A model generated the notes under the pieces. The model saw nothing but the letters and a program-made list of their open reading frames with translations, had not been told where the DNA came from and did not search any database. A DNA stretch of 64,000 bases from Roseibium sp. TrichSKD4 (lineage in GTDB: Bacteria > Pseudomonadota > Alphaproteobacteria > Rhizobiales > Stappiaceae): contig NZ_GL476319.1 in assembly GCF_000148725.1 (NCBI RefSeq), positions 639,923 through 703,922 on the forward strand, written 5' to 3'. Positions 1 through 64,000 of the stretch are shown here, piece after piece. Position 1 is the first letter of the stretch. Every line of letters starts with the position of its first letter. The position numbers and the translations under genes were made by a program.

Positions 1-1118
1 CAGCCCTTCAGGCGACGTCAAGCATGATGGGTTCAGTGCAAGAGCGGCTCTCTACGGGGAAAAAGGTCAATTCGGCTCTCGATGATCCGAATGCGTTCTT
101 TACGGCCAAGGGTTTGGAAAACCGCGCCAACGACTTGAGCACCCTGCTCGATGACCAAGGCCAGGCGATCCAGACTCTGAAGGCTGCTGACAAGGGGATC
201 AGCGCTATTTCAGAACTGGTCGATGCGGCAAAGGCAAAAGCCAATCAGGCTTTGCAGACCTCCGACATCGGTGAGCGTGAGCAGTATACAAGCGAATATA
301 ATGAGCTGCTGACTCAGATCGAGGACATCGCCAAGGACGCTGGTTATAACGGCAAGAACCTGCTGAGTGGCACGGGCAATGATGTAAACGTGATCTTCAA
401 CGAAGATGGCACATCGGACCTCGACATCTCTGCGGTCGACTACACTGATACAGCCAATGGCCCACTAAGCCTTGCTTCATTGGGCGACTCTTCGGGTGGC
501 ACAGCGACATTCACGCTAAACAATGACGGTGCTACCGGTACACCAGCCCTCACGGGCGGTCAGTTGGTCACCTTGGATGACTCATTTTCTGCAGGCGACA
601 CGCTGACCATCACCAATACCGCCGGTGAAGAGACAAAGATCGAGATCACGGACACAATGACCGTTTCACAGCTGGAAACAGCTATTACGGGCACGTCCTC
701 CGATACGACCGCGTCATTCGCCACTGGTACAATGACCATCACGTCCTCCGATGAGGCTGTGCAGATCAAATCCGACAATGCCACCTTCAACAGCGGGAAC
801 ACGCTGACGGCTGGCACACTTGGCGGCCTGGGAACGGATTCAGCCATCGACACGGTGCTGACCAACTTGAAGAGCGCACAGGACCAACTGCGGTCCCAAG
901 CCTCCACTTTCGGTACCAACCTGTCCATCGTTCAGAACCGCGAAGAGTTCACCAAGGCGATGATCAGCACCCTTGAAGAAGGTGCAGGCAAACTGGTTCT
1001 GGCAGACTCCAATGAAGAAGGCGCGAACCTTCTCGCTCTGCAGACACAACAGGCACTAGCTTCGACCTCTCTGTCGATGGCAGCACAAGCAGACCAAAAC
1101 GTTCTGCGACTGCTTTAA
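1..1118 (+). CDS. Flagellin A (5' end outside window)
   Basis: Structural subunit of the flagellar filament, exported by the flagellar type III system. The reading frame is already open at base 3, and the residues before the first in-window ATG (position 24) match the N-terminal region of the next flagellins, so the true start lies upstream. The conserved N-terminal helix (TGKKVNSALDDPNAFFTA) and C-terminal helix ending NVLRLL are the flagellin D0/D1 parts. The central segment has the GDTLTITNTAGEE motif shared with flagellins B-D. It resembles flagellin D (4303-5466) most closely: both carry a DTANGPLSL segment and the same ALTGGQLVTLDD stretch. First of six tandem flagellin genes. Family assignment is certain; the start is not visible. 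Confidence 0.95.
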   Translation, partial: ALQATSSMMGSVQERLSTGKKVNSALDDPNAFFTAKGLENRANDLSTLLDDQGQAIQTLKAADKGISAISELVDAAKAKANQALQTSDIGEREQYTSEYNELLTQIEDIAKDAGYNGKNLLSGTGNDVNVIFNEDGTSDLDISAVDYTDTANGPLSLASLGDSSGGTATFTLNNDGATGTPALTGGQLVTLDDSFSAGDTLTITNTAGEETKIEITDTMTVSQLETAITGTSSDTTASFATGTMTITSSDEAVQIKSDNATFNSGNTLTAGTLGGLGTDSAIDTVLTNLKSAQDQLRSQASTFGTNLSIVQNREEFTKAMISTLEEGAGKLVLADSNEEGANLLALQTQQALASTSLSMAAQADQNVLRLL

Positions 1119-1159
1119 AAAATACAAAACATAGGCGCAAACAAACCATGACTGGATAA

Positions 1160-1182
1160 GGCGGGCTTCGGCCCGCCTTTTT
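1160..1182 (+). terminator. Intrinsic terminator after flagellin A
   Basis: A GC-rich stem (GGCGGGC, TTCG loop, GCCCGCC) is followed by five T residues, 42 bases after the flagellin A stop. It should end the flagellin A transcript and make flagellin B separately transcribed. Confidence 0.9.
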
Positions 1183-1417
1183 CGTTTCGCTGTGGCATAA
1201 TAGGCGGGCAGGCAAATGCGGGTCGCAAATTCTCGCGATGACTGTAGAAGCATGACAAGGACAATTCTGCCCCTCCTGACACTTCCGACATTGTCAGTCG
1301 TGATTTTCATTTCGATATAAATAACAGCTGTTTATATCTTTTTTAATGATGAAATTCGTCAAGTAAAACTGCCAATAACGCCTGAAATAAAAGATGCGGC
1401 ATGTGTCCTGCCGTCGG

Positions 1418-1455
1418 ACCCAGGACGGGTTCCAGTATTGCGTACCCTAGAAAGG
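1418..1455 (+). promoter_or_regulatory. Flagellin B leader: AGGAC hairpin plus CCTAGAAAGG element
   Basis: The upstream element 1418-1430 reads ACCC-AGGAC-GGGT and can fold as a 4-bp stem with a 5-nt loop. The second element (CCTAGAAAGG, 1446-1455) starts about 26 bases later and contains the ribosome binding site of the ATG at 1463. The same pair occurs before flagellins C, D and E. Binding by FlbT or a CsrA-like protein is an inference. Confidence 0.6.
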
Positions 1456-1462
1456 ACACACT

Positions 1463-2629
1463 ATGACTGATATCGCAATCACAAGCGCCGTTCGCTCGAA
1501 CCTGAACGCGCTTCAGTCAGCTTCCTCGCTCATCAGCGGCGTGCAGGAAAAGCTGGCAACCGGCAAAAAAGTCAACTCTGCCCTCGACAATCCGAACTCA
1601 TTCTTCACGGCCAAAGGCCTTGAAAACCGCGCCAATGACTTGGCAACCCTACTCGACGATCAGGGACAATCCATTCAGACCCTGAAAGCCGCCGACAAGG
1701 GTATTGGCGCCATCGGCGAACTGGTCGACGCAGCAAAGGCGAAAGCTAACCAAGCTCTACAGACCTCCAGCATTTCCGAACGCGAGCAGTTCTCTAAAGA
1801 GTACAACGAGCTGCTGACCCAGATTGAGGACATCGCCAAGGACTCCAGCTACAAGGGCAAAAATCTGCTCGGCGGCACAGGCAACGACCTCAACGTCACG
1901 TTCAACGAAGATGGGTCTTCGGATCTGGACATCTCGGCTGTTGATTACACCGACACGTCCAATGCCAAAGGCCTGAATTTGAGTGACCTGAATAGCTCCA
2001 CCGGCGGTACAAACTCAATTTCACTCAACAATGATGGTGCAACTGGTGACCCAGCTTTGACTGGTAGCCAATTGGTCACATTGGACGATGCATTTAGCGC
2101 CGGTGACACACTGACGATCACCAACACCGCTGGCGAAGAGACCACCTTTACGATTACCGAAACAACTACAGTTACTGAGTTGAACACGGCAATCAGCAAC
2201 AGCTCCACGGACACGTCTTCTTCTGTAGGTTCAGGCGCAATCAACATCACGTCGAGTGACAACGCTGTTCAGATCAAATCAGACAACAGCGCGTTTAATG
2301 GAGGCAACACGCTCCAGGTAGGCACGCTTGGCAGCTTTGGATCGGATTCGGATATTGAAAGCACCCTTTCATCTCTGAAGTCTGCACAAGACACTCTCAG
2401 AGCACAGGCATCTACCTTCGGTACCAACCTTTCCATCGTGCAAAACCGGGAAGATTTCACCAAGGCCCTTATCAACACGCTTGAAGAAGGTGCCGGTAAA
2501 CTGACCCTGGCTGATACGAACCAGGAAGGTGCAAACCTTTTGGCGCTGCAGACCCAGCAGCAGCTGGCCTCCACGTCCCTGTCGCTGGCTTCTCAGGCCT
2601 CTCAGAACGTGTTGCGTCTTATCGGTTAA
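1463..2629 (+). CDS. Flagellin B
   Basis: 388-residue flagellin, filament subunit. The N-terminus starts TDIAITSAVRSNLNALQ and leads into the conserved TGKKVNSALDNPNSFFTA helix. The C-terminus runs through STFGTNLSIVQNREDFTK to NVLRLIG. The central variable domain has the GDTLTITNTAGEE motif. The ATG at 1463 is chosen because an AGAAAGG ribosome binding site lies just upstream and the N-terminus aligns with the other flagellins. The C-terminal third is nearly the same as in flagellin C (SDSDIESTLSSLKSAQDTLRAQ), suggesting a B/C duplication or gene conversion. Flanked by its own terminators, so probably monocistronic. Confidence 0.96.
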   Translation: MTDIAITSAVRSNLNALQSASSLISGVQEKLATGKKVNSALDNPNSFFTAKGLENRANDLATLLDDQGQSIQTLKAADKGIGAIGELVDAAKAKANQALQTSSISEREQFSKEYNELLTQIEDIAKDSSYKGKNLLGGTGNDLNVTFNEDGSSDLDISAVDYTDTSNAKGLNLSDLNSSTGGTNSISLNNDGATGDPALTGSQLVTLDDAFSAGDTLTITNTAGEETTFTITETTTVTELNTAISNSSTDTSSSVGSGAINITSSDNAVQIKSDNSAFNGGNTLQVGTLGSFGSDSDIESTLSSLKSAQDTLRAQASTFGTNLSIVQNREDFTKALINTLEEGAGKLTLADTNQEGANLLALQTQQQLASTSLSLASQASQNVLRLIG

Positions 2630-2671
2630 CTGGTCAGACCGAAAAAACGAAAAAATATTTTCTCCGATCCT

Positions 2672-2699
2672 GGCGGGCCTCATAGCCCGCCCTTTTTTT
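2672..2699 (+). terminator. Intrinsic terminator after flagellin B
   Basis: A GGCGGGC/GCCCGCC stem with a six-base loop is followed by seven T residues, 43 bases after the flagellin B stop. Confidence 0.9.
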
Positions 2700-2901
2700 G
2701 CTTGAACGCAAACATCAATATTTCCATTATATGTCTGTTTTAAATACCTTTTCTCATCCAAGACTCGCCTTAGGTAATTAAAACGCGTTAGCAAAACTGA
2801 CGTTAAGAGACTCTTTCAAAAAACAACCTTACGTAACTTTTACAGGGTCAACACAGCTTAATCTTGCATTAAGAGTCCATGTCGTTTCTAGCAATACAGC
2901 C

Positions 2902-2938
2902 GCCCAGGAAGGGTTGGTAAAAATACGAGCTAGAAGGA
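2902..2938 (+). promoter_or_regulatory. Flagellin C leader: AGGAA hairpin plus GCTAGAAGGA element
   Basis: 2902-2914 reads GCCC-AGGAA-GGGT, a short stem (with one G-U pair) and an AGGAA loop. GCTAGAAGGA follows 26 bases later and contains the ribosome binding site of the ATG at 2947. The downstream element does not form a stable hairpin here, unlike in flagellins D and E. Confidence 0.6.
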
Positions 2939-2946
2939 AACGTATT

Positions 2947-4104
2947 ATGAGCGGGATCACCATCACCAGCGCTGTCCGTAGCAACCTTGTTGCGCTTCAA
3001 TCGACAGCCGACATGATGAGCTCAGTTCAGAACAAGCTGTCGACCGGCAAGAAGGTCAACTCTGCACTGGACAACCCAAATTCATTCTTCACCGCCAAAG
3101 GTCTTGAAAACCGCGCAAATGATTTGGCAACGCTGCTTGACGATCAGGGCCAAGCCATCCAGACCTTGAAAGCAGCAGACAAAGGTATTGGCGCTATCGG
3201 TGAGCTGGTTGACGCCGCCAAGGCGAAAGCAAACCAGGCCCTGCAAACCTCCAGCATCTCCGAGCGCGAGCAATTTGCCTCCGAGTACAACGAACTGCTG
3301 ACCCAGATTGAGGATATTGCTAAGGATTCCGGCTACAAGGGCAAGAACCTGCTGGCTGGTACTGGCAATGATCTCAACGTGGTTTTCAACGAAGACGGGT
3401 CTTCCGACCTGGATATCACTGCCATCGACTACACGGACACATCCAGCGCCACCGGGCTGAACCTGTCTGATTTGTCGGACTCTGAAGGTGGAACCGCAAC
3501 GTTTTCCTTGAACAACGATGGAGCGACTGGAACGCCTGCGTTGACTGGCGGAGCGAAGGTTACGCTTGATGACGCGTTCAGCGTGGGTGACACCTTGACC
3601 ATCACCAACACTGCGGGTGAAGAGAAAAAGATTGAGATTACGGAAGACCTGACCGTAACGGAACTCGAGAACGCGATTAAGGGCTCATCGGACGATACAA
3701 CCGCTTCGTTCGCCAAAGGCACGATGACGATCACTTCGACTGATGAAGCTTTTAAGATCAGCTCAGATAGCAGCAGTTTCGCCGACAAAAGTGGCGGCAC
3801 ACTCGGCGGGTTTGGCTCAGATTCCGATATCGAATCGACGCTATCTTCATTGAAGTCCGCGCAAGACACCCTGCGCGCCCAAGCCTCCACATTCGGTACG
3901 AACCTTTCAATCGTGCAGAACCGTGAAAGCTTCACCAAAGACATGATCAACACGCTGGAAGAGGGTGCTGGCAAATTGACTTTGGCAGATACGAACCAAG
4001 AGGGCGCAAACCTTCTGGCTCTTCAAACACAGCAGCAGCTGGCGTCTACGTCTCTGTCCCTCGCCTCTCAGGCATCGCAGAACGTCCTGCGTCTTATCGG
4101 CTAA
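2947..4104 (+). CDS. Flagellin C
   Basis: 385-residue flagellin. The ATG at 2947 (SGITITSAVRSNLVALQ) is chosen over an in-frame upstream start because it lies 8-10 bases after AGAAGGA and aligns with the other flagellins. It has the conserved TGKKVNSALDNPNSFFTA N-terminal helix, a central domain with GDTLTITNTAGEE, and a C-terminal helix ending NVLRLIG. The N-terminal conserved part and the last 100 residues are nearly identical to flagellin B, while the middle (KGSSDDTTASFAKGTMTIT) resembles flagellins A and D, so the gene looks mosaic. Confidence 0.96.
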   Translation: MSGITITSAVRSNLVALQSTADMMSSVQNKLSTGKKVNSALDNPNSFFTAKGLENRANDLATLLDDQGQAIQTLKAADKGIGAIGELVDAAKAKANQALQTSSISEREQFASEYNELLTQIEDIAKDSGYKGKNLLAGTGNDLNVVFNEDGSSDLDITAIDYTDTSSATGLNLSDLSDSEGGTATFSLNNDGATGTPALTGGAKVTLDDAFSVGDTLTITNTAGEEKKIEITEDLTVTELENAIKGSSDDTTASFAKGTMTITSTDEAFKISSDSSSFADKSGGTLGGFGSDSDIESTLSSLKSAQDTLRAQASTFGTNLSIVQNRESFTKDMINTLEEGAGKLTLADTNQEGANLLALQTQQQLASTSLSLASQASQNVLRLIG

Positions 4105-4143
4105 GCCGAAGGGACAAAACGAAAAATTTACAATTTTGAGGGT

Positions 4144-4161
4144 GGCGGACAGAAGTCCGCC
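4144..4161 (+). terminator. Hairpin after flagellin C, no U-tract
   Basis: A GGCGGAC-AGAA-GTCCGCC hairpin lies 40 bases after the flagellin C stop, where the other flagellin genes have terminators. It is followed by GCCCCC rather than a T run, so termination may be weak and read-through into flagellin D is possible. Confidence 0.5.
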
Positions 4162-4255
4162 GCCCCCTCCACGCTAAGATTTCCGTAACGTTAATTTCAG
4201 CTAACCACGTTTCTTCAGGATTCGTTACCTCGGTAAGATGCTCACTGTTACCCGC

Positions 4256-4294
4256 ACCCAGGAAGGGTGTTTACATGAGTAATCCTAGAAGGGA
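4256..4294 (+). promoter_or_regulatory. Flagellin D leader: AGGAA hairpin plus TCCTAGAAGGGA hairpin
   Basis: 4256-4268 reads ACCC-AGGAA-GGGT, and the stem can extend by two pairs on the outside. 4283-4294 reads TCCT-AGAA-GGGA, which can pair around an AGAA loop and would mask part of the ribosome binding site of the ATG at 4303. The two elements are 26 bases apart, as in flagellins B and C. Confidence 0.62.
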
Positions 4295-4302
4295 TAAATC
4301 CA

Positions 4303-5466
4303 ATGGGTAACAATGTTACACTGACGAGCGCCGTGCGCTCGAACCTGAACGCACTTCAAGCAACATCTCAATTGATGAGCACTGTTCAGGAACGCCTTGC
4401 CACCGGCAAAAAAGTCAACTCCGCTCTCGACAATCCGAACTCTTTCTTCACTGCAAAGGGTCTTGAGAACCGCGCCAACGATTTGAGCACCCTGCTCGAT
4501 GACCAGGGCCAGGCGATCCAGACATTGAAAGCAGCGGATAAGGGTATCAGCGCGATTTCCGAGCTGGTTGATGCCGCAAAAGCCAAGGCAAACCAGGCTC
4601 TGCAAACCTCCAACATTGGTGAGCGTGAGCAATATGCCACTGAATATAACGAGCTTCTGACTCAGATTGAAGATCTGGCGAAAGATGCTGGTTACAAAGG
4701 CAAAAACCTGCTTGGCGGTACCGGTAACGACCTCAATGTTGTGTTCAACGAAGACGGCACGTCTGATCTGGACATTACAGCGATTGACTACACCGACACT
4801 GCCAATGGTCCATTGAGCTTGTCAGAACTGTCAAACTCTTCCGGTGGTACTGCTACGTTCTCATTGAACAATGACGGAGCAACTGGCGCACCCGCTCTGA
4901 CGGGCGGTCAATTGGTCACGTTGGACGATGCTTTTTCCGCAGGTGACACCCTGACGATCACCAACACGGCCGGTGAAGAGACAAAAATTGAGATCACGGA
5001 CACACTGACCGTTTCTCAGCTGGAAACAGCGATCGGCAACACCTCGACTGACACCACGGCTTCCTATGCTTCTGGCACACTGACCATCACATCAACTGAT
5101 GAGGCGGTTCAGATCAAGTCAGATAATGCCAGCTTCAACAGTGGCAACACATTGCAGGCTGGTACGTTGGGTGGTTTCGGTGCGGACTCCAGCATCGATA
5201 CGGTTCTGACCAGCCTGAAAAGTGCGCAGGACACCCTGCGCTCTCAAGCTTCTACGTTCGGTACGAACCTTTCGATCGTACAAAACCGGGAAGACTTCAC
5301 CAAGGACATGATCAACACCTTGAGTGAAGGTGCAGGCAAGCTGACCCTCGCAGACACCAATGAAGAAGGTGCAAACCTTCTGGCTCTGCAAACACAGCAG
5401 TCATTGGCATCGACATCCTTGTCACTGGCATCTCAGGCATCACAGAACGTCCTGCGTCTGTTCTGA
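4303..5466 (+). CDS. Flagellin D
   Basis: 387-residue flagellin starting GNNVTLTSAVRSNLNALQ, with an AGAAGGG ribosome binding site upstream. It has the conserved N-terminal and C-terminal helices, the central GDTLTITNTAGEETKIEI motif and the end NVLRLF. It shares the DTANGPLSL segment and the DTLTVSQLETAI stretch with flagellin A, so A and D form one pair and B and C another within the array. An intrinsic terminator follows. Confidence 0.96.
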   Translation: MGNNVTLTSAVRSNLNALQATSQLMSTVQERLATGKKVNSALDNPNSFFTAKGLENRANDLSTLLDDQGQAIQTLKAADKGISAISELVDAAKAKANQALQTSNIGEREQYATEYNELLTQIEDLAKDAGYKGKNLLGGTGNDLNVVFNEDGTSDLDITAIDYTDTANGPLSLSELSNSSGGTATFSLNNDGATGAPALTGGQLVTLDDAFSAGDTLTITNTAGEETKIEITDTLTVSQLETAIGNTSTDTTASYASGTLTITSTDEAVQIKSDNASFNSGNTLQAGTLGGFGADSSIDTVLTSLKSAQDTLRSQASTFGTNLSIVQNREDFTKDMINTLSEGAGKLTLADTNEEGANLLALQTQQSLASTSLSLASQASQNVLRLF

Positions 5467-5492
5467 TCCAGCAGACATTGCGAAAAGAAATC

Positions 5493-5521
5493 AAAATGGC
5501 GGGCCTTCCCGCCATTTTTTG
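5493..5521 (+). terminator. Intrinsic terminator after flagellin D
   Basis: An 11-bp stem (AAAATGGCGGG / CCCGCCATTTT) with a CCTT loop is followed by a T run, 26 bases after the flagellin D stop. Confidence 0.9.
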
Positions 5522-5840
5522 TTGCAGTCACTTTCAAAGACAAACAATGGCAAAGATCGCCCCTGCCCTTCTTCGCAGCGGAAGATCTCCAATACATATT
5601 GCTAAAACCAACAATTGCAGCTAATTCGAAGCAATAAACGCAAAAATTGCAGAAGATATTTTTTTCTAACCTAACGAAACTTCCCGCAAACTCTTCATTT
5701 CAATAGTCTTTTATCGTCCTGACCACCCCTACTGGCTCCGCAATAACGAAAACTCCCCTTCGTCATTAACGTTTGATTTACCCTGATTTGGGAGGTTTTT
5801 ACTGACTGTTAGGGTTAACAGTGTGCGAACACCTAACATT

Positions 5841-5882
5841 CCGCTCAGGAAGAGCGGTAGTATTCGTTGACCTAGGAAGGGT
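5841..5882 (+). promoter_or_regulatory. Flagellin E leader: CCGCTC-AGGAA-GAGCGG hairpin plus ACCTAGGAAGGGT
   Basis: 5841-5857 folds as a six-base-pair stem CCGCTC/GAGCGG around an AGGAA loop. Compared with ACCC/GGGT in flagellin D, both sides of the stem have changed together while the loop is the same, a covariation that supports a real RNA structure. 5870-5882 (ACCT-AGGAA-GGGT) can form a second hairpin with the same loop over the ribosome binding site of the ATG at 5888. Confidence 0.65.
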
Positions 5883-5887
5883 ACACA

Positions 5888-7393
5888 ATGAAAGACATCA
5901 CGCTATCGGCTGCCGTCCGGCAGAACCTGTTGACGCTTCAATCCACAGCCGACCTGATGTCCGGCGTCCAGAACAAGCTGGCTACCGGTTTGAAGGTCAA
6001 CTCAGCCCTCGACAATCCAAATTCATTCTTCACTGCATCTGGCCTCAATAGCCGCGCGGGTGATCTCAGCACCCTACTTGATGACATGGGCCAGTCACTG
6101 CAGACGATCAAGGCAGCTGACAAGGGCATTCAGACCATTACGGATCTGGTCGAAACCGCCAAGGCGAAGGCCAACCAAGCCCTGCAAAGTCAAAGCCAAT
6201 ATGAGCGCAAGACCTACGCAAAGCAGTATAATGAGCTGCTGGAGCAGATCGAAGATGTTGCAAAAGACTCTTCCTATAAGGGCAAAAACCTGCTCGCTGG
6301 TGACGGCAACGACCTGACCACCATCTTCAACGAAGATGCAACGTCCAAACTGACCATTGATGCGGTTGACTACACGGACACCACATTGTCTGGCGGCCTG
6401 AACCTGTCCGACCTTGCTGAAGGCGAAGGCGCGGCAACGTCCTTCGGCTTGAATGGCGGTTCAAACACGATCACCTTTACCGACGCTAGTGGTCAGGTTC
6501 TAAACACAGCTTCAAAACTCAGCGAATTCACCGGCATAGCCGTAGCCGATGTGCTTCAGCTGTTTGATGACGCGACGACGGGTGCAGTTGTAGGCGGCGT
6601 CTCCCTGACCGTAGCAACAGGGACAACCGTGCAGGACCTGATCACAGAGCTGGAAAGCGCGCCAGGTGTTCGAACAGAGTTCGATCAAACGTCCGGCACC
6701 TTGACCATCATCTCAAATGAGACAGCGGACCTCAGAAACAACGGCGCCAGCGGCGCGAACACTGGTGACCTGGTCGCGGTAACGGCCGCAGCTGCTGGTT
6801 CACTCGGCGCATTGCTTACTGACGGCGCCAGCTTCAAGGTGGGGGACACCCTGTCCCTGACAGACGGCAACAACTTTGAGCTTGGCTCGCTGGAAATCGA
6901 AGACGATACGACCGTTCGGGATCTCGTCGAATTTCTTGATGACTTCAACGGTGTCAGCGCAAGTTTCAATGCAGGAACTGGTCGTGTTGGCCTTCAGAGT
7001 GACACCGACCTCGCACTTACGAGCGATAACAACAACTTTAACTCGACAAGTTTTGGGGCCGATACGGACGGTGTAACGATCTCCGCCCTCTCCGACAGCG
7101 GGTTTGCGACAGACAATGACATCAACCGAGCGGTGGACAGACTAAACACCGCCTTGTCGAACCTTAGATCGCAAGCGTCCGAATTTGGTACCAATCTCTC
7201 AACGGTTGAGATCCGGAAAGATTATACCAAGGCGATGATCAACACCCTGCAAGAAGGTGCTGGCCTGTTGACCTTGGCCGATACCAACGAGGAAGGTGCA
7301 AACCTCCTGGCACTTCAAACCCGCCAGCAGCTTGCTTCAACCTCCCTCTCCTTCGCTTCGCAGGCTGACCAAACGGTACTTTCGCTCTTCTAG
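5888..7393 (+). CDS. Flagellin E (long form)
   Basis: 501-residue flagellin starting KDITLSAAVRQNLLTLQ. The N-terminal (TGLKVNSALDNPNSFFTA) and C-terminal (ASEFGTNLSTVEIRKDYTK through QTVLSLF) helices are conserved. The variable middle is about 115 residues longer than in flagellins A-D and contains two GDTLSLTDG/ADVLQLFDD-type modules, suggesting a duplicated D2/D3-like domain. It groups with flagellin F by length and by KVNSALDNPNSFFTA preceded by TGL rather than TGK. AGGAAGGG is the ribosome binding site; a terminator follows. Confidence 0.95.
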   Translation: MKDITLSAAVRQNLLTLQSTADLMSGVQNKLATGLKVNSALDNPNSFFTASGLNSRAGDLSTLLDDMGQSLQTIKAADKGIQTITDLVETAKAKANQALQSQSQYERKTYAKQYNELLEQIEDVAKDSSYKGKNLLAGDGNDLTTIFNEDATSKLTIDAVDYTDTTLSGGLNLSDLAEGEGAATSFGLNGGSNTITFTDASGQVLNTASKLSEFTGIAVADVLQLFDDATTGAVVGGVSLTVATGTTVQDLITELESAPGVRTEFDQTSGTLTIISNETADLRNNGASGANTGDLVAVTAAAAGSLGALLTDGASFKVGDTLSLTDGNNFELGSLEIEDDTTVRDLVEFLDDFNGVSASFNAGTGRVGLQSDTDLALTSDNNNFNSTSFGADTDGVTISALSDSGFATDNDINRAVDRLNTALSNLRSQASEFGTNLSTVEIRKDYTKAMINTLQEGAGLLTLADTNEEGANLLALQTRQQLASTSLSFASQADQTVLSLF

Positions 7394-7437
7394 GTTTAGA
7401 ATCGCGAAACCTGGCGACACACAACCCTACAACCACC

Positions 7438-7464
7438 ATGGCGGGCATTTTGCCCGCCATTTTT
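7438..7464 (+). terminator. Intrinsic terminator after flagellin E
   Basis: An ATGGCGGGCA/TGCCCGCCAT stem with a short T loop is followed by a T run, 45 bases after the flagellin E stop. Confidence 0.88.
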
Positions 7465-7675
7465 CGTGTTTCGTGCTATTTCCAGGCAAAATGGCCCCAG
7501 AATTTTTCGTTAATTTTCAAATGCTTGAAAAAAATCTTTTGGTAACTTCTCTTTACAAAAGGTTAAGAGGTGCACTCTTGAGTGGTTTCAACATTAGAAT
7601 TGCTGGTAATTGCTTGTAGCCAAATAGGTAAAAGGGCTTCAGGCACACAACTGGTAACTGATGCGGTGACCCCTG

Positions 7676-9181
7676 ATGAGTGATATTGTCCTTACAAGTG
7701 CAGTCCGGGAAAACCTTCTGGCCTTGAAAAACACGGCAGACTTGCAGTCTCGCACGCAAAACCGGCTTTCCACCGGATTGAAGGTCAATTCCGCGCTCGA
7801 CAATCCGAATTCATTCTTTACCGCAGCAGGCCTCAATGCCCGCGCAGGTGATTTGGGCAGCCTGCTCGACAATATGGGACAGGCGGTCCAGACGATCCGT
7901 GCCGCCAATGACGGTATTGAAGCCATTTCCAAACTGGTTGAATCGGCCAAGGCCATCGCCAATCAAGCGCTTCAAACACAAAGTGAATTTGAGCGTAAAA
8001 CTTTCACGCAGCAGTTCAATGATGTGCTTGTGCAAATTGAAGATCTGGCCAAAGATTCCGGCTACAAGGGCAAGAACTTGCTCGCGGGCCTCGGAAACGA
8101 ATTGGAAGTCATTTTCAACGAGGACAGTACATCAACTCTGACTGTCAATCCGGTTGACTATACTGACACTTCTCTTGAAACCGGCCTAAACCTCGCAGAC
8201 CTTGAAAACGGCGGGACCGGAACCAGCTCATTTACTCTGCAAGGCGGGTCGGTCGAACTTGATCTCGCAACATTGCAAGCTTCTTCTAACCTGACCGACC
8301 TAGCAGCCTGGTCGACAGGTGACGTCGTTACCATTGGAGATGGCACGACATCAAAAACACTCACGGTCGGAACAGACATTACAACCGTGCAAGACTATAT
8401 CGACGCGATTAGCGGTCTCGGCGGGCTTCATGCCACATTCGATGAAGGCACCGACAAAATCACCGTTACTTCTGCGCTTGATACGGGTGTAACACTCAGC
8501 GTTGCGAAGGATAATGCAGGCGGCGGAACCGCTACCGACGGCGGCATTGGAACCGGCACAGCCACCCTTACCACAACAGCGCTGACTGCGAACGCCACGC
8601 TGATCACATCAGCAGGTTTCCAGATTGGCGACACGCTGACGATTACAGACGGCAATGGGTTTGAGCCAGCCTCACTAGAAATCGACGAAGACACAACGGT
8701 CGATGACCTTGTGACCCTGATCGACAATGTGAAAGGTTTGAACGCGACGTTCTCCGGCGGCAGCATCAGTCTGATTGGTGAAGTGTCTTTCACTATTAAC
8801 AGTGACAACCGGGACTTCAATCAGGGTGGATTGATTGCGACAGACCCTGTCCCCAAATCACCGGCTTCCCTTCTTGCAGATGCATCCGAATTCCAGAAAG
8901 ACACGGACATTGAACGCACACTTCAAGCGGTCAATGCGGCTCTGGACGAGTTGCGGTCCTCTGCAACATCGCTTGGCGCAAGTTTGTCCACGGTTGAAAT
9001 CAGAACAGACTTCACAGAAGAACTGATCAACACGCTGGAAGTTGGTGCCGGTGCCCTGACAATTGCCGACATGAACGAAGAAGGAGCCAATATGCTGGCC
9101 CTTCAAACCCGTCAGCAGTTGTCATCCACAGCGCTATCCCTGGCGAACCAGGCCGAACAGAGCGTCTTGAACCTATTCTGA
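7676..9181 (+). CDS. Flagellin F (long form)
   Basis: 501-residue flagellin starting SDIVLTSAVRENLLALKNTA, with TGLKVNSALDNPNSFFTA and a C-terminus ending QSVLNLF. The middle has two copies of a GD(T/V)(L/V)T(I/IG)(T/D)DG module (around residues 220 and 320). It is the most diverged member of the array. Unlike flagellins B-E it has neither the AGGAA hairpin nor a purine-rich ribosome binding site before its ATG (GCGGTGACCCCTG precedes it), so its translation is probably weak or controlled in another way. No terminator lies between it and flbT, so it may be cotranscribed with flbT-flaF. Confidence 0.94.
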   Translation: MSDIVLTSAVRENLLALKNTADLQSRTQNRLSTGLKVNSALDNPNSFFTAAGLNARAGDLGSLLDNMGQAVQTIRAANDGIEAISKLVESAKAIANQALQTQSEFERKTFTQQFNDVLVQIEDLAKDSGYKGKNLLAGLGNELEVIFNEDSTSTLTVNPVDYTDTSLETGLNLADLENGGTGTSSFTLQGGSVELDLATLQASSNLTDLAAWSTGDVVTIGDGTTSKTLTVGTDITTVQDYIDAISGLGGLHATFDEGTDKITVTSALDTGVTLSVAKDNAGGGTATDGGIGTGTATLTTTALTANATLITSAGFQIGDTLTITDGNGFEPASLEIDEDTTVDDLVTLIDNVKGLNATFSGGSISLIGEVSFTINSDNRDFNQGGLIATDPVPKSPASLLADASEFQKDTDIERTLQAVNAALDELRSSATSLGASLSTVEIRTDFTEELINTLEVGAGALTIADMNEEGANMLALQTRQQLSSTALSLANQAEQSVLNLF

Positions 9182-9200
9182 CGAGTTATTGGCAGAATAT

Positions 9201-9236
9201 GGTTAAAGCCATCAAGGTGGTTAAGGTTTTGGTTAA
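9201..9236 (+). promoter_or_regulatory. Three GGTTAA repeats upstream of flbT
   Basis: GGTTAA occurs at 9201, 9219 and 9231, just before the flbT ribosome binding site. The last two are 12 bases apart. This recalls CtrA sites (TTAA-N7-TTAA), but the spacing here is eight bases, so the assignment is only a suggestion. Confidence 0.25.
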
Positions 9237-9272
9237 CTTTTGGGAGCGATACTCACAGTCGGAGGTCTCAGA

Positions 9273-9761
9273 ATGGCGCTCAAGGTCGAACTGAAACCCG
9301 GTGAAAGAATTATTATCGGTGACAGCGTAATCACCAATGATAATCAAAGAACACGTTTGTTCATCGAAGGACAGGCGCCTATTCTCCGGGAAAAAGACAT
9401 ATTGACACCGGAAACGGCAGACACTCCTGCAAAACGCGTCTATTTGGCAGTACAACTCATGTATCTGTCCGATGACTTGGAGAAAATTCAGGGAAATTAC
9501 TTTACACTGGTCAATGATATTGTCTCGGCAGCTCCGAGTACCATTCCATATGTTACTCAGATCAGTAATTCAATAATTTCCGGATCATTCTACAAGGCAT
9601 TGAAAGAGGCGAAAAAGCTTATTGAGTACGAGAGGACGCTAATAAGTCATGTACAAGCAGGCAGCGCAGGCTTATCAGAAAACCAGCCAGGTGGCAGTGT
9701 CGCCGAGGGAGCTGGAAGCGAACCTTCTTATGAAGGCCGCAGCCCGGCTCCAGCTGGTTAA
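9273..9761 (+). CDS. flbT: Flagellin synthesis repressor FlbT
   Basis: In Caulobacter FlbT binds the 5' leader of flagellin mRNA and lowers its translation and stability until the hook is complete; FlaF counteracts it. The protein starts ALKVELKPGERIIIGDSVI and has the FlbT hallmarks (TPAKRVYLAVQLMYL, then ALKEAKKLIEYERTL). The ATG at 9273 follows GGAGG by seven bases. At 162 residues it is about 15-20 residues longer than usual FlbT proteins: the last 37 codons (Gly/Ser/Pro-rich, ending SPAPAG) overlap the start of flaF in another frame. Its place beside leaders with a shared RNA element suggests it acts on them; this is inference. Confidence 0.93.
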   Translation: MALKVELKPGERIIIGDSVITNDNQRTRLFIEGQAPILREKDILTPETADTPAKRVYLAVQLMYLSDDLEKIQGNYFTLVNDIVSAAPSTIPYVTQISNSIISGSFYKALKEAKKLIEYERTLISHVQAGSAGLSENQPGGSVAEGAGSEPSYEGRSPAPAG

Positions 9762-10023
9762 GGATGAGTGGCAGCAAACCTCTCTGGCACAGCGCGATGA
9801 CGCGCTGACCTATAACCGAAAGCTTTGGACCATTCTCGTCACCTCCGCGACAAACGGTGAAAATCCGCTGCCGCAGGAGATCAAGAACAACATTGCTTCA
9901 CTAGGTGTGTTTGTTTTCAAGCAAACCATGGAAGCGATGACCGACGAAGAAGGCAACAAACTCAACAGCTTGATCAGCATCAACCGCGCGATTGCAGAAG
10001 GACTGCGAGCCCGCGCTGAATAA
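9649..10023 (+). CDS. flaF: Flagellar biosynthesis regulator FlaF
   Basis: 124-residue FlaF. It begins MYKQAAQAYQKTSQ and has the family motif SPRELEANLLMKAAARLQ (about residues 18-35), then NRKLWTILVTS and a C-terminal helix with SLISINRAIAEGL. FlaF promotes flagellin synthesis and secretion and works opposite FlbT. The start at 9649 fits the family N-terminus and lies inside flbT, giving a 113-base overlap, far longer than the usual 1-20 bases. A terminator follows. Confidence 0.93.
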   Translation: MYKQAAQAYQKTSQVAVSPRELEANLLMKAAARLQLVKDEWQQTSLAQRDDALTYNRKLWTILVTSATNGENPLPQEIKNNIASLGVFVFKQTMEAMTDEEGNKLNSLISINRAIAEGLRARAE

Positions 10024-10061
10024 GCAAGATCGAGCAGGCAGCATCTCAAAGATGAACGAAC

Positions 10062-10086
10062 AAGCCCGGTTACCCCGGGCTTTTTT
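10062..10086 (+). terminator. Intrinsic terminator after flaF
   Basis: An AAGCCCGG/CCGGGCTT stem with a short loop is followed by six T residues, 39 bases past the flaF stop. Confidence 0.9.
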
Positions 10087-10114
10087 GTGTTTTGGTGCAG
10101 GATGTCAATCAAAC

Positions 10115-10141
10115 AAAAAAGGGAGCGCATAAAGCGCTCCC
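10115..10141 (-). terminator. Intrinsic terminator of the RTX/EF-hand gene
   Basis: On the - strand an 8-bp stem (GGGAGCGC/GCGCTCCC, five-base loop) is followed by six T residues, 26 bases past the stop of the gene at 10167-12599. Confidence 0.88.
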
Positions 10142-10166
10142 AGTCTTTCTTGCTTCTTATTGGCCG

Positions 10167-12599
10167 TTATTTCTTAGCGAACCAGACGTCTTCTGTGAGC
10201 ATCTGACCATTGTTGGCAGATGACTGCATCAAGGTCTCGCCGCGCTCATTCACAACGTCGTTGCGCTGTGTGGAGAGCTGAGTGACACCTGCTTCAGCTG
10301 CAGAGCGGAGCTCGCCAGCGTCAACATCGCCGTCACCATTGGCATCAACCCAAACACCCATGTTGGCCATTTCGCCGCCAGTCAGCTGACCGTCACCGTT
10401 CTGGTCATAGGTGGCCATCTTCTGGTAGCCGTCTGTGTAACGACCGCCTTGGTCACCCATCAGGGCATTGCCGTCGATCTCGCCATTGGCGCCGATCTTG
10501 GTCATGTCGACAACAAGGCCGTCACCACCGGTGATCCACTCGACCTGCTCCTTGGTACCGTCGCCATCGATATCGAAGGCAATAGTTTCACCAACCTGGC
10601 CATCGATACGCTGTTGAGCGGTCGAAACACCCGTTGTGGAGATACGGCCGTCACCATTCAGGTCCAGAGCAACCGGAGAGGCAACTTTGTCCTTGCCCTT
10701 ACCGTTGTTGTAGTCGGCAACCTTTTGACCATCACCATTGTTGATGTGGTACTTGCCACCGCCCTGGTGAACAGCTGTGTAGCCTTTCAACGGGCCTTCC
10801 TTGAAGGTGTAACCGCCATTGGCATGGTTGTACTTGCCATGGCCGATCAGCCACTTGCCTTCCTTGCCCTTGACGTAGTCGATCACGGCCTGGTCAGCTG
10901 CAGAGATCTGAGGCTGAGCCGGAACGGCTTGCCAGACGCCGTTGTTATTCACGACAGTCCAACCGCCGTTGTTAACTCCGCCACCGTTGTTGGCACCGCC
11001 ATTGTTGCCAGCGCCGTTGTTAACAACCTCCCACGTACCGTTATTGTTCACAACTGCCCAGCCAGCATCACCGCCGCCGTTATTGGCGCCACCAGCTCCA
11101 TTGTCCATGAAGTTGATAGCTTGCCAGACGCCATTTTCGTTCATGACAGCCCAGCCCGCGCCGTTACCGCCGCCGACATTGGCGCCACCGCCCCAGTTGC
11201 CACCGTTGTTACCGCCCCAGTTACCGCCGTTGTTCCAGCCGCCACCATTGTTCGCGCCGCCCCAGTTGCCGCCATTCTGCTGGCCAGCACGGAACTGGTT
11301 GTCAAAGCCATTGAAGTTTGTGTCAAAGAGACCGCCAACTTCATATTCCTTGACAGCTTCCTTATCGCCCTGGGCTACGATTTCACCTTGGGCGTTCTCA
11401 ATGGCACCACCGCCCTGTGCACCGGCACCGCGGTCGCCGTTACGAGCCTGACCGTCACCATCAACCGTAACACCCCATAGGCCGTTAGGCTTGACGTTGT
11501 CAGCCACAGCATTGTCACTGCGGAAGTTGATATCGAGCCAGCCATTCTGGCCAGGGCTGCGCGCTTCAATTGTAATTGTGTATTCGCCAGCCTTGATCGT
11601 GACCTTGTTGCCTTCAAGCTTCACATCACCACCAAGGTGCTCGCCCTTGTTGCACGGTTGACCATTGATGGTCAGAGCCCCGGTCTTATCGAAGCCGATC
11701 TGATTGCCGCCAACAGAGATTCCCATGGCACCAACGACTGTTGCTCCGCCGCCACCCCAGGCATCAAAGCGGCCGTTGACCTGAACACCCTGATCAGACA
11801 GGAGATTATAAGTCTTCCCGGCTTCACCTTGGACGTCATAGTTACCACCATCAGCACCTACGAAATGCGGGTCGCCCCAGATACGGCCGTTCTCAACTTT
11901 GATTGGGTCCATTGGTTTGGCGCCACCGCCGTTGCCACCCCAATTTCCACCATTATTGCCGCCGTTACCCCAATTTCCACCAGGGTTCCAGTTGCCGCCA
12001 TTGTCGCCGCCGTTCCAGCCGCCACCATTGTTAGCGCCACCCATGTCGCCATGATTGTGACCGCCGCCCCAGTTGCCACCATTGTTCCAGGCACCACCGA
12101 TATTGACGGACTGGTCGGTAAACGCAAGCTGCTCGATGCCCTTCAGGTTATCTGTCGCGCCGGTGTTGTTGTCGATTACAAGCGTCATGTCACCATTTTT
12201 CATGATGGTGTAATCCGCACGGTTGCCGTCATAGAGAGCAACGTCATTGCCAGCGCCACCACGAATGGTGTCTGCCCCTGCCCCGCCTTTGATAATGTCG
12301 TTGCCAGCACCACCCTTGATCAGGTCGTCACCTTCACCGCCAAACTGAATGTCGTTGCCCATGCCGCCAACAAGAGCGTCATTTCCACCGTTGCCGAACT
12401 GGACATTGTTCATGGCGTTCCCAACGATGGTGTCATTGCCCTGACCACCATTTTGAGCACCATTGCCACCATTGTGGTTTGGCTGTTTTGCGATTGTCAG
12501 ATGCGCATTTTGCTTCAGCGCGTTCCCAAAACCATCAGCTTTAGCCGCACCACCGTCATGAGCACCGTGATTTGCATGACCAACCTTATTGCACACCAT
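10167..12599 (-). CDS. RTX / GDPH (VWD-like) / EF-hand surface protein
   Basis: About 810 residues, no signal peptide, probably secreted (RTX proteins usually use type I secretion; inference). Layout: His/Asn-rich start; about six RTX nonapeptides (GGAGNDIIKGGAGADTI, residues 60-150) with the ADYTI...LKGIEQLAFTD cap; Gly-Asn-Trp linker (170-230); a module starting IWGDPHFVGADGG that resembles von Willebrand D domains; a second Gly-Asn linker with three degenerate NENGVWQA/NNNGTWEV repeats; and a 245-residue C-terminal domain with EF-hand loops DLNGDGRIS, DIDGDGTKE, DQNGDGQLTGGE and DANGDGDVDAGE. The start at 12599 follows GAGGAGA by six bases, better than an upstream in-frame ATG. Paralogous to the genes at 12908-14332 and 52142-54964. 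Likely calcium-binding; the exact role is unknown. Confidence 0.85.
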   Translation of the reverse strand: MVCNKVGHANHGAHDGGAAKADGFGNALKQNAHLTIAKQPNHNGGNGAQNGGQGNDTIVGNAMNNVQFGNGGNDALVGGMGNDIQFGGEGDDLIKGGAGNDIIKGGAGADTIRGGAGNDVALYDGNRADYTIMKNGDMTLVIDNNTGATDNLKGIEQLAFTDQSVNIGGAWNNGGNWGGGHNHGDMGGANNGGGWNGGDNGGNWNPGGNWGNGGNNGGNWGGNGGGAKPMDPIKVENGRIWGDPHFVGADGGNYDVQGEAGKTYNLLSDQGVQVNGRFDAWGGGGATVVGAMGISVGGNQIGFDKTGALTINGQPCNKGEHLGGDVKLEGNKVTIKAGEYTITIEARSPGQNGWLDINFRSDNAVADNVKPNGLWGVTVDGDGQARNGDRGAGAQGGGAIENAQGEIVAQGDKEAVKEYEVGGLFDTNFNGFDNQFRAGQQNGGNWGGANNGGGWNNGGNWGGNNGGNWGGGANVGGGNGAGWAVMNENGVWQAINFMDNGAGGANNGGGDAGWAVVNNNGTWEVVNNGAGNNGGANNGGGVNNGGWTVVNNNGVWQAVPAQPQISAADQAVIDYVKGKEGKWLIGHGKYNHANGGYTFKEGPLKGYTAVHQGGGKYHINNGDGQKVADYNNGKGKDKVASPVALDLNGDGRISTTGVSTAQQRIDGQVGETIAFDIDGDGTKEQVEWITGGDGLVVDMTKIGANGEIDGNALMGDQGGRYTDGYQKMATYDQNGDGQLTGGEMANMGVWVDANGDGDVDAGELRSAAEAGVTQLSTQRNDVVNERGETLMQSSANNGQMLTEDVWFAKK

Positions 12600-12681
12600 A
12601 GTCGTTCTCCTCGAGACAATCCGAATAACCTTTGTTGCCGGAGATACTACAGAATAAAATTTCAATAGTAATTCGCATTGA

Positions 12682-12699
12682 CTACGTACAAGCCTACGT
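12682..12699. promoter_or_regulatory. CTACGT-N6-CTACGT direct repeat upstream of the RTX/EF-hand gene
   Basis: Two CTACGT copies with a 12-base period lie 83-100 bases before the start at 12599. The same arrangement is found at 55058-55075, 94-111 bases before the paralogue at 52142-54964. A shared transcription factor site is inferred. Confidence 0.45.
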
Positions 12700-12833
12700 G
12701 AATTTTAGTTTTATTTACTTTATATTAAATAACACAAAGATGAATTGCTTAAATAAATTTCAAAACATCAAGTTAATACTTTATTTAGAAATCAAGGCCG
12801 TACAACTCAGGCCTTGCAATGGCCCATAAGAAC

Positions 12834-12861
12834 AAAAAAGCGGCCCGTTGAGGCCGCTTTT
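12834..12861 (-). terminator. Terminator of the His-rich EF-hand gene
   Basis: An AAAAGCGGCC/GGCCGCTTTT stem with a six-base loop has T runs on both strands, 47 bases after the stop of the - strand gene. The same terminator (one loop base different) follows the paralogue at 52142. Confidence 0.85.
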
Positions 12862-13735
12862 CTTATTTGATTGGACGCGGGAGAGATCTCTCCCGCTGTC
12901 AGTCTGATTACTTCTGAGCGAACCAGACGTCTTCTGTGAGCATCTGACCATTGTTGGCAGAAGACTGCATCAAGGTCTCGCCGCGCTCATTCACAACGTC
13001 GTTGCGCTGTGTGGAGAGCTGAGTGACACCTGCTTCAGCTGCAGAGCGGAGCTCGCCAGCGTCAACATCGCCGTCACCATTGGCATCAACCCAAACACCC
13101 ATGTTGGCCATTTCGCCGCCGGTCAGCTGACCGTCACCGTTCTGGTCATAGGTGGCCATCTTCTGGTAGCCGTCTGTGTAACGACCGCCTTGGTCACCCA
13201 TCAGCGCATTGCCATCGATCTCGCCATTGGCGCCGATCTTGGTCATGTCGACAACAAGGCCGTCACCACCCGTGATCCACTCGACCTGTTCCTTGGTGCC
13301 GTCGCCATCGATATCGAAGGCAATGGTTTCACCAACCTGGCCATCGATACGCTGTTGAGCGGTCGAAACACCCGTTGTGGAGATACGGCCGTCACCATTC
13401 AGGTCCAGAGCAACCGGAGAGGCAACTTTGTCCTTGCCCTTACCGTTGTTGTAGTCGGCAACCTTTTGACCATCACCATTGTTGATGTGGTACTTGCCAC
13501 CGCCCTGGTGAACAGCTGTGTAGCCTTTCAACGGGCCTTCCTTGAAGGTGTAGCCGCCATTGGCATGGTTGTACTTGCCATGGCCGATCAGCCACTTGCC
13601 TTCCTTGCCCTTGACGTAGTCGATCACGGCCTGGTCAGCTGCAGAGATCTGAGGCTGAGCCTGCTGACCACCACCATTCACTGCCTGCCAAGTGCCGTTG
13701 TTGTTCACAACACCCCAGCCTGCATTGTTGCCGCC
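12834..13735. repeat. 902-bp direct repeat, copy 1
   Basis: This segment matches 52068-52969 at a constant offset of 39234 bases. Reading both copies I found one difference (G at 12847, A at 52081). It covers the terminator, the 20-bp palindrome, the whole EF-hand domain and the start of the linker. A third, more diverged copy of the coding part lies at about 10167-10915. The inclusion of non-coding sequence points to recent duplication or gene conversion. Confidence 0.9.
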
Positions 13736-14332
13736 TGCGTTTGGCTTTGTTCCGCACCAACCGCCGTGGTTGTGTCCACCACCCCAGTTGCCGCCATTGT
13801 TCCAGCTGCCATGGTTATGACCGCCACCTACGTTGCCACCATGGTTGTGACCACCATGGTTATGACCACCGCCAACATTTCCACCATGGTTGTGACCGCC
13901 ATGATTATGGCCGCCACCAACATTGCCGCCGTGGTTGTGACCACCACCAACACTGGCACCACCACCAAAAAGCCCTGTGAAAGCACTGATCAGTTTGCCG
14001 ATAAGGCCAGCCTTGATGTTGAGGATGCCACCAACAAGCTTGGTGACCGTACCAACGACACCAGAAACGACGGATGCGATCTTGCCGAAGATGCCACCCA
14101 AGAAACCACCACCCTTATGGGCTGTTTGAGCGTTCTGTGCAGTGGCCTGTGCATGTGCATGGCCTGCACCAACCTGGCCCGCGCCATTTGCAGTCGCCTG
14201 AATTTTAGCAGCTACCGGCTTGGCAATCGTGCCAGTCTTGTGTGCATGGCCATGAAGAGCTGCCTTGAAGTTGGCGTGACCACCAACATGGTGGTTTTTC
14301 TGAGCAAAGAGCCCTTTGATAATTCCGGTCAT
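12908..14332 (-). CDS. His-rich (GGHNHGG) EF-hand surface protein
   Basis: 474 residues. The N-terminus (MTGIIKGLFAQ) has no obvious signal peptide. Residues 75-125 form a glycine-rich hydrophobic segment (GGIFGKIASVVSGVVG, then GLIGKLISAFTGLFGG) that could be membrane-active or membrane-inserted. Residues 130-195 carry about eight GGHNHGG repeats, which could bind zinc, copper or nickel. The last 245 residues are the EF-hand domain shared with the two paralogues and nearly identical to that of 52142-54964. It lacks the GDPH module. The ATG at 14332 is preceded on the - strand by GGGGGTTCAC. Metal binding is suggested by composition; no function is known. Confidence 0.82.
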   Translation of the reverse strand: MTGIIKGLFAQKNHHVGGHANFKAALHGHAHKTGTIAKPVAAKIQATANGAGQVGAGHAHAQATAQNAQTAHKGGGFLGGIFGKIASVVSGVVGTVTKLVGGILNIKAGLIGKLISAFTGLFGGGASVGGGHNHGGNVGGGHNHGGHNHGGNVGGGHNHGGHNHGGNVGGGHNHGSWNNGGNWGGGHNHGGWCGTKPNAGGNNAGWGVVNNNGTWQAVNGGGQQAQPQISAADQAVIDYVKGKEGKWLIGHGKYNHANGGYTFKEGPLKGYTAVHQGGGKYHINNGDGQKVADYNNGKGKDKVASPVALDLNGDGRISTTGVSTAQQRIDGQVGETIAFDIDGDGTKEQVEWITGGDGLVVDMTKIGANGEIDGNALMGDQGGRYTDGYQKMATYDQNGDGQLTGGEMANMGVWVDANGDGDVDAGELRSAAEAGVTQLSTQRNDVVNERGETLMQSSANNGQMLTEDVWFAQK

Positions 14333-14458
14333 GTGAACCCCCGACTTTCGGATTTATTGCCAAAAGATTTACGGGATCAGGAAAAATAAAAATATTCGTC
14401 TCAACCACGACCTTTTCTGCGTAGTACCTAGGCCGTGTGGACGAATGCAAGAGGCCTA

Positions 14459-16984
14459 CTAGCTTTCAAGCGGAGGCAATTGCACTGCATCAGTATTGAG
14501 GCGATTTGTCCGAAGCTCTTCAAGCAAAGCGGTTTCGGCAATGGCTCGGCTAAACAGATATCCTTGGGCGCGCCGACATCCCAATTCGATCAGTTTCTGG
14601 CGCTGATGCGAGGTTTCCACCCCTTCCGCCACAACATCTGCGCCAAGCCCACGAGCAACATCGAGAAACCCGGAGATAATCACTTCCGAACTCCGGTCAA
14701 GACACACCTTGTCAACGAAACTCTTGTCGATTTTGACTTCATTGAACTGATACTCCTGCAAATGACGGAAAGAGCCATACCCTGTTCCAAAATCATCCAT
14801 TGAAAGAGAGACACCAGCAGCTGCAAAACTCTGCAAACTCGCCCGGATTGCCTGCGCTGACCGGTCAATCAACGCATTTTCTGTCACTTCGACAGTTAAT
14901 TTCGAAGTCAATCCTCGATAGCGATTAAACAACTTCAAATATCCACCGCGTATCTCACGCGATGCCAAACTTTCCTCCGAAATATTGATTGAAAAACGGG
15001 GGGAGAATTCTCCACCCTCGTGAATGCTATGCATTGCGCTCAGCGTCCGCCCTGCAATCAGGAGATCCAATTCGCCCTGAGCACCAAAATATTCCACCAT
15101 GTCCATGAATTCAGCTGGCGCACGCAACGTGCCGTCCGAACGGCGCCACCGCGCAAGTGCCTCAAATCCTATGATGCGACCGCTCGAGAGACACACCTGG
15201 GGCTGATAGACCGGAAAAATTTCCCCGTTCTCGAGTGCGTTGCTTATTCTCCGACGGCTTTCCTGCCGGTAGCGACGGGATTGAATCGTATCTCTATGAA
15301 TTTCGACATTTGTTGTCGGGCTTTGCTTTGCAGTAAACATCGCAATATCAGCTCGCGAAAACATGTCCTGAGGATGCAGCACAGTGTGATCGAATATTGC
15401 GACACCAATACTGGCACCAACAAACAGCTCTTCCCCGTTGTGCGAAATAGGGGCGGACATCGACTCGTGCAGCCGGTCAGCAATATTCGATGCAAGATCG
15501 GCATAAAAGACACGAGGGACCAGCATGGCGAACTCATCTCCCCCAATGCGCCAGACTTTTTTACCCTCGTAGTTGAATTGACGAAGCCGGTCAGCAACGA
15601 CCTTCAGAACCTTGTCACCTGTCTGGTGGCCAAAGGCGTCGTTGATCGGTTTGAATTCGTCCAAGTCTATGTTGAAAAATGCATCACCATCGGTGAAAGC
15701 AGTGGCATCACTCGAGAAACGCTCCTCCATGTCGCGGCGGTTGGGCAACATCGTCAAGTGGTCAGTCCGCGCTTCGACTTCAGCAGCTCGCGCTTGTTTC
15801 AACCCCATCCGAAACCGCTCAACAACCTCATAAAGTTTGCGGATCTCGAACAAACTCAATCTTGGCGGGCTGACCGCAACCTCCAGATCTCCCGCAGCCA
15901 CACGCGCAAGGAGCCGTGTTGTGCTTACAATTGGCCGCGCGATATGACTACGAAGGGCAATCAAAACAACAACCATTACGGAGATTGAAAACACCGATCC
16001 AAAGAGCGTCAACCACAGCGCCCTGAGAGAGGCGTCCTGTTGCTCACGCCAGTAATTCTCAATTTCCTTGCCCGACAAGGAAGCTACGGTTGAAATCGCT
16101 GCAAGGGCCTCTGTAGAAAGTTCAAAAAACTCCTCAAAACCAGGCGCGTGTTTCCCCTCTTCTCCTGCCAGGGCAGCATCAATCTGGTGCATGAGCTCCA
16201 TATGGTCGTCATAGTACACACGCTGAGCTTCCTCTATTGCTTCACCAATTGGACTTGCAGGAGCAAGGCGAAGAGAGACATTGCGCAGGATCTCCCAAAT
16301 CTGCTTTGTAAGCCGCAAGTGCTCATGAATTAAGACAGCTTCCGGTTTTGAAAACGGTACCGCCTTAAGAGTTGCGACCGCGTACGGGGTACGCGCACGT
16401 CCGGCGAATTCACGCGCCTCCCAAGCCAAATATTGCAATTGCAACAAGTCGTAAGACTGAGTGCTGATTTCTTCTGAAGGAATCTCCAAAACCGCCCGCA
16501 AAACTGCAGAGAGGTCTATGACATTAATAAGTTTCGAAACGAGTGCTGCACAAGTTTCAGAACAAGCTCCTCTACGTTGCAACGCCTGATCAACCTCGAC
16601 CCGGGTTTGGTGTAACTCACCCAGCAGTGATTGGGCGTTTATCTGGAATTCGGCGGAACTTAGATCTCCAGATTTCATATTGTCCCCATTGTGGGACAGC
16701 GCTCTTTCGAAATGACGATCAACCAGCTGACGCTGCTCCTCCAGCATCTCCCTCAATTGACCGCGCTTCTTTGTCTCAAGCGCGAATGCGACTTGGGTCA
16801 CACTGCGTTCAAGTGAAAGAGCGACCTGGCCATCAATCCATGCAGCAGTCGTTCTGGCTACCAAAGCACTGCTGCGATCCTCGACATGATCTCGCCAGGA
16901 CGAAACAGAAATACTTCCAAGCAGCGCAAGCAACGGCACAATAAGCACCGTCATCGCAGCAATAAGAAACTGATGGATACGCAT
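14459..16984 (-). CDS. GGDEF-EAL c-di-GMP enzyme with HAMP domain
   Basis: About 841 residues, inner membrane. Two membrane segments (residues 8-25 and about 335-355) enclose a periplasmic sensor region. A HAMP domain follows (RPIVSTTRLLARVAAGDLEVAV), then a diguanylate cyclase domain with RIGGDEFAM intact, and an EAL phosphodiesterase domain with EALARW, NISEES, EVTENAL, DDFGTGYGS, KIDKSFV and EGVET, so both sites look catalytic. It lies downstream of flgE-flgK-flgL on the same strand after a 190-base gap, suggesting control of motility versus attachment. The ATG at 16984 is preferred; an in-frame GTG at 17005 would add seven residues. The periplasmic ligand is unknown. Confidence 0.9.
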   Translation of the reverse strand: MRIHQFLIAAMTVLIVPLLALLGSISVSSWRDHVEDRSSALVARTTAAWIDGQVALSLERSVTQVAFALETKKRGQLREMLEEQRQLVDRHFERALSHNGDNMKSGDLSSAEFQINAQSLLGELHQTRVEVDQALQRRGACSETCAALVSKLINVIDLSAVLRAVLEIPSEEISTQSYDLLQLQYLAWEAREFAGRARTPYAVATLKAVPFSKPEAVLIHEHLRLTKQIWEILRNVSLRLAPASPIGEAIEEAQRVYYDDHMELMHQIDAALAGEEGKHAPGFEEFFELSTEALAAISTVASLSGKEIENYWREQQDASLRALWLTLFGSVFSISVMVVVLIALRSHIARPIVSTTRLLARVAAGDLEVAVSPPRLSLFEIRKLYEVVERFRMGLKQARAAEVEARTDHLTMLPNRRDMEERFSSDATAFTDGDAFFNIDLDEFKPINDAFGHQTGDKVLKVVADRLRQFNYEGKKVWRIGGDEFAMLVPRVFYADLASNIADRLHESMSAPISHNGEELFVGASIGVAIFDHTVLHPQDMFSRADIAMFTAKQSPTTNVEIHRDTIQSRRYRQESRRRISNALENGEIFPVYQPQVCLSSGRIIGFEALARWRRSDGTLRAPAEFMDMVEYFGAQGELDLLIAGRTLSAMHSIHEGGEFSPRFSINISEESLASREIRGGYLKLFNRYRGLTSKLTVEVTENALIDRSAQAIRASLQSFAAAGVSLSMDDFGTGYGSFRHLQEYQFNEVKIDKSFVDKVCLDRSSEVIISGFLDVARGLGADVVAEGVETSHQRQKLIELGCRRAQGYLFSRAIAETALLEELRTNRLNTDAVQLPPLES

Positions 16985-17192
16985 TTTACGCAACCCCAAG
17001 GTCACACGACACCAAGGATGCTGATATTAATATAGAAATTATAATAGTCTAATAATTCAGAACTGATATTAGCTTTGAAATTACCCTAGAGGAAATAATC
17101 AGAGCCATTAGACTTCAAGAAATAGACACATTTTTTCAGATCACAACCTAGGCCGAGTTCACAACGAAACATCGACTTCAATTTGACCGCTA

Positions 17193-18767
17193 TCAGATAT
17201 AATCAGCCAGATTCAGGTTAAAGACGATGGAACTGGCACGATAAGAAGCTTCCAGATTGGTTTGCAATTGCAAGATTTCAACGGCGAGAAGCTCCTTGTC
17301 CACGCCCTCGATTTCATCGATCGTAGCACTGTAAGTCGACTTCATCTGGGTGTGGCGCGAATCCGTATCCTGTACCGTTCGGAAGGCGATGGATATCTCG
17401 GTCGAGATATCGACAATTCCGGATTGATCAGCCACATCCGGCTGAACCACTGATCGGAACCGCTGAACAAACTCACCGTAGTGAAGCTTGTCGATGCGCT
17501 CCTGTGCGGCGAGCATTTCCTTTTTCTCTTCAGGGGTTTCAGATCCGGTAAAGGCGACATCCGTGCTGAAATCAGCTGCGACAAAAGTTGCCAGAGACTT
17601 CATCACATCGGATAAGCCTTTCTCATTCGCCCGAGCGCCGTAACTGACATTCAGATTGTCATCAACTCGGGCATTCTTGTCGCGGCGCGCGTCGGTGGTC
17701 GACGTATTCTCTCCGACATACCACTCAACGGTGGTGCTCGCCCCGCTGATCAAAGCTGTCGCACTTTCAAACGGAGGCCCATCGACACGCATTGGGGTCG
17801 CCCCGCCGAAGGTATCAAAGAACTGATCCCCTGCCCATTCGGAAGCCGCTGCCTTCAAGCTGGTATTTGCCTGCTCTTCGATTTTTTCGAGGATCTTTGC
17901 ACGAAGGTTTGCAGCCGTTTCATCTGTGTCCGCACCGATGACAAACGTATCTACCCCCTCCCCGGTGGTATCAGCCGCCAGTTCAAATGAGACCGGCTTC
18001 GTGTGTCCCGGCGGCAAGGTAAACTCGATGGATATTTTTTGGCCGGCATCCGGCTGACCGGTGAATTCAATACTCAAACTATCAGGGATAGCACCCGTTG
18101 GCTGCGTGATCGAAGCATTGGCTAAATCACTTGTCACACTGCTTAGCTTCAAACCAAAGTCATGCGCACCATCTTCGGTAATTGTAATTGTGGACGCAGT
18201 TGGTGCGACCAGCGCCGGAACCTCCAGACGCCCTAACTTGTCGCTGCCAAGGTTGGCGGCAATGTACTCGTTCATGACTTGTTTCAAGCCTGCACGATCA
18301 CCCGAACCCTCCATAATGGAGTCCACATCAGCCACCGGGTTTTCATAGGCATCGGTACCGCCATAGAGGTAGTAGCCAGCCACTTCGGTGTTCAAGAGGC
18401 TGATGGCTTCATGCAGCAGCACTTCCGCTGTAGCCTGGGTTCGGGTCTGACCATCATTTTGCAGTTCATAATCGTTCAGGTCGAGCGCCGACTTCGTATC
18501 AAGCCTCAAGTCCTCCAGACGTTCCAGCGTCACATTCAACGACTTGATGTGCAGATTTACCTGCGTGATCGTCTCCTGATAAGACGAAATCCGATTGACC
18601 TTCTGGTTCAACTCCAAATCCAGCAGCCGATTGTCTCCAAGACCTCCATAGGTTTGAGAAACTTTACCGCTAGCCAGTTGGCTGGTTTTCTCGGTCAGAT
18701 TGCCCTTGAGGCTAACCAGTTGCTTGGTGAGATAACTGCGTGAGGTTCCGATACTTTCAATAGCCAT
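17193..18767 (-). CDS. flgL: Flagellar hook-filament junction protein FlgL
   Basis: 524-residue HAP3, which links hook and filament. It has the flagellin-like N-terminal helix (SRSYLTKQLVSLKGNLTEKTSQL) and C-terminal helix (EILQLQTNLEASYRASSIVF) and VAGYYLYGGTDAYENPV, typical of FlgL. Starts eight bases after the flgK stop, so translation is probably coupled. At 524 residues it is longer than enterobacterial FlgL (about 317), with a large inserted middle domain as in many alphaproteobacteria. Confidence 0.93.
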   Translation of the reverse strand: MAIESIGTSRSYLTKQLVSLKGNLTEKTSQLASGKVSQTYGGLGDNRLLDLELNQKVNRISSYQETITQVNLHIKSLNVTLERLEDLRLDTKSALDLNDYELQNDGQTRTQATAEVLLHEAISLLNTEVAGYYLYGGTDAYENPVADVDSIMEGSGDRAGLKQVMNEYIAANLGSDKLGRLEVPALVAPTASTITITEDGAHDFGLKLSSVTSDLANASITQPTGAIPDSLSIEFTGQPDAGQKISIEFTLPPGHTKPVSFELAADTTGEGVDTFVIGADTDETAANLRAKILEKIEEQANTSLKAAASEWAGDQFFDTFGGATPMRVDGPPFESATALISGASTTVEWYVGENTSTTDARRDKNARVDDNLNVSYGARANEKGLSDVMKSLATFVAADFSTDVAFTGSETPEEKKEMLAAQERIDKLHYGEFVQRFRSVVQPDVADQSGIVDISTEISIAFRTVQDTDSRHTQMKSTYSATIDEIEGVDKELLAVEILQLQTNLEASYRASSIVFNLNLADYI

Positions 18768-18775
18768 AAGACACC

Positions 18776-20629
18776 TCAGAATGCGCCGAGCAAACGGTCG
18801 AAGAGCTCATTGACGGCCTGCATGACCCGGGCATTGGCCGCATAAGCATTTTGCAGGTTCACCAGTTGCGCCATCTCTTCATCAAGATCGACCGCATAGC
18901 TTTCTTCGTAACGGATTGCGAAATTTTCAGTGAGGGCCGATTTTGAGGCGCTGTAGGTTTGCGCGTCTTCAGCCTGATTGCCCTGGTAGGCGACAACCTG
19001 ATTGATAAAGTTCATCACAGACCCTTCATAAGGGCTGCTTTTTGTGCCGATACCAGTGTCGGCGTTATAAACTTCTGTGCTTTTTGTCAGCGCATCCAGC
19101 ATGAACTCGGCACGCGCCGGATCATTCTCGGAGTTCTGGCTTGGCGTTGTCGTGTGGAAGACCAGAAGCGAGCTTTCGCTTTTCAGAGCCGAATTAACGT
19201 CAATCGCGATCGCATAGCCGGTGCGTTGACCGCCATTTTCCAGATAGTCAGTGAAGTTCACTTCACCGTCCCGGTTATCGGTGAAAATGTTCAGGCCCAG
19301 CCCTTCATTTGAAGACCCGGTCACGGAACCCTTGAGGGTCAAACCGTCCAGTTCAATAGAGGCTCCACTGTCGCCGAGCACTTGAAGGTTGTCGCTCCCA
19401 TCATTGGAGGCTGCCAACCCGGTCCCGCTCAATGCTGTCACTGCATAACCGACAATGGTTGCAGCCGTGCCAGAAGAAATATCGAGACCAAAAACCGTAT
19501 CGTCAGTACGTGGGGTCGCATCGTCTTCCAGTGGTAGAAAAGCCGGATCGTCAACCGCAATCAGCGTGACTGTCTGCGCTTGTCCGGACGCATCCGTGTA
19601 GGAGACTTCGACCTTTTCACCAGGCTTCAAAGAGGAGAGGTCAAGGGTCTCACCTTCTTCTGAACCAACGGTAACTTCGGTGCCTTCAACAGTCCGGGCG
19701 TTGAGTGCCAGCGTCATCTCAGCTGCGATTTGATCCAGCTGATCCTGAGCTTCAATGAACACCTCATCACGTAGCTCAGCCAGACCAACAATCGTGCCCG
19801 ATGCTGAACTTTCAACCAGATCGTATTCTGTACCACCCGGGGTGCGGACCATGATTGGCTGCCCGCTCGCTCCCGGCTTCAAAATAGGTGTCTCGGTAAA
19901 GGTTAGTTTCGAGGCTTGCCCGTCAGACAGAAGCAGCTCACCGTTCCGGGTGGTGATTTTCAAACTATCATCGACATTAATTTTGATATTCACATCCAGG
20001 TACTTGGAGAGGTCTTCCAGATACCGGTCCCGCTGATCGAGCAGTTGGGCAGTCGAACTATCAGCCAGATTGGATTCACGAATATCTGTCTCAACATCGG
20101 CCAAGCTAGAAAGGAGGGCATTAATGTCCTCTACCTGGGCCGCAAGCTCCCGGTCAGTGCGTTGGCGCAGGTCTTGAATTTGCTCATAAGACGTGCGGAT
20201 TTCATATGCCAGCGCCTCGGCATCCGCCACAACAGTGGTCTGGGCCGTACGACTGCTAGGATCATTGATCAGGCTTGAGAGGGACGTGGTAAAGCGCGAC
20301 GCCAATGCCTGAACACTGGTTCCATCGGAGATTGTCCCGAAAATGGCATCAAGGTCTGACGTATACTGCGCGATTTTCGCGCCGTAGCCGGTGTCCGCAA
20401 GCGAATCCAAGTAGGAAGACTGGATTTCGTTATTGACGACCCGTGTGATTTCCGCCGCAAGAAGACCGCTAACACCACCATTTCCGTCATAGAAGACATT
20501 GGCTTCCACCTGCTTCTTGGTGTAGCCGACCGTGTCTTTGTTGGCGATGTTTTGGGATGTTACGTCCAGCTGACGCTGGTTGAAGGTAACACCAAACAAT
20601 GCGTTGTTAAGGGCAGACGTCAGACCCAT
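18776..20629 (-). CDS. flgK: Flagellar hook-associated protein FlgK
   Basis: 617-residue HAP1 placed between hook and FlgL. The N-terminus (LDVTSQNIANKDTVGYTKKQV) is the classical rod/hook/HAP motif, and the C-terminus (VDLDEEMAQLVNLQNAYAANARVM) is the matching helix. A GGAAAGGGGC ribosome binding site precedes the ATG at 20629. Second gene of flgE-flgK-flgL. Confidence 0.95.
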   Translation of the reverse strand: MGLTSALNNALFGVTFNQRQLDVTSQNIANKDTVGYTKKQVEANVFYDGNGGVSGLLAAEITRVVNNEIQSSYLDSLADTGYGAKIAQYTSDLDAIFGTISDGTSVQALASRFTTSLSSLINDPSSRTAQTTVVADAEALAYEIRTSYEQIQDLRQRTDRELAAQVEDINALLSSLADVETDIRESNLADSSTAQLLDQRDRYLEDLSKYLDVNIKINVDDSLKITTRNGELLLSDGQASKLTFTETPILKPGASGQPIMVRTPGGTEYDLVESSASGTIVGLAELRDEVFIEAQDQLDQIAAEMTLALNARTVEGTEVTVGSEEGETLDLSSLKPGEKVEVSYTDASGQAQTVTLIAVDDPAFLPLEDDATPRTDDTVFGLDISSGTAATIVGYAVTALSGTGLAASNDGSDNLQVLGDSGASIELDGLTLKGSVTGSSNEGLGLNIFTDNRDGEVNFTDYLENGGQRTGYAIAIDVNSALKSESSLLVFHTTTPSQNSENDPARAEFMLDALTKSTEVYNADTGIGTKSSPYEGSVMNFINQVVAYQGNQAEDAQTYSASKSALTENFAIRYEESYAVDLDEEMAQLVNLQNAYAANARVMQAVNELFDRLLGAF

Positions 20630-20699
20630 ATTTTGCCCCTTTCCTTGCGCTGGAAAGTCCGGATCGGCGGCGATGCTTCACCGCCGATCAGACCAGATG

Positions 20700-22079
20700 T
20701 TACCGAACCATATTGAGAGCAGAATCGAGCATCTCGTCCGCCGAGGTCACGATCCGTGAGTTCGCCGAATAAGCTTGCTGCGTCACGATCAGCTTGGAGA
20801 ATTCCGTTGCGATATCCGCGTTGGAAAGCTCAACAGCTTCCGGAACAATATTTCCGTTTGAGGAAATCAGAACTGGAGCACCGGAGGTCGAGGTGGCTGC
20901 AAAGGCCGCACCATCCACGCGACGAAGCTCAAATTCAGCTTCAAATGTTGCAAGCGGAATTTCGTAAAGTGCTCGTGTCTGGCTGTTGGAATAGCTGGCA
21001 TTCACCCGACCAGAGGAATCCACGGCTATACCAACCAACTCACCTGCTGGATACCCGTCCTGAGCAAGATCAACTGAGGAAGCGGCACCTGAGTTTGCTG
21101 CAAACTGAGTGAGAGAGTTGCTGCCGAAGTTCAAGTTCACGTTAGCAGCGGACACATCACCGACTTGCAACGAGGCAATTTCAAACGTATTGCCATTCAC
21201 TGCAACGCCAGTGCCTGCGGTAATTGCATTGAGCGACCCATCGGCATTGAAGGCTGCTTGTCCAAGACGGGTGTATGCCGCGTCCGTTCCAGCTGTGCCG
21301 CGATCGGATGCATAATAGACATTCCAGGTATCGTCAGCCGTTTTAGCCCAGCGCGTTTCCACGTTAATCGCAGTGCCGTTCTGGTTATAAATTGTAATCG
21401 ACCCACCTGAGATCGAAGAATCTACGAAAGCATCATTGTCATCATTGGTGATATCGCTGGTTGCGGTGATCGAACCAGTGATATTCAACTGATCACTATT
21501 TGCCAGGTCAGGATTTGACTTGGCCCGGTTTGTTTCCGGGGTCGGCGGCAAGTTCGCCTGATAATTGATAGCTGTTGTCTTGTTCGCAGGCAGCGGCTGA
21601 TCGGAAATCTGGACGACTTCAGGCGTATCACCAACAGGGTTACCGGTGTCCGGGTTCAGCTCAAATCCTTGGAGATAATATCCAGAGCTGTTGACGAGAT
21701 AGCCATTTTGATCCCGCTCAAAATCACCTGCACGGGTGTAATAGTCCGTCTCTTCAAAGCTTGTCGTTCCGTCAACAACTGCATTGGCCTCGGTAACGAT
21801 GAAATACCCTTCACCGTTGATTGCCATGTATGTTCCGACATCACGGGCAGCAATATCACCCTGCAATGTGTTGGTGGCCCGCGATGTTGCGTATGTTGTG
21901 CCGGAAACCTGCGTAGCCTGACGCGAACCACCACCGGACACCAGATCCGCAAACGTCGTATCAAGACGCTTGTAGCCTGTGGTCTGCGAGTTCGCGACGT
22001 TACCGGAAATATTCTCCAGCGCCCGGGACTGCGCTGTTAGTCCGGACACTGCAGAGTTAATAGCCCCATAGATACCCAT
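20700..22079 (-). CDS. flgE: Flagellar hook protein FlgE
   Basis: 459-residue hook subunit. The N-terminus reads GIYGAINSAVSGLTAQSRAL then ENISGNVANSQTTGYKR, the rod/hook signature; the C-terminus has the matching SNADIATEFSKLIVTQQAYSAN helix. The start at 22079 follows GAAGAGGGTG by about five bases, so an in-frame ATG at 22148 is not used. First gene of the - strand flgE-flgK-flgL set; its promoter should lie in 22080-22381. Confidence 0.95.
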   Translation of the reverse strand: MGIYGAINSAVSGLTAQSRALENISGNVANSQTTGYKRLDTTFADLVSGGGSRQATQVSGTTYATSRATNTLQGDIAARDVGTYMAINGEGYFIVTEANAVVDGTTSFEETDYYTRAGDFERDQNGYLVNSSGYYLQGFELNPDTGNPVGDTPEVVQISDQPLPANKTTAINYQANLPPTPETNRAKSNPDLANSDQLNITGSITATSDITNDDNDAFVDSSISGGSITIYNQNGTAINVETRWAKTADDTWNVYYASDRGTAGTDAAYTRLGQAAFNADGSLNAITAGTGVAVNGNTFEIASLQVGDVSAANVNLNFGSNSLTQFAANSGAASSVDLAQDGYPAGELVGIAVDSSGRVNASYSNSQTRALYEIPLATFEAEFELRRVDGAAFAATSTSGAPVLISSNGNIVPEAVELSNADIATEFSKLIVTQQAYSANSRIVTSADEMLDSALNMVR

Positions 22080-22381
22080 GTTACACCCTCTTCGTGGATA
22101 CAGGCGTGCGCCTTTCGTCGCGCAAGAGGTCAGCAATCTACATGCCACTTTTCATTCAATTTGTTTTATTTGTTTATTTTCAGGCGCTTAGTTAAATAAA
22201 GACCGCAGGTAACACCTAAAACCAATCGGAAAAATTGGACTGCCCGGCAAAAACTGCCAGCCCAACAGGGAAGTTTCGACCGCTCGGCAAGCTGTGTGCA
22301 GTCTGAAAGGATCACCCTTTGCGCCTTGCAGCTGACAAAACGCAGCCCTACTGTTTGAAAAGATAAAAAATAGGAATTCGC
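22080..22381. other. Divergent promoter region flgE / moxR-like
   Basis: About 300 bases between divergent genes, AT-rich around 22150-22200. It must hold the flgE promoter (- strand) and the AAA ATPase promoter (+ strand). I could not identify specific sites. Confidence 0.5.
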
Positions 22382-23227
22382 ATGCGTTTTGAAGGTACCG
22401 ACAGTTATATCGCAACCGAAGACTTGCGCGTTGCCGTAAACGCCGCCGTGGCGCTGGAGCGTCCCCTTTTGGTAAAAGGCGAGCCGGGAACAGGAAAAAC
22501 CGTCCTGGCACAACAAGTGGCAGCTGCGCTGAATGCCGAGCTGATCGAATGGCACGTAAAGTCCACCACCAAGGCCCAGCAAGGCCTTTATGAATATGAT
22601 GCCGTCTCGCGCTTGCGCGACAGCCAGTTGGGTGATGAGCGGGTCAAGGACATCAACAACTACATTCGCAAGGGCAAGCTGTGGGAGGCGTTTGCCTCAG
22701 AGCAACGCCCAGTGCTGCTGATTGACGAGATCGACAAGGCAGACATCGAGTTTCCGAATGACTTGCTGCTCGAACTCGATCGCATGGAATTCCATGTCTA
22801 CGAGACCGGCGAAACTGTGAAGGCCAGACAGCGCCCGGTCGTCATTATCACGTCCAACAACGAAAAAGATCTGCCAGACGCCTTTCTGCGCCGCTGTTTC
22901 TTCCACTTTATCAAGTTTCCTGATGCGGAGACGATGACAGACATCGTGGAAGTCCATTTTCCGGGCCTGAAACAGCGTCTTTTACAGGAAGCGCTGCGCT
23001 TGTTCTTTGAAGTGCGCGATGTTCCAGGGCTTAAAAAGAAGCCTTCAACGTCTGAGCTAATCGACTGGATCAAGCTGTTAGTCAATGAAGACATCGATCC
23101 GGAAACCTTGCGCCAATCCAGCGCTTCGAAGCTCATTCCGCCGCTGCTTGGCGCGCTATTGAAAAACGAACAGGATGTCCACCTGTTTGAAAAGCTGGCT
23201 TTCATGACACGACGGGAAAGGACCTGA
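22382..23227 (+). CDS. MoxR-type AAA+ ATPase
   Basis: 281-residue chaperone-like ATPase. Walker A GEPGTGKT (about residues 36-43), Walker B LLIDEIDKAD (about 116-125) and sensor 1 ITSNNEKDLPDAFLRR. MoxR proteins normally act with a partner vWA protein in metal-cofactor insertion or protein maturation. A CoxE-like vWA protein lies at 28632-29810, so the two probably function together although six genes separate them. A short ribosome binding site (ATAGGAATTCGC) precedes the ATG. Confidence 0.9.
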   Translation: MRFEGTDSYIATEDLRVAVNAAVALERPLLVKGEPGTGKTVLAQQVAAALNAELIEWHVKSTTKAQQGLYEYDAVSRLRDSQLGDERVKDINNYIRKGKLWEAFASEQRPVLLIDEIDKADIEFPNDLLLELDRMEFHVYETGETVKARQRPVVIITSNNEKDLPDAFLRRCFFHFIKFPDAETMTDIVEVHFPGLKQRLLQEALRLFFEVRDVPGLKKKPSTSELIDWIKLLVNEDIDPETLRQSSASKLIPPLLGALLKNEQDVHLFEKLAFMTRRERT

Positions 23228-23235
23228 CACTACGA

Positions 23236-23808
23236 ATGACCCGCGCTCCTAAAGCACTTTCCCTTCTTACCCTGCCGGTTCTTTTTGCGTTGATCTTTAT
23301 ATTATCCGCAACCAATGAGCCTTCGGCACAGGGAACCGGTGGAGCGCGTGTCTATAGTGATCAGCAAGAGGGCTGGGTAGAGGATATGGCTGGTATGCGC
23401 CATTATTCGGGATTGCGCTGTCCTGATCTGGTTGGCCCTCTGGCCCGCGCCAAAGTTCTGGCCGCTGATGCAGACCGTGTCGCCGGCTGCATTTATCTGG
23501 GGCGCGACGGCATCAACGCCATCTTGCGCAAACATGTCCCCGGCTCAGGCAGGCAGTCCACCTACCTGTTCAAAAAGAACTATTCGAGCGCCGGTTTTCA
23601 GCAAGTCCAGTTGACCGGCGTTTCCGCCAGCGGCGTCTCCTTCAAAACCCGACAGCGCGGGGACCGCGTTTACATTGAAACCATGTGGCAGTTCGAAGGG
23701 GAAAAGGCCGACTTCACCTTGTGGCTCTATTACATCCTTCCCAAACACGAAACAGATATTGCCGCCACCCTAGAGGCCTTCAAGGTTATGCTTGCACGCC
23801 AAAACTAG
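23236..23808 (+). CDS. Exported protein of unknown function
   Basis: 190 residues with an N-terminal signal peptide or anchor (SLLTLPVLFALIFILSA, about residues 9-25). The remainder is soluble, with two cysteines (GLRCPDL and VAGCIYL) that could form a disulphide. No family recognised. It starts eight bases after the MoxR stop and probably belongs to the same transcript. Confidence 0.75.
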   Translation: MTRAPKALSLLTLPVLFALIFILSATNEPSAQGTGGARVYSDQQEGWVEDMAGMRHYSGLRCPDLVGPLARAKVLAADADRVAGCIYLGRDGINAILRKHVPGSGRQSTYLFKKNYSSAGFQQVQLTGVSASGVSFKTRQRGDRVYIETMWQFEGEKADFTLWLYYILPKHETDIAATLEAFKVMLARQN

Positions 23809-23849
23809 GCTGTGTGGACACGGGCACAGGAAGAGGGAAAACGCGTCAT

Positions 23850-24368
23850 ATGCCAAGGCTCATCTTGTACCGGCACGCAAAATCGGACTGGAACTTCCCG
23901 GAGCTGACCGACAAGCAACGCCCGTTGAACAGCCGCGGTCAAAAGGCAGCTCCCGAAATGGCCTGGTATTTGACCGACCAAAACCTCTTCCCGAATCTGA
24001 TCCTATGCTCTTCTTCCCAGCGCACACGCGAAACTCTCATCCCGGTGCTGGCGCTCATGACACAAGAGACCGAAATCCGGCTGCTGGATCAGGTGTATGA
24101 CGACGGCGACTTCGATTATCTGGAACTCATCAGAACCCATGGCGGCACCGCTGAAACCCTCATGGTCATAGGGCACAACCCGGCAACCGAAATAAGCGCG
24201 CAAAGCTTCGTCAAGGATGGCAGCGGACCGCAATGGGACGATATGCGGACCAAATACCCGTCAGGTGCTATTGCTGTGATCGATTTCAAGATCTCATCAT
24301 GGGCTGACCTTGCCCTCGAAACGGGCCAGTTCGTCAGCTTTACAAAACCACGGGACTTGATGAGTTGA
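23850..24368 (+). CDS. SixA-like histidine phosphatase
   Basis: 172 residues. The N-terminal RHG-type motif is LILYRHAKSDW (catalytic His and Arg), with SSSQRTRET and VIGHNPATE supplying the second Arg and His of the histidine phosphatase superfamily. SixA removes phosphate from HPr or histidine phosphotransfer proteins, but the substrate here is unknown. The ATG at 23850 fits the family N-terminus; AGGAAGAGG lies about 14 bases upstream. Confidence 0.88.
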   Translation: MPRLILYRHAKSDWNFPELTDKQRPLNSRGQKAAPEMAWYLTDQNLFPNLILCSSSQRTRETLIPVLALMTQETEIRLLDQVYDDGDFDYLELIRTHGGTAETLMVIGHNPATEISAQSFVKDGSGPQWDDMRTKYPSGAIAVIDFKISSWADLALETGQFVSFTKPRDLMS

Positions 24369-24432
24369 TCTCAAAACTACTGGCGAGAATGCATCCGTCC
24401 CCGCCAATAACATGAGATTTCACCCCAGAGCT

Positions 24433-25332
24433 TTAGTGACCCTTTATCACCTGTTCAGACACCAAACGTCCGATTTCAGCATGAACTTTGGAGATGTCGC
24501 GCGGATAGCGATGGCTGCCATCCGTATAAACGGCAAACAACACCGGAGCCCGGCCGGGTGGATACGCAATGGCAATATTGGAAGCCCGGCCACCTGACCC
24601 GGTTCCAGTCCGGTCACCAGCGTTCCAATCATCCGGCAATCCACCGCGAATACGTTTCAGTCCTGTCGTGTTTTCAACCATCCAATCAAAGAGCTGCGCG
24701 CGGGACGCTTTGCTGAGCGTGGATCCCAAAACAAAACGTTCCAGATTTGAAACCATCGCATTCGGCGTTGAGGTGTCACGGTCATCATTTTGACCAACTG
24801 CATTGGCTTCAGGCTCGTACCGACTGGAAATTGACACATCATCTCCCGCATCTCGCAAGAGCGCCGTGAGCTTAGCCGGACCACCCATCGCTTTTAAAAG
24901 ATAGTTGGTCGCCAGATTGTCGCTTTTGGTCATGACGGCGCTGCACAGTTCGTGGATTGTCATGGTCTGACCAATATGTTTTTCCGTGACCGGAGTCCAC
25001 GGAACCAAATCTGCTTCGTCGATATCAATTGACCGATCGAACTGTTCGTCTCCGTTTTCAATCCGTTTGAGCGTTGCGGCGACCAGCATGAATTTGAACG
25101 TTGAATTCATCGCAAAGCGTTCATCGGCACGCCATCCGGTTTTCGACCCCGTCTCCAAATCCCAGATAGCCACACCGAGCCGTCCACCGAGCTCATGCTC
25201 AAACGCCTGAAACTGCTCAGCTTCAATCAAAACAACTTCGTCACTCAGCGCCGAAGAGGCCCCAACGGCGAAAAACAAAAGTGCAGTGGCACCGTTCCGC
25301 AACGCCCCTAGAAATGATCGCCTATCGAACAT
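24433..25332 (-). CDS. Class A beta-lactamase, Tat-exported
   Basis: 299 residues. The twin-arginine signal RRSFLGAL (residues 4-11) precedes a hydrophobic stretch. Class A motifs: STFK (Ser70/Lys73 equivalent), SDN (Ser130), EPEAN (Glu166/Asn170) and RTG where KTG is usual. The Lys234-to-Arg change is known from carbenicillin-hydrolysing CARB/PSE enzymes. All catalytic residues are present, so it is predicted active in the periplasm. No LysR regulator is nearby. GGGAGTTTTATG starts it. Confidence 0.93.
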   Translation of the reverse strand: MFDRRSFLGALRNGATALLFFAVGASSALSDEVVLIEAEQFQAFEHELGGRLGVAIWDLETGSKTGWRADERFAMNSTFKFMLVAATLKRIENGDEQFDRSIDIDEADLVPWTPVTEKHIGQTMTIHELCSAVMTKSDNLATNYLLKAMGGPAKLTALLRDAGDDVSISSRYEPEANAVGQNDDRDTSTPNAMVSNLERFVLGSTLSKASRAQLFDWMVENTTGLKRIRGGLPDDWNAGDRTGTGSGGRASNIAIAYPPGRAPVLFAVYTDGSHRYPRDISKVHAEIGRLVSEQVIKGH

Positions 25333-25541
25333 AAAACTCCCTTCAATGTTAGAGCCAGCGCCGTTTTAGGCGAGTCTCAAAGAAATACAACCTAGGAAAG
25401 ATGTTCGCGCGTCGTGAATTTTATTGGGCAATATCAAGGCCTTATTTGGAAAATCAAATGCGACCAATTCCTCAACTGATAAGTCGATAGATCATTTGCA
25501 CTTCGCGCTGGTTCTCCCTACATCTGGCAGCGGAGGTGCCC

Positions 25542-27056
25542 GTGAGCCTATTGACAACCCTGACTGAAGAAGCCCGCCTGACCTTGTCCAACTTATCAGA
25601 TGCGGCAAGCGATCTGGCGGTCCCCTCCGTACGCCTCGGGGTAACCGGTCTGGCCCGCGCGGGCAAAACGGTTTTCATCACAGCACTGGTCCATAACCTC
25701 CTCCACGGTGGACGGCTGCCGGTGTTTCAGGCTGCAGCAGGCGGGCGATTGGCTCACGCGAGACTACAACCACAACCAGACGATGCCGTACCCCGTTTTG
25801 ACTACGAAGCCCATGTCGCCGCACTGGTCAATGATCGCATCTGGCCGGATTCAACCCGGCAGGTGTCTGAACTGCGGCTCACATTGGACTTTGAAAGTGC
25901 CTCGTTCCTTTCCAGGCAATTCGGCCGCGGCAAGCTGCATATCGACCTGATCGACTACCCCGGTGAATGGCTTTTGGACTTGCCCCTACTCGGCAAAACC
26001 TATGCCGAATTTTCTGCCAGCTCGCTGGCGCGCGCCAGAGCCAAAAACCGCACCGACCTTGCTGCAGAGTATCTGGCTTGTCTGGCATCAATTGATCCAA
26101 ACGCAGCCGAAAGCGAACAAGACGCGCAGAAACTTGCAGCAACGTTCAAAACATATTTGAAGAATTGCCGACAGGATGCCCATGCACTGTCGATGTTACC
26201 GCCGGGCCGCTTCCTGATGCCCGGTGACCTGGACGGCTCGCCAGCGCTGACATTTGCTCCATTAGACATTCCTCAGGACGCCTCACCTGCCCGCGCTGGC
26301 ACATTACGCGCGATGATGGAGCGTCGGTTTGAGGCGTACAAAACCCACGTCATCCGCCCCTTCTTCCGAAACCACTTCGCCAGACTGGACCGCCAGATCG
26401 TGCTGGTTGATGTCCTTCATGCGCTCAATGCCGGTCCTGCGGCCATCAAGGATCTGGAAGAAGCACTTGGCGAGGTTATGACCGCCTTCAGGCCCGGCAA
26501 ACAAAGCTGGCTGTCGTCCATTCTGACCCGTCGCATCGACCGCATTCTGTTTGCCGCAACGAAGGCTGACCACCTGCACCGTGACGACCATGACAGGCTT
26601 GAGGCCATTCTTCAGCGGTTGGTTGGCCGAGGCATTGACCATGCCAAATTCCGCGGCGCAGAAGTTGACGTTCTGGCCATGGCTGCTGTTCGCGCAACAC
26701 GTGAAGCAACCGTCCGTCATGGTGGGCAAGACCTGCCCGCTATCCTTGGGACTCCGCTTCCCGGCGAAGGTGTGAATGGCGAGAACTATGACGGAGAAAC
26801 GGAAATTGCGATGTTTCCCGGAGACTTGCCGGAAAACCCTGACAAGATTTTTAGTCCCGCTGACTCAAAAGATGAGCAAGTTCACGTAACGTCAGAAGAA
26901 ATTGAATCACAAACTGAACTTACAGACAGTGACTTGCGCTATTTGCGCTTTCGCCCGCCTCAACTGGACCAGACCGCAGAAGGTCTATCCTTGTCACTTC
27001 CGCACATTCGGCTCGACCGGGCACTCGAATTTCTGATTGGAGACCACCTCGCGTGA
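25542..27056 (+). CDS. YcjX-family P-loop GTPase-like protein
   Basis: About 504 residues. P-loop GLARAGKT (about residues 34-41) and the IDYPGEWLLDLPLL switch-like motif mark the YcjX (DUF463) family, membrane-associated stress proteins of unknown activity. The GTG at 25542 is chosen because GGAGG ends five bases before it; a GTG at 25536 would lie inside that site. Followed by a 4-base overlap (GTGA) with the next gene. Confidence 0.88.
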   Translation: MSLLTTLTEEARLTLSNLSDAASDLAVPSVRLGVTGLARAGKTVFITALVHNLLHGGRLPVFQAAAGGRLAHARLQPQPDDAVPRFDYEAHVAALVNDRIWPDSTRQVSELRLTLDFESASFLSRQFGRGKLHIDLIDYPGEWLLDLPLLGKTYAEFSASSLARARAKNRTDLAAEYLACLASIDPNAAESEQDAQKLAATFKTYLKNCRQDAHALSMLPPGRFLMPGDLDGSPALTFAPLDIPQDASPARAGTLRAMMERRFEAYKTHVIRPFFRNHFARLDRQIVLVDVLHALNAGPAAIKDLEEALGEVMTAFRPGKQSWLSSILTRRIDRILFAATKADHLHRDDHDRLEAILQRLVGRGIDHAKFRGAEVDVLAMAAVRATREATVRHGGQDLPAILGTPLPGEGVNGENYDGETEIAMFPGDLPENPDKIFSPADSKDEQVHVTSEEIESQTELTDSDLRYLRFRPPQLDQTAEGLSLSLPHIRLDRALEFLIGDHLA

Positions 27057-28117
27057 CGGATCAAAACCGACAAGAAAACAGACGCCCATCCCGCAAGCCA
27101 ACTGCGTTTCGTCTTGATGATAAAAATGTTCGGTTGGCGGAGGAAGTCGAAGACCTTCCACTGGCCAGTGAGACGATCATTCAGGAAGCACTGGATGATA
27201 GCTTGCTGCCAGTAGAAACGGCCCCAATGCCGGTCCGCAAATCGTCCAGCTTTGGTCGGTGGATAGGTCTTGGTCTGGGCGGGCTGATCAGTTTGGCCGT
27301 TGGACTGGCGATTGACAGCCTAATCCGCGATCTGTTTGCCCGCGCAGACTGGCTGGGCTGGGTCGGAATTGGCCTTGCTGCAATTGCGGTCTTGGGACTT
27401 GTTGGGCTGGTGCTTCGCGAACTGGGTGCCTTGATGCGCCTGCGAAAAATCGATGACCTTCGCGACCATTTAGCAGAGACTGCTGAGTCCGACAATGCAA
27501 AGGCTGCCCGCACCCACCTTAAGGACTTGATCAGTCTTTATGCAGATCGTCCTGACACAGCACGGGGGCGCAAAACCCTTCAAGGCCACATGTCAGAGGT
27601 GATCGATGGGAAGGACCTTCTGATTTTGGCCGAGCGCGACCTTCTTAGCCCATTGGACAAGCAGGCTCGCCGCATCGTCATGTCGAGTGCAAAGCGTGTC
27701 TCTCTGGTCACTGCCATCAGTCCACGTGCCATTGTCGACCTTTTGGCAGTTCTGTTTGAGAACCTGCGGATCATTCGCCAACTGTCTCACCTTTATGGCG
27801 GACGCCCTGGAACTCTCGGGTTTTTCCGCCTGACACGGCATGTGCTTCAACATCTGGCCCTTACAGGCGGCATGGCAGCGGGCGACAGCCTGGCCTCCCA
27901 AGTCCTTGGGCACGGGCTCGCAGCGCGCCTCTCTGCCCGCTTGGGCGAAGGCTTGATCAACGGGCTCTTGACCGCACGCGTTGGTATCGCCGCCATCGCC
28001 GTGTGCCGCCCTGCTCCCTTTGTCGGCAGCAAAGGACCGAGTGTTTCCGAGTTCATGAATGAGTTGGTATCCAGCGCGGAAAAAGAGGACACAGGAAAAC
28101 AGGGAAAGTCATCTTAA
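27053..28117 (+). CDS. YcjF-family inner membrane protein (TIGR01620-like)
   Basis: 354 residues with two membrane segments (about residues 68-90 and 100-122, LGWVGIGLAAIAVLGLVGLVL). The soluble C-terminal half has ARRIVMSSAKRVSLVTAISP. YcjF normally pairs with YcjX, as here (four-base overlap, translational coupling). The function is not established; the pair is stress-linked in other proteobacteria. Confidence 0.88.
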   Translation: MTDQNRQENRRPSRKPTAFRLDDKNVRLAEEVEDLPLASETIIQEALDDSLLPVETAPMPVRKSSSFGRWIGLGLGGLISLAVGLAIDSLIRDLFARADWLGWVGIGLAAIAVLGLVGLVLRELGALMRLRKIDDLRDHLAETAESDNAKAARTHLKDLISLYADRPDTARGRKTLQGHMSEVIDGKDLLILAERDLLSPLDKQARRIVMSSAKRVSLVTAISPRAIVDLLAVLFENLRIIRQLSHLYGGRPGTLGFFRLTRHVLQHLALTGGMAAGDSLASQVLGHGLAARLSARLGEGLINGLLTARVGIAAIAVCRPAPFVGSKGPSVSEFMNELVSSAEKEDTGKQGKSS

Positions 28118-28237
28118 GACTTTTCCGGCCTGGGGCGCGACCACTCGTCAAATTTGACGTTGAGTAATCTTCCGATTATGCAATGCCCAGCCTTGTAAAG
28201 CGACGAGGTTAGGCGGGACTAACTGGGAGCTTACTAG

Positions 28238-28531
28238 ATGGAATCTATACTACCCCTCATCATACAATTGGCGTCTGGCGCTATTGGCGGAAACGTCGCA
28301 GGCAAAGTGTTGCCAAACATGAACCTCGGCACACTCGGCAACTCAATTGCTGGTATCGTTGGCGGAGGCCTTGGTGGGCAGATTTTGTCCGCAGTCCTTG
28401 GCACCGGCATTGCCTCGAATGCAGGATCACTCGATATTTCCGCAATCCTTCAGTCTGTTGCCAGCGGTGGTGTTGGCGGCGGCGTTTTGCTTGCCATCGT
28501 GTCCATCGTGCGTAAAGCACTCGGGAAATAA
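28238..28531 (+). CDS. Small glycine-rich membrane protein
   Basis: 97 residues, almost wholly hydrophobic and rich in glycine (GGNVAGKV, GIVGGGLGGQIL, GGVGGGVLLAIVSIV), suggesting two or three packed membrane helices with glycine-zipper contacts. No family recognised. AACTGGGAGCTTACTAG before the ATG is an acceptable ribosome binding site. Confidence 0.7.
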   Translation: MESILPLIIQLASGAIGGNVAGKVLPNMNLGTLGNSIAGIVGGGLGGQILSAVLGTGIASNAGSLDISAILQSVASGGVGGGVLLAIVSIVRKALGK

Positions 28532-28539
28532 GCCAGTGC

Positions 28540-28570
28540 GTGGCCGGAGCCTGTCTTCGGCCACCCTTTT
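28540..28570 (+). terminator. Probable terminator after the small membrane protein
   Basis: A GTGGCCG/CGGCCAC stem with an 11-base loop is followed by CCTTTT, nine bases after the stop. The large loop makes it less certain than the flagellin terminators. Confidence 0.6.
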
Positions 28571-28631
28571 CTCACAGGCTGGACGTATACCGGTTCTCGA
28601 CAAACCCTCGCCCCAGCCCTAATCTCACTTC

Positions 28632-29810
28632 ATGTTTATCTCGTTCTTTACCGAGCTGAAATCAGCAGGTGTTCCGGTTTCCTTGCGCGAATATCTGTCC
28701 TTGATGGATGCCCTTGATCATGATCTGGCCGAACGTCGGGTGGAGGACTTTTACTATTTGGCGCGCGCCATTTTGGTGAAGGACGAGGCCAATCTCGACA
28801 AGTTTGACCGCGTGTTTGGACATGTCTTCAAGGGACTAGACCTTTTGAGCGAGGCTCCTGCGGGCGATATTCCCGAAGAGTGGCTGAAAAAACTCGCCGA
28901 AAAACATCTGACAGAAGAAGAAAAGGCTCAGATCGAAGCCCTCGGCGGGTTTGAAAAACTGATGAAAACCCTGAAGGAGCGCCTGAAAGAGCAGGAAAAG
29001 CGCCATCAGGGCGGCAACAAGTGGATTGGCACAGCAGGTACCTCTCCCTTCGGCGCCTATGGTTATAATCCGGAAGGCGTCCGGATCGGCCAGAAGGAAA
29101 GCCGCCATCGGCGCGCGGTCAAGGTTTGGGACAAGCGCGAGTTCAAGGATCTTGATGACACTCAACAACTCGGCACCCGCAATATTCAGGTGGCCTTGAA
29201 GCGCCTGCGCAATTTTGCGCGAACCGGAGCGGCAGAAGAGCTTGATCTTGACGACACGATCCGGTCAACAGCCCACAAGGGTCTGCTGGACATCAAGATG
29301 CGGCCCGAACGCCACAACGCAGTTAAAGTGTTGTTGTTCTTCGACATTGGCGGATCGATGGACGATCACATTCGTGTCTGTGAAGAGCTGTTTTCAGCTG
29401 CCCGCACCGAATTCAAGGTGATGGAGCACTTCTACTTCCACAACTGCCTTTATGAGTATGTCTGGAAGGAAAACCATCGGCGCTACACCGAACGCATCGA
29501 CACATTCGATGTGCTTCACAAATATCCCTCAGACTACAAAATCATCTTTGTTGGGGATGCGTCCATGTCGCCTTATGAAATCGCGTATCCGGGTGGTTCC
29601 GTGGAACATTGGAACGACGAAGCCGGCGCGACCTGGATGCAGCGGGTAACGCGCCAATACGCCTCGACCGTCTGGCTGAACCCCGTGCGGGAGCAGCATT
29701 GGAATTACACCCATTCCATCCGAATGATGCAGGAGCTGGTGGAAGGGCGTATGTTCCCGCTCACCGTGGAAGGCTTGACCGAAGCCATGAAAGAACTGGC
29801 ACGGCAATAA
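28632..29810 (+). CDS. CoxE-like vWA domain protein (MoxR partner)
   Basis: 392 residues. The C-terminal half is a von Willebrand A domain with the modified MIDAS start LLFFDIGGSMDDHI (about residues 235-250), in which DxGGS replaces DxSxS, as is common in the CoxE/COG3825 group. An N-terminal helical region (FFTELKSAGVPVSLREYLSL) is typical of that group. It probably works with the MoxR ATPase at 22382-23227 in maturation of a metalloenzyme or protein complex; the target is unknown. Confidence 0.85.
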   Translation: MFISFFTELKSAGVPVSLREYLSLMDALDHDLAERRVEDFYYLARAILVKDEANLDKFDRVFGHVFKGLDLLSEAPAGDIPEEWLKKLAEKHLTEEEKAQIEALGGFEKLMKTLKERLKEQEKRHQGGNKWIGTAGTSPFGAYGYNPEGVRIGQKESRHRRAVKVWDKREFKDLDDTQQLGTRNIQVALKRLRNFARTGAAEELDLDDTIRSTAHKGLLDIKMRPERHNAVKVLLFFDIGGSMDDHIRVCEELFSAARTEFKVMEHFYFHNCLYEYVWKENHRRYTERIDTFDVLHKYPSDYKIIFVGDASMSPYEIAYPGGSVEHWNDEAGATWMQRVTRQYASTVWLNPVREQHWNYTHSIRMMQELVEGRMFPLTVEGLTEAMKELARQ

Positions 29811-29851
29811 AACAAAGCTGGTCCAGTATCCGCTGATTTCACTGAAAACAA

Positions 29852-29869
29852 CTGTCATCAAATTGACAC
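29852..29869 (+). promoter_or_regulatory. Pho box candidate upstream of ppk2
   Basis: CTGTCAT-CAAA-TTGACAC matches the PhoB consensus (CTGTCAY-N4-CTGTCAY) at 12 of 14 positions and lies 62-79 bases before the ppk2 start. PhoB control under phosphate limitation is therefore likely. Confidence 0.6.
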
Positions 29870-29890
29870 ATGTCAATTCACCTACCCCTT

Positions 29891-29908
29891 GGTAAGCATA
29901 AGCTTACC
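29891..29908. promoter_or_regulatory. Inverted repeat GGTAAGC-ATAA-GCTTACC
   Basis: A perfect 7-bp inverted repeat with a four-base loop lies 23-40 bases before ppk2. It could be an operator or a 5' mRNA hairpin. No protein is assigned. Confidence 0.4.
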
Positions 29909-29930
29909 TCCTACAAAATTGGGAGGAGAA

Positions 29931-30917
29931 ATGACTATATCGACAGCAGCAACAAAAAGCGTATCTAAACCAGAACAAGAGGCCCTGAAACCAGGCCCAC
30001 TGCCAGAGCTGGATGCTGAGGACGAGCATCAGCTGACACAACGCCAGCGTCTGGCGATGCTGCGCCACGATCAGGCCGCCATTCATCAGGTGTTTGAAAA
30101 GGGCGAATACCCTTACACCTCAAAAATGCGCCGTCCGGCGTATGAAAAGCGCAAGCAAAAACTGCAAGCCGAGCTTTTGAAAGCGCAGCAGTGGATACAG
30201 GACACAGAGCAACGCGTTGTGCTCTTGTTTGAAGGTCGGGATGCTGCCGGTAAGGGTGGCACTATCAAGCGGTTTAATGAGCATTTGAACCCACGCGGGG
30301 CGCGGGTCGTTGCCTTGCAAAAGCCAACCGATCAAGAGCGCAGCCAATGGTACTTTCAGCGCTACGTGCAGAACCTTCCATCGGCCGGGGAGATGGTGTT
30401 TTTTGACCGCTCCTGGTACAACCGCGCGGGCGTTGAACGGGTGATGGGCTTTTGCTCTCCCAACCAGTATCTGGAGTTCATGCGCCAGTGTCCCGATTTT
30501 GAGCGCATGCTGGTCCGTGACGGCATCCTGATGTTCAAATACTGGTTTTCGGTCACCAAGGAAGAACAACGCAAACGCTTCAAGTCGCGTGAGACGGATC
30601 CTCTCAAACAGTGGAAACTGTCCCCGATCGACAAGGCCTCCCTCGACAAGTGGGAGGGTTACACCGAGGCCAAGGAGGCCATGTTCTTCTATACAGACAC
30701 GGCTGACGCGCCCTGGACCATCATTAAATCCGATGACAAGAAGCGCGCCCGGCTCAACTGCATGGAGCACTTTTTGAACGCCCTTCCCTACCCAGGTAAA
30801 GACCATCGCATTGTGGGAGAACCTGACCCATTGATTGTCGGTCATGGCGGTCAGGTGATTGGGCGGGATGATCACATCCTCGGCAAAATGCTTCATCCGG
30901 AAAAACGAGGCGGATGA
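29931..30917 (+). CDS. ppk2: Polyphosphate kinase 2 (PPK2)
   Basis: 328 residues. PPK2 moves phosphate between polyphosphate and nucleoside diphosphates. P-loop FEGRDAAGKGG (about residues 93-103), lid region RPAYEKRKQKLQAEL, the Walker-B-like EMVFFDRSWYNRAGVERVMG and the C-terminal part ending in a Gly-His-rich tail are class I features. The start at 29931 follows GGGAGGAG by two to three bases. A Pho box candidate lies upstream. Alone in its transcript, with a terminator behind. Confidence 0.93.
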   Translation: MTISTAATKSVSKPEQEALKPGPLPELDAEDEHQLTQRQRLAMLRHDQAAIHQVFEKGEYPYTSKMRRPAYEKRKQKLQAELLKAQQWIQDTEQRVVLLFEGRDAAGKGGTIKRFNEHLNPRGARVVALQKPTDQERSQWYFQRYVQNLPSAGEMVFFDRSWYNRAGVERVMGFCSPNQYLEFMRQCPDFERMLVRDGILMFKYWFSVTKEEQRKRFKSRETDPLKQWKLSPIDKASLDKWEGYTEAKEAMFFYTDTADAPWTIIKSDDKKRARLNCMEHFLNALPYPGKDHRIVGEPDPLIVGHGGQVIGRDDHILGKMLHPEKRGG

Positions 30918-30920
30918 AGC

Positions 30921-30953
30921 AAAAAGGCGGAGATCCTCCCTCTCCGCCTTTTT
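30921..30953. terminator. Bidirectional terminator ppk2 / universal stress gene
   Basis: A 12-bp stem (AAAAAGGCGGAG / CTCCGCCTTTTT) with T runs on both strands lies between convergent genes. Confidence 0.88.
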
Positions 30954-30982
30954 CTTTGATAGTTTTCGGCAAATGCGTGCGT

Positions 30983-31414
30983 TTACTCTGCGTCGCGCAG
31001 GACCATGACGGAACAGGGCGCATGACGCACGATATGCGCTGCGTGAGAACCGATAAAGTAAGTCGACAATCCCGGCTTGTGCGAGGTCATGACGATCAGA
31101 TCGCAGCCTCTGTCCTTGGCACAATCAATTACCTCACTGTCGACAGAGCCAACACGCACTTCGCTGGAGATTGCGTCCTCGGCAATACCCAATTGTGCCG
31201 AGACGCCTTTTAGCATCTTGCGGGTTTCGTCCGCTTCCTTGTCCTGAAAGCCTTCCGGCAGCTGGCTTGCGACAAAGCTCTGCACTTCCGGACAGACGGC
31301 AAGAAGGTGGACCTTGGACTGATGGTCTTGTGCCAGATGACCAGCTTTGGCCAACGCATCTTCGGCAAAAGCCGGTTCGGCAGGGTCGATTGGAACCAGA
31401 ATCTTCTTGAACAT
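30983..31414 (-). CDS. Universal stress protein (UspA family)
   Basis: 143 residues with the UspA fold signature: FKKILVPIDPAEPA at the start and CDLIVMTSHKPGLSTYFIGS then VRHAPCSVMVLR at the end. The GxxGx9G(S/T) ATP motif is not clearly kept, so nucleotide binding is uncertain. GGAG lies six bases before the ATG. Monocistronic, converging on ppk2. Confidence 0.9.
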   Translation of the reverse strand: MFKKILVPIDPAEPAFAEDALAKAGHLAQDHQSKVHLLAVCPEVQSFVASQLPEGFQDKEADETRKMLKGVSAQLGIAEDAISSEVRVGSVDSEVIDCAKDRGCDLIVMTSHKPGLSTYFIGSHAAHIVRHAPCSVMVLRDAE

Positions 31415-31480
31415 TGCATTCTCCGTAAATCTGATAATTGGAGAATTGCAACCTCAACGGGTTGTCCGCCATGAGGCAGA

Positions 31481-32269
31481 TCAATCGTTTGCCGCGTCTG
31501 TAAAATATCGACCCGGCGTGACCCCAAAAGCTTTTTTGAAGGTCGCCACAAATGCGCTCGGCTCCTCATAGCCCAGCTTGTAAGCAACATCCGAAACACT
31601 TCGGCCCAACGATAACAACTCAAGCGCCCGAAACAGTTTCACCTGCCGACACCAGGTTCGATAGCTCATGCCAGTTTCGGCCTTGATCTTGCGCTCGAAC
31701 GTGCGCACCGAGAGAGCCGTTCGCGAGGCCGCCTCCGCCAAAGCCGGAATGTTGGCTGGACACCGCATAATCGCCGTACACACATCGCGCAGCTTTAGGT
31801 CAGCAGGCATTGGCAATTGAAGCGGAGCTGCAGGAAGCAGTTTAAGCTGATCAATAATCACTGCGGAAATACGGGCAGCAGGTCCATTGTTTGCTTCGTG
31901 TCGTGGGTAAGACATGAACTCTAAAATGAGCTCTCGAAGAAGATTGGTGACCTGCACCACCTGAGGCTTATCCGGCAAACCCTCCAGAAGATCAGGTGAA
32001 ATATAGACAAACCGGATATCAGTATCGGAAAGATAGCGGCCCCGGTGTTCCAGCCCCGGCGGAATCCAGAGCGCCCGTTCCGGCGGGACAAAATAGGTAC
32101 CGCAGTCAGTCTCAACCGCCGATGACCCTGATATGACATGATAAAGCTGCGCGCAGTCATGAGAGTGGAACGCGTTGGTTTGTCCCTTCTTCTGACGTTT
32201 CGCAAACCCGACCATTGGAGCCGTGAGCGGCTCAACTGGCATTGTCGCAAGTTCGGGATGTATGCCCAT
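31481..32269 (-). CDS. AraC-family regulator with cupin sensor
   Basis: 262 residues. An N-terminal cupin-type domain (FHSHDCAQLYHVISG, then PPGLEHRG) is followed by a C-terminal double helix-turn-helix (ALAEAASRTALSVRTFERKI then RSVSDVAYKLGYEEPSAFVATFKKAFG). The ATG at 32269 follows GGAAAAAG on the - strand. It is divergent from the MFS gene at 32387, an arrangement typical of a local activator of an efflux gene (as in nimR-nimT of E. coli); the inducer is unknown. Confidence 0.88.
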   Translation of the reverse strand: MGIHPELATMPVEPLTAPMVGFAKRQKKGQTNAFHSHDCAQLYHVISGSSAVETDCGTYFVPPERALWIPPGLEHRGRYLSDTDIRFVYISPDLLEGLPDKPQVVQVTNLLRELILEFMSYPRHEANNGPAARISAVIIDQLKLLPAAPLQLPMPADLKLRDVCTAIMRCPANIPALAEAASRTALSVRTFERKIKAETGMSYRTWCRQVKLFRALELLSLGRSVSDVAYKLGYEEPSAFVATFKKAFGVTPGRYFTDAAND

Positions 32270-32386
32270 GCACTTTTTCCATTTTTGGCGTTTCAAAACT
32301 ATTTGATGACAAAACAGCGCTAACACGCAATCAAATATCGCGACTAAGTTCTGCTTCCAAGATGAAAAACGAGCAAGCGATTTGAA

Positions 32387-33613
32387 ATGACGTATTTCAC
32401 CCGAAGTGAAAACCCGATGGAAATCAAAGGATGGCGTTCACCAGCCGTCCTGTTGATGATCATGGCAGGGGCCATGCAGCTGTCCTTTGCCGCCTGGTGG
32501 AACCTGATGAACAATTTTGCGGTTCAGGAGCTCAGCTTCACAGGCCGCGAAATCGGTATCCAGCAGTCAATCCGCGAAATTCCGGGCTTTCTAAGTTTCG
32601 CTGCCATCTACCTTCTGCTCCTGATGCGCGAGCAGACTTTGGCCTATGTTTCCCTGCTTTTGCTGGGAATTGGAGTGGCTGCAACCGGTTACTTTCCAAG
32701 CGTTTGGGGCTTCTATTTGACCACCTTGGTCATGTCGATCGGCTTTCACTACTATGAAACGATGGCACAATCCCTGTCGCTTCAGTGGCTCCCAAAAGCC
32801 ACCGCGGCCGCCAGCATGGGCAAAATCATCGCCGTTGGTGCATTTGCACAGCTGATTGCCTATGGGCTGATTTTCATCGGCTGGAAGACCTTTGATCTGT
32901 CTTTTACAACGGTCTTTGCGGTTGCTGGCGGGCTCACGCTCGTTGTCCTTGCCTTCTTGATGATGGCGTTTCCCCATTTCAAGGAAGGTGTCGCCCAACA
33001 CAAAAAGCTGATCCTGCGCAAGCGCTATTGGCTCTACTATGCACTCACCTTCATGGCAGGAGCCCGTCGTCAGATCTTCACCGTGTTTGCAGGTTTCCTG
33101 ATGGTGGAGAAGTTCGGCTATGACGTGCACGAAGTTGCGTTTCTCTTTCTGATCAATGGCGCGTTCAACATGGTCTTGGCCCCAAAGATCGGAAAGCTGA
33201 TCGTCCACTTCGGCGAACGCAAGGCACTGATTTTTGAATACATCGGATTGTTTGGTGTGTTCGCAAGCTATGCGTTTGTCACCAGCCCCGAACTGGCCGC
33301 AACGCTCTATGTGGTCGATCACGCCTTCTTTGCTATCGCCATCGCGATCAAGACCTACTTCCAGAAGATCGCGGATCCTGCAGATATCGCACCGACCGCA
33401 GGCGTCGCCTTCACCATCAACCACATTGCAGCGGTCTTTATCCCGGTCATCTTCGGTCTGGTGTGGCTCTACTCACCAACGGCGGTGTTCCTGTCAGGCG
33501 CAGCCATGGCGCTTGTCAGCCTTGCCCTGTCCTCATTAATCCCAAGCGCACCGGAAGAAGGGCATGAGGTCGATTGGTGGTTCCGGCGTACGGCTCCAAC
33601 GCCCGCCGAATAG
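32387..33613 (+). CDS. MFS transporter, divergent from AraC regulator
   Basis: About 400 residues and roughly 12 membrane helices (starting WRSPAVLLMIMAGAMQLSFAAWW without a repeat run). It has an MFS layout with FHYYETMAQSLSLQW and an internal cytoplasmic loop (MMAFPHFKEGVAQHKKL). Probable exporter under the adjacent AraC regulator; the substrate is unknown. Two starts are possible, 32387 or 32417, and neither has a clear ribosome binding site. Confidence 0.85.
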   Translation: MTYFTRSENPMEIKGWRSPAVLLMIMAGAMQLSFAAWWNLMNNFAVQELSFTGREIGIQQSIREIPGFLSFAAIYLLLLMREQTLAYVSLLLLGIGVAATGYFPSVWGFYLTTLVMSIGFHYYETMAQSLSLQWLPKATAAASMGKIIAVGAFAQLIAYGLIFIGWKTFDLSFTTVFAVAGGLTLVVLAFLMMAFPHFKEGVAQHKKLILRKRYWLYYALTFMAGARRQIFTVFAGFLMVEKFGYDVHEVAFLFLINGAFNMVLAPKIGKLIVHFGERKALIFEYIGLFGVFASYAFVTSPELAATLYVVDHAFFAIAIAIKTYFQKIADPADIAPTAGVAFTINHIAAVFIPVIFGLVWLYSPTAVFLSGAAMALVSLALSSLIPSAPEEGHEVDWWFRRTAPTPAE

Positions 33614-33643
33614 GCCTCCTCTCAAGAATGCCTTACACCAACG

Positions 33644-33673
33644 AAAAAAGCCCGGCACACCTGCCGGGCTTTT
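33644..33673. terminator. Bidirectional terminator MFS / ferredoxin
   Basis: An AAAGCCCGGCA/TGCCGGGCTTT stem with a four-base loop and A and T runs lies between convergent genes. Confidence 0.88.
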
Positions 33674-33695
33674 GAATCTGTAATTCAGGTGCGTC

Positions 33696-34073
<378 letters not shown>

Positions 34074-34166
34074 TCAAACCAAAAGGTCAAGGCGCGAGCT
34101 ATCAAAGCGAACGAAAAGAGGCGATTTCGCTTCCCTTTGCCGTTTCAGAGCCGTGGCGATTTCGGC

Positions 34167-34529
34167 TCAAGAGCTTGTCAGGTCATCAATATAGGCATTT
34201 GCCAGAGAGATCGCAGCCTGCAGCTTTGCAAATGAGGGCGCATCCGGGCCTGCCAATTGTTGCTCGGCCCGCTCACACTCATGGGCAACCGTAACAGCGC
34301 CGATGGCCCGTGCGGACCCCTTCATGGTATGCACCAGACGCTTCTGCTCATTCCGGTCCGCCTCAGCGATCAACCGGGCGAGCATATTGCTTGCCTGTGA
34401 TTTGAACATTTGAAGGACCTGAATTTCCAGGTCCCGGTTGCCCAGCGTATTGGTGGCAAGTTGCACCAGATCGATGGGAGGAGATGTGCGCGGGAAGTCC
34501 GCTGTCCTGACTGCTGCCGATTGGGCCAT
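34167..34529 (-). CDS. Stand-alone Hpt domain protein
   Basis: About 120 residues, a single histidine phosphotransfer domain. VHTMKGSARAIGA gives the phosphorylatable histidine in the HxxKG(S/A) motif, inside a four-helix layout. Hpt proteins pass phosphate between a hybrid kinase and a response regulator. No kinase or regulator is adjacent, so partners are unknown. The start is likely at 34529. Confidence 0.85.
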   Translation of the reverse strand: MAQSAAVRTADFPRTSPPIDLVQLATNTLGNRDLEIQVLQMFKSQASNMLARLIAEADRNEQKRLVHTMKGSARAIGAVTVAHECERAEQQLAGPDAPSFAKLQAAISLANAYIDDLTSS

Positions 34530-34788
34530 CTTGAACTCGCATGCTCTGCACGGCCCCACCGGGTATTTACCGCAAGGAACCGTTTAACGATGCAATTCAG
34601 TGTGCTCTCCAGAAGACAAGAAGCCGTTAAAACCCACTCTTGCCACCAGCAACTACCGGTGATGTCCCCAAAAAACTGCTAAAATGGTTAACGGGCTCTT
34701 TTGGCTGGTGATCTTCGCCCATGCAAATCTGCCTGGTGGAAGCATGATTTGTCTCGCTTTTTCGATTTACGATGCATTGCGGCAAACG

Positions 34789-35055
34789 TTAACCTTTATT
34801 CGTTTTTTGAGTTGCAAGAGCAGCAGCACGCCCTTCTTGCGTGAGCTTGCAAACCAGCCAATCAGGCTTAATTGGGTTGGAAAACCAAGGCTCTGCCCAC
34901 CCCGCCTTGATACAAGCACGAATGGTACGCTCTGAAATTCCCTTCCCCGCATCATCGAACAAAGGCAGCTTTCCACCCGCCTGATCCAAGCCTGATGCCA
35001 GCCATTTGGCCTGCGCCGCAGTTGGCGCTTTGGGTTTCGAAAGTGTCGTCGTCAC
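34789..35055 (-). CDS. Small conserved-looking protein of unknown function
   Basis: 88 residues, basic and soluble, with AAQAKWLASGLDQAGGKLPLF and a central helix (RTIRACIKAGWAEPWF) that could be a winged-helix-like element (LVCKLTQEGRAAAL looks like a wing). The GTG start at 35055 is chosen because GGAGGAAA lies six bases before it. It could be a small DNA-binding protein, but I do not recognise the family. Confidence 0.65.
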   Translation of the reverse strand: MTTTLSKPKAPTAAQAKWLASGLDQAGGKLPLFDDAGKGISERTIRACIKAGWAEPWFSNPIKPDWLVCKLTQEGRAAALATQKTNKG

Positions 35056-35391
35056 GAGTGTTTCCTCCCTGAAATTGCTTTTCAAATTCACCCTCTAAAA
35101 GGCCTCAAACACACCCTGTAGGTTGTTATTGTCATTGCTCTTTCTTGTCCAAACACCCAGAGTGTGCCATTAGATTTAGCAATGCGGCAAGGTGGGGAAA
35201 GCTGTCAGCATTTTGTTGTCAGTGGGTCAGCGGCGGCCCCTCGCCACACAGAGGATGAGACGGGTTTTGAAAAATCGTCCAGAGTGACAGATTTTCTATC
35301 CCGGTATCAGGAATCAACGCATGACGGTGCCACTCCTATTATGAGTCAGGCGACCGGTGTGTAATGAGTATGGACGTGAGGCGATCCTAAA
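35056..35391. other. Intergenic region upstream of the giant coiled-coil gene
   Basis: About 335 bases between divergent genes. It must hold the promoters of the small gene (- strand) and the growth-pole gene (+ strand). I see no clear operator or repeat. Confidence 0.5.
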
Positions 35392-38300
35392 ATGGCAAAT
35401 CCCCCGAAGGTGAAAGATCCGGCAGAAGCGGCCCTGTCAGCGGTCGAGGAAGCCCTGAAGTTGGATTTTGGTGGTCCGGAAGCGAGTGCGGAGAGCGCGC
35501 CCTCCAGCAGCGCGCCTGCACCGGATAGCGGATCGGATGCGCCATCTGAGCACAAATCAGCCAATGATGAAGAGCAGCCAGCGCGCCGCCGTGGTCGAGG
35601 CAAGCGTCCGCCGGCGGCCAATGACGATCGCCGGAACATCGGTAATCTGATCTACGCATTGCAGCGTCGGCCATCTTCCGCTCCATTCTGGGGTGCCCTC
35701 GCACTCACACTGCTCTGGGGCGGTGTGGGAACTAGCCTCGCGATTTCCTCTTTCGGCGACACGCTGTCCGGCCTCACCGGGTTTGGCTCCATCGCCCAGT
35801 CACCTGAACTCATTCTGGCTGCCATCGCCGTCATCGTCCCCATCATCTTCTTCTGGGTCATGGCCATGATGATCTGGCGCGCGCAGGAAATGCGCATCGT
35901 CGCCCGTGGCATGACAGAAGTTGCCCTGCGTCTCGCTGAACCGGAGGACATGGCAAAGGAATCCATCCTGAGTGTCGGTCAGGCCATTCGCCGCGAAGTC
36001 GCGGCTATGGGTGATGGCATCGAGCGCGCAATCGCGCGGGCCAGTGAGCTGGAAGTTCTGGTCCACAACGAAGTCTCGTCGCTGGAGCGCTCCTACAACG
36101 ACAATGAGCTGAAAATCCGTTCATTGATCGAGGAACTCGTGAGCCAGCGGGAAGCCATCGTCAACAACGCTGACCGTGTTCGCGAGACGATCTCCAGTGC
36201 CCATGAGAGCTTTGCATCGCAATTGTCTTCGTCTTCCGGCGAGTTTGGCGAGTCTGTCGACAACGCCACAGACAAGATGTTGGAAGCTGTCAACGCACGT
36301 GTTGAGGAACTTACCTCCACCGTTGATGACCGTATTGCGAGCCTTGGCTCGTCCCTCACCTCTTCCGGAAACAAACTGGTTGAGTCGCTGACAGTCCGCG
36401 CTGAGGACTACGTTAATCGTCTCACCACCACCGGCACCGATCTGGTCGACAATCTGTCGTCCACTGGCAACCAGATGTGGGAGACCCTTTCCAGCCGCGG
36501 CACCGACATCAATAGCCGGTTTGCTGAAACAGCTGATCGCTTTGTCGACATGCTCACTGTGCGTGGCGAAGAGATCAACACGAACCTCACAACATCCACC
36601 TCGACGGTTGTCGAAACCCTCAGCCAAAAGGCCGAGGAACTACGTGTGTCCATGGAGAGCACCGGCAACACCGTTGGCGAAACCATTTCGCAGCGCGGCG
36701 AAGAAATCAACGCCAACCTGTCGCTCACGTCTGGCCGCCTGATCGATACGATCACTTCGCGCACTGAAGAGCTGATCGGCACAGTCGACACCCGTGTGAC
36801 AACTCTCGATGCATCACTGGCCGCAACTGGCGACCGTGTGGTGGAAAGCATTTCTGAGCGCGGACAGGACGTCACCAACACGATTTCCGTCAAGGGTGCC
36901 GAGATCGTCGAAACACTCTCCGATCGCAGCACGGAAGTTGCCGAAATCCTGCGCGGAACCGGCGAATCCATCGTTGTGGACCTCTCCCTGCGCGGCGGCG
37001 AAATCGCCTCCAAACTGGACGAAACCGCTGGAACTCTCACCGAGACCATCACGGTTCAGGGCGGTACGCTGGCAGAGAAGCTGGAAACCATTTCCGACCG
37101 GATCTACTCGGCAATCACCGTCAATGGCGACAGCCTGGACGAGCGTCTGGCAGCCCGCGGCAACGAAATGTCTGCCATCCTTGAGCAGCAAAACATCGCC
37201 TTCCGCGAAACACTTGAGAGCGTCTCTGCTGACGTCACTGCGAGCCTTGGCTACCAGACAAACGAGTTCTCGCAGCGTCTGGCCGAAACAGGCACTCAGC
37301 TGGCCTCCCTCATCGGTGGCCGCGGTGACCGTATTGCGGGCGACATCAACCAAGCCGGTGACAAGATCATCGAAGCCATCGACGTTCGTGGCCGCCTGCT
37401 GGAAGAAAATCTTGCCACTCGCCTCACCGAGCTGGACAGCATTGTTACCGACAAGGGCGGCTACCTCATCGAGGCATTCGACACCAAGACATTGCTTCTG
37501 TCGGAATCTCTCGATAGCCGTCTGGCAACTCTGGACACCACGTTCAGCACCCGTGTCGACACGCTCGACGCGTCACTTGGCGACCGGGTTGCGTCCATCG
37601 ATCTAACACTCGACGAGCGTCTGCGTCTGATCGACACAACACTGGAAGATCGTGTTTCGAGCATCGGCTCCACAATGGACGACCGGATTTCCAGCATCGA
37701 CACCACCTTGGGCGAGCGCATTTCCTCCATCGATGCGTCTTTGGGTAGCCACATCAATACCCTCGACCTGACGCTGGATCAGCGCACAGCGACATTTGAA
37801 GCGGCTCTTGAAGGGCGTACGCAGATCCTGTCTGACACAATTGATCAGCGCACAACTGGCATCTCCGAAGCTCTGGACGAGAAAACTCGGAACATCACAG
37901 ATGTTCTGGCAGATCGCTCCGACGCCATCACCGTTCAACTTGGCGAACGCGTAGAAGCAGCCGGCGACACTCTTGCCACACGTGCAGAGGAAATCGGCAA
38001 GGCACTCAACGAGCGCGTTGATGAAGCTTCTGCTTCAATGGTCGACAAGGCAGAGCACCTTGCTCAGACTATGAGCGACGGCACGGACCGGATTGACGAA
38101 ACCCTTGATGCCCGTGCCCGGCAGATCAGTGAAACCCTGATCTCGCGGACCAAAGAAATCTCCGAGGCCTTCGTTTCCGGCCAGAACGAGATGACCAACG
38201 CGCTGGACAACCGTTTGTCAGAAGCCGGATCTGTCCTTGCCAAGCAAAGCACAGAGCTGACGGACTCCCTGTCCGAGCGCATTGCGGAAATCAACGTTTC

Positions 38301-41016
38301 CCTTGGCGCAAAGGTCTTTGAGGTCGCAGAGACCCTGGACGCCCGCGCAGGTCAGCTGGAAACCATTCTCAACGAGCGTCTGGAAACCATTTCCGGCACC
38401 TTGAGCGGCGAGAGCCAGAAGGCACTGGATATCCTGACCAACGTTGTCAGCGAAGCAGGCACCACCCTCTCCACCGAAAGCACCCGCATGCGGGACATGG
38501 TGACCGAGGCCGTGGCTCAGGCTGTTGCGTCCCTGTCTGGTGAAGGTCACCAGATTAAGAACATCGTGGATGGGGCCGTCACAGACGCAGTCAGCAAGCT
38601 TGCAGATGAACGCAGCAAGACTGTTGGTATCGTCACCGGCACACTTAATGACGCGACGACGAAGATTTCTGACGAAAGCGAACGCATGCGTCAGATCATC
38701 CTTGGCTCTGTCGGCGAAGCGCGCGGAATGCTTTCCAGCGAAAGCGAGCGGGCTACTGAGTCCATCTCAGGCGCTATGGATCTGGCCCGCGGCACGCTCT
38801 CATCTGAAAGCGAAAAAGTTCGCGAACTGGTCCTGTCCGCCATTGGCGATGCAGCGCGGACAATGGCTGCCGAAAGCGAGAATGCCCGGGCGCTCTACGT
38901 TGGAACGCTGGCCGAGTTCTCCGGTTCTCTGACTGGCGAAAGTGAAAAGGTTCGCGAAGAACTGGGTCGCACAATTGCTGAAATCTCCGGCAACTTGTCC
39001 TCTGAAAGCGAGCAGGCACGGCAAACCCTTGCCAAAACGCTGGAAGAAATCCGCGGCCAGATGTCCGGCGAAGCAGAAGTGGTTCGTGCCCGGGTTAACA
39101 ATGCGGTCAACGAAGCAGCTGATCTCCTGCGCGATCGCGGCAACTCCGTTGCAGCAGAGCTGCTGGACAAGGCCAACAACCTCAACGAAGCCTTCAACGC
39201 CCAGTCTGGTGAATTGTCCAAGATCATTGGCACCGACGGCAATGAGCTGGTCGAGGCGATCGAAAACCGCGCCAAGGATCTGACGACTCGCGTTTCCGAC
39301 GTTCACAGCGCTATTCTGGACGCGATCACCGTCAAGGGCCGTGAAGTCTCCGATGCCTTCGCGCAGAACGGTTTGGAAGCCACACGCTCCCTTATGGAAG
39401 CAGGCGACCATGTTGTTGCAAGCATGACCGAGCAAAGCCAAAAAGCTGCAGAAGTCATGACCAGCGCCAACGACCGTTTGGTTGCGTCTCTGGAAGACCG
39501 CAGCAAGCGCGCTGCCGATCTTCTTGTTGACACAAAACGGCGTCTGGAAACAGACATCACCGAAATTCTGGAGAAGCTGGACACATCCAACACAACTCTC
39601 CAGAGCGTCATCACGCAGGCTGGCACAAACCTGAACGAGGTGGAGGTCAACCTTGGACGTCGTGCAGGCGAGTTCCGCTCTGCGGTTGACCGCGCCGTGG
39701 CTGATACAACGGCGACAAACTCCGTCATCACGGAGCAGGTCGACGCCCTGCGCACGGTCACTGAGACGACGCTTGCCGACATTCAGGCACTGACCAACCG
39801 TTTGGGAGATCACTCTTCCGCCTTGTCCGATGCAGCACGGTATCTGGAGAAAACCAACCAGACCGTCGAAAGCCGCGTTGGCGAGCGCAAAACTGCAATC
39901 GAGGAAGTGGCAGAAACTCTTCTCTCCAAAACCGAAGCAGTCGACACGCTCATGCGCTCCTTCACAGCGTCTCTGTCCGAAACGCTGGAAACAGCGGACG
40001 ACAAGGCCCGCGAAGCAGCCCGCATGCTCAGTGCAGCTGCAGAAGCTGCAACGAAGAACGTTTCCGAGCAGTTCGAAAGCATGCGCATGACAGCAGGCAT
40101 GGAAGGTCAGAAGGCCCGTGAAACCATTCGCGCGGCACAAGACGACATCATGTCCGAAATGTCTCGCACCGTTGCCGAAGCGTCCGAGCGCTTCAACGAT
40201 GCGGCCAGCCGGATGCGTGACGTTGCCCGTGATGTCCATCTCGAGCTTGAAGCCACCCGCAACGAGCTGAAGCAGGGTGTTCTGAGCCTGCCGGATGAAG
40301 CAGAAGAATCCTCTGCGGCCATCCGTAAGGTGGTCAATGAGCAGATCCGGGCACTTAGCGAGCTGTCTGACATCGTGGCAAAGCAGGCCAACACTCTGGA
40401 CGTATCCCGTCCGCAGATGCAGGTTGCTGCCGCAGCTCCTGCCCCTGCCCCTGCCCCGCAGAGCTATGCTCCTGCTCCAACGCCAGCGCCAGCGCCAGCG
40501 CCGACTGAAGTTGCTCAACGCGAACCATCACGTCCAATGGAAGCCCCGCGTCGTCCAGCTCCGGCAGCAGAAGAAGCTCCGTCCGGAAAAGGATGGGTTT
40601 CCGACCTGTTGCGCCGGGCAAGCCGCGATGATGAGCCAAACAGCGATGTGACTGTGGCGCCTGGTCCGCTGAAGTCTTTCGAGAGCCTGAACTCGCTCTC
40701 GGTCGACATTGCACGCGCAATAGATCACGAGACATTCATCGACCTGTGGGCGCGTTACAAACAAGGTGAGCGGCATGTCTTCACCCGCCGTCTCTACACC
40801 CTGCAGGGACAGCAGACCTTTGACGAAATTCGTCAGAAATACGCCCGCGATCCGGAGTTCCGCTCCGCCGTAGAGCGCTATGTCACGGATTTTGAACAGC
40901 TCTTGCAGCAGGTCGCCAGAAACGACCGCGACAATATGCTCGGCCAAACATACCTTACGTCAGACACCGGCAAGGTCTACACCATGCTGGCCCATGCCAG
41001 TGGCCGTCTCGACTAG
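35392..41016 (+). CDS. Giant coiled-coil protein, Growth Pole Ring (GPR) homologue
   Basis: 1874 residues. A cytoplasmic N-terminus (basic patch ARRRGRGKRPP, about residues 64-74), two membrane helices (about 99-121 and 139-162), then about 1450 residues of alpha-helical coiled coil with many degenerate repeats (DRIASLG, TLDASLG, DERLxxID and so on, including SSIDTTLGERI runs). A Pro/Ala-rich linker (about 1680-1720) leads to a C-terminal globular domain (ESLNSLSVDIARAI to MLAHASGRLD). This layout matches GPR of Agrobacterium, an apolipoprotein-like protein about 2100 residues long that forms a ring at the growing pole. It is likely needed for polar growth. A terminator follows. The homology is inferred from architecture. 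Confidence 0.85.
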   Translation: MANPPKVKDPAEAALSAVEEALKLDFGGPEASAESAPSSSAPAPDSGSDAPSEHKSANDEEQPARRRGRGKRPPAANDDRRNIGNLIYALQRRPSSAPFWGALALTLLWGGVGTSLAISSFGDTLSGLTGFGSIAQSPELILAAIAVIVPIIFFWVMAMMIWRAQEMRIVARGMTEVALRLAEPEDMAKESILSVGQAIRREVAAMGDGIERAIARASELEVLVHNEVSSLERSYNDNELKIRSLIEELVSQREAIVNNADRVRETISSAHESFASQLSSSSGEFGESVDNATDKMLEAVNARVEELTSTVDDRIASLGSSLTSSGNKLVESLTVRAEDYVNRLTTTGTDLVDNLSSTGNQMWETLSSRGTDINSRFAETADRFVDMLTVRGEEINTNLTTSTSTVVETLSQKAEELRVSMESTGNTVGETISQRGEEINANLSLTSGRLIDTITSRTEELIGTVDTRVTTLDASLAATGDRVVESISERGQDVTNTISVKGAEIVETLSDRSTEVAEILRGTGESIVVDLSLRGGEIASKLDETAGTLTETITVQGGTLAEKLETISDRIYSAITVNGDSLDERLAARGNEMSAILEQQNIAFRETLESVSADVTASLGYQTNEFSQRLAETGTQLASLIGGRGDRIAGDINQAGDKIIEAIDVRGRLLEENLATRLTELDSIVTDKGGYLIEAFDTKTLLLSESLDSRLATLDTTFSTRVDTLDASLGDRVASIDLTLDERLRLIDTTLEDRVSSIGSTMDDRISSIDTTLGERISSIDASLGSHINTLDLTLDQRTATFEAALEGRTQILSDTIDQRTTGISEALDEKTRNITDVLADRSDAITVQLGERVEAAGDTLATRAEEIGKALNERVDEASASMVDKAEHLAQTMSDGTDRIDETLDARARQISETLISRTKEISEAFVSGQNEMTNALDNRLSEAGSVLAKQSTELTDSLSERIAEINVSLGAKVFEVAETLDARAGQLETILNERLETISGTLSGESQKALDILTNVVSEAGTTLSTESTRMRDMVTEAVAQAVASLSGEGHQIKNIVDGAVTDAVSKLADERSKTVGIVTGTLNDATTKISDESERMRQIILGSVGEARGMLSSESERATESISGAMDLARGTLSSESEKVRELVLSAIGDAARTMAAESENARALYVGTLAEFSGSLTGESEKVREELGRTIAEISGNLSSESEQARQTLAKTLEEIRGQMSGEAEVVRARVNNAVNEAADLLRDRGNSVAAELLDKANNLNEAFNAQSGELSKIIGTDGNELVEAIENRAKDLTTRVSDVHSAILDAITVKGREVSDAFAQNGLEATRSLMEAGDHVVASMTEQSQKAAEVMTSANDRLVASLEDRSKRAADLLVDTKRRLETDITEILEKLDTSNTTLQSVITQAGTNLNEVEVNLGRRAGEFRSAVDRAVADTTATNSVITEQVDALRTVTETTLADIQALTNRLGDHSSALSDAARYLEKTNQTVESRVGERKTAIEEVAETLLSKTEAVDTLMRSFTASLSETLETADDKAREAARMLSAAAEAATKNVSEQFESMRMTAGMEGQKARETIRAAQDDIMSEMSRTVAEASERFNDAASRMRDVARDVHLELEATRNELKQGVLSLPDEAEESSAAIRKVVNEQIRALSELSDIVAKQANTLDVSRPQMQVAAAAPAPAPAPQSYAPAPTPAPAPAPTEVAQREPSRPMEAPRRPAPAAEEAPSGKGWVSDLLRRASRDDEPNSDVTVAPGPLKSFESLNSLSVDIARAIDHETFIDLWARYKQGERHVFTRRLYTLQGQQTFDEIRQKYARDPEFRSAVERYVTDFEQLLQQVARNDRDNMLGQTYLTSDTGKVYTMLAHASGRLD

Positions 41017-41040
41017 CGGCACATCAAAGCAATTGATGAC

Positions 41041-41068
41041 AAGGGCGGCCTTCGGGTCGCCCTTTTTT
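41041..41068 (+). terminator. Intrinsic terminator after the GPR-like gene
   Basis: An AAGGGCG...CGCCCTT stem with a short inner hairpin (GCC/GGG) is followed by TTTT, 24 bases after the stop. Confidence 0.85.
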
Positions 41069-41246
41069 GTAGGTGAACTGCCTCGATCAAGACGGACAGT
41101 CCATCACGCAATTTGACAAATGGGTTTTCGCCATTCACCGCGGCAATTAAATTGTAGGCTGAAAACACTGCACTCAACCTTGACGGCACCGAGATCAACC
41201 GTCACTCTGGGTGCGAATTTCAAACAATCAAAACATTCGGGCGCTC

Positions 41247-42194
41247 ATGTCCCCAGCTTCTCCGTCTCCGATACGCGGATTGGGCTTTGCTTTAACAGGC
41301 TTTGCCTTTTTCGCGATGCACGATGCTCTGATTAAACATCTTGGCACCACATATTCTGTGTTTCAGATCATCTTTTTCGCCATGCTCTTTGCGTTTATTC
41401 CCATGGCAACGATCATGCTGGCGGACAAGGCAGAAGAGAATTTTCGCCCACGCCATCCATGGCTTGTGGTTGCCCGTGGCGCACTCGGCATTATTGGGAT
41501 GAGCGGGGCGTTTTACGCCTTCTCCACCCTGCCGCTGACCGAGGTTTATGGTCTGTTGTTCTCCACTCCATTGTTGATTACAGCCTTTTCCGTACCCTTG
41601 CTCGGAGAAGTCGTCCGCGTACGGCGTTGGCTCGCCGTTTTCATCGGCTTGATCGGAGTGTTGATTGTTCTGCGCCCAGGCGTTTCAGAATTCACGCTCG
41701 GCCATGCCGCTGCGCTCACGGCTGCTTGTGCGTCTGCTCTTACTTCTGTCGTATTGCGGAAGATCGGTGGCCAAGAAAGGTCTGCAGTCTTGATCCTCTA
41801 CACCATGCTGGCTGCCTTGCTGGTCACCGGGATATTGATGCCACAAACCTACAAACCCATTGAGTTACCTGACCTTTTACTATTGGCCGGCGTAGGTTTT
41901 TTGTCCGTTTGCGCGCAGTTCTGCATCATTTACGCCTACCGACAGGCCCCAGCGGCGGTGATTGCACCAATCCAGTACAGCCAGATCCTATGGGCAGCGC
42001 TTTTCGGTGTCTTGTTCTTTATGGAAAAGCCGGACATCTATGTCGCCATCGGCTCGGCCATCGTTATTGGGTCCGGCGTCTTTGTTGTCTGGCGGGAAAG
42101 CAAACAGGATGTGTCCGCGCAAAGCCCGGTACTGCGAACGGGCAACCCGCGCTATGATGCGGGCCCATCCCCATGGACGAAGAAGTCGGAATAA
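41247..42194 (+). CDS. EamA/DMT family transporter
   Basis: About 315 residues with ten membrane helices in two EamA repeats; the second half shows the typical APIQYSQILWAALFGVLFF. Members export metabolites or amino acids; the substrate is unknown. The ATG at 41247 is preferred to a GTG at 41211. The gene ends five bases from the convergent MarR gene. Confidence 0.88.
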   Translation: MSPASPSPIRGLGFALTGFAFFAMHDALIKHLGTTYSVFQIIFFAMLFAFIPMATIMLADKAEENFRPRHPWLVVARGALGIIGMSGAFYAFSTLPLTEVYGLLFSTPLLITAFSVPLLGEVVRVRRWLAVFIGLIGVLIVLRPGVSEFTLGHAAALTAACASALTSVVLRKIGGQERSAVLILYTMLAALLVTGILMPQTYKPIELPDLLLLAGVGFLSVCAQFCIIYAYRQAPAAVIAPIQYSQILWAALFGVLFFMEKPDIYVAIGSAIVIGSGVFVVWRESKQDVSAQSPVLRTGNPRYDAGPSPWTKKSE

Positions 42195-42198
42195 AGGG

Positions 42199-42669
42199 TT
42201 AGGTTTTCGAAAGGTTGTCCCGCACCCGGCTCATGACACCTAAAAACGTCTGAAAGTCCTTATCGGAAATCCCGTTCAGCATGCTGCGTTCTGCTTCCAG
42301 TACCTTGGGAACAATATCCTTGTAGACAGCCCGACCTTTGGGCGACAGTTCAAGCAAAACACTTCGGGCATCGTCCCGATTGAGGGCTTTGTCTAACAGG
42401 CCCCGCTCATGCATTTTCTTCACCGCCCGACTAACTGAAACCTTGTCCATGCTGGACCGTTCGACGATCTCTGTTGCCGGAATACTGCCGTTTTCACTCA
42501 AGATCGCCATAGTGCGCCACTCGGACGGCGTAAGACCATGATCTTGCGTATAAATTTCAGAAAGTGCTGCGGTTACGTCAGCATAGAACACGCGCACCAA
42601 ATAGGGAAAGAACGATTGAAGATCAAACGCGGGAGACCCACTCGTTTCCGTCAAATCGGCCTTTGCCAT
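42199..42669 (-). CDS. MarR-family transcriptional regulator
   Basis: 156 residues with the winged-helix core: DHGLTPSEWRTMAILSENG, then ATEIVERSSMDKVSVSRAVKKMHERGLL and wing DDARSVLLELSPKG. Usually a repressor relieved by small aromatic ligands. Its target may be the convergent transporter or a distant gene; I see no palindromic site I can assign. Confidence 0.92.
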   Translation of the reverse strand: MAKADLTETSGSPAFDLQSFFPYLVRVFYADVTAALSEIYTQDHGLTPSEWRTMAILSENGSIPATEIVERSSMDKVSVSRAVKKMHERGLLDKALNRDDARSVLLELSPKGRAVYKDIVPKVLEAERSMLNGISDKDFQTFLGVMSRVRDNLSKT

Positions 42670-42777
42670 GCGATCACCTAAGGTCTCGTTTCTGCTTCGT
42701 TACATATGAAACTAAGCAGTTCTGCGCGCGCAGGCAAGCCTATAGAAAACAGCAGCTACCGAAACGGAATGCCGGTT

Positions 42778-43380
42778 CTAAACGTTCTGGACCGTCCAAA
42801 GAGCGATGTCGGAAAACACTTGATCAGCAGCCCGGTTCAACGCCTCCACGGCCTTGTCGGCAGACGTAGCTGAAGCTGGAATTTCAGCGCGGAACACACG
42901 GTTCGACACCGTTCGGCCATTTCGGTCATTCACAAGCTTTGCCGCAATGGCAACCACGGCCTTGTCGGCATTTGCCAACTGGATTTCAAAGGACCGAATT
43001 TCCAATTGCAATTGATAGTCGATCAGCAGGCCGTCACCTGGCAGACCGACACCACGCAAAAGGTTCGTGTTTTGCAAGGTCTCAACAACCTTGGTCTGAA
43101 CAAGGCTCGGCAATGCATCCGCCCAAGACACCTTGGGATAGTAGCTATAGACCGGACCCTGATTGACAACCGCAATATACTCTGTGTCCAGCGCCTTCAG
43201 CGCCCTTGGCCGTGGCACAAGCACCTGGCGGCTTTTCCGGCGACCTTCCACCTGAGATGTGGCCGCGTTCAGTCCATAGAGTGCAGCAGGTCCACTGGCT
43301 GCACAGCCAGCAACAAGCAGGCTCGCCCCCAACCAAATCAACACATTACGGCGTCCCGGCAAACGGGTATTGCTACTCAT
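42778..43380 (-). CDS. Mla-associated auxiliary lipoprotein
   Basis: 200 residues with a lipobox (LLVAGC, about residues 20-26) after a twin-arginine-like LPGRRNVLIWLG start. The family is the ABC-type transport auxiliary lipoprotein (PqiC/YmbA-like). Last gene of the mlaE-mlaF-mlaD set. It should sit in the outer membrane or periplasm and take part in phospholipid transfer. Confidence 0.88.
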   Translation of the reverse strand: MSSNTRLPGRRNVLIWLGASLLVAGCAASGPAALYGLNAATSQVEGRRKSRQVLVPRPRALKALDTEYIAVVNQGPVYSYYPKVSWADALPSLVQTKVVETLQNTNLLRGVGLPGDGLLIDYQLQLEIRSFEIQLANADKAVVAIAAKLVNDRNGRTVSNRVFRAEIPASATSADKAVEALNRAADQVFSDIALWTVQNV

Positions 43381-43432
43381 AAGACTGTGTCACCCTTTTG
43401 CACTGCCAGCACATTCATAAACGTGCCGCATA

Positions 43433-45436
43433 TTATCGCCGATTCCCGGTGTAGGTTGGAACCTGCTCACCGCCAAAGATCACACGTTGCGGGTTCCGGT
43501 CAAAGCTTTCCACCGCTCTTTGGATGGAGATAAGCGTGCGGTTGACCTGCTCCATCGCAGCTGCAAAGTCCGACGAACCCTGATTGGCAAACTTCGCCAA
43601 CCCGTCGGCAATCGTACCGGCGCGCGACTCGAATGCCTCGGCAATTTTTCGGATCGAGGCAGCTGCTGCCGTTGCTTCCTTGATCAACCCTTCCCCGTCT
43701 GCATCCACCATGGTTCCGACATTGTCGACAATGCCCTGAATGCGAACGGATGTCGCATTGAGGTTTGCTGTCAGCTGCTTTGCATCCGTAATGATCTGAT
43801 CCACGTCCGGTGTGCGTGATGCCAGATTTTCACTCATCTTCTCAACGTTTTGCGCCGTTGCCCGAGCTGAGAGAATAATCTCGTCAATCGTCTGCTTTTG
43901 CGCAGACAATCCGCCTGTCATGGTCTCTACCGATCCAACGATATTGGCGACCTGTTCCGGTTTGACAGCGCTGATCACAGTATCTGCGCTGGCGAGCGTC
44001 TCGGTAAACTGGACAGAAGCAACCCGCAAATCATCAATAAGCGCGATGATCCGGTCTTCTTCGCCTCGAACCGTTGCTGTGACAGATTCAATGTTCTGGA
44101 TAGAAGATCGTGTCGCGGTAATGATCTCGTTGATCTGCGCTTCTTGGGCACGGAAGTTCGAGACAATCTCTGCTGTATCATCAACCACGGACTGAACAGA
44201 AACAGGGTCAACAGCCGCTACAATTGCATCAACCCGGCCAAGCGAAGCGTTGAGATTGGTGGTGAAGCTTTCAACGGAGGCGACAGTTTGCTGCACACTG
44301 GCTGGATCGACCGCATCCACGATCTCAATCCCCCTCGCCATCATGACATCTGCTTTCTCCAGAACCCCCTTGCCGCTTTCAATAGCTGCAACGAGGTTTT
44401 GGTCCTGCTCACGGATGGTGGTGGAAACCGAGGCCAGATTGTCCATCGTGGTTGAGCTGGCAGAAATCAACGTGTTGATTTCAGATGTTCGGTCTTTTAG
44501 AACCTTGCCAAGAGAGGCTGCGCCGGACACCACCTGCTGGACATCCTCAGGGTTAACCGCAGCAACAATCTTGCCGACACTGTCCAGCTGCGCGTTCAAA
44601 CCGACCGAGAATTTCTCCAATTCTTGGGCAGCTGACTGGGCGTCGGCGAGTACAACTTCAATGTCCTTCCCAACCTTGCCAAGGCTATCGGTAAAGACAT
44701 CAACATTATCAACGATATCCGTCACCTTGTCGGACGGAATAGCCGCCAGGATGCGTTCGCCTTCCACCACAAGCGTTTCCATCCGACCAGACAGTTTGAC
44801 GAACGCCTCTGTGGCAGACGACAAGCTGGCCATGAAATCGGAAACCCCGTCCGAATTGGACGCCAGTGCGGTGGAGAATGTCTCGACATTTGTCACGATT
44901 TTCGTGATCGCGGGTCGATTATCTACTAACAAGCCTTCAACTTCATCGAGTGTCGTCTCGATCTTGTGAAGCACATCCCGCGCACCGCCTGTAATGTCGT
45001 CAAACAGCGACTTCTCGGCGTAGATGACTGGCCGCGGCCCCTCACCAAGATTTTCATAGCCGGTAAACAGGAGTGGCGAATCGAGGCTGCCACCGTTCAA
45101 ATCAACATAAGCAACCCCGGTCAGCCCCGTGAAATTGAGCGTCGCCTTTGTGTCCTTGCGCAACGGTGTATCCGGTTTGACACGGACAGTTGCCACGACC
45201 TTTGTGGGGTCCGTACGGTCGAAGTTCAGCTGGCTGACATCGCCGACCTTGATACCGTTGAAAAGGACTTGGCCGCCAACGGGGAGACCGGTTACCGGGG
45301 CAGGAAACACGATGTCAAAAAAGACATTTTCACGCGTCTCAGCCGTGAGCGCCAGCCAGTAAATAAAACCAAAGGCCAGTGCCAGAGTGCCAACCATAAA
45401 GGCACCGATCACGACATAATTAGCACGGGTCTCCAT
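43433..45436 (-). CDS. MCE/MlaD-family phospholipid-binding protein, long form
   Basis: 667 residues: an N-terminal membrane anchor (residues 8-30) and one MCE domain (GLPVGGQVLFNGIKVGDV to FTGLTGVAYVDLNGG). A long helical C-terminal part has five repeats of a motif like VAAVDPVSVQSVVDDTAE, about 65-100 residues apart. A typical MlaD is about 180 residues and many alphaproteobacterial ones 300-450, so this tail is unusually long and could form a bridge or hexameric tube across the periplasm (inference). Confidence 0.9.
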   Translation of the reverse strand: METRANYVVIGAFMVGTLALAFGFIYWLALTAETRENVFFDIVFPAPVTGLPVGGQVLFNGIKVGDVSQLNFDRTDPTKVVATVRVKPDTPLRKDTKATLNFTGLTGVAYVDLNGGSLDSPLLFTGYENLGEGPRPVIYAEKSLFDDITGGARDVLHKIETTLDEVEGLLVDNRPAITKIVTNVETFSTALASNSDGVSDFMASLSSATEAFVKLSGRMETLVVEGERILAAIPSDKVTDIVDNVDVFTDSLGKVGKDIEVVLADAQSAAQELEKFSVGLNAQLDSVGKIVAAVNPEDVQQVVSGAASLGKVLKDRTSEINTLISASSTTMDNLASVSTTIREQDQNLVAAIESGKGVLEKADVMMARGIEIVDAVDPASVQQTVASVESFTTNLNASLGRVDAIVAAVDPVSVQSVVDDTAEIVSNFRAQEAQINEIITATRSSIQNIESVTATVRGEEDRIIALIDDLRVASVQFTETLASADTVISAVKPEQVANIVGSVETMTGGLSAQKQTIDEIILSARATAQNVEKMSENLASRTPDVDQIITDAKQLTANLNATSVRIQGIVDNVGTMVDADGEGLIKEATAAAASIRKIAEAFESRAGTIADGLAKFANQGSSDFAAAMEQVNRTLISIQRAVESFDRNPQRVIFGGEQVPTYTGNRR

Positions 45437-45449
45437 TAAGTCCCTGTCC

Positions 45450-46253
45450 CTATACCCTTTTCAGTGCCCGATCGCCGCGGAAGTAGGATTTGATCCACGG
45501 ATCGTCATTCACCATCATTTCTTCAATTGGCCCAATGGCCGAAACTTTTTTCTGACCCAAAACTGCAATCCGGTCACAAATGGAATGCAGGCTGTCCAGA
45601 TCATGGGTCACCATATAAACGGTCAACCCGAGCGTCTCACTCAAATTCGCAATAAGCTTGTCAAAAGCCGCAGCGCCGATTGGGTCAAGCCCTGACGTAG
45701 GCTCGTCAAGAAATACCAGATCCGGGTCTAACGCAAGGGCACGGGCCAAGCTTGCCCGTTTCACCATTCCGCCTGACAATTCAGATGGATACTTATCCCC
45801 CGCATCTTGTGGCAATCCCACCAACTCAAGCTTCAAGGTCGCAAGCTCATCCATAAGCCGAGGTGATAGTTTCAAATGCTCGCGCATGGGCACTTGAATG
45901 TTCTGCTTGACCGTCAGGGAGGAAAACAGCGCCCCTTGCTGGAACAAGACCCCCCAGCGCCGATCAATGGAAAGCCGTTCAGCTTCCGTGGCCCGTTCAA
46001 GGTCATATCCAAAAATGCGAATTTTCCCGGCGCGGCGCGGGATCAAGCCCAAGATGGCCCGCATCAGAACTGACTTGCCAGTTCCCGACCCACCAACAAA
46101 CCCCAGAACTTCGCCACGGCGAACATCCAGATCCAGCTCGTTGAGGATAACTTTCGTTCCAAAGCCAACCGTTACGCCGCGTGCTGACAGAATGATGTCC
46201 TGCCCCCCCTTGCTGGCTGTGCTGTTGGACTGGGACGCGTCTACCGTTTGCAT
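45450..46253 (-). CDS. mlaF: Mla ABC transporter ATPase MlaF
   Basis: 267 residues with Walker A GGSGTGKS (about residues 54-61), the signature ELSGGMVKRASLARAL, Walker B DLVFLDEPTSGLDP and the H-loop VTHDLDS. Drives retrograde phospholipid transport with MlaE and MlaD to keep the outer membrane asymmetric. Nine bases separate it from the upstream mlaE. Confidence 0.95.
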   Translation of the reverse strand: MQTVDASQSNSTASKGGQDIILSARGVTVGFGTKVILNELDLDVRRGEVLGFVGGSGTGKSVLMRAILGLIPRRAGKIRIFGYDLERATEAERLSIDRRWGVLFQQGALFSSLTVKQNIQVPMREHLKLSPRLMDELATLKLELVGLPQDAGDKYPSELSGGMVKRASLARALALDPDLVFLDEPTSGLDPIGAAAFDKLIANLSETLGLTVYMVTHDLDSLHSICDRIAVLGQKKVSAIGPIEEMMVNDDPWIKSYFRGDRALKRV

Positions 46254-46262
46254 CTACACAAC

Positions 46263-47411
46263 CTAAACATTGATCGATGCAAAGAATATCGCGAAGACAC
46301 CATCGACGACGATCACGAGGAAAATGGCTTTCACCACAGACATGGTGGTGTGCCGACCGAGGGATTCGGCAGAACCTCCCACTTTCAGGCCCTCAACACA
46401 AGCAATCAAACCAATAATCAACGCCATGAACGGGGCTTTCACGATACCGACCCACAGCGTCTTCATGGTAATGGCCGCCTGCAACTGCGTGAGATAAGCG
46501 GCTGGCGGAATGTCCAGATAAACCCAAGTGGTTAGCCCCGCTCCGACAAGTGCTGCCATGTCTGCAATAAAAGTCAGGACGGGCAGCGCAATCATCAAGG
46601 CCAGAATGCGCGGAAGAACCAGAACTTCTGTGACGCTCAGACCAATCACATGCAAGGCATCCACCTCTTCCTGCATGCGCATGGCACCGAGTTCCGCCGT
46701 GAAGGCTGAACCAGATCGGCCAGCAACCATAATTGCGGTCAGGATTACACCAATTTCTCGCAGCACAAGAATACCGGCAAGATCCACCACATAGATGTCG
46801 GCCCCGAATTGGCGGAGATAAAATCCGCCCTGCTGCGAGATAATCGCCCCGATCAGAAAGCTCATCAGTGCGACGATTGGTACTGCACCGATGCAGGTTC
46901 GGTCGAACTGAACAGCCACCGCTATCCCACGAAGGCGCTTTGGCTGCAGCAAAACCGTTGAAAGAACAACACCGAGCGAGCCCAAAATATGGAGCATCGC
47001 AATCGCGTCGCGCCCGACATTGACCACCTGTTTTCCGGTCGCTTCCAAAAAGCCGACGAGAGAGACCTTACTTTTTTCGGGTTTATATTCGGGCGGATGG
47101 TGTCGCTCGATCTGACAAAACAAATTGAACCGATTTTCGGTCAGACCGATCAGTTCCACGCGCCGTCCCTGATACTCCAGGCTGCCGCGCAATCTATGCA
47201 CCAACCATGCACCGCTGGTATCGAGGTTGTCGATTGCGGAGGTATCCAGGCAAGTCACCCGGTATTTATCCAGCATAATGCTCTCAACAAGCCGTTCAGC
47301 CTCTGCCAAACTGCTGATTGTCCAGTCACCACTCAGGCATAGCACCTGATGGTTGGGAGAATTGTCATTGATCCTGAATGCCGGAGGCGTATTTTTCTCA
47401 AGGAACGCCAT
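46263..47411 (-). CDS. mlaE: Mla permease MlaE with N-terminal STAS domain
   Basis: 382 residues. An N-terminal STAS-like domain (LDTSAIDNLDTSGAWLVHRL) is fused to an MlaE permease with five or six membrane helices (IVALMSFLIGAIISQQG, RSGSAFTAELGAMRMQEEVDAL, typical of MlaE). The start at 47411 is taken because the STAS domain begins soon after; a much longer in-frame upstream extension overlaps dgcN on the other strand. First gene of the operon. Confidence 0.92.
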   Translation of the reverse strand: MAFLEKNTPPAFRINDNSPNHQVLCLSGDWTISSLAEAERLVESIMLDKYRVTCLDTSAIDNLDTSGAWLVHRLRGSLEYQGRRVELIGLTENRFNLFCQIERHHPPEYKPEKSKVSLVGFLEATGKQVVNVGRDAIAMLHILGSLGVVLSTVLLQPKRLRGIAVAVQFDRTCIGAVPIVALMSFLIGAIISQQGGFYLRQFGADIYVVDLAGILVLREIGVILTAIMVAGRSGSAFTAELGAMRMQEEVDALHVIGLSVTEVLVLPRILALMIALPVLTFIADMAALVGAGLTTWVYLDIPPAAYLTQLQAAITMKTLWVGIVKAPFMALIIGLIACVEGLKVGGSAESLGRHTTMSVVKAIFLVIVVDGVFAIFFASINV

Positions 47412-47515
47412 AACAGACCATTCACCCCTTGCCGCTGAAATCGAGTCCCTCGTATATCTGACAGGGACATACACCGTCCAGTCGCAACCGGATGGCACTT
47501 GAAGGATTTTGAGTA

Positions 47516-48529
47516 ATGGAAATAGCACATCCCTATCTTTTGTTTCTGGGTGATGTTCACGATGCCCTTGCCGCCAAGACAGCCATAGGCATCGTGGATT
47601 GGCGCAAAGATTGGTGCCTTGGCCAAGTTCGCCTTGATGGGTGTGCGGCAGACACAGGTCTGCCCGATGTCTCAATCGTGGAAGGAGCCAGCAAAGGCGC
47701 CAAGACTATGGTGATTGGAGCTGTCAACGCAGGTGGCCGGTTGCCAGACCACTGGATCACTTCGATTGTCGAAGCACTGGATGCAGGTCTTGATGTTGCC
47801 AGCGGCCTGCATGTCCGTTTGGCTAGCATTGACGCAATTCGAGAAGCAGCCGAGCGAAACGGCAAAGCCTTGCACGATGTCCGCCACAACAGTGAGACCT
47901 TTGCAACGGGCAAAGGCACAAAGCGAACCGGCAAACGCATCCTTACGGTTGGAACCGATTGCTCCGTTGGCAAGAAGTACACCGCGCTCGCAATGGACAA
48001 AGCCATGAACGACCGCGGCTTCTCCAGCTCTTTTTGCGCCACAGGCCAAACCGGCGTCTTTATTTCCGGACGCGGCATCGCACTGGATGCTGTGGTCGCA
48101 GACTTTATTGCCGGCGCGGCAGAATGGTTGTCTCCAGATTCAGAAGAAAACCATTGGCAGGTTGTTGAAGGACAAGGCTCCCTCTTCCACCCTTCATTTG
48201 CCGGTGTTTCCATGGGGCTTCTGCACGGTTCGCAGCCAGACGCGTTCATTGTCTGTCATGAACCAACGCGGACGAAAATGCGGGGCGTGGAAACGCCCCT
48301 TCCAACCATCCGACAGGTCATTGATATGACCATTCAATGCGGCAAGCTCACCAATCCTGACATTCAATGCATCGGAATTGCGGTGAACACTGCTGCGCTC
48401 GATGAAGACGAGGCTTGGGCCTATCTGGCGAAAATCGGCGAGGAGTTCGGACTACCAGCAACCGATCCCGTCCGGTTCGGCATTGATGTGATGGTCGACA
48501 AAATTTCTGCCGAATATGGTGCACCGTGA
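47516..48529 (+). CDS. dgcN: DUF1611 protein, D-glutamate N-acetyltransferase DgcN
   Basis: 337 residues. DgcN-type DUF1611 proteins acetylate D-glutamate, the first step of a D-glutamate route known from marine bacteria. A P-loop-like VGTDCSVGKKYTALAM lies at about residues 143-158. The gene ends with a GTGA overlap with the epimerase-like gene dgcA. The N-terminus is LLFLGDVHDALAAKT. Assignment rests on family and pair; the reaction here is not tested. Confidence 0.87.
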   Translation: MEIAHPYLLFLGDVHDALAAKTAIGIVDWRKDWCLGQVRLDGCAADTGLPDVSIVEGASKGAKTMVIGAVNAGGRLPDHWITSIVEALDAGLDVASGLHVRLASIDAIREAAERNGKALHDVRHNSETFATGKGTKRTGKRILTVGTDCSVGKKYTALAMDKAMNDRGFSSSFCATGQTGVFISGRGIALDAVVADFIAGAAEWLSPDSEENHWQVVEGQGSLFHPSFAGVSMGLLHGSQPDAFIVCHEPTRTKMRGVETPLPTIRQVIDMTIQCGKLTNPDIQCIGIAVNTAALDEDEAWAYLAKIGEEFGLPATDPVRFGIDVMVDKISAEYGAP

Positions 48530-49512
48530 CCTGCCAGATCGACATTGAAACCGAACGCTTCAAGATCGCTGGGGGCGGATTTGCAATTTCCCGTGGGCGT
48601 CGCACCCACGCGGAAGTGCTCACAGTCTGCATCACCGATGGCCCAGTGTCGGGGATTGGGGAATGCGTGCCGTATACTCGCTATGGTGAAAGCCTTGAAA
48701 GCGTTCGAGAGCAAATCCTGCAAATCGAAACGGACTTACAGAAAGGTCTTGACCGTACCCAACTCATGGTGAGCTTCCCGGCTGGCGCGGCCCGCAATGC
48801 AATTGATTGCGCGCTTTGGGATCTGGAAGCCAAATCTTCAGGTCGCTCCATCTCCGAATTGGCTGGATTGGAGCCTCTACAGTCTCTGACGACCGCCTTC
48901 ACGATCAGCGTTGGCACTCCGGAAGATATGGGAGCTGCAACAGAAAAGGCAGCTCATCGTCCGCTATTGAAAGTAAAGCTGGCCGGTCAGGGTGATGTGG
49001 AGCGAATACTTGCCGTTCGCGATGCGGCTCCAAACGCGACCTTGATCGTCGACGCCAACGAAGCGTGGGACGAAACGTGTTTCCGGGACAATCTGGAGGC
49101 CTGCATAAAGGCTGATGTTGCCCTGATCGAACAGCCTCTGCCAGCAGGCAACGATGCTGCGCTAAAAGGGTTGACCAGTTCAGCCGCGATTTGTGCTGAC
49201 GAAAGTCTGCACACGAGCGCCGATCTGGAGACGCTACGTGATCGCTATGATGCCGTTAACATCAAGCTGGATAAGGCCGGAGGTCTCACAGAGGCTCTCA
49301 AGATGGTGACGCATGCCCGTGCCCTTGATTTCAAGGTTATGCTCGGTTGCATGCTCGGAACGTCGCTCGCAATGGCACCCGCCATTGTTGCTGCGCAGGG
49401 TGCCGACTTTGTCGATCTTGATGGTCCACTGCTCTTAGAGGAAGACCGGGATCCGGCGCTTCGGTTTGAAGGCAGCACGCTGTTTCCGCCCACGCCTGAA
49501 CTTTGGGGCTAG
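48526..49512 (+). CDS. dgcA: Enolase-superfamily epimerase/racemase DgcA
   Basis: 328 residues in the L-Ala-D/L-Glu epimerase group. Catalytic and metal residues: LLKVKLAG (KxK), IVDANEAW, ALIEQPLP, CADES and VNIKLDKAGG. In the D-glutamate route it should turn N-acetyl-D-glutamate into the L form. The GTG at 48526 overlaps the dgcN stop by four bases. Its stop shares the bases CTAG with the convergent MFS gene. Confidence 0.88.
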   Translation: MTCQIDIETERFKIAGGGFAISRGRRTHAEVLTVCITDGPVSGIGECVPYTRYGESLESVREQILQIETDLQKGLDRTQLMVSFPAGAARNAIDCALWDLEAKSSGRSISELAGLEPLQSLTTAFTISVGTPEDMGAATEKAAHRPLLKVKLAGQGDVERILAVRDAAPNATLIVDANEAWDETCFRDNLEACIKADVALIEQPLPAGNDAALKGLTSSAAICADESLHTSADLETLRDRYDAVNIKLDKAGGLTEALKMVTHARALDFKVMLGCMLGTSLAMAPAIVAAQGADFVDLDGPLLLEEDRDPALRFEGSTLFPPTPELWG

Positions 49513-50687
49513 GCAGCGTTCGTATCCCCAATGCGGCGCTGAAAAAGGCTGCGACATCCAAGTAACACAGCAAAGGCGGTGGCGGAGGCTGCCGCCATCA
49601 GCCAGAAGGCATAAGCTGGCGCAAGCGCATAAAGCGGACCGCTAAGCGCCATACCAGCGGCGGTCATGACTCCGGCAAAAGTGGACAAAAACCCTTGCCC
49701 TGTTCCCGCCCAGTCAGAGGGAACAATTCGTCCCATAATCGCGATCAGCCCTAAATGCGCGGCACCGAATGTCAGGCCATGCAAAATCTGGAGCGCAGCG
49801 ATTGTCAGGACATCTTGTGCAAAGGGAAAAAGGCTCCACCGAATGATCCCGGCAGCTGCGGCCAAGATCAACAAACTGTAGGGGCTGATCCGCGTAGCCA
49901 ATCGGGCAGCAGCCAAGAACAGCACCACTTCAGCCGCAACGCCCAGCGACCACAAAATGCCAATAACGCTGGTGTCCAACCCAACGGATGTCCAATACAG
50001 AGTCGAGAAGCCGTAAAACGCTGCATGGGTGCCTTGCAATACACCCGCCGTCGCGATCAACATCCAGAACCATGGCTTGCGAAAAATATCCGCTTTTTCC
50101 TTGGTCGGTTGCCTTTTGGCTTCCTCGCCGCCCTTGGCCATACCCGGCAGTGGCAATGCGACAACTCCTGTCAGAAGGGTTGCTGCCGCGATCCAAAGCA
50201 ATACCGGATCGCTTGGTCCAGACACGACCAGATATCCGCCACCGATATTGGCCCCTATGAAGGCAAGCGACCCCCAAAGCCGCATCTTGCCATAATCAGC
50301 TTTTGCCTTTTTAACGGCATCAAGAGCATAGGCATCGCACAACGGCACAATGGGCGCCCAAAAAACGGACAGAATAATGACGCAAAGTGCTGCAGTGCCT
50401 GCACCCGGTGCCAGATACATCAGAACTGGAACAAGCGAACCTACCGCAGAGTAAATAAAGATCGAAAAACGCCTTCTTCCAGTCCTGTCAGACAAATTTG
50501 TCATCACCGGACTGGCCAGAATACGCACAAACAAAGATATTCCGAGAATAAATCCGACAAATTCGGATGTTAACCCTCGTTGCTCTAATACCAGTGGTAA
50601 AAATGGCAAGTATAAGCCAAACGCTAGAAAGTGACTGGCGAATAGAGCTCCTACCCCGGCATTTAAATATCGGGTTTTAAGCACCAT
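49509..50687 (-). CDS. MFS permease (HcaT/3-phenylpropionate-like)
   Basis: 392 residues, 12 membrane helices. Starts GALFASHFLAFGLYLPFLPLVL, with SPVMTNLSDRTGRRR in the loop between helices 2 and 3 and LHGLTFGAAHLGLIA near the end, which resemble the MFS_1-like/HcaT group. Lies convergent to dgcA and overlaps its stop. It could import a D-amino acid or aromatic acid; the substrate is unknown. Confidence 0.88.
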   Translation of the reverse strand: MVLKTRYLNAGVGALFASHFLAFGLYLPFLPLVLEQRGLTSEFVGFILGISLFVRILASPVMTNLSDRTGRRRFSIFIYSAVGSLVPVLMYLAPGAGTAALCVIILSVFWAPIVPLCDAYALDAVKKAKADYGKMRLWGSLAFIGANIGGGYLVVSGPSDPVLLWIAAATLLTGVVALPLPGMAKGGEEAKRQPTKEKADIFRKPWFWMLIATAGVLQGTHAAFYGFSTLYWTSVGLDTSVIGILWSLGVAAEVVLFLAAARLATRISPYSLLILAAAAGIIRWSLFPFAQDVLTIAALQILHGLTFGAAHLGLIAIMGRIVPSDWAGTGQGFLSTFAGVMTAAGMALSGPLYALAPAYAFWLMAAASATAFAVLLGCRSLFQRRIGDTNAA

Positions 50688-50806
50688 AAAATTGTATTTC
50701 CGGGTCTCGACCTAAAGAGATGTTAAGATTTGTGGGGCTACGCTACGTCGACAAGTGCCTCCGTACGGCATCCTTTTTGGTTACGCAAGCTGAGAAACGG
50801 TTACAT

Positions 50807-52048
50807 ATGCAAAGCGAAGCTGCCGAGGATCAATCCGAACCGATTGGTGAAGCGGAATACCAGACCCTAGCCCAAACTCTCCTGGAATCCGACCGCGGAC
50901 GGCGTTTCCTTGGCGAGTATCTGCGGCGAAACAAAACGCCCGAGACTCAAGAAATCCTCTCTGCAATCAAGCGGCTGGAGAAGACGGTCGGGCAAAGTCC
51001 GTCCGGCCCGAATGTTGATACGATCAAGCTTGATATCGCAGACATGGCCGAGGCGATCGTCCGGACGAAATCCGAGATTGCCAGTATCAAGGCTGAAGAA
51101 TCGGATTCAAACCGATTTGTGAATGCCTCTTCTGAGCTGGATGCCATCGTCAAACATACCGAAGCAGCAACTCAAACCATTCTGGAGGCTGCTGAAGCCA
51201 TTCAGGAACAAGCCTGGACCATGCGCGAGCAAGGCGCAGCTGATGAGCTATGCGATGTCATCGATGAAAAGGCCACTGAGATCTTCATGGCTTGTTCCTT
51301 CCAGGATTTGACAGGCCAACGCACCAACAAGGTGGTGCAGGTTTTGAGCTATCTGGAAAGCCGCATCAACTACATGATCGGCCTTTGGGGCATTGCCGAG
51401 GTTTCTGTTGAAGACGTGGCAGCCCCTGAAGATGTTCGCCCGGATGCGCATTTGCTCAATGGGCCGCAAATGGAAGGCGAAGGCGTTTCACAAGACAATG
51501 TCGACGAGCTGATGTCTGTCAGCAGCGACGTTTTTGACGCAGCTCTGGAAGACGCCGCCGGTGGAGAAACTGAAACTGGCGAAGTCGATATGGAAGCACC
51601 AATGGATGCATCCGATATCGATGACATGTTCGCAAGTGCACCTTCAGAAACCGAAGATACAGAAGCTGCTCCAGAAGCCGAGGCTGACGAAACCGCTCCG
51701 TCAGAGAGTGTTGCGGAAGAGAGTGCACCGGCTCCAACAGAAGCCGAACCAGAGTTCGAAGCTGCCTCAGACGATATCCTCGACGAAAGTGAAATCGACA
51801 AGCTTTTCGATGCAGAGACTCAAGGTGCAGAAGCTGCTGATGCTCCTGAAGCAGATGAGACCATCGAGCCTGAAGAAGTGGATGTTGATGCGCTCATGGC
51901 AGCGGAGCCTGAAGACGCCTCTGTTGAAGCAGCTTCAGAAGACGAAGCAGATGCCGATTGGGAGCAGACAGCTGTGGAAGCTTCCACAGACGAAGCTGAT
52001 CCACTGGAGAAGCTGTCAGAATCTGAACGTCAGGCCCTCTTCAACTAA
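50807..52048 (+). CDS. CheZ-like chemotaxis phosphatase with acidic multi-motif tail
   Basis: 413 residues. The helical first half has SFQDLTGQRTNKVVQVLSYL (residues 164-182), which matches the catalytic region of CheZ (Gln171 corresponds to Gln147 in E. coli). Residues 195-413 are very acidic and disordered. They contain short repeats like the CheY-binding ends of FliM and CheZ: NVDELM (231-236), DIDDMFA (270-276), ILDESEIDKLFD (324-335), VDVDALM (358-364) and KLSESERQALF (402-412). The ATG at 50807 follows GAGAAACGG. Dephosphorylating CheY and tethering several CheY molecules is the proposed role. A bidirectional terminator follows. Confidence 0.8.
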   Translation: MQSEAAEDQSEPIGEAEYQTLAQTLLESDRGRRFLGEYLRRNKTPETQEILSAIKRLEKTVGQSPSGPNVDTIKLDIADMAEAIVRTKSEIASIKAEESDSNRFVNASSELDAIVKHTEAATQTILEAAEAIQEQAWTMREQGAADELCDVIDEKATEIFMACSFQDLTGQRTNKVVQVLSYLESRINYMIGLWGIAEVSVEDVAAPEDVRPDAHLLNGPQMEGEGVSQDNVDELMSVSSDVFDAALEDAAGGETETGEVDMEAPMDASDIDDMFASAPSETEDTEAAPEAEADETAPSESVAEESAPAPTEAEPEFEAASDDILDESEIDKLFDAETQGAEAADAPEADETIEPEEVDVDALMAAEPEDASVEAASEDEADADWEQTAVEASTDEADPLEKLSESERQALFN

Positions 52049-52067
52049 ACAGCTGATTTATCAAACA

Positions 52068-52095
52068 AAAAAAGCGGCCCATTGAGGCCGCTTTT
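52068..52095. terminator. Bidirectional terminator CheZ-like / EF-hand gene
   Basis: An AAAAGCGGCC/GGCCGCTTTT stem with T runs on both strands lies between two convergent genes. One base of the loop differs from the copy at 12834-12861. Confidence 0.88.
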
Positions 52096-52969
52096 CTTAT
52101 TTGATTGGACGCGGGAGAGATCTCTCCCGCTGTCAGTCTGATTACTTCTGAGCGAACCAGACGTCTTCTGTGAGCATCTGACCATTGTTGGCAGAAGACT
52201 GCATCAAGGTCTCGCCGCGCTCATTCACAACGTCGTTGCGCTGTGTGGAGAGCTGAGTGACACCTGCTTCAGCTGCAGAGCGGAGCTCGCCAGCGTCAAC
52301 ATCGCCGTCACCATTGGCATCAACCCAAACACCCATGTTGGCCATTTCGCCGCCGGTCAGCTGACCGTCACCGTTCTGGTCATAGGTGGCCATCTTCTGG
52401 TAGCCGTCTGTGTAACGACCGCCTTGGTCACCCATCAGCGCATTGCCATCGATCTCGCCATTGGCGCCGATCTTGGTCATGTCGACAACAAGGCCGTCAC
52501 CACCCGTGATCCACTCGACCTGTTCCTTGGTGCCGTCGCCATCGATATCGAAGGCAATGGTTTCACCAACCTGGCCATCGATACGCTGTTGAGCGGTCGA
52601 AACACCCGTTGTGGAGATACGGCCGTCACCATTCAGGTCCAGAGCAACCGGAGAGGCAACTTTGTCCTTGCCCTTACCGTTGTTGTAGTCGGCAACCTTT
52701 TGACCATCACCATTGTTGATGTGGTACTTGCCACCGCCCTGGTGAACAGCTGTGTAGCCTTTCAACGGGCCTTCCTTGAAGGTGTAGCCGCCATTGGCAT
52801 GGTTGTACTTGCCATGGCCGATCAGCCACTTGCCTTCCTTGCCCTTGACGTAGTCGATCACGGCCTGGTCAGCTGCAGAGATCTGAGGCTGAGCCTGCTG
52901 ACCACCACCATTCACTGCCTGCCAAGTGCCGTTGTTGTTCACAACACCCCAGCCTGCATTGTTGCCGCC
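52068..52969. repeat. 902-bp direct repeat, copy 2
   Basis: Matches 12834-13735 at an offset of 39234 bases with one difference seen (position 52081). It carries the terminator, the 20-bp palindrome and the 245-residue EF-hand domain. Same orientation as copy 1, so recombination between them could delete or duplicate about 39 kb. Confidence 0.9.
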
Positions 52970-54964
52970 GTTGTTACCACCGGCATTGTTCACTGCTTGC
53001 CAGGTGCCGTTGTTGTTCACAACAGCCCAGTTGGTGTTGGTGTTGCCAGCATTGGCCCAAGGGATGTTGTTCCATCCACCGCCGTTGTTGCCGCCACCAT
53101 TGTTCCAGCCACCGTTGTTCCAACCGCCATTGTTCCAGCCGCCGTTATTCCAACCGCCGTTGTTCCAACCGCCGCCGTTGTTGCCGCCGCCATTGTTCCA
53201 GCCGCCGTTATTCCAACCACCGTTGTTCCAACCGCCGCCGTTGTTGCCGCCGCCATTGTTCCAGCCGCCGTTATTCCAACCACCGTTGTTCCAACCGCCG
53301 CCGTTGTTGCCGCCGCCATTGTTCCAGCCGCCGTTATTCCAACCACCGTTGTTCCAACCGCCGCCGTTGTTGCCGCCGCCATTGTTCCAGCCGCCGTTAT
53401 TCCAACCACCGTTGTTCCAACCGCCGCCGTTGTTGCCGCCGCCATTGTTCCAGCCGCCGTTATTCCAACCACCGTTGTTCCAACCGCCGCCGTTGTTGCC
53501 GCCGCCATTGTTCCAGCCGCCGTTATTCCAACCACCGTTGTTCCAACCGCCGCCGTTGTTGCCGCCGCCATTGTTCCAGCCGCCGTTATTCCAACCACCG
53601 TTGTTCCAACCGCCGCCGTTGTTGCCGCCGCCATTGTTCCAGCCGCCATTGTTCCAGCCGCCGTTATTCCAACCGCCGCCGTTGTTGCCGCCGCCATTGT
53701 TCCAGCCGCCGTTATTCCAACCACCGTTGTTCCAACCGCCGCCGTTGTTGCCGCCGCCATTGTTCCAGCCGCCGGCGCGGAATTGGTTGTCAAATCCGCG
53801 GAAGTTGGTGTCCAACAGACCTCCGACTTCATATTCCTTGACGGTTTCCTTATCGCCACGCGCTACAATTTCGCCCTTGGCATTCTCGATGGCACCGCCA
53901 CCTTGCATGCCGCGTCCAACATCGCCGTTGCGAGCCTTGCCGTCGCCATCAACTGTCACGCCCCAGAGGCCGCTTGGCTTAACGTTGTCTGCAACAGCGT
54001 TTTCGCTCCGGAAGTTGATGTCGAGGTAACGGTTGTTTCCACCGCCCTTCGCCCAAGCCTGAATGGTGTATTCACCAGCCTTGACGGTAAGGTCTTTGCC
54101 GTTCCACTTCACGTCACCGTTCAGGAACTCACCCTTACCGTTTTGAACCTGACCATTTATGGACAGTTTACCGGTTTTGTCGAAGGTGATCTGATTACCA
54201 CCAGCGGTGATGCCCATTGCTCCAACAACAGTCATACCGGAGTTGTTCGCGCCCCACTGGTCGAAACGACCGTTAACCTGCACACCGCGATCAGAAAGCA
54301 AGTTGTAGGTTTTGCCAGCTTGGCCCTGGACGTCGTACTTGCCGCCGTCTGCGCCTACAAAGTGCGGATCACCCCAGATACGGCCGTTTTCAACCTTGAT
54401 CGGATCCATTGGCTTCGGCTTGCCGCCGCCCCAGTTTCCGCCACCGTTGTTCCAGCCGCCGTTATTCCAACCACCGTTGTTCCAACCGCCGCCGTTGTTG
54501 CCGCCGCCATTGTTCCAGCCGCCGTTATTCCAACCACCGTTGTTCCAACCGCCGCCGTTGTTGCCGCCGCCATTGTTCCAGCCGCCGTTATTCCAACCAC
54601 CGTTGTTCCAACCGCCGCCGTTGTTGCCGCCGCCATTGTTCCAGCCGCCGTTATTCCAACCACCGTTGTTCCAACCGCCGCCGTTGTTGCCGCCGCCATT
54701 GTTCCAGCCGCCGTTATTCCAACCACCGTTGTTCCAACCGCCGCCGTTGTTGCCGCCGCCATTGTTCAGGTCGTGACCATTGCCACCAGCTTGCTTATCG
54801 TCACCGCCCTTGCCAACGATCTTGTCATTGCCTGCGGTGCCTTTTTGAAGGTCGGCACCAGCAGTGCCTTTCAAGGTCTTATCAAACTTATCGGCTTTTA
54901 CATCAGCCTTTGCAGCTGCATCAGCGTTCTGAGCGCCAGCATCCGCCTTATTAATCTTAGTCAT
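52142..54964 (-). CDS. WNNGG-repeat / GDPH (VWD-like) / EF-hand surface protein
   Basis: 940 residues. The N-terminus has RTX-like GTAGNDKIVGKGGDDKQAGGNGHD. Then come five 21-residue repeats (NNGGGNNGGGWNNGGWNNGGW), a module starting IWGDPHFVGADGG like that of the 10167-12599 gene, a second block of about eleven 21-residue repeats, a short linker with NNNGTWQAVN copies, and the 245-residue EF-hand domain. No signal peptide, so type I-like secretion is possible. The start at 54964 follows AAGGGAGATG; an in-frame start at 55039 has no ribosome binding site. Repeat length may vary between strains. Confidence 0.83.
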   Translation of the reverse strand: MTKINKADAGAQNADAAAKADVKADKFDKTLKGTAGADLQKGTAGNDKIVGKGGDDKQAGGNGHDLNNGGGNNGGGWNNGGWNNGGWNNGGGNNGGGWNNGGWNNGGWNNGGGNNGGGWNNGGWNNGGWNNGGGNNGGGWNNGGWNNGGWNNGGGNNGGGWNNGGWNNGGWNNGGGNWGGGKPKPMDPIKVENGRIWGDPHFVGADGGKYDVQGQAGKTYNLLSDRGVQVNGRFDQWGANNSGMTVVGAMGITAGGNQITFDKTGKLSINGQVQNGKGEFLNGDVKWNGKDLTVKAGEYTIQAWAKGGGNNRYLDINFRSENAVADNVKPSGLWGVTVDGDGKARNGDVGRGMQGGGAIENAKGEIVARGDKETVKEYEVGGLLDTNFRGFDNQFRAGGWNNGGGNNGGGWNNGGWNNGGWNNGGGNNGGGWNNGGWNNGGWNNGGGNNGGGWNNGGWNNGGWNNGGGNNGGGWNNGGWNNGGWNNGGGNNGGGWNNGGWNNGGWNNGGGNNGGGWNNGGWNNGGWNNGGGNNGGGWNNGGWNNGGWNNGGGNNGGGWNNGGWNNGGWNNGGGNNGGGWNNGGWNNGGWNNGGGNNGGGWNNGGWNNGGWNNGGWNNGGWNNGGGNNGGGWNNIPWANAGNTNTNWAVVNNNGTWQAVNNAGGNNGGNNAGWGVVNNNGTWQAVNGGGQQAQPQISAADQAVIDYVKGKEGKWLIGHGKYNHANGGYTFKEGPLKGYTAVHQGGGKYHINNGDGQKVADYNNGKGKDKVASPVALDLNGDGRISTTGVSTAQQRIDGQVGETIAFDIDGDGTKEQVEWITGGDGLVVDMTKIGANGEIDGNALMGDQGGRYTDGYQKMATYDQNGDGQLTGGEMANMGVWVDANGDGDVDAGELRSAAEAGVTQLSTQRNDVVNERGETLMQSSANNGQMLTEDVWFAQK
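53070..53772. repeat. 63-bp tandem repeat array, about 11 units
   Basis: Units are 63 bases (21 codons) encoding the Trp-Asn-Gly repeat on the - strand. Several inner units look identical at the DNA level, with irregular ones at the edges (53070-53160, about 53640-53690). Such arrays readily change copy number by slippage or recombination. Confidence 0.9.
54450..54765. repeat. 63-bp tandem repeat array, 5 units
   Basis: 316 bases, five copies of the same 63-base unit as at 53070-53772, placed before the GDPH module in the protein. Units match those of the other block nearly base for base, so exchange between blocks is likely. Confidence 0.9.
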
Positions 54965-55057
54965 TGTGACATCTCCCTTAGAGCACAACTCACACACACT
55001 AATTGCCGTGGTTACCGCTAAGTTAAGGGATGGTGTCAAATTTGATATTCGCGCGGG

Positions 55058-55075
55058 CTACGTATGTCTCTACGT
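55058..55075. promoter_or_regulatory. CTACGT-N6-CTACGT direct repeat upstream of the WNNGG-repeat gene
   Basis: Two CTACGT copies with a 12-base period lie 94-111 bases before the start at 54964, as at 12682-12699 for the paralogue. A degenerate single copy (CTGCGT, 14417-14422) lies 85-90 bases before the third paralogue. Confidence 0.45.
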
Positions 55076-55167
55076 AGAACCTAAGGGGTCACCGAAGCTG
55101 TAATTCCCTCATATTTTTATAATAATTTCAATTAGATGCACTAAAATGCAGACATTCAACACACAAT

Positions 55168-55198
55168 AAGCCGGATACGTGCTCCACGTATCCGGCTT
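55168..55198. terminator. Perfect 14-bp hairpin downstream of the chemoreceptor
   Basis: AAGCCGGATACGTG pairs perfectly with its complement over a three-base loop, 100 bases after the stop of the chemoreceptor gene. It lacks a good T run (TTATTG on the - strand), so it may be a terminator or an mRNA-stabilising hairpin. Confidence 0.5.
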
Positions 55199-55299
55199 GC
55201 AAACTGCGATTACGGTAACATCTCGGTTAGTTTGACCGCGTGAATAAATTTCGTCTCGCCTTCACCCGCACAGCAAACAAAATCCCCAGGGTCCTGACG

Positions 55300-56631
55300 C
55301 TAGTCAGAAACCCGGGCAAAGAAGGCGCGGCTTTCATCCCCGATCCGCGAAGCTTGTGTCTTTAGGTCAAACGCCATGCCATGGATCTGCGACGCACTGA
55401 CTTCTGTCCGCTCCAGCACAACACGTGATGCGCCAATCGCATCGGAGAAACCCTGAGCTCCATTTGCGACCTGTTGAACATTGCTGGAAATCTGAGCCGT
55501 GGCGGCAGATTGTTCTTCGACGGCGGAGGCAATGCTTGTTGCGATCACGGCCACCTTTCCAATTGTAGAGGTGATACCTGAAATGTCATTGACCGACTGC
55601 TTGGTTGCAGACTGAATGCCGGCGATCTTTTCGGTGATTTCCTCAGTCGCCTTGGTTGTCTGGCTGGCAAGCTCTTTGACTTCGGCTGCAACAACAGCAA
55701 ACCCACGCCCCATTTCGCCGGCCCTTGCCGCTTCAATTGTGGCATTCAGCGCCAACAGATTGGTTTGCTCGGCAATATCGGAGATGAGGCCAATAACAGA
55801 TCCAACCTGATCCGCAATTTGAGCCAGCTCTTGAATAGAGCCATTTGCAGCCTCCGGACTGTCAGCCGCCTGCTGGGCAATTGAACTCGACTGGCTCGCT
55901 TGTCGTCCGATTTCCTCGATCGACATCGCCATTTCTTCGGTCGCAGCTGCACAAGACTGGACACCGGTTGCCGTGCTATCAGACGACGCATCCATTTGGG
56001 ACATTCTTTGCGACATGTCGCCAGAAGCCGTATTCAGGTCAGTGGACGTCGCCTCCAGGCGGCTGGAGGCATCCTCCAAATCCGAGATCGCCCCACCCAT
56101 TACCACATCGAATTCAGCGATGGTAGTTTTCAGCTGTTCTTCCTTTGCTTCGACCGCCGCCACAGAGTCTTCGTGATACGTTGAGATCGCAATATCCATG
56201 TCCAGCATGGCGTATTTCGTGACCACTTCGAGTGTTCGAGCAGCCTTTCTCGCCGAAAAGCGATGATGTTTCGTGATTATGTCGCTCAGTTCGCTCATTA
56301 TGAAACTGTAGCCACCAATATACCATGTGGGGTCCAGCCCTACCCGTATATGCGCCTTCCCAATATTGCGAGCCGCTTCAAAATACGCAGTATTGATGCC
56401 ATTGAGGAACAATGACCGCCAATGCGTCGTCTGTGCCGCGACCAATCGTGCTTGCTGATCCCCAACCAGATCTTTCAAATGTGGCTCGGTTTTCAAATGC
56501 GCATAAAACCGGCCAAGAATTCCCGGCAAGTGCTTTTCAATAAGTGGCCAGCTCTCCCGTGCAGTCTGGGCATCTGCATCAGCTATTTTAAAAAAACGGC
56601 AGCGCCCCTCAATGCTGCTTTGCTCCATCAT
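55300..56631 (-). CDS. Globin-coupled methyl-accepting chemotaxis protein
   Basis: About 443 residues, soluble. The N-terminal protoglobin-like domain has [20 protein letters not shown] with the probable haem-binding histidine. The C-terminal half is an MCP signalling domain with the hairpin tip [20 protein letters not shown]. The family includes HemAT oxygen sensors, so aerotaxis is likely. No transmembrane helix is present. The start is uncertain: ATG at 56631 or 56628, both very close to GAGGA. Confidence 0.9.
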
Positions 56632-56906
56632 TCCTCGCAAAATCTAAGCTTTAAAATTCAAATGACGAAGACTTGATAGTTGCTACAATTTTATCAATAG
56701 TTAAAAACCTGAATAAAAATAACTTAACACGAAAAATTATTAAATATAAAACATATAATTACTTTAAGTTATTCTTAAAATAGAGAAAAATATTTCCGGA
56801 AATTCAAAAAGTATTGCATAATACAGGAAATAAGCATATTCCCTTACTGTGTAGTTATTTCGAAATTCTCAAACCCGCTTCAGATAGAGTATATTCTGCT
56901 TCGCGC

Positions 56907-57908
56907 TCAACGCGCGTCCAGAGCTCGATTGAGAACTGTTGCATCGATATTTCCTCCCGTAAGGACCAAACTGACAATACGGTTGGCACAATCAATTTTT
57001 CTAGCCAAAACAGCTGCAAGCGCCGCCGCACCTCCGGGTTCAACAACAAGCTTGAGTTCGCGAAACGCGAAGGCGACAGCCGCGAGCGCTTCATCATCTG
57101 AAATAGCAAGCCCGTCACCTGCTCTTTCCTTCAGAACTGAGAAAGGAATATCCCCCGGGCATTTGGTCAAGATTGCATCGCAAAGCGACCCCGCAACCTT
57201 TTCATTGGCCTGAATGCGCCCTGTTTCCAACGACCGCTTGAAGTCGTCGAATCCAACGGGCTCAACTGTTCGAAATTCGGCACGAGGCAAGCCTTCGCTA
57301 ATACCGAGCGCCACCCCGGCGGACAAACCGCCACCTCCCGTACACGCAAGAACGACGTCGGGTTTCAGGCGGAGCGCAGCTGCTTGCTCAGCCAACTCGA
57401 GACCAATTGTGCCTTGTCCAGCAATCACATGCGGATTGTTATAGGGGTGAACGAAGATCGCACCGGTTTCCTGTTGGATCTTATGCGCGATTGCATCCCG
57501 GTCTTCATGAACACGGTCGTAAGTCACCACTTTCGCACCCAATGCCTGCGTGCGCTCCAGCTTGATGATTGGCGCATCCTCCGGCATGACGATTATCGCT
57601 GGCATCCCAAGCAATCTGGCGCTTTCGGCAATTCCTTGCGCATGGTTCCCCGAAGAACAAGCAACCACACCTTTGGGCCGATCTGCGCTTTGTACTTGCG
57701 ATAAGGCGTTAAAGGCACCGCGAAATTTGAACGAGCCCGTGCGTTGCAAATTTTCGGGCTTCACAAGTATTGTTCCGCCGGTGACCTCATCGAGAACCGG
57801 AAACCTGAGCAAAGGGGTTAAAACAGCCTTGCCCTTAATCCGCTCTCGCGCCGCTTTCAGATCATCCAGACAAGGAGCAGCAATCGGAGAGGACGAGGTG
57901 TCGGTCAC
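56907..57908 (-). CDS. Threonine dehydratase / serine racemase-like PLP enzyme
   Basis: 333 residues, fold type II PLP. RTGSFKFRGAFNAL has the Schiff-base lysine, CSSGNHAQG and CTGGGGLSAG bind PLP phosphate, and LVLTGGNIDA closes the site. It lacks the C-terminal ACT regulatory domain of IlvA, so it is catabolic TdcB-like threonine ammonia-lyase or a serine racemase. Substrate choice cannot be read from sequence. Confidence 0.88.
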   Translation of the reverse strand: MTDTSSSPIAAPCLDDLKAARERIKGKAVLTPLLRFPVLDEVTGGTILVKPENLQRTGSFKFRGAFNALSQVQSADRPKGVVACSSGNHAQGIAESARLLGMPAIIVMPEDAPIIKLERTQALGAKVVTYDRVHEDRDAIAHKIQQETGAIFVHPYNNPHVIAGQGTIGLELAEQAAALRLKPDVVLACTGGGGLSAGVALGISEGLPRAEFRTVEPVGFDDFKRSLETGRIQANEKVAGSLCDAILTKCPGDIPFSVLKERAGDGLAISDDEALAAVAFAFRELKLVVEPGGAAALAAVLARKIDCANRIVSLVLTGGNIDATVLNRALDAR

Positions 57909-58019
57909 AGTGAGATTTCCATAAACAAGAGCGAGCTGAGCAAAGGCAGCCGAAAGGAAGGGGCCTAAAGCTAGTTAATTATTTCAGCTATGAAAAGGAC
58001 CGAAAACCGAAATTCCGGC

Positions 58020-59062
58020 TCAGGCTACCGATGCCTTACTTTCACTCAAAAAGAGTTCTTGCGCGCGAACCGCATTGTCAAGGAACTGCCGGGCACTTGC
58101 CTCCCACGTGTACCGAAGAGCGACTTTTCGGCAATGATCCCGAGGGATCTCAAGGGCTGCAATCGCAGCTTCCTGCAGATTGTCAGACAGAATCCCAGCT
58201 CCACTGTCCCCAATCACGTCAAGCGGCCCCATTACAGGAAAAGCAGCGACAGGAACGCCGCAAGCCATAGCTTCCAAAAGGACGTTGCCAAAGGTGTCGG
58301 TGAGAGATGGAAAGACAAAGACATCCGCCGATGCGTAATGACGCGCCAGATCATCTCCGACCTTCGGGCCAGTAAAATACACTTCCGGAAATTCGCGTTT
58401 TAAACTCTCCAATTGCGGCCCGTCACCAACCACCACCTTGGTGCCCGGAAGCTCCAATTCCAAAAACGCGCGAATGTTCTTCTCAACAGCAACGCGGCCC
58501 ACATTCATAAAAATGGGACCTTCTAAGTTCGGATCCAGAACTGACCCTTCATAGGGATGAAACAAGTTTTCATCCACACCCCGCGACCAACGCATGAGGT
58601 TCTGGAACCCACGCGCTGTCAAATCATCTTCCAACGACTGGGTCGCAACCATGCAGCCATTGCCTGAATTATGAAACCGTCGCAGCCAGCTATAGGACCA
58701 GGAAAGCGGGACAGGCAGGCGCGCAGATAAATACTCGGGAAAGCGGGTGTGATAGCTGGTGGTAAAAGCTATCCCATCCTTTCGGGCAACTTTTGCGGCC
58801 AAAAGCCCCAAAGGTCCTTCCGTTGCTATGTGGAGATGGTCGCAATCATACTCGCGGATCAGCTTTCGAACTTTGCCAGTCGCGGCCAGAGACAGGCGAA
58901 TTTCCGGGTAAGTGGGACACGGCAGCGTTTGAACAACTGCGGAGACAAAATCTCAACACGGACACCGAGGGCCTGCAACTCCTCTGCCATACGCTCCAGT
59001 GATCGCACAACACCGTTGATCTGTGGCCGCCATGCATCGGTCACAAGCAGGATGGATGTCAT
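58020..59062 (-). pseudogene. Glycosyltransferase Agt-like (GT4), frameshifted
   Basis: A glycosyltransferase next to PlcP, as in the plcP-agt lipid-remodelling pair of marine bacteria. The N-terminal part (59062 down to about 58935) reads MTSILLVTDAWRPQINGVV to SPQLF. It then slips frame: the next residues QTLPCPTYPEIRLSL and LHIATEGPLGLLA continue in another frame to 58020 (FPSLTDTFGNVLLEAMACG, GT4 site). A single missing base at about 58931-58936 explains this. The ATG overlaps the plcP stop by four bases. It is a real frameshift, a phase-variation event or a sequence error; domain and frame evidence is clear. Confidence 0.85.
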
Positions 59063-59859
59063 GCGGCGACCTGAGATTGATTGGCCGGAACCGGGTCCAC
59101 TTGTTGTTCGGGGCGCACCCATCTGATCACCTCAAATGTGCCATCATGATGCTCTGCGACCGCAGTACAGCTTTCCACCCAGTCGCCAGTGTTGATGTAA
59201 TGAACGCCGTCAATGTCGCGGTCCGCGGCGTGGTGAATATGCCCGCAAATAACACCATCAACACCACGTCTGCGAGCTTCATCTGAAAGGGCCTCTTCAA
59301 ACCGGCCGATAAAACTGACCGCATTTTTGACCTTGAGCTTAGCCCAAGCCGACAAGGACCAGTAAGTCAGCCCCAGCTTCCGGCGAACCAGATTAAGAAC
59401 AGTATTGACGTTAAGCGCCAATCCGTAGGCCTTGTCGCCAAAAAACGCCAACCACTTGGCGTGCCGGATGACAACATCAAACTGGTCGCCATGGATCACA
59501 AGGTAGCGCCGACCGTCAGCTGCCTCATGGACAATCGTATCAACAACCTCGATCCCGCCAAAGTGAGTTCCAAGAAAGTCCCGCAGGAACTCGTCATGAT
59601 TGCCCGGCGCATAGACAATCCGACTGCCTTTTCGACCCTTGCGGAGAATTTTCTGGACCACATCATTGTGCTCTTGCGGCCAGTACCAGGAACGTTTCAA
59701 GCGCCACCCGTCAACAATGTCTCCCACCAGATAGACAGTTTCCGCATCATTCAACTTGAGAAAATCAAGCAAAAGATCAGCCTGACAGCCACGGGTTCCC
59801 AGATGGATATCGGAAAGAAACAGGGCCCTGTATCGTCTGTGTTGCGCGGAATCGGACAT
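59059..59859 (-). CDS. plcP: PlcP-like metallophosphoesterase (COG2908)
   Basis: 266 residues with calcineurin-type motifs: SDIHLG, VGDIVDG, APGNHDEF, IHGDQFD and ICGHIHHA. Related to LpxH, but the adjacent glycosyltransferase fits PlcP, a phospholipase C that turns phosphatidylethanolamine or phosphatidylglycerol into diacylglycerol during phosphate starvation; Agt then adds sugars to make glycolipids. A weak Pho box lies upstream. LpxH-like UDP-diacylglucosamine hydrolysis is the alternative. Confidence 0.8.
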   Translation of the reverse strand: MSDSAQHRRYRALFLSDIHLGTRGCQADLLLDFLKLNDAETVYLVGDIVDGWRLKRSWYWPQEHNDVVQKILRKGRKGSRIVYAPGNHDEFLRDFLGTHFGGIEVVDTIVHEAADGRRYLVIHGDQFDVVIRHAKWLAFFGDKAYGLALNVNTVLNLVRRKLGLTYWSLSAWAKLKVKNAVSFIGRFEEALSDEARRRGVDGVICGHIHHAADRDIDGVHYINTGDWVESCTAVAEHHDGTFEVIRWVRPEQQVDPVPANQSQVAA

Positions 59860-59905
59860 GTGCCTAGCTCCAGTCTTAGAATACCGCGCTATAGACCCGA
59901 TTCAG

Positions 59906-59923
59906 ATTGCACCAGTGTGACAG
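59906..59923 (-). promoter_or_regulatory. Weak Pho box candidate upstream of plcP
   Basis: On the - strand CTGTCAC-ACTG-GTGCAAT has one perfect half-site and one with four of seven matches to the PhoB consensus, 47-64 bases before the plcP start. Gene function makes PhoB control plausible, but the match is weak. Confidence 0.35.
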
Positions 59924-60029
59924 CCAGAGGATTTGGGCCCACCCATAAATAGTTTTGCAAAACTTGTTGGAGATGCCATGCACCGTCGTAATGTAAGAAT
60001 TGACATAAACAAAAGAGAGTGTTCGCGCT

Positions 60030-60809
60030 ATGGATTTGGGCTTGAAGGGGAAGAAGGCGCTCGTCTGCGCATCTAGTCGGGGGCTTGGCAAGGGGTGCGC
60101 AGACGCGCTGGCGGAAGCAGGATGCACAGTTACCTTGAACGGGCGAGACGCTGCGGTGCTGGCCGAACTTGCTGGCGCTCTTTCAGAAAAACACGGCGTA
60201 GACGTCAATTTCGTCGCGGCAGATGTCTCAAGCCCGGAAGGTCAGCAGGCCCTGCTCGATGCATGCCCATCACCGGATATCCTGGTCAACAACAATGGTG
60301 GACCGCCCCGCAGGGATTACTCGGAGTTGGACCGACCCGCCATTTTGGATGGCGTGGTGCAAAACATGGTCACCCCAATCGAATTGACCAAAGCTGTCTT
60401 GCCCGGAATGACAGAACGCGGGTTCGGCCGGATAGTGAACATCACATCCATGTCTGTTCGCATGCCAATCGAAGGGCTGGATCTTTCCAGCGGCGCTCGA
60501 GCCGGGCTCACAGCATTTATGGCTGGCGTCTGCCGTCAGGTGGCTCCTCACGGCGTGACCATAAATAACATTCTTCCCGGCAAGTTCGACACAGACCGTT
60601 TGAAAGCTGGATTTGAGCGCACAGCCTCCCTTTCCGGACAGAGCCTCGAAACCGTACGGACTGACGCCGCAAAGGAAATTCCGGCTGGCCGCTTCGGCAC
60701 ACCGGAAGAATTCGGCCAAACCTGCGCCTTCTTGTGTTCGGCCCACGCAGGCTACATCACTGGCCAGAACATTCTCCTCGACGGTGGCCTCTACCCGGCG
60801 GCATTTTAA
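60030..60809 (+). CDS. SDR-family oxidoreductase with atypical active site
   Basis: 259 residues. Nucleotide-binding ASSRGLGKG (about residues 14-22) and NNNGG, with NITSMSVRMP at the active-site serine. The usual YxxxK is replaced: the segment reads LDLSSGARAGLTAF, with no Tyr and Arg where Lys would be. It belongs to a SDR group with that change, often annotated as 3-oxoacyl-ACP reductase-like, so reductase activity is uncertain. Divergent from plcP. Confidence 0.85.
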   Translation: MDLGLKGKKALVCASSRGLGKGCADALAEAGCTVTLNGRDAAVLAELAGALSEKHGVDVNFVAADVSSPEGQQALLDACPSPDILVNNNGGPPRRDYSELDRPAILDGVVQNMVTPIELTKAVLPGMTERGFGRIVNITSMSVRMPIEGLDLSSGARAGLTAFMAGVCRQVAPHGVTINNILPGKFDTDRLKAGFERTASLSGQSLETVRTDAAKEIPAGRFGTPEEFGQTCAFLCSAHAGYITGQNILLDGGLYPAAF

Positions 60810-60827
60810 GGCATTTCCGATCCCCAA

Positions 60828-60855
60828 AGAAAAACGGCCCGCAAAAGCGGGCCGT
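60828..60855 (-). terminator. Intrinsic terminator of the FadL-like gene
   Basis: An ACGGCCCGC/GCGGGCCGT stem with an AAAA loop is followed on the - strand by five T residues, 25 bases after the FadL stop. It lies between convergent genes; the + strand side has no T run. Confidence 0.85.
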
Positions 60856-60879
60856 CCAATTCCAACTCTGAAAATCAGA

Positions 60880-62211
60880 TCAGAATGTGTAGCGCATTGA
60901 GGCGGACAGGATGTTCACATTCGCATCCGCCTCGCCGACAAAGGTTCCGATTGCTGATCGGTAATCCTGATGGCCGTCCACAATCTTGATATCTGTATCC
61001 TGAATGAAAATATAGGAATACCCGAGATCCAGAGACAGGTTTTCCATAGGCTGATAGCTAAATCCAGCTGACAGCCAGATCCTGTCATTGTCCGGCAAAC
61101 GGGTAGAGCGGATATCGGTGTCAATTGGAGACAGCTCATAAGCTGCACCCGCTCGCAAGGTCAGATGATCGCTCCAGTCATATTCCGCACCCAAGGCGAA
61201 AAACCAACCGTCCTCATAATTAAACTCGAGGTCCGGTACATCAGTTGGGTTAGTCGTCGTCTGATCTGAGGAGAGGTGGATCGTACCAATCCTGCTCCAA
61301 TTTGCCCATTCAACCGTACCTAACACTCGAAGATCGTCAGTTATGTCTTGCTTAGCCGAGAGGGTTACGGTCTCAGGCATATTGACCGAGCCGGTTACAT
61401 CAACCTTACTCGCCCCGAAGTTAACAAGGCCAGTTCCAGCTACAAAGACACGACCGCTTGGGTTAGCAAAACTACCTTCCAGATCGTGTGATACCGTTGA
61501 ACGAAACCCAAGTCCTATTTCTGTCCCTTGGAACGGTTTAAAGGTTAGGCCTGCGGTTACACCAAACCCGATATCGTCGCCCTTGACCTCTGAAGATTGC
61601 CCCGTCGTCGAAAATACATATCCACCCTTAAGCCTGACATGGATATACTGGACTTGCAGCCCCAGACCGAAACTAATCATATCGTTTACTTGATACGCGA
61701 TCGTAGGGTTTACGTTAACGGAGAACACCTCGGAAGACCTAGAGTACAACTGCCCCGCCCAATTGCTGGACTTCGGCTTGGTGCTCAAACCGTATGGAGC
61801 ATTGATTCCAATACCGAAAACAAGCTGATCGTTCAGCCGGTAAGCCGCATAGCTCGCCGGTATCCAAGCATCGAGTCCTATGTCGCCGCCTGGTACCGTG
61901 CTTGAAGAGTAGCCATTAATCGTAGCCATCGTTCCTGGCGTGAAAGTACCAGAAACATCAGAATTTGGCACAATTAGCGAATTATGCGCTTCAACAGTCA
62001 AGCCATCTTTTGCACCGGTAATCGCGGCCGGATTCCAGAACATAGATGAGATCGACGGGCCGGAAGTCGCATTACCGGCGAATGACATTCCCTGATAGTA
62101 GGAACTTTGTTCGCGAAGCGCGAACCCACCTGCTGTTGCAGTTTCAGCAACCATGATTGCCGCAACGGCTGTGGATGCAAGTAAGATCGTGTTCTTGTTG
62201 AACCGAAGCAT
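60880..62211 (-). CDS. OmpP1/FadL-family outer membrane transporter
   Basis: 443 residues with a signal peptide (cleaved near ATATAGG) and the FadL hallmark FALREQSSYYQGMSFAGNA then SSMFWNPAAI. The rest alternates beta strands and ends MRYTF, an outer-membrane C-terminal Phe. It should take up long-chain fatty acids or other hydrophobic compounds. No fad gene is near. Confidence 0.93.
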   Translation of the reverse strand: MLRFNKNTILLASTAVAAIMVAETATAGGFALREQSSYYQGMSFAGNATSGPSISSMFWNPAAITGAKDGLTVEAHNSLIVPNSDVSGTFTPGTMATINGYSSSTVPGGDIGLDAWIPASYAAYRLNDQLVFGIGINAPYGLSTKPKSSNWAGQLYSRSSEVFSVNVNPTIAYQVNDMISFGLGLQVQYIHVRLKGGYVFSTTGQSSEVKGDDIGFGVTAGLTFKPFQGTEIGLGFRSTVSHDLEGSFANPSGRVFVAGTGLVNFGASKVDVTGSVNMPETVTLSAKQDITDDLRVLGTVEWANWSRIGTIHLSSDQTTTNPTDVPDLEFNYEDGWFFALGAEYDWSDHLTLRAGAAYELSPIDTDIRSTRLPDNDRIWLSAGFSYQPMENLSLDLGYSYIFIQDTDIKIVDGHQDYRSAIGTFVGEADANVNILSASMRYTF

Positions 62212-62553
62212 TTAGCCCTCCCAGACACCCGCCAATCCCCAAAGGCGAGTTTCACATTGATTTGCGTAATGATTTCGAAAGCGCTAACTCAAATCAACCG
62301 AAAACATCGACTTTCAACACCGTGGGTTTTCATGCCCGGAACGCGATTTTACGCAGTGAATGCGAGTTCCAGTAACTAGGGATTGGTGGATAGCCAGCAA
62401 AACGCTTGATTTCAGCAATTCAATTTGTGTCCGGTATCGCCCTTTGAAACATTGCCTATTTTTTGGGCAATCAATAACTTCAAGACGAAATGTTCATTTT
62501 CGACAAACTGTGCCCAAAATGTCACGCAGCTCCCTGACAAATTCCCCTGAAAT
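62212..62553. other. Intergenic region upstream of the FadL-like gene
   Basis: About 340 bases. The FadL promoter should be here (- strand) and the thiD gene ends just past it. No clear operator, repeat or small gene was seen. Confidence 0.5.
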
Positions 62554-63381
62554 TCAATAATTGATCCAAAAAAGGAAATTATCAGCCCCAAAACTCATGG
62601 AAATGATGCACCGGGCCATGCCCCTTGCCAATAGAAAGCTCGTCAGAGTAGATATCGCCTGGGTGATGTAGTCCTTGCCTGTACCGACGGCCTTTTGCAG
62701 GTCAGCTCCCTTGGCAAGCTCTGCGGCAATTGCTGAGGACAAGGTACAACCGGTTCCATGGGTGTTTTGGGTCTCGTGACGTGGTGCGCGCAGCCAGACA
62801 CGATCCGCCCCACTCAACAAGAGATCTGCACTTTCATCGCTTTTGCCATGACCACCTTTCATCAAAACGGCCGAAGCGCCAAGCTCTGACAACTGTTCAG
62901 CTTGTGCAGTCATATCCTCTTCAGACTGGGCAACATCGCAACGAAGAATATGAGCGGCCTCATGCAAGTTCGGCGTAATGAGAGCGGCGAGTGGAAATAA
63001 CTGCTCCACCAAAGTGGAAACGGCTTCTGAAACAAGCAACGGGTCGCCTGAGGCTGCGACCATAACCGGGTCAAGAACCACAGGTCCGGTGTGGAGTTCG
63101 CGCAAACCAGACGCCACAGCTTCAATGGTTTTTGGCACGGACAACATACCAATCTTCGTCGCACCAACGTCTAGATCTGAATAAACCGCATCCATCTGCG
63201 CCCGTACAAAGTCAGCCGGAACATCGTGAATACCGCTAACCCCTTGGGTGTTTTGCGCCGTCAACGCAGTCAAAACACTCGCGCCATAAACACCGCGAGC
63301 AGAAAACGTTTTCAAATCCGCCTGAATGCCAGCACCGCCACCTGAATCCGATCCGGCAATGGTTACAGCAATGGCGATCAT
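62554..63381 (-). CDS. thiD: HMP kinase / HMP-P kinase ThiD, C-terminus frameshifted
   Basis: 275 residues as read. ThiD phosphorylates hydroxymethylpyrimidine twice for thiamin synthesis. IAGSDSGGGAGIQADLKTF (residues 7-25) and THGTGCTLSSAIAAEL are the substrate and ATP motifs. The last 30 residues do not fit the family, but another frame from about 62650 reads GKGHGPVHHFHEFWG followed by a stop at 62582-62584, the expected ThiD end. One base appears to be missing near 62650, so either a frameshift or a sequence error. The start at 63381 follows GGAG. Confidence 0.85.
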   Translation of the reverse strand: MIAIAVTIAGSDSGGGAGIQADLKTFSARGVYGASVLTALTAQNTQGVSGIHDVPADFVRAQMDAVYSDLDVGATKIGMLSVPKTIEAVASGLRELHTGPVVLDPVMVAASGDPLLVSEAVSTLVEQLFPLAALITPNLHEAAHILRCDVAQSEEDMTAQAEQLSELGASAVLMKGGHGKSDESADLLLSGADRVWLRAPRHETQNTHGTGCTLSSAIAAELAKGADLQKAVGTGKDYITQAISTLTSFLLARGMARCIISMSFGADNFLFWINY

Positions 63382-63555
63382 GTCAGTCTCCATGGAGTGT
63401 TCGTTGCGGTGCGTACGCAACCGGGTGGCGAACGGCTACCAATCCGCAAGCGCCATTGCAAGATGGTCGAGTTGTTTTCAAAGCAGGAATTGACTGCCCG
63501 GCGCAGATGCGCGATGTCCTTGTGAGAAAGTCACCCCACACTCAGGACAGGCGCA

Positions 63556-63792
63556 ATGGTTCCTTTTTTCGTCATGATCAAATGCCAGCTGGGCAAAACC
63601 TATCAAGTCGCCAACGCCATTGCTGATGCGGAAATCGCGTCGGAAATCTATTCCACCAGCGGTGACTATGATCTGCTTGTGAAGTTCTACGTCGAAAACG
63701 ACGCCGATATTGGCCACTTCGTCAATGAAAAGGTCCACCCAGTCGACGGGATTCAGGACACAAAGACAGTCATCACCTTCAAGGCCTTCTAG
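63556..63792 (+). CDS. Single-domain Lrp/AsnC ligand-binding protein
   Basis: 78 residues, only the RAM (AsnC_trans_reg) domain: FVMIKCQLGKTYQVANAI, SEIYSTSGDYDLLVKFYV, GIQDTKTVITFKAF. It lacks a helix-turn-helix. Such stand-alone domains form oligomers that bind amino acids and may act with full-length Lrp proteins. The short ATG start is fixed by the domain edge. Confidence 0.88.
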   Translation: MVPFFVMIKCQLGKTYQVANAIADAEIASEIYSTSGDYDLLVKFYVENDADIGHFVNEKVHPVDGIQDTKTVITFKAF

Positions 63793-63811
63793 GTTAAGGC
63801 CCCCGGTTTTG

Positions 63812-64000
63812 TCACGACTTGGAAGGTGTTGAGGCACGGCGGGTTTTGGTTCGATCCAGCCCAAGTCTGTGCTCACGGTAGATAACGAAAATCCCGGCTG
63901 CAATCACAATTGCCGACCCGACCAACACCGGGGCAGATGGCGTATCTGAAAAAAGCAGCCAACCAACCGCGATAGCCCAGAACATGTTGATGTAATCAAA
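63812..64000 (-). CDS. EamA/DMT transporter, C-terminal part (window edge)
   Basis: The reverse strand is open from base 64000 to a stop at 63812-63814. It reads FDYINMFWAIAVGWLLFSD, then VLVGSAIVIAAGIFVIYRE, two membrane helices of an EamA transporter end. The gene continues past the window. The substrate is unknown. Confidence 0.8.
   Translation of the reverse strand, partial: FDYINMFWAIAVGWLLFSDTPSAPVLVGSAIVIAAGIFVIYREHRLGLDRTKTRRASTPSKS

Follow-up and report, generated by a model that had tools for sequence, protein, structure and literature searches.

Covarying tandem hairpins at flagellin start codons in Roseibium and its relatives, a predicted target of FlbT

Of the five complete flagellin genes in a 64,000-nucleotide stretch of the Roseibium sp. 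TrichSKD4 genome (the window; contig NZ_GL476319.1, positions 639,923 to 703,922), four (B, C, D and E) are preceded by a pair of short RNA hairpins, the second at the ribosome binding site. The pairing, first described in a sequence-only reading of this DNA, is confirmed as real and is larger in extent than that description. We consider it probable that the pair controls the translation of structural flagellin mRNAs in cis and is read by the FlbT protein encoded in the same cluster, whose binding is predicted.

A covariance model of the element, R1, scored strongly at four places in the window, each at the start codon of one of flagellins B–E (E values 3.6e-12 to 1.8e-6; next-best match 0.27), all on the forward strand. 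In the flagellin B leader (R1 match 1414-1465, E 5e-9), hairpin 1, GGACCC-AGGAC-GGGTTC, occupies 1416..1432 with its loop at 1422-1426; hairpin 2, CCT-AGAA-AGG, read from the sequence as fitting the pattern, lies over the Shine-Dalgarno at 1446..1455, and the ATG (1463) is 7 nt 3′ of it. An upstream strand, TGTGTCCT (1402..1409), could pair with AGGACACA (1453-1460) in an alternative structure that is mutually exclusive with hairpin 2. Flagellin C has an imperfect hairpin 1, GCCC-AGGAA-GGGT (2902..2914, loop 2906-2910; R1 match 2898-2949, E 1.8e-6), with four pairs and a C.U mismatch beyond them. Its second element at the ribosome binding site, CTAGAAGGA (2930..2938), placed from sequence and folding, makes a poor hairpin and can pair instead with TTTCTAGC at 2885-2892. 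Flagellin D carries hairpin 1, GCACCC-AGGAA-GGGTGT (4254..4270, loop 4260-4264; R1 match 4252-4305, E 3.6e-12), and hairpin 2, ATCCT-AGAA-GGGAT, over the Shine-Dalgarno (4282..4295); flagellin E carries CCGCTC-AGGAA-GAGCGG (5841..5857, loop 5847-5851; R1 match 5839-5890, E 1.1e-9) and, over the Shine-Dalgarno, ACCT-AGGAA-GGGT (5870..5882). All four of these fold. By coordinates, the two loops are 27, 26, 27 and 27 nt apart in B, C, D and E, respectively.

The AGGAA- or AGGAC-loop elements before flagellins B–E are thus as first described, in sequence, coordinates and 26-27-nt spacing, as is the exchange of the ACCC/GGGT next to the loop in B and D for CCGCTC/GAGCGG in E, with the AGGAA loop shared by D and E. 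The proposed tandem layout holds in that hairpin 2 lies over the Shine-Dalgarno, but less well in C, where the first stem is imperfect and the second element poor. Folded alone, the D and E leaders form both hairpins, and their whole-leader folding energies beat those of shuffles (z -2.77 and -2.32). The minimum-energy fold of the B leader contains a competing inner pairing and a long-range stem, not hairpin 1 as drawn, and that of C adopts a bulged form; whole-leader folding energy was no better than that of shuffles for B, C and F (z -0.07, -0.59 and -0.52).

The claim that the stems covary was borne out when related leaders were aligned. In consensus, the stem of hairpin 1 has 6 bp and ends in a C-(AGRAN)-G pentaloop; all six pairs covary while the AGRAN loop is kept. 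In alignment A1 (57 leaders selected to have stems of at least 5 bp and to be less than 80% alike, with window C added and L074_6517 and L009_8416 excluded), the covariation score was 0.667, against 0.213 for shuffled alignments and at most 0.162 with the pairing partners slid. Pair variety persists in 124 leaders chosen by loop motif and position alone, with no stem required. Among the 194 flagellin leaders of 80 related loci and the window, 111 place a stem of at least 4 bp on an AGNAN pentaloop, where dinucleotide shuffles predict 3.15. Since the loop is strongly conserved over variable stems, a protein reader is indicated.

Hairpin 2 is short, usually with an AGRA loop, and covaries chiefly at one pair. 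The Shine-Dalgarno lies within it, 7-12 nt before the start, and another such 4-mer occurs in only 1 of 110 leaders, although the hairpin 2 search pattern itself ends in AGG or TGG. The distance from loop to loop is 16-32 nt (26-28 in 65 of 94 leaders), so that flagellin leaders present two sites, one at the Shine-Dalgarno, within the 10-63-nt range given for bridging of CsrA sites (PMC7652899).

The element is concentrated at flagellin genes. In 80 related loci (1.48 Mb), 116 of 118 R1 matches at E<=1 end at a flagellin start codon, R1 having been built from many of the leaders that it later matched. Within the Roseibium/Pannonibacter group (L001-L030), 79 of the 80 flagellins that are not directly upstream of flbT carry the element, and none of the 30 that are directly upstream does. 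A scan of eight whole genomes, scoring at most 150 candidates in each, returned at least 27 matches at E<=0.001, of which 26 lie on flagellin-cluster contigs and the remaining one before a flagellin gene elsewhere. Eight more fell between E 0.001 and 0.1: two coincide by coordinates with cluster flagellin sites and six lie elsewhere, and neither of the two inspected among these six precedes a flagellin.

Class-wide, R1 matched at least 5 of 240 genomes, an insensitive scan because it scored no more than 24 candidates in any genome. We therefore also give counts of a simpler C-A...-G hairpin in leaders from part of the 145 flagellin-positive genomes, with repeated upstream sequences excluded. 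In collecting leaders, flagellin matches starting beyond HMM position 15 or, in other searches, 20 were dropped, as were those with no start codon nearby. In the FlbT-positive sample, this hairpin (at least 5 bp) occurs in 26 of 50 genomes and in 32 of 80 leaders, against 6.2 expected; by the test used, 24 of the 50 genomes are without it, so the element is not present wherever FlbT is. Rhizobiaceae-like flagellin leaders (L147 and L151, labelled by eye) also lack the element. Similar hairpins precede flagellin in 15 of 30 leaders from CsrA-positive, FlbT-negative alphaproteobacteria. Genomes with neither protein have the hairpin in 6 of 29 leaders, against 2.1 expected, and make a weak negative control because some carry FlaF and A-rich hairpins; two FlaF-positive genomes in which no FlbT was detected (G208 and G086) have A-rich hairpins of this kind. 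A single origin of the element-free flagellins is not supported over all families: a tree of 101 of the 194 flagellins required 21 changes, at least 16 of them forced.

The fifth complete flagellin gene of the window, F (7676..9181, assigned by NCBIfam similarity), lies directly upstream of flbT, and its leader (ATG 7676) gave no R1 match. It is followed on the same strand by flbT (9273..9761; Pfam FlbT, E 5.6e-43), whose product aligns over residues 3-41 with CsrA 2-46, and by flaF (9649..10023; Pfam FlaF, E 1.1e-33). FlbT and FlaF are thus encoded together with the flagellins, as expected of an FlbT-controlled leader; across L001-L080 the co-occurrence of FlbT and element exists by construction, because these loci were collected with FlbT. 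The FlaF product shows a weak, sub-threshold match to FliS. Kinship between the FlbT helices and FlaF was considered and set aside (a weak match over 17 columns, E 0.0028).

Which protein reads the hairpins was left between FlbT and CsrA by the sequence-only reading. The Bacillus hag leader bears paired hairpins bound by CsrA, one of them over the ribosome binding site, and the Roseibium leaders resemble it in having two AGGA-loop hairpins with one at the ribosome site. CsrA-positive alphaproteobacteria have comparable flagellin leaders, and the Shine-Dalgarno GGA beside loop 2 could still act as a CsrA site. However, csrA was detected in none of 30 relatives, 13 of them Roseibium, Labrenzia or Pannonibacter, by a search whose control detects the E. 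coli, B. subtilis and T. maritima genes, and GGA is missing from 26 of 111 hairpin 1 loops and 56 of 110 hairpin 2 loops, whereas it was 100% conserved in SELEX with E. coli CsrA (PMC7652899). On these two grounds CsrA itself is disfavoured as reader, and it is very improbable that the leaders are classical CsrA sites bound by that protein. A literal CsrA-type site is therefore not supported; the likeness to a CsrA layout remains apt, given the similar hairpins in CsrA-positive, FlbT-negative genomes and the match of the N-terminal strand region of FlbT to the CsrA profile.

The other proposal, an FlbT target, is the best-supported reading, and we infer FlbT to be the best candidate reader. 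A 2015 review reports that FlbT binds flagellin 5′ UTRs in a mode it calls 'unresolved' (PMC4347634), making it a regulator already tied to flagellin mRNAs. Some other RNA-binding protein or RNase might instead read the hairpins, or they might serve as an RNA thermosensor or stability element while FlbT acts elsewhere; the connection of FlbT to the loops is one we infer, and the hairpin test used was negative in about half of the FlbT-positive genomes sampled class-wide. We regard this as unlikely, as conserved loops on variable stems point to a protein, and across the DNA searched the elements are restricted to flagellin starts, with FlbT in the same cluster.

Profile comparison suggests why FlbT might read CsrA-like sites. 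The first 40 residues of FlbT match CsrA (P 4e-6), with only about 39 columns aligning. The score exceeds those of 300 of 300 shuffled profiles and of the 87 of 90 open-reading-frame (ORF) families not set aside; these were the 90 largest of 132 families, drawn from stop-to-stop ORFs, many of them wrong-frame, and three (scores 85 to 370) were set aside because their members include FlbT, while two that each hold one member with an FlbT-like signature were kept. Among the 90 families, FlbT is the best match of CsrA (24.9; next 21.2). In 100 of 100 half-samples, FlbT R39 falls on the RNA-contacting R44 of CsrA and FlbT E11 on CsrA E10 (one sequence, L229, was left out of the CsrA alignment for a misplaced frame). 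The predicted FlbT strands (E2-7, E12-15, E18-21, E27-32, E37-39, then a helix) fit the b1-b5-H1 order of CsrA (PMC7366521). Of 240 alphaproteobacterial genomes, 2 encode both FlbT and CsrA and none encodes both FlbT and FliW; among the 145 flagellin-positive genomes, FlbT is found in 79, CsrA in 43 and both in 2, against 23.4 expected, a pattern that follows lineage and is uncorrected for kinship, and FlbT with FliW in 0, against 21.8 expected.

The likeness could also be convergence of unrelated proteins on a short strand pattern. Besides the brevity of the alignment, a Hyphomicrobiales-only FlbT profile aligned weakly with CsrA and in a different register; phmmer and hmmsearch of PDB sequences with FlbT found no CsrA; and Foldseek, run without a CsrA positive control, placed none among the best 50 of 121 matches to the whole FlbT model or in 45 of 45 matches to its N-terminal domain. 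Neither is the R6-E46 salt bridge described for CsrA (PMC6692469) kept in FlbT, where L7 and K41 occupy the aligned columns. Against convergence stand the profile statistics, the first rank of FlbT among the families, the constant register at two conserved residues and the fit of the predicted strand order, and we hold it somewhat doubtful. We lean towards FlbT being a diverged RNA-binding member of the CsrA superfamily, with a CsrA-like strand domain followed by helices: FlbT-FlaF would have taken over the flagellin checkpoint from CsrA-FliW in much of the alphaproteobacteria, the mRNA keeping its tandem hairpins while the loop code shifted from AGGA/AGGU for CsrA to AGRA or ARAA for FlbT.

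In the model that we favour, FlbT of the same cluster would read two AGRA-loop hairpins, mostly 26-28 nt apart from loop to loop, contacting the loops through its N-terminal CsrA-like strand domain with R39 standing in for CsrA R44. As hairpin 2, or in some leaders possibly a long-range stem, covers the Shine-Dalgarno, a putative FlbT dimer bridging both loops would hold the start site closed. The paralog adjoining flbT, being element-free, would escape this control, and may act as co-repressor or checkpoint signal by analogy with Caulobacter FljJ, with which FlbT is reported to repress the other flagellins (PMC7591256). Flagellin production in Brucella is described as requiring FlbT (PMC8781033), an observation that counts against a repression model.

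The action of FlbT on flagellin mRNA, unresolved according to the 2015 review (PMC4347634), becomes directly testable with a compact covarying element at flagellin starts, for which a paralog that is naturally free of it provides the internal control. Should FlbT prove to be related to CsrA, two flagellin checkpoints regarded as analogous (PMC4894983) would have a common origin, and their loop code could be compared between the CsrA and FlbT clades.

Among known systems, the sequence-only reading knew of no such alphaproteobacterial element. Rfam holds one candidate, the flg-Rhizobiales RNA (RF01736), in which short hairpins likewise precede a flagellar gene of alphaproteobacteria, but the matches inspected precede flgF (NCBIfam, two ORFs) and have GGGAGA-type loops, whereas the Roseibium element precedes flagellins. 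R1 matched none of six RF01736 loci searched, and Rfam, RF01736 included, gave no match in window 1-64000 or seven related loci at gathering thresholds, nor in window 1-8000 at E<=10; flg-Rhizobiales was accordingly rejected as the identity of the element. The CsrA-FliW checkpoint of Bacillus hag and Campylobacter flaA (PMC4894983) shares hairpin sites at the ribosome binding site, and the flagellin-coupled control expected for the Roseibium leaders, but differs in that no csrA was detected in the 30 relatives, the loop core is AGRA rather than GGA, and FlbT-FlaF takes the place of CsrA-FliW. Caulobacter shares FlbT, FlaF, several flagellin paralogs of which one is set apart, and 5′ UTR control (PMC7591256, PMC4347634); where its mechanism is listed as 'unresolved' (PMC4347634), the leaders of Roseibium and its relatives supply a defined tandem element with covarying stems and AGRA loops.

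Flagellins B–F, flbT (9273–9761, plus strand) and flaF all lie inside the window, whose left edge truncates an additional flagellin; a genome scan with FlbT identified Roseibium sediminis as the closest relative (94% identity). In the leaders of flagellins B, C, D and E, both hairpins described by the sequence-only reading were found where it had placed them, 26–27 nt from loop to loop: hairpin 1, a 6-bp stem with an AGRAN-type pentaloop, and hairpin 2, a short stem over the Shine-Dalgarno sequence. The flagellin C stem is imperfect, and the flagellin B leader folded alone prefers a competing structure. In Pfam, the FlaF ORF (9649–10023) resembles FliS, a chaperone of flagellin, at a score short of the cut-off (21.4 bits versus 26.7; E = 3.3e-4). 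An 832-aa glycine/asparagine-rich ORF adjoining the flagellar cluster (10167–12665, minus strand) has NCBIfam matches below cut-off only, to RTX-type secreted-protein repeat regions.

The best 80 of 403 confirmed loci from the FlbT scan, together with the window, supplied 194 leaders at flagellin start sites. A hairpin of at least 4 bp with an AGNAN pentaloop occurs in 111 of the 194, compared with 3.15 in shuffles. These loops are AGGA in 85, AGAA in 19 and another AGNA in 7, and the conserved core is therefore AGRA rather than GGA. The covariation read from the sequence was borne out in a leader alignment, A1 (58 leaders; score 0.667 versus 0.213 shuffled), in which all six hairpin 1 pairs are altered on both sides in some sequences. 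A1 was picked for stems, so pairing is favoured by selection; pair variety was equal in 124 leaders chosen by loop motif and position alone. Hairpin 2, CC(T/C)AGRA(A)GG, occurs in 110 of the 194 leaders, 94 leaders carrying both hairpins. It contains the Shine-Dalgarno sequence, 7–12 nt from the start, in 109 of 110 cases (a figure to which the search pattern itself contributes), and only one of the 110 has a second Shine-Dalgarno-like 4-mer. Its core is near-invariant because the Shine-Dalgarno sequence is inside it, and one position farther out the two bases are complementary in 89 of 110 leaders versus 68 expected from column composition. A third tandem hairpin seems to be present in some leaders, such as those in loci L034 (near 7050–7119) and L074 (near 6463–6519).

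The region 5′ of hairpin 1 can pair with the Shine-Dalgarno region through at least 8 Watson–Crick pairs in 18 of 110 leaders (3.2 expected), including flagellin B of the window. The stems of flagellin B (1402–1409 with 1453–1460) and flagellin C (2885–2892 with 2929–2936) would each cover the Shine-Dalgarno region and compete with hairpin 2. Because of this pairing, such leaders are suggested to adopt two folds, each excluding the other.

A covariance model of the element, R1, found four strong sites in the 64-kb window. Across the 80 loci, 116 of 118 matches at E ≤ 1 terminate at flagellin start codons; the training leaders overlap many of those searched, so flagellin matches arise by construction and the scarcity of other matches is the informative part. 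Eight whole genomes of the Roseibium/Pannonibacter group gave 27 matches at E ≤ 0.001: 26 on flagellin-cluster contigs, with coordinates agreeing with the loci, and one upstream of a flagellin elsewhere in genome G001. Six more fall outside clusters at E 0.001–0.1, and both of the two inspected precede no flagellin.

The suggestion that the element is a CsrA-type site is disfavoured, as none of 30 relatives searched has csrA. Among 240 alphaproteobacterial genomes (completeness not stated), FlbT occurs in 81, FlaF in 85, CsrA in 48, FliW in 41 and Flagellin_N in 145. Within the 145 flagellin-bearing genomes, where shared ancestry inflates the departures, FlbT co-occurs with CsrA in 2 (23.4 expected) and with FliW in none (21.8 expected), and CsrA co-occurs with FliW in 37 (11.9 expected).

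FlbT is itself likely homologous to CsrA, judging from profile comparison. hhalign gave P = 1.2e-4 (37 FlbT and 28 CsrA sequences) and, with enlarged profiles (62 and 68), P = 4e-6, aligning FlbT 3–41 with CsrA 2–46. All 300 shuffled CsrA profiles scored lower (maximum 19.8 versus 34.2), and the best FlbT-free family among 90 ORF families of the loci reached 24.0. Reciprocally, FlbT ranked top for CsrA among 90 families (24.9; runner-up 21.2). Half-samples placed FlbT E11 on CsrA E10 and R39 on R44 in 100 of 100 cases (E 1.8e-6 to 3e-4); R44 is described as essential to RNA binding in passages of PMC7366521, PMC7652899 and PMC6692469. A Hyphomicrobiales-only FlbT profile aligned poorly, in a different register, and two Foldseek runs with the FlbT model returned no CsrA among the matches listed, which were weak and cupin-like or other. 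AlphaFold predicts five strands followed by helices (pLDDT 91.2; N-terminal domain alone, 82.5). The available passages from papers naming both proteins do not claim homology; a passage of PMC4894983 terms the two systems analogous.

Hairpins of the form C-A...-G with at least 5 bp occur in 15 of 30 leaders from genomes with CsrA and without FlbT (2.6 expected), 32 of 80 from FlbT genomes (6.2 expected) and 6 of 29 from genomes with neither (2.1 expected). Loops start with AGG in 13 of 18 hairpins of the CsrA set and are AAAA or AGAA in 25 of 40 of the FlbT set. Of 131 hairpins from the 80 loci and window, where FlbT has E6 and G16, 120 have G as the second loop letter, and of 31 from 19 genomes where FlbT carries N16, 16 have A there; this fits a reader-specific loop code, a pattern that also tracks kinship. 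Separately, flagellin leaders of CsrA-bearing Alphaproteobacteria (L183, L185, L188, L191, L193, L197, L202, L206, L210 and L211) have AGGAA, AGGAU and AGGUA loops, the last differing from the usual CsrA GGA, and several continue with UCC-AAGUA-GGA over the Shine-Dalgarno sequence.

Throughout the Roseibium/Pannonibacter loci (L001–L030), R1 finds the element in none of the 30 flagellins directly upstream of flbT versus 79 of 80 others, the sole exception being L008_3791. The eight element-free flbT-adjacent flagellins included in a tree, flagellin F of the window (7676–9181, plus strand) among them, form a single clade beside the E type (SH-aLRT 99, from a quick method with no bootstrap). Among the remaining loci, R1 matches 20 of 45 flbT-adjacent and 17 of 34 other flagellins. 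Clusters pairing an element-bearing with an element-free paralog recur, with many origins (21 changes, at least 16). In Caulobacter, according to a passage of PMC7591256, FljJ is the only paralog bound by FlbT, and the FlbT–FljJ pair represses other flagellins; by analogy, flagellin F may act as a co-repressor.

A further comparison is the Rfam flg-Rhizobiales RNA (RF01736), treated in passages of Weinberg 2010 (PMC2864571) and PMC3765529. Its matches in loci L306–L313 lie before flgF, two of the downstream ORFs being identified as such by NCBIfam, and form hairpins with UUGGGAGA-type loops in L306–L311. This RNA is possibly a sister element recognized by a different reader.
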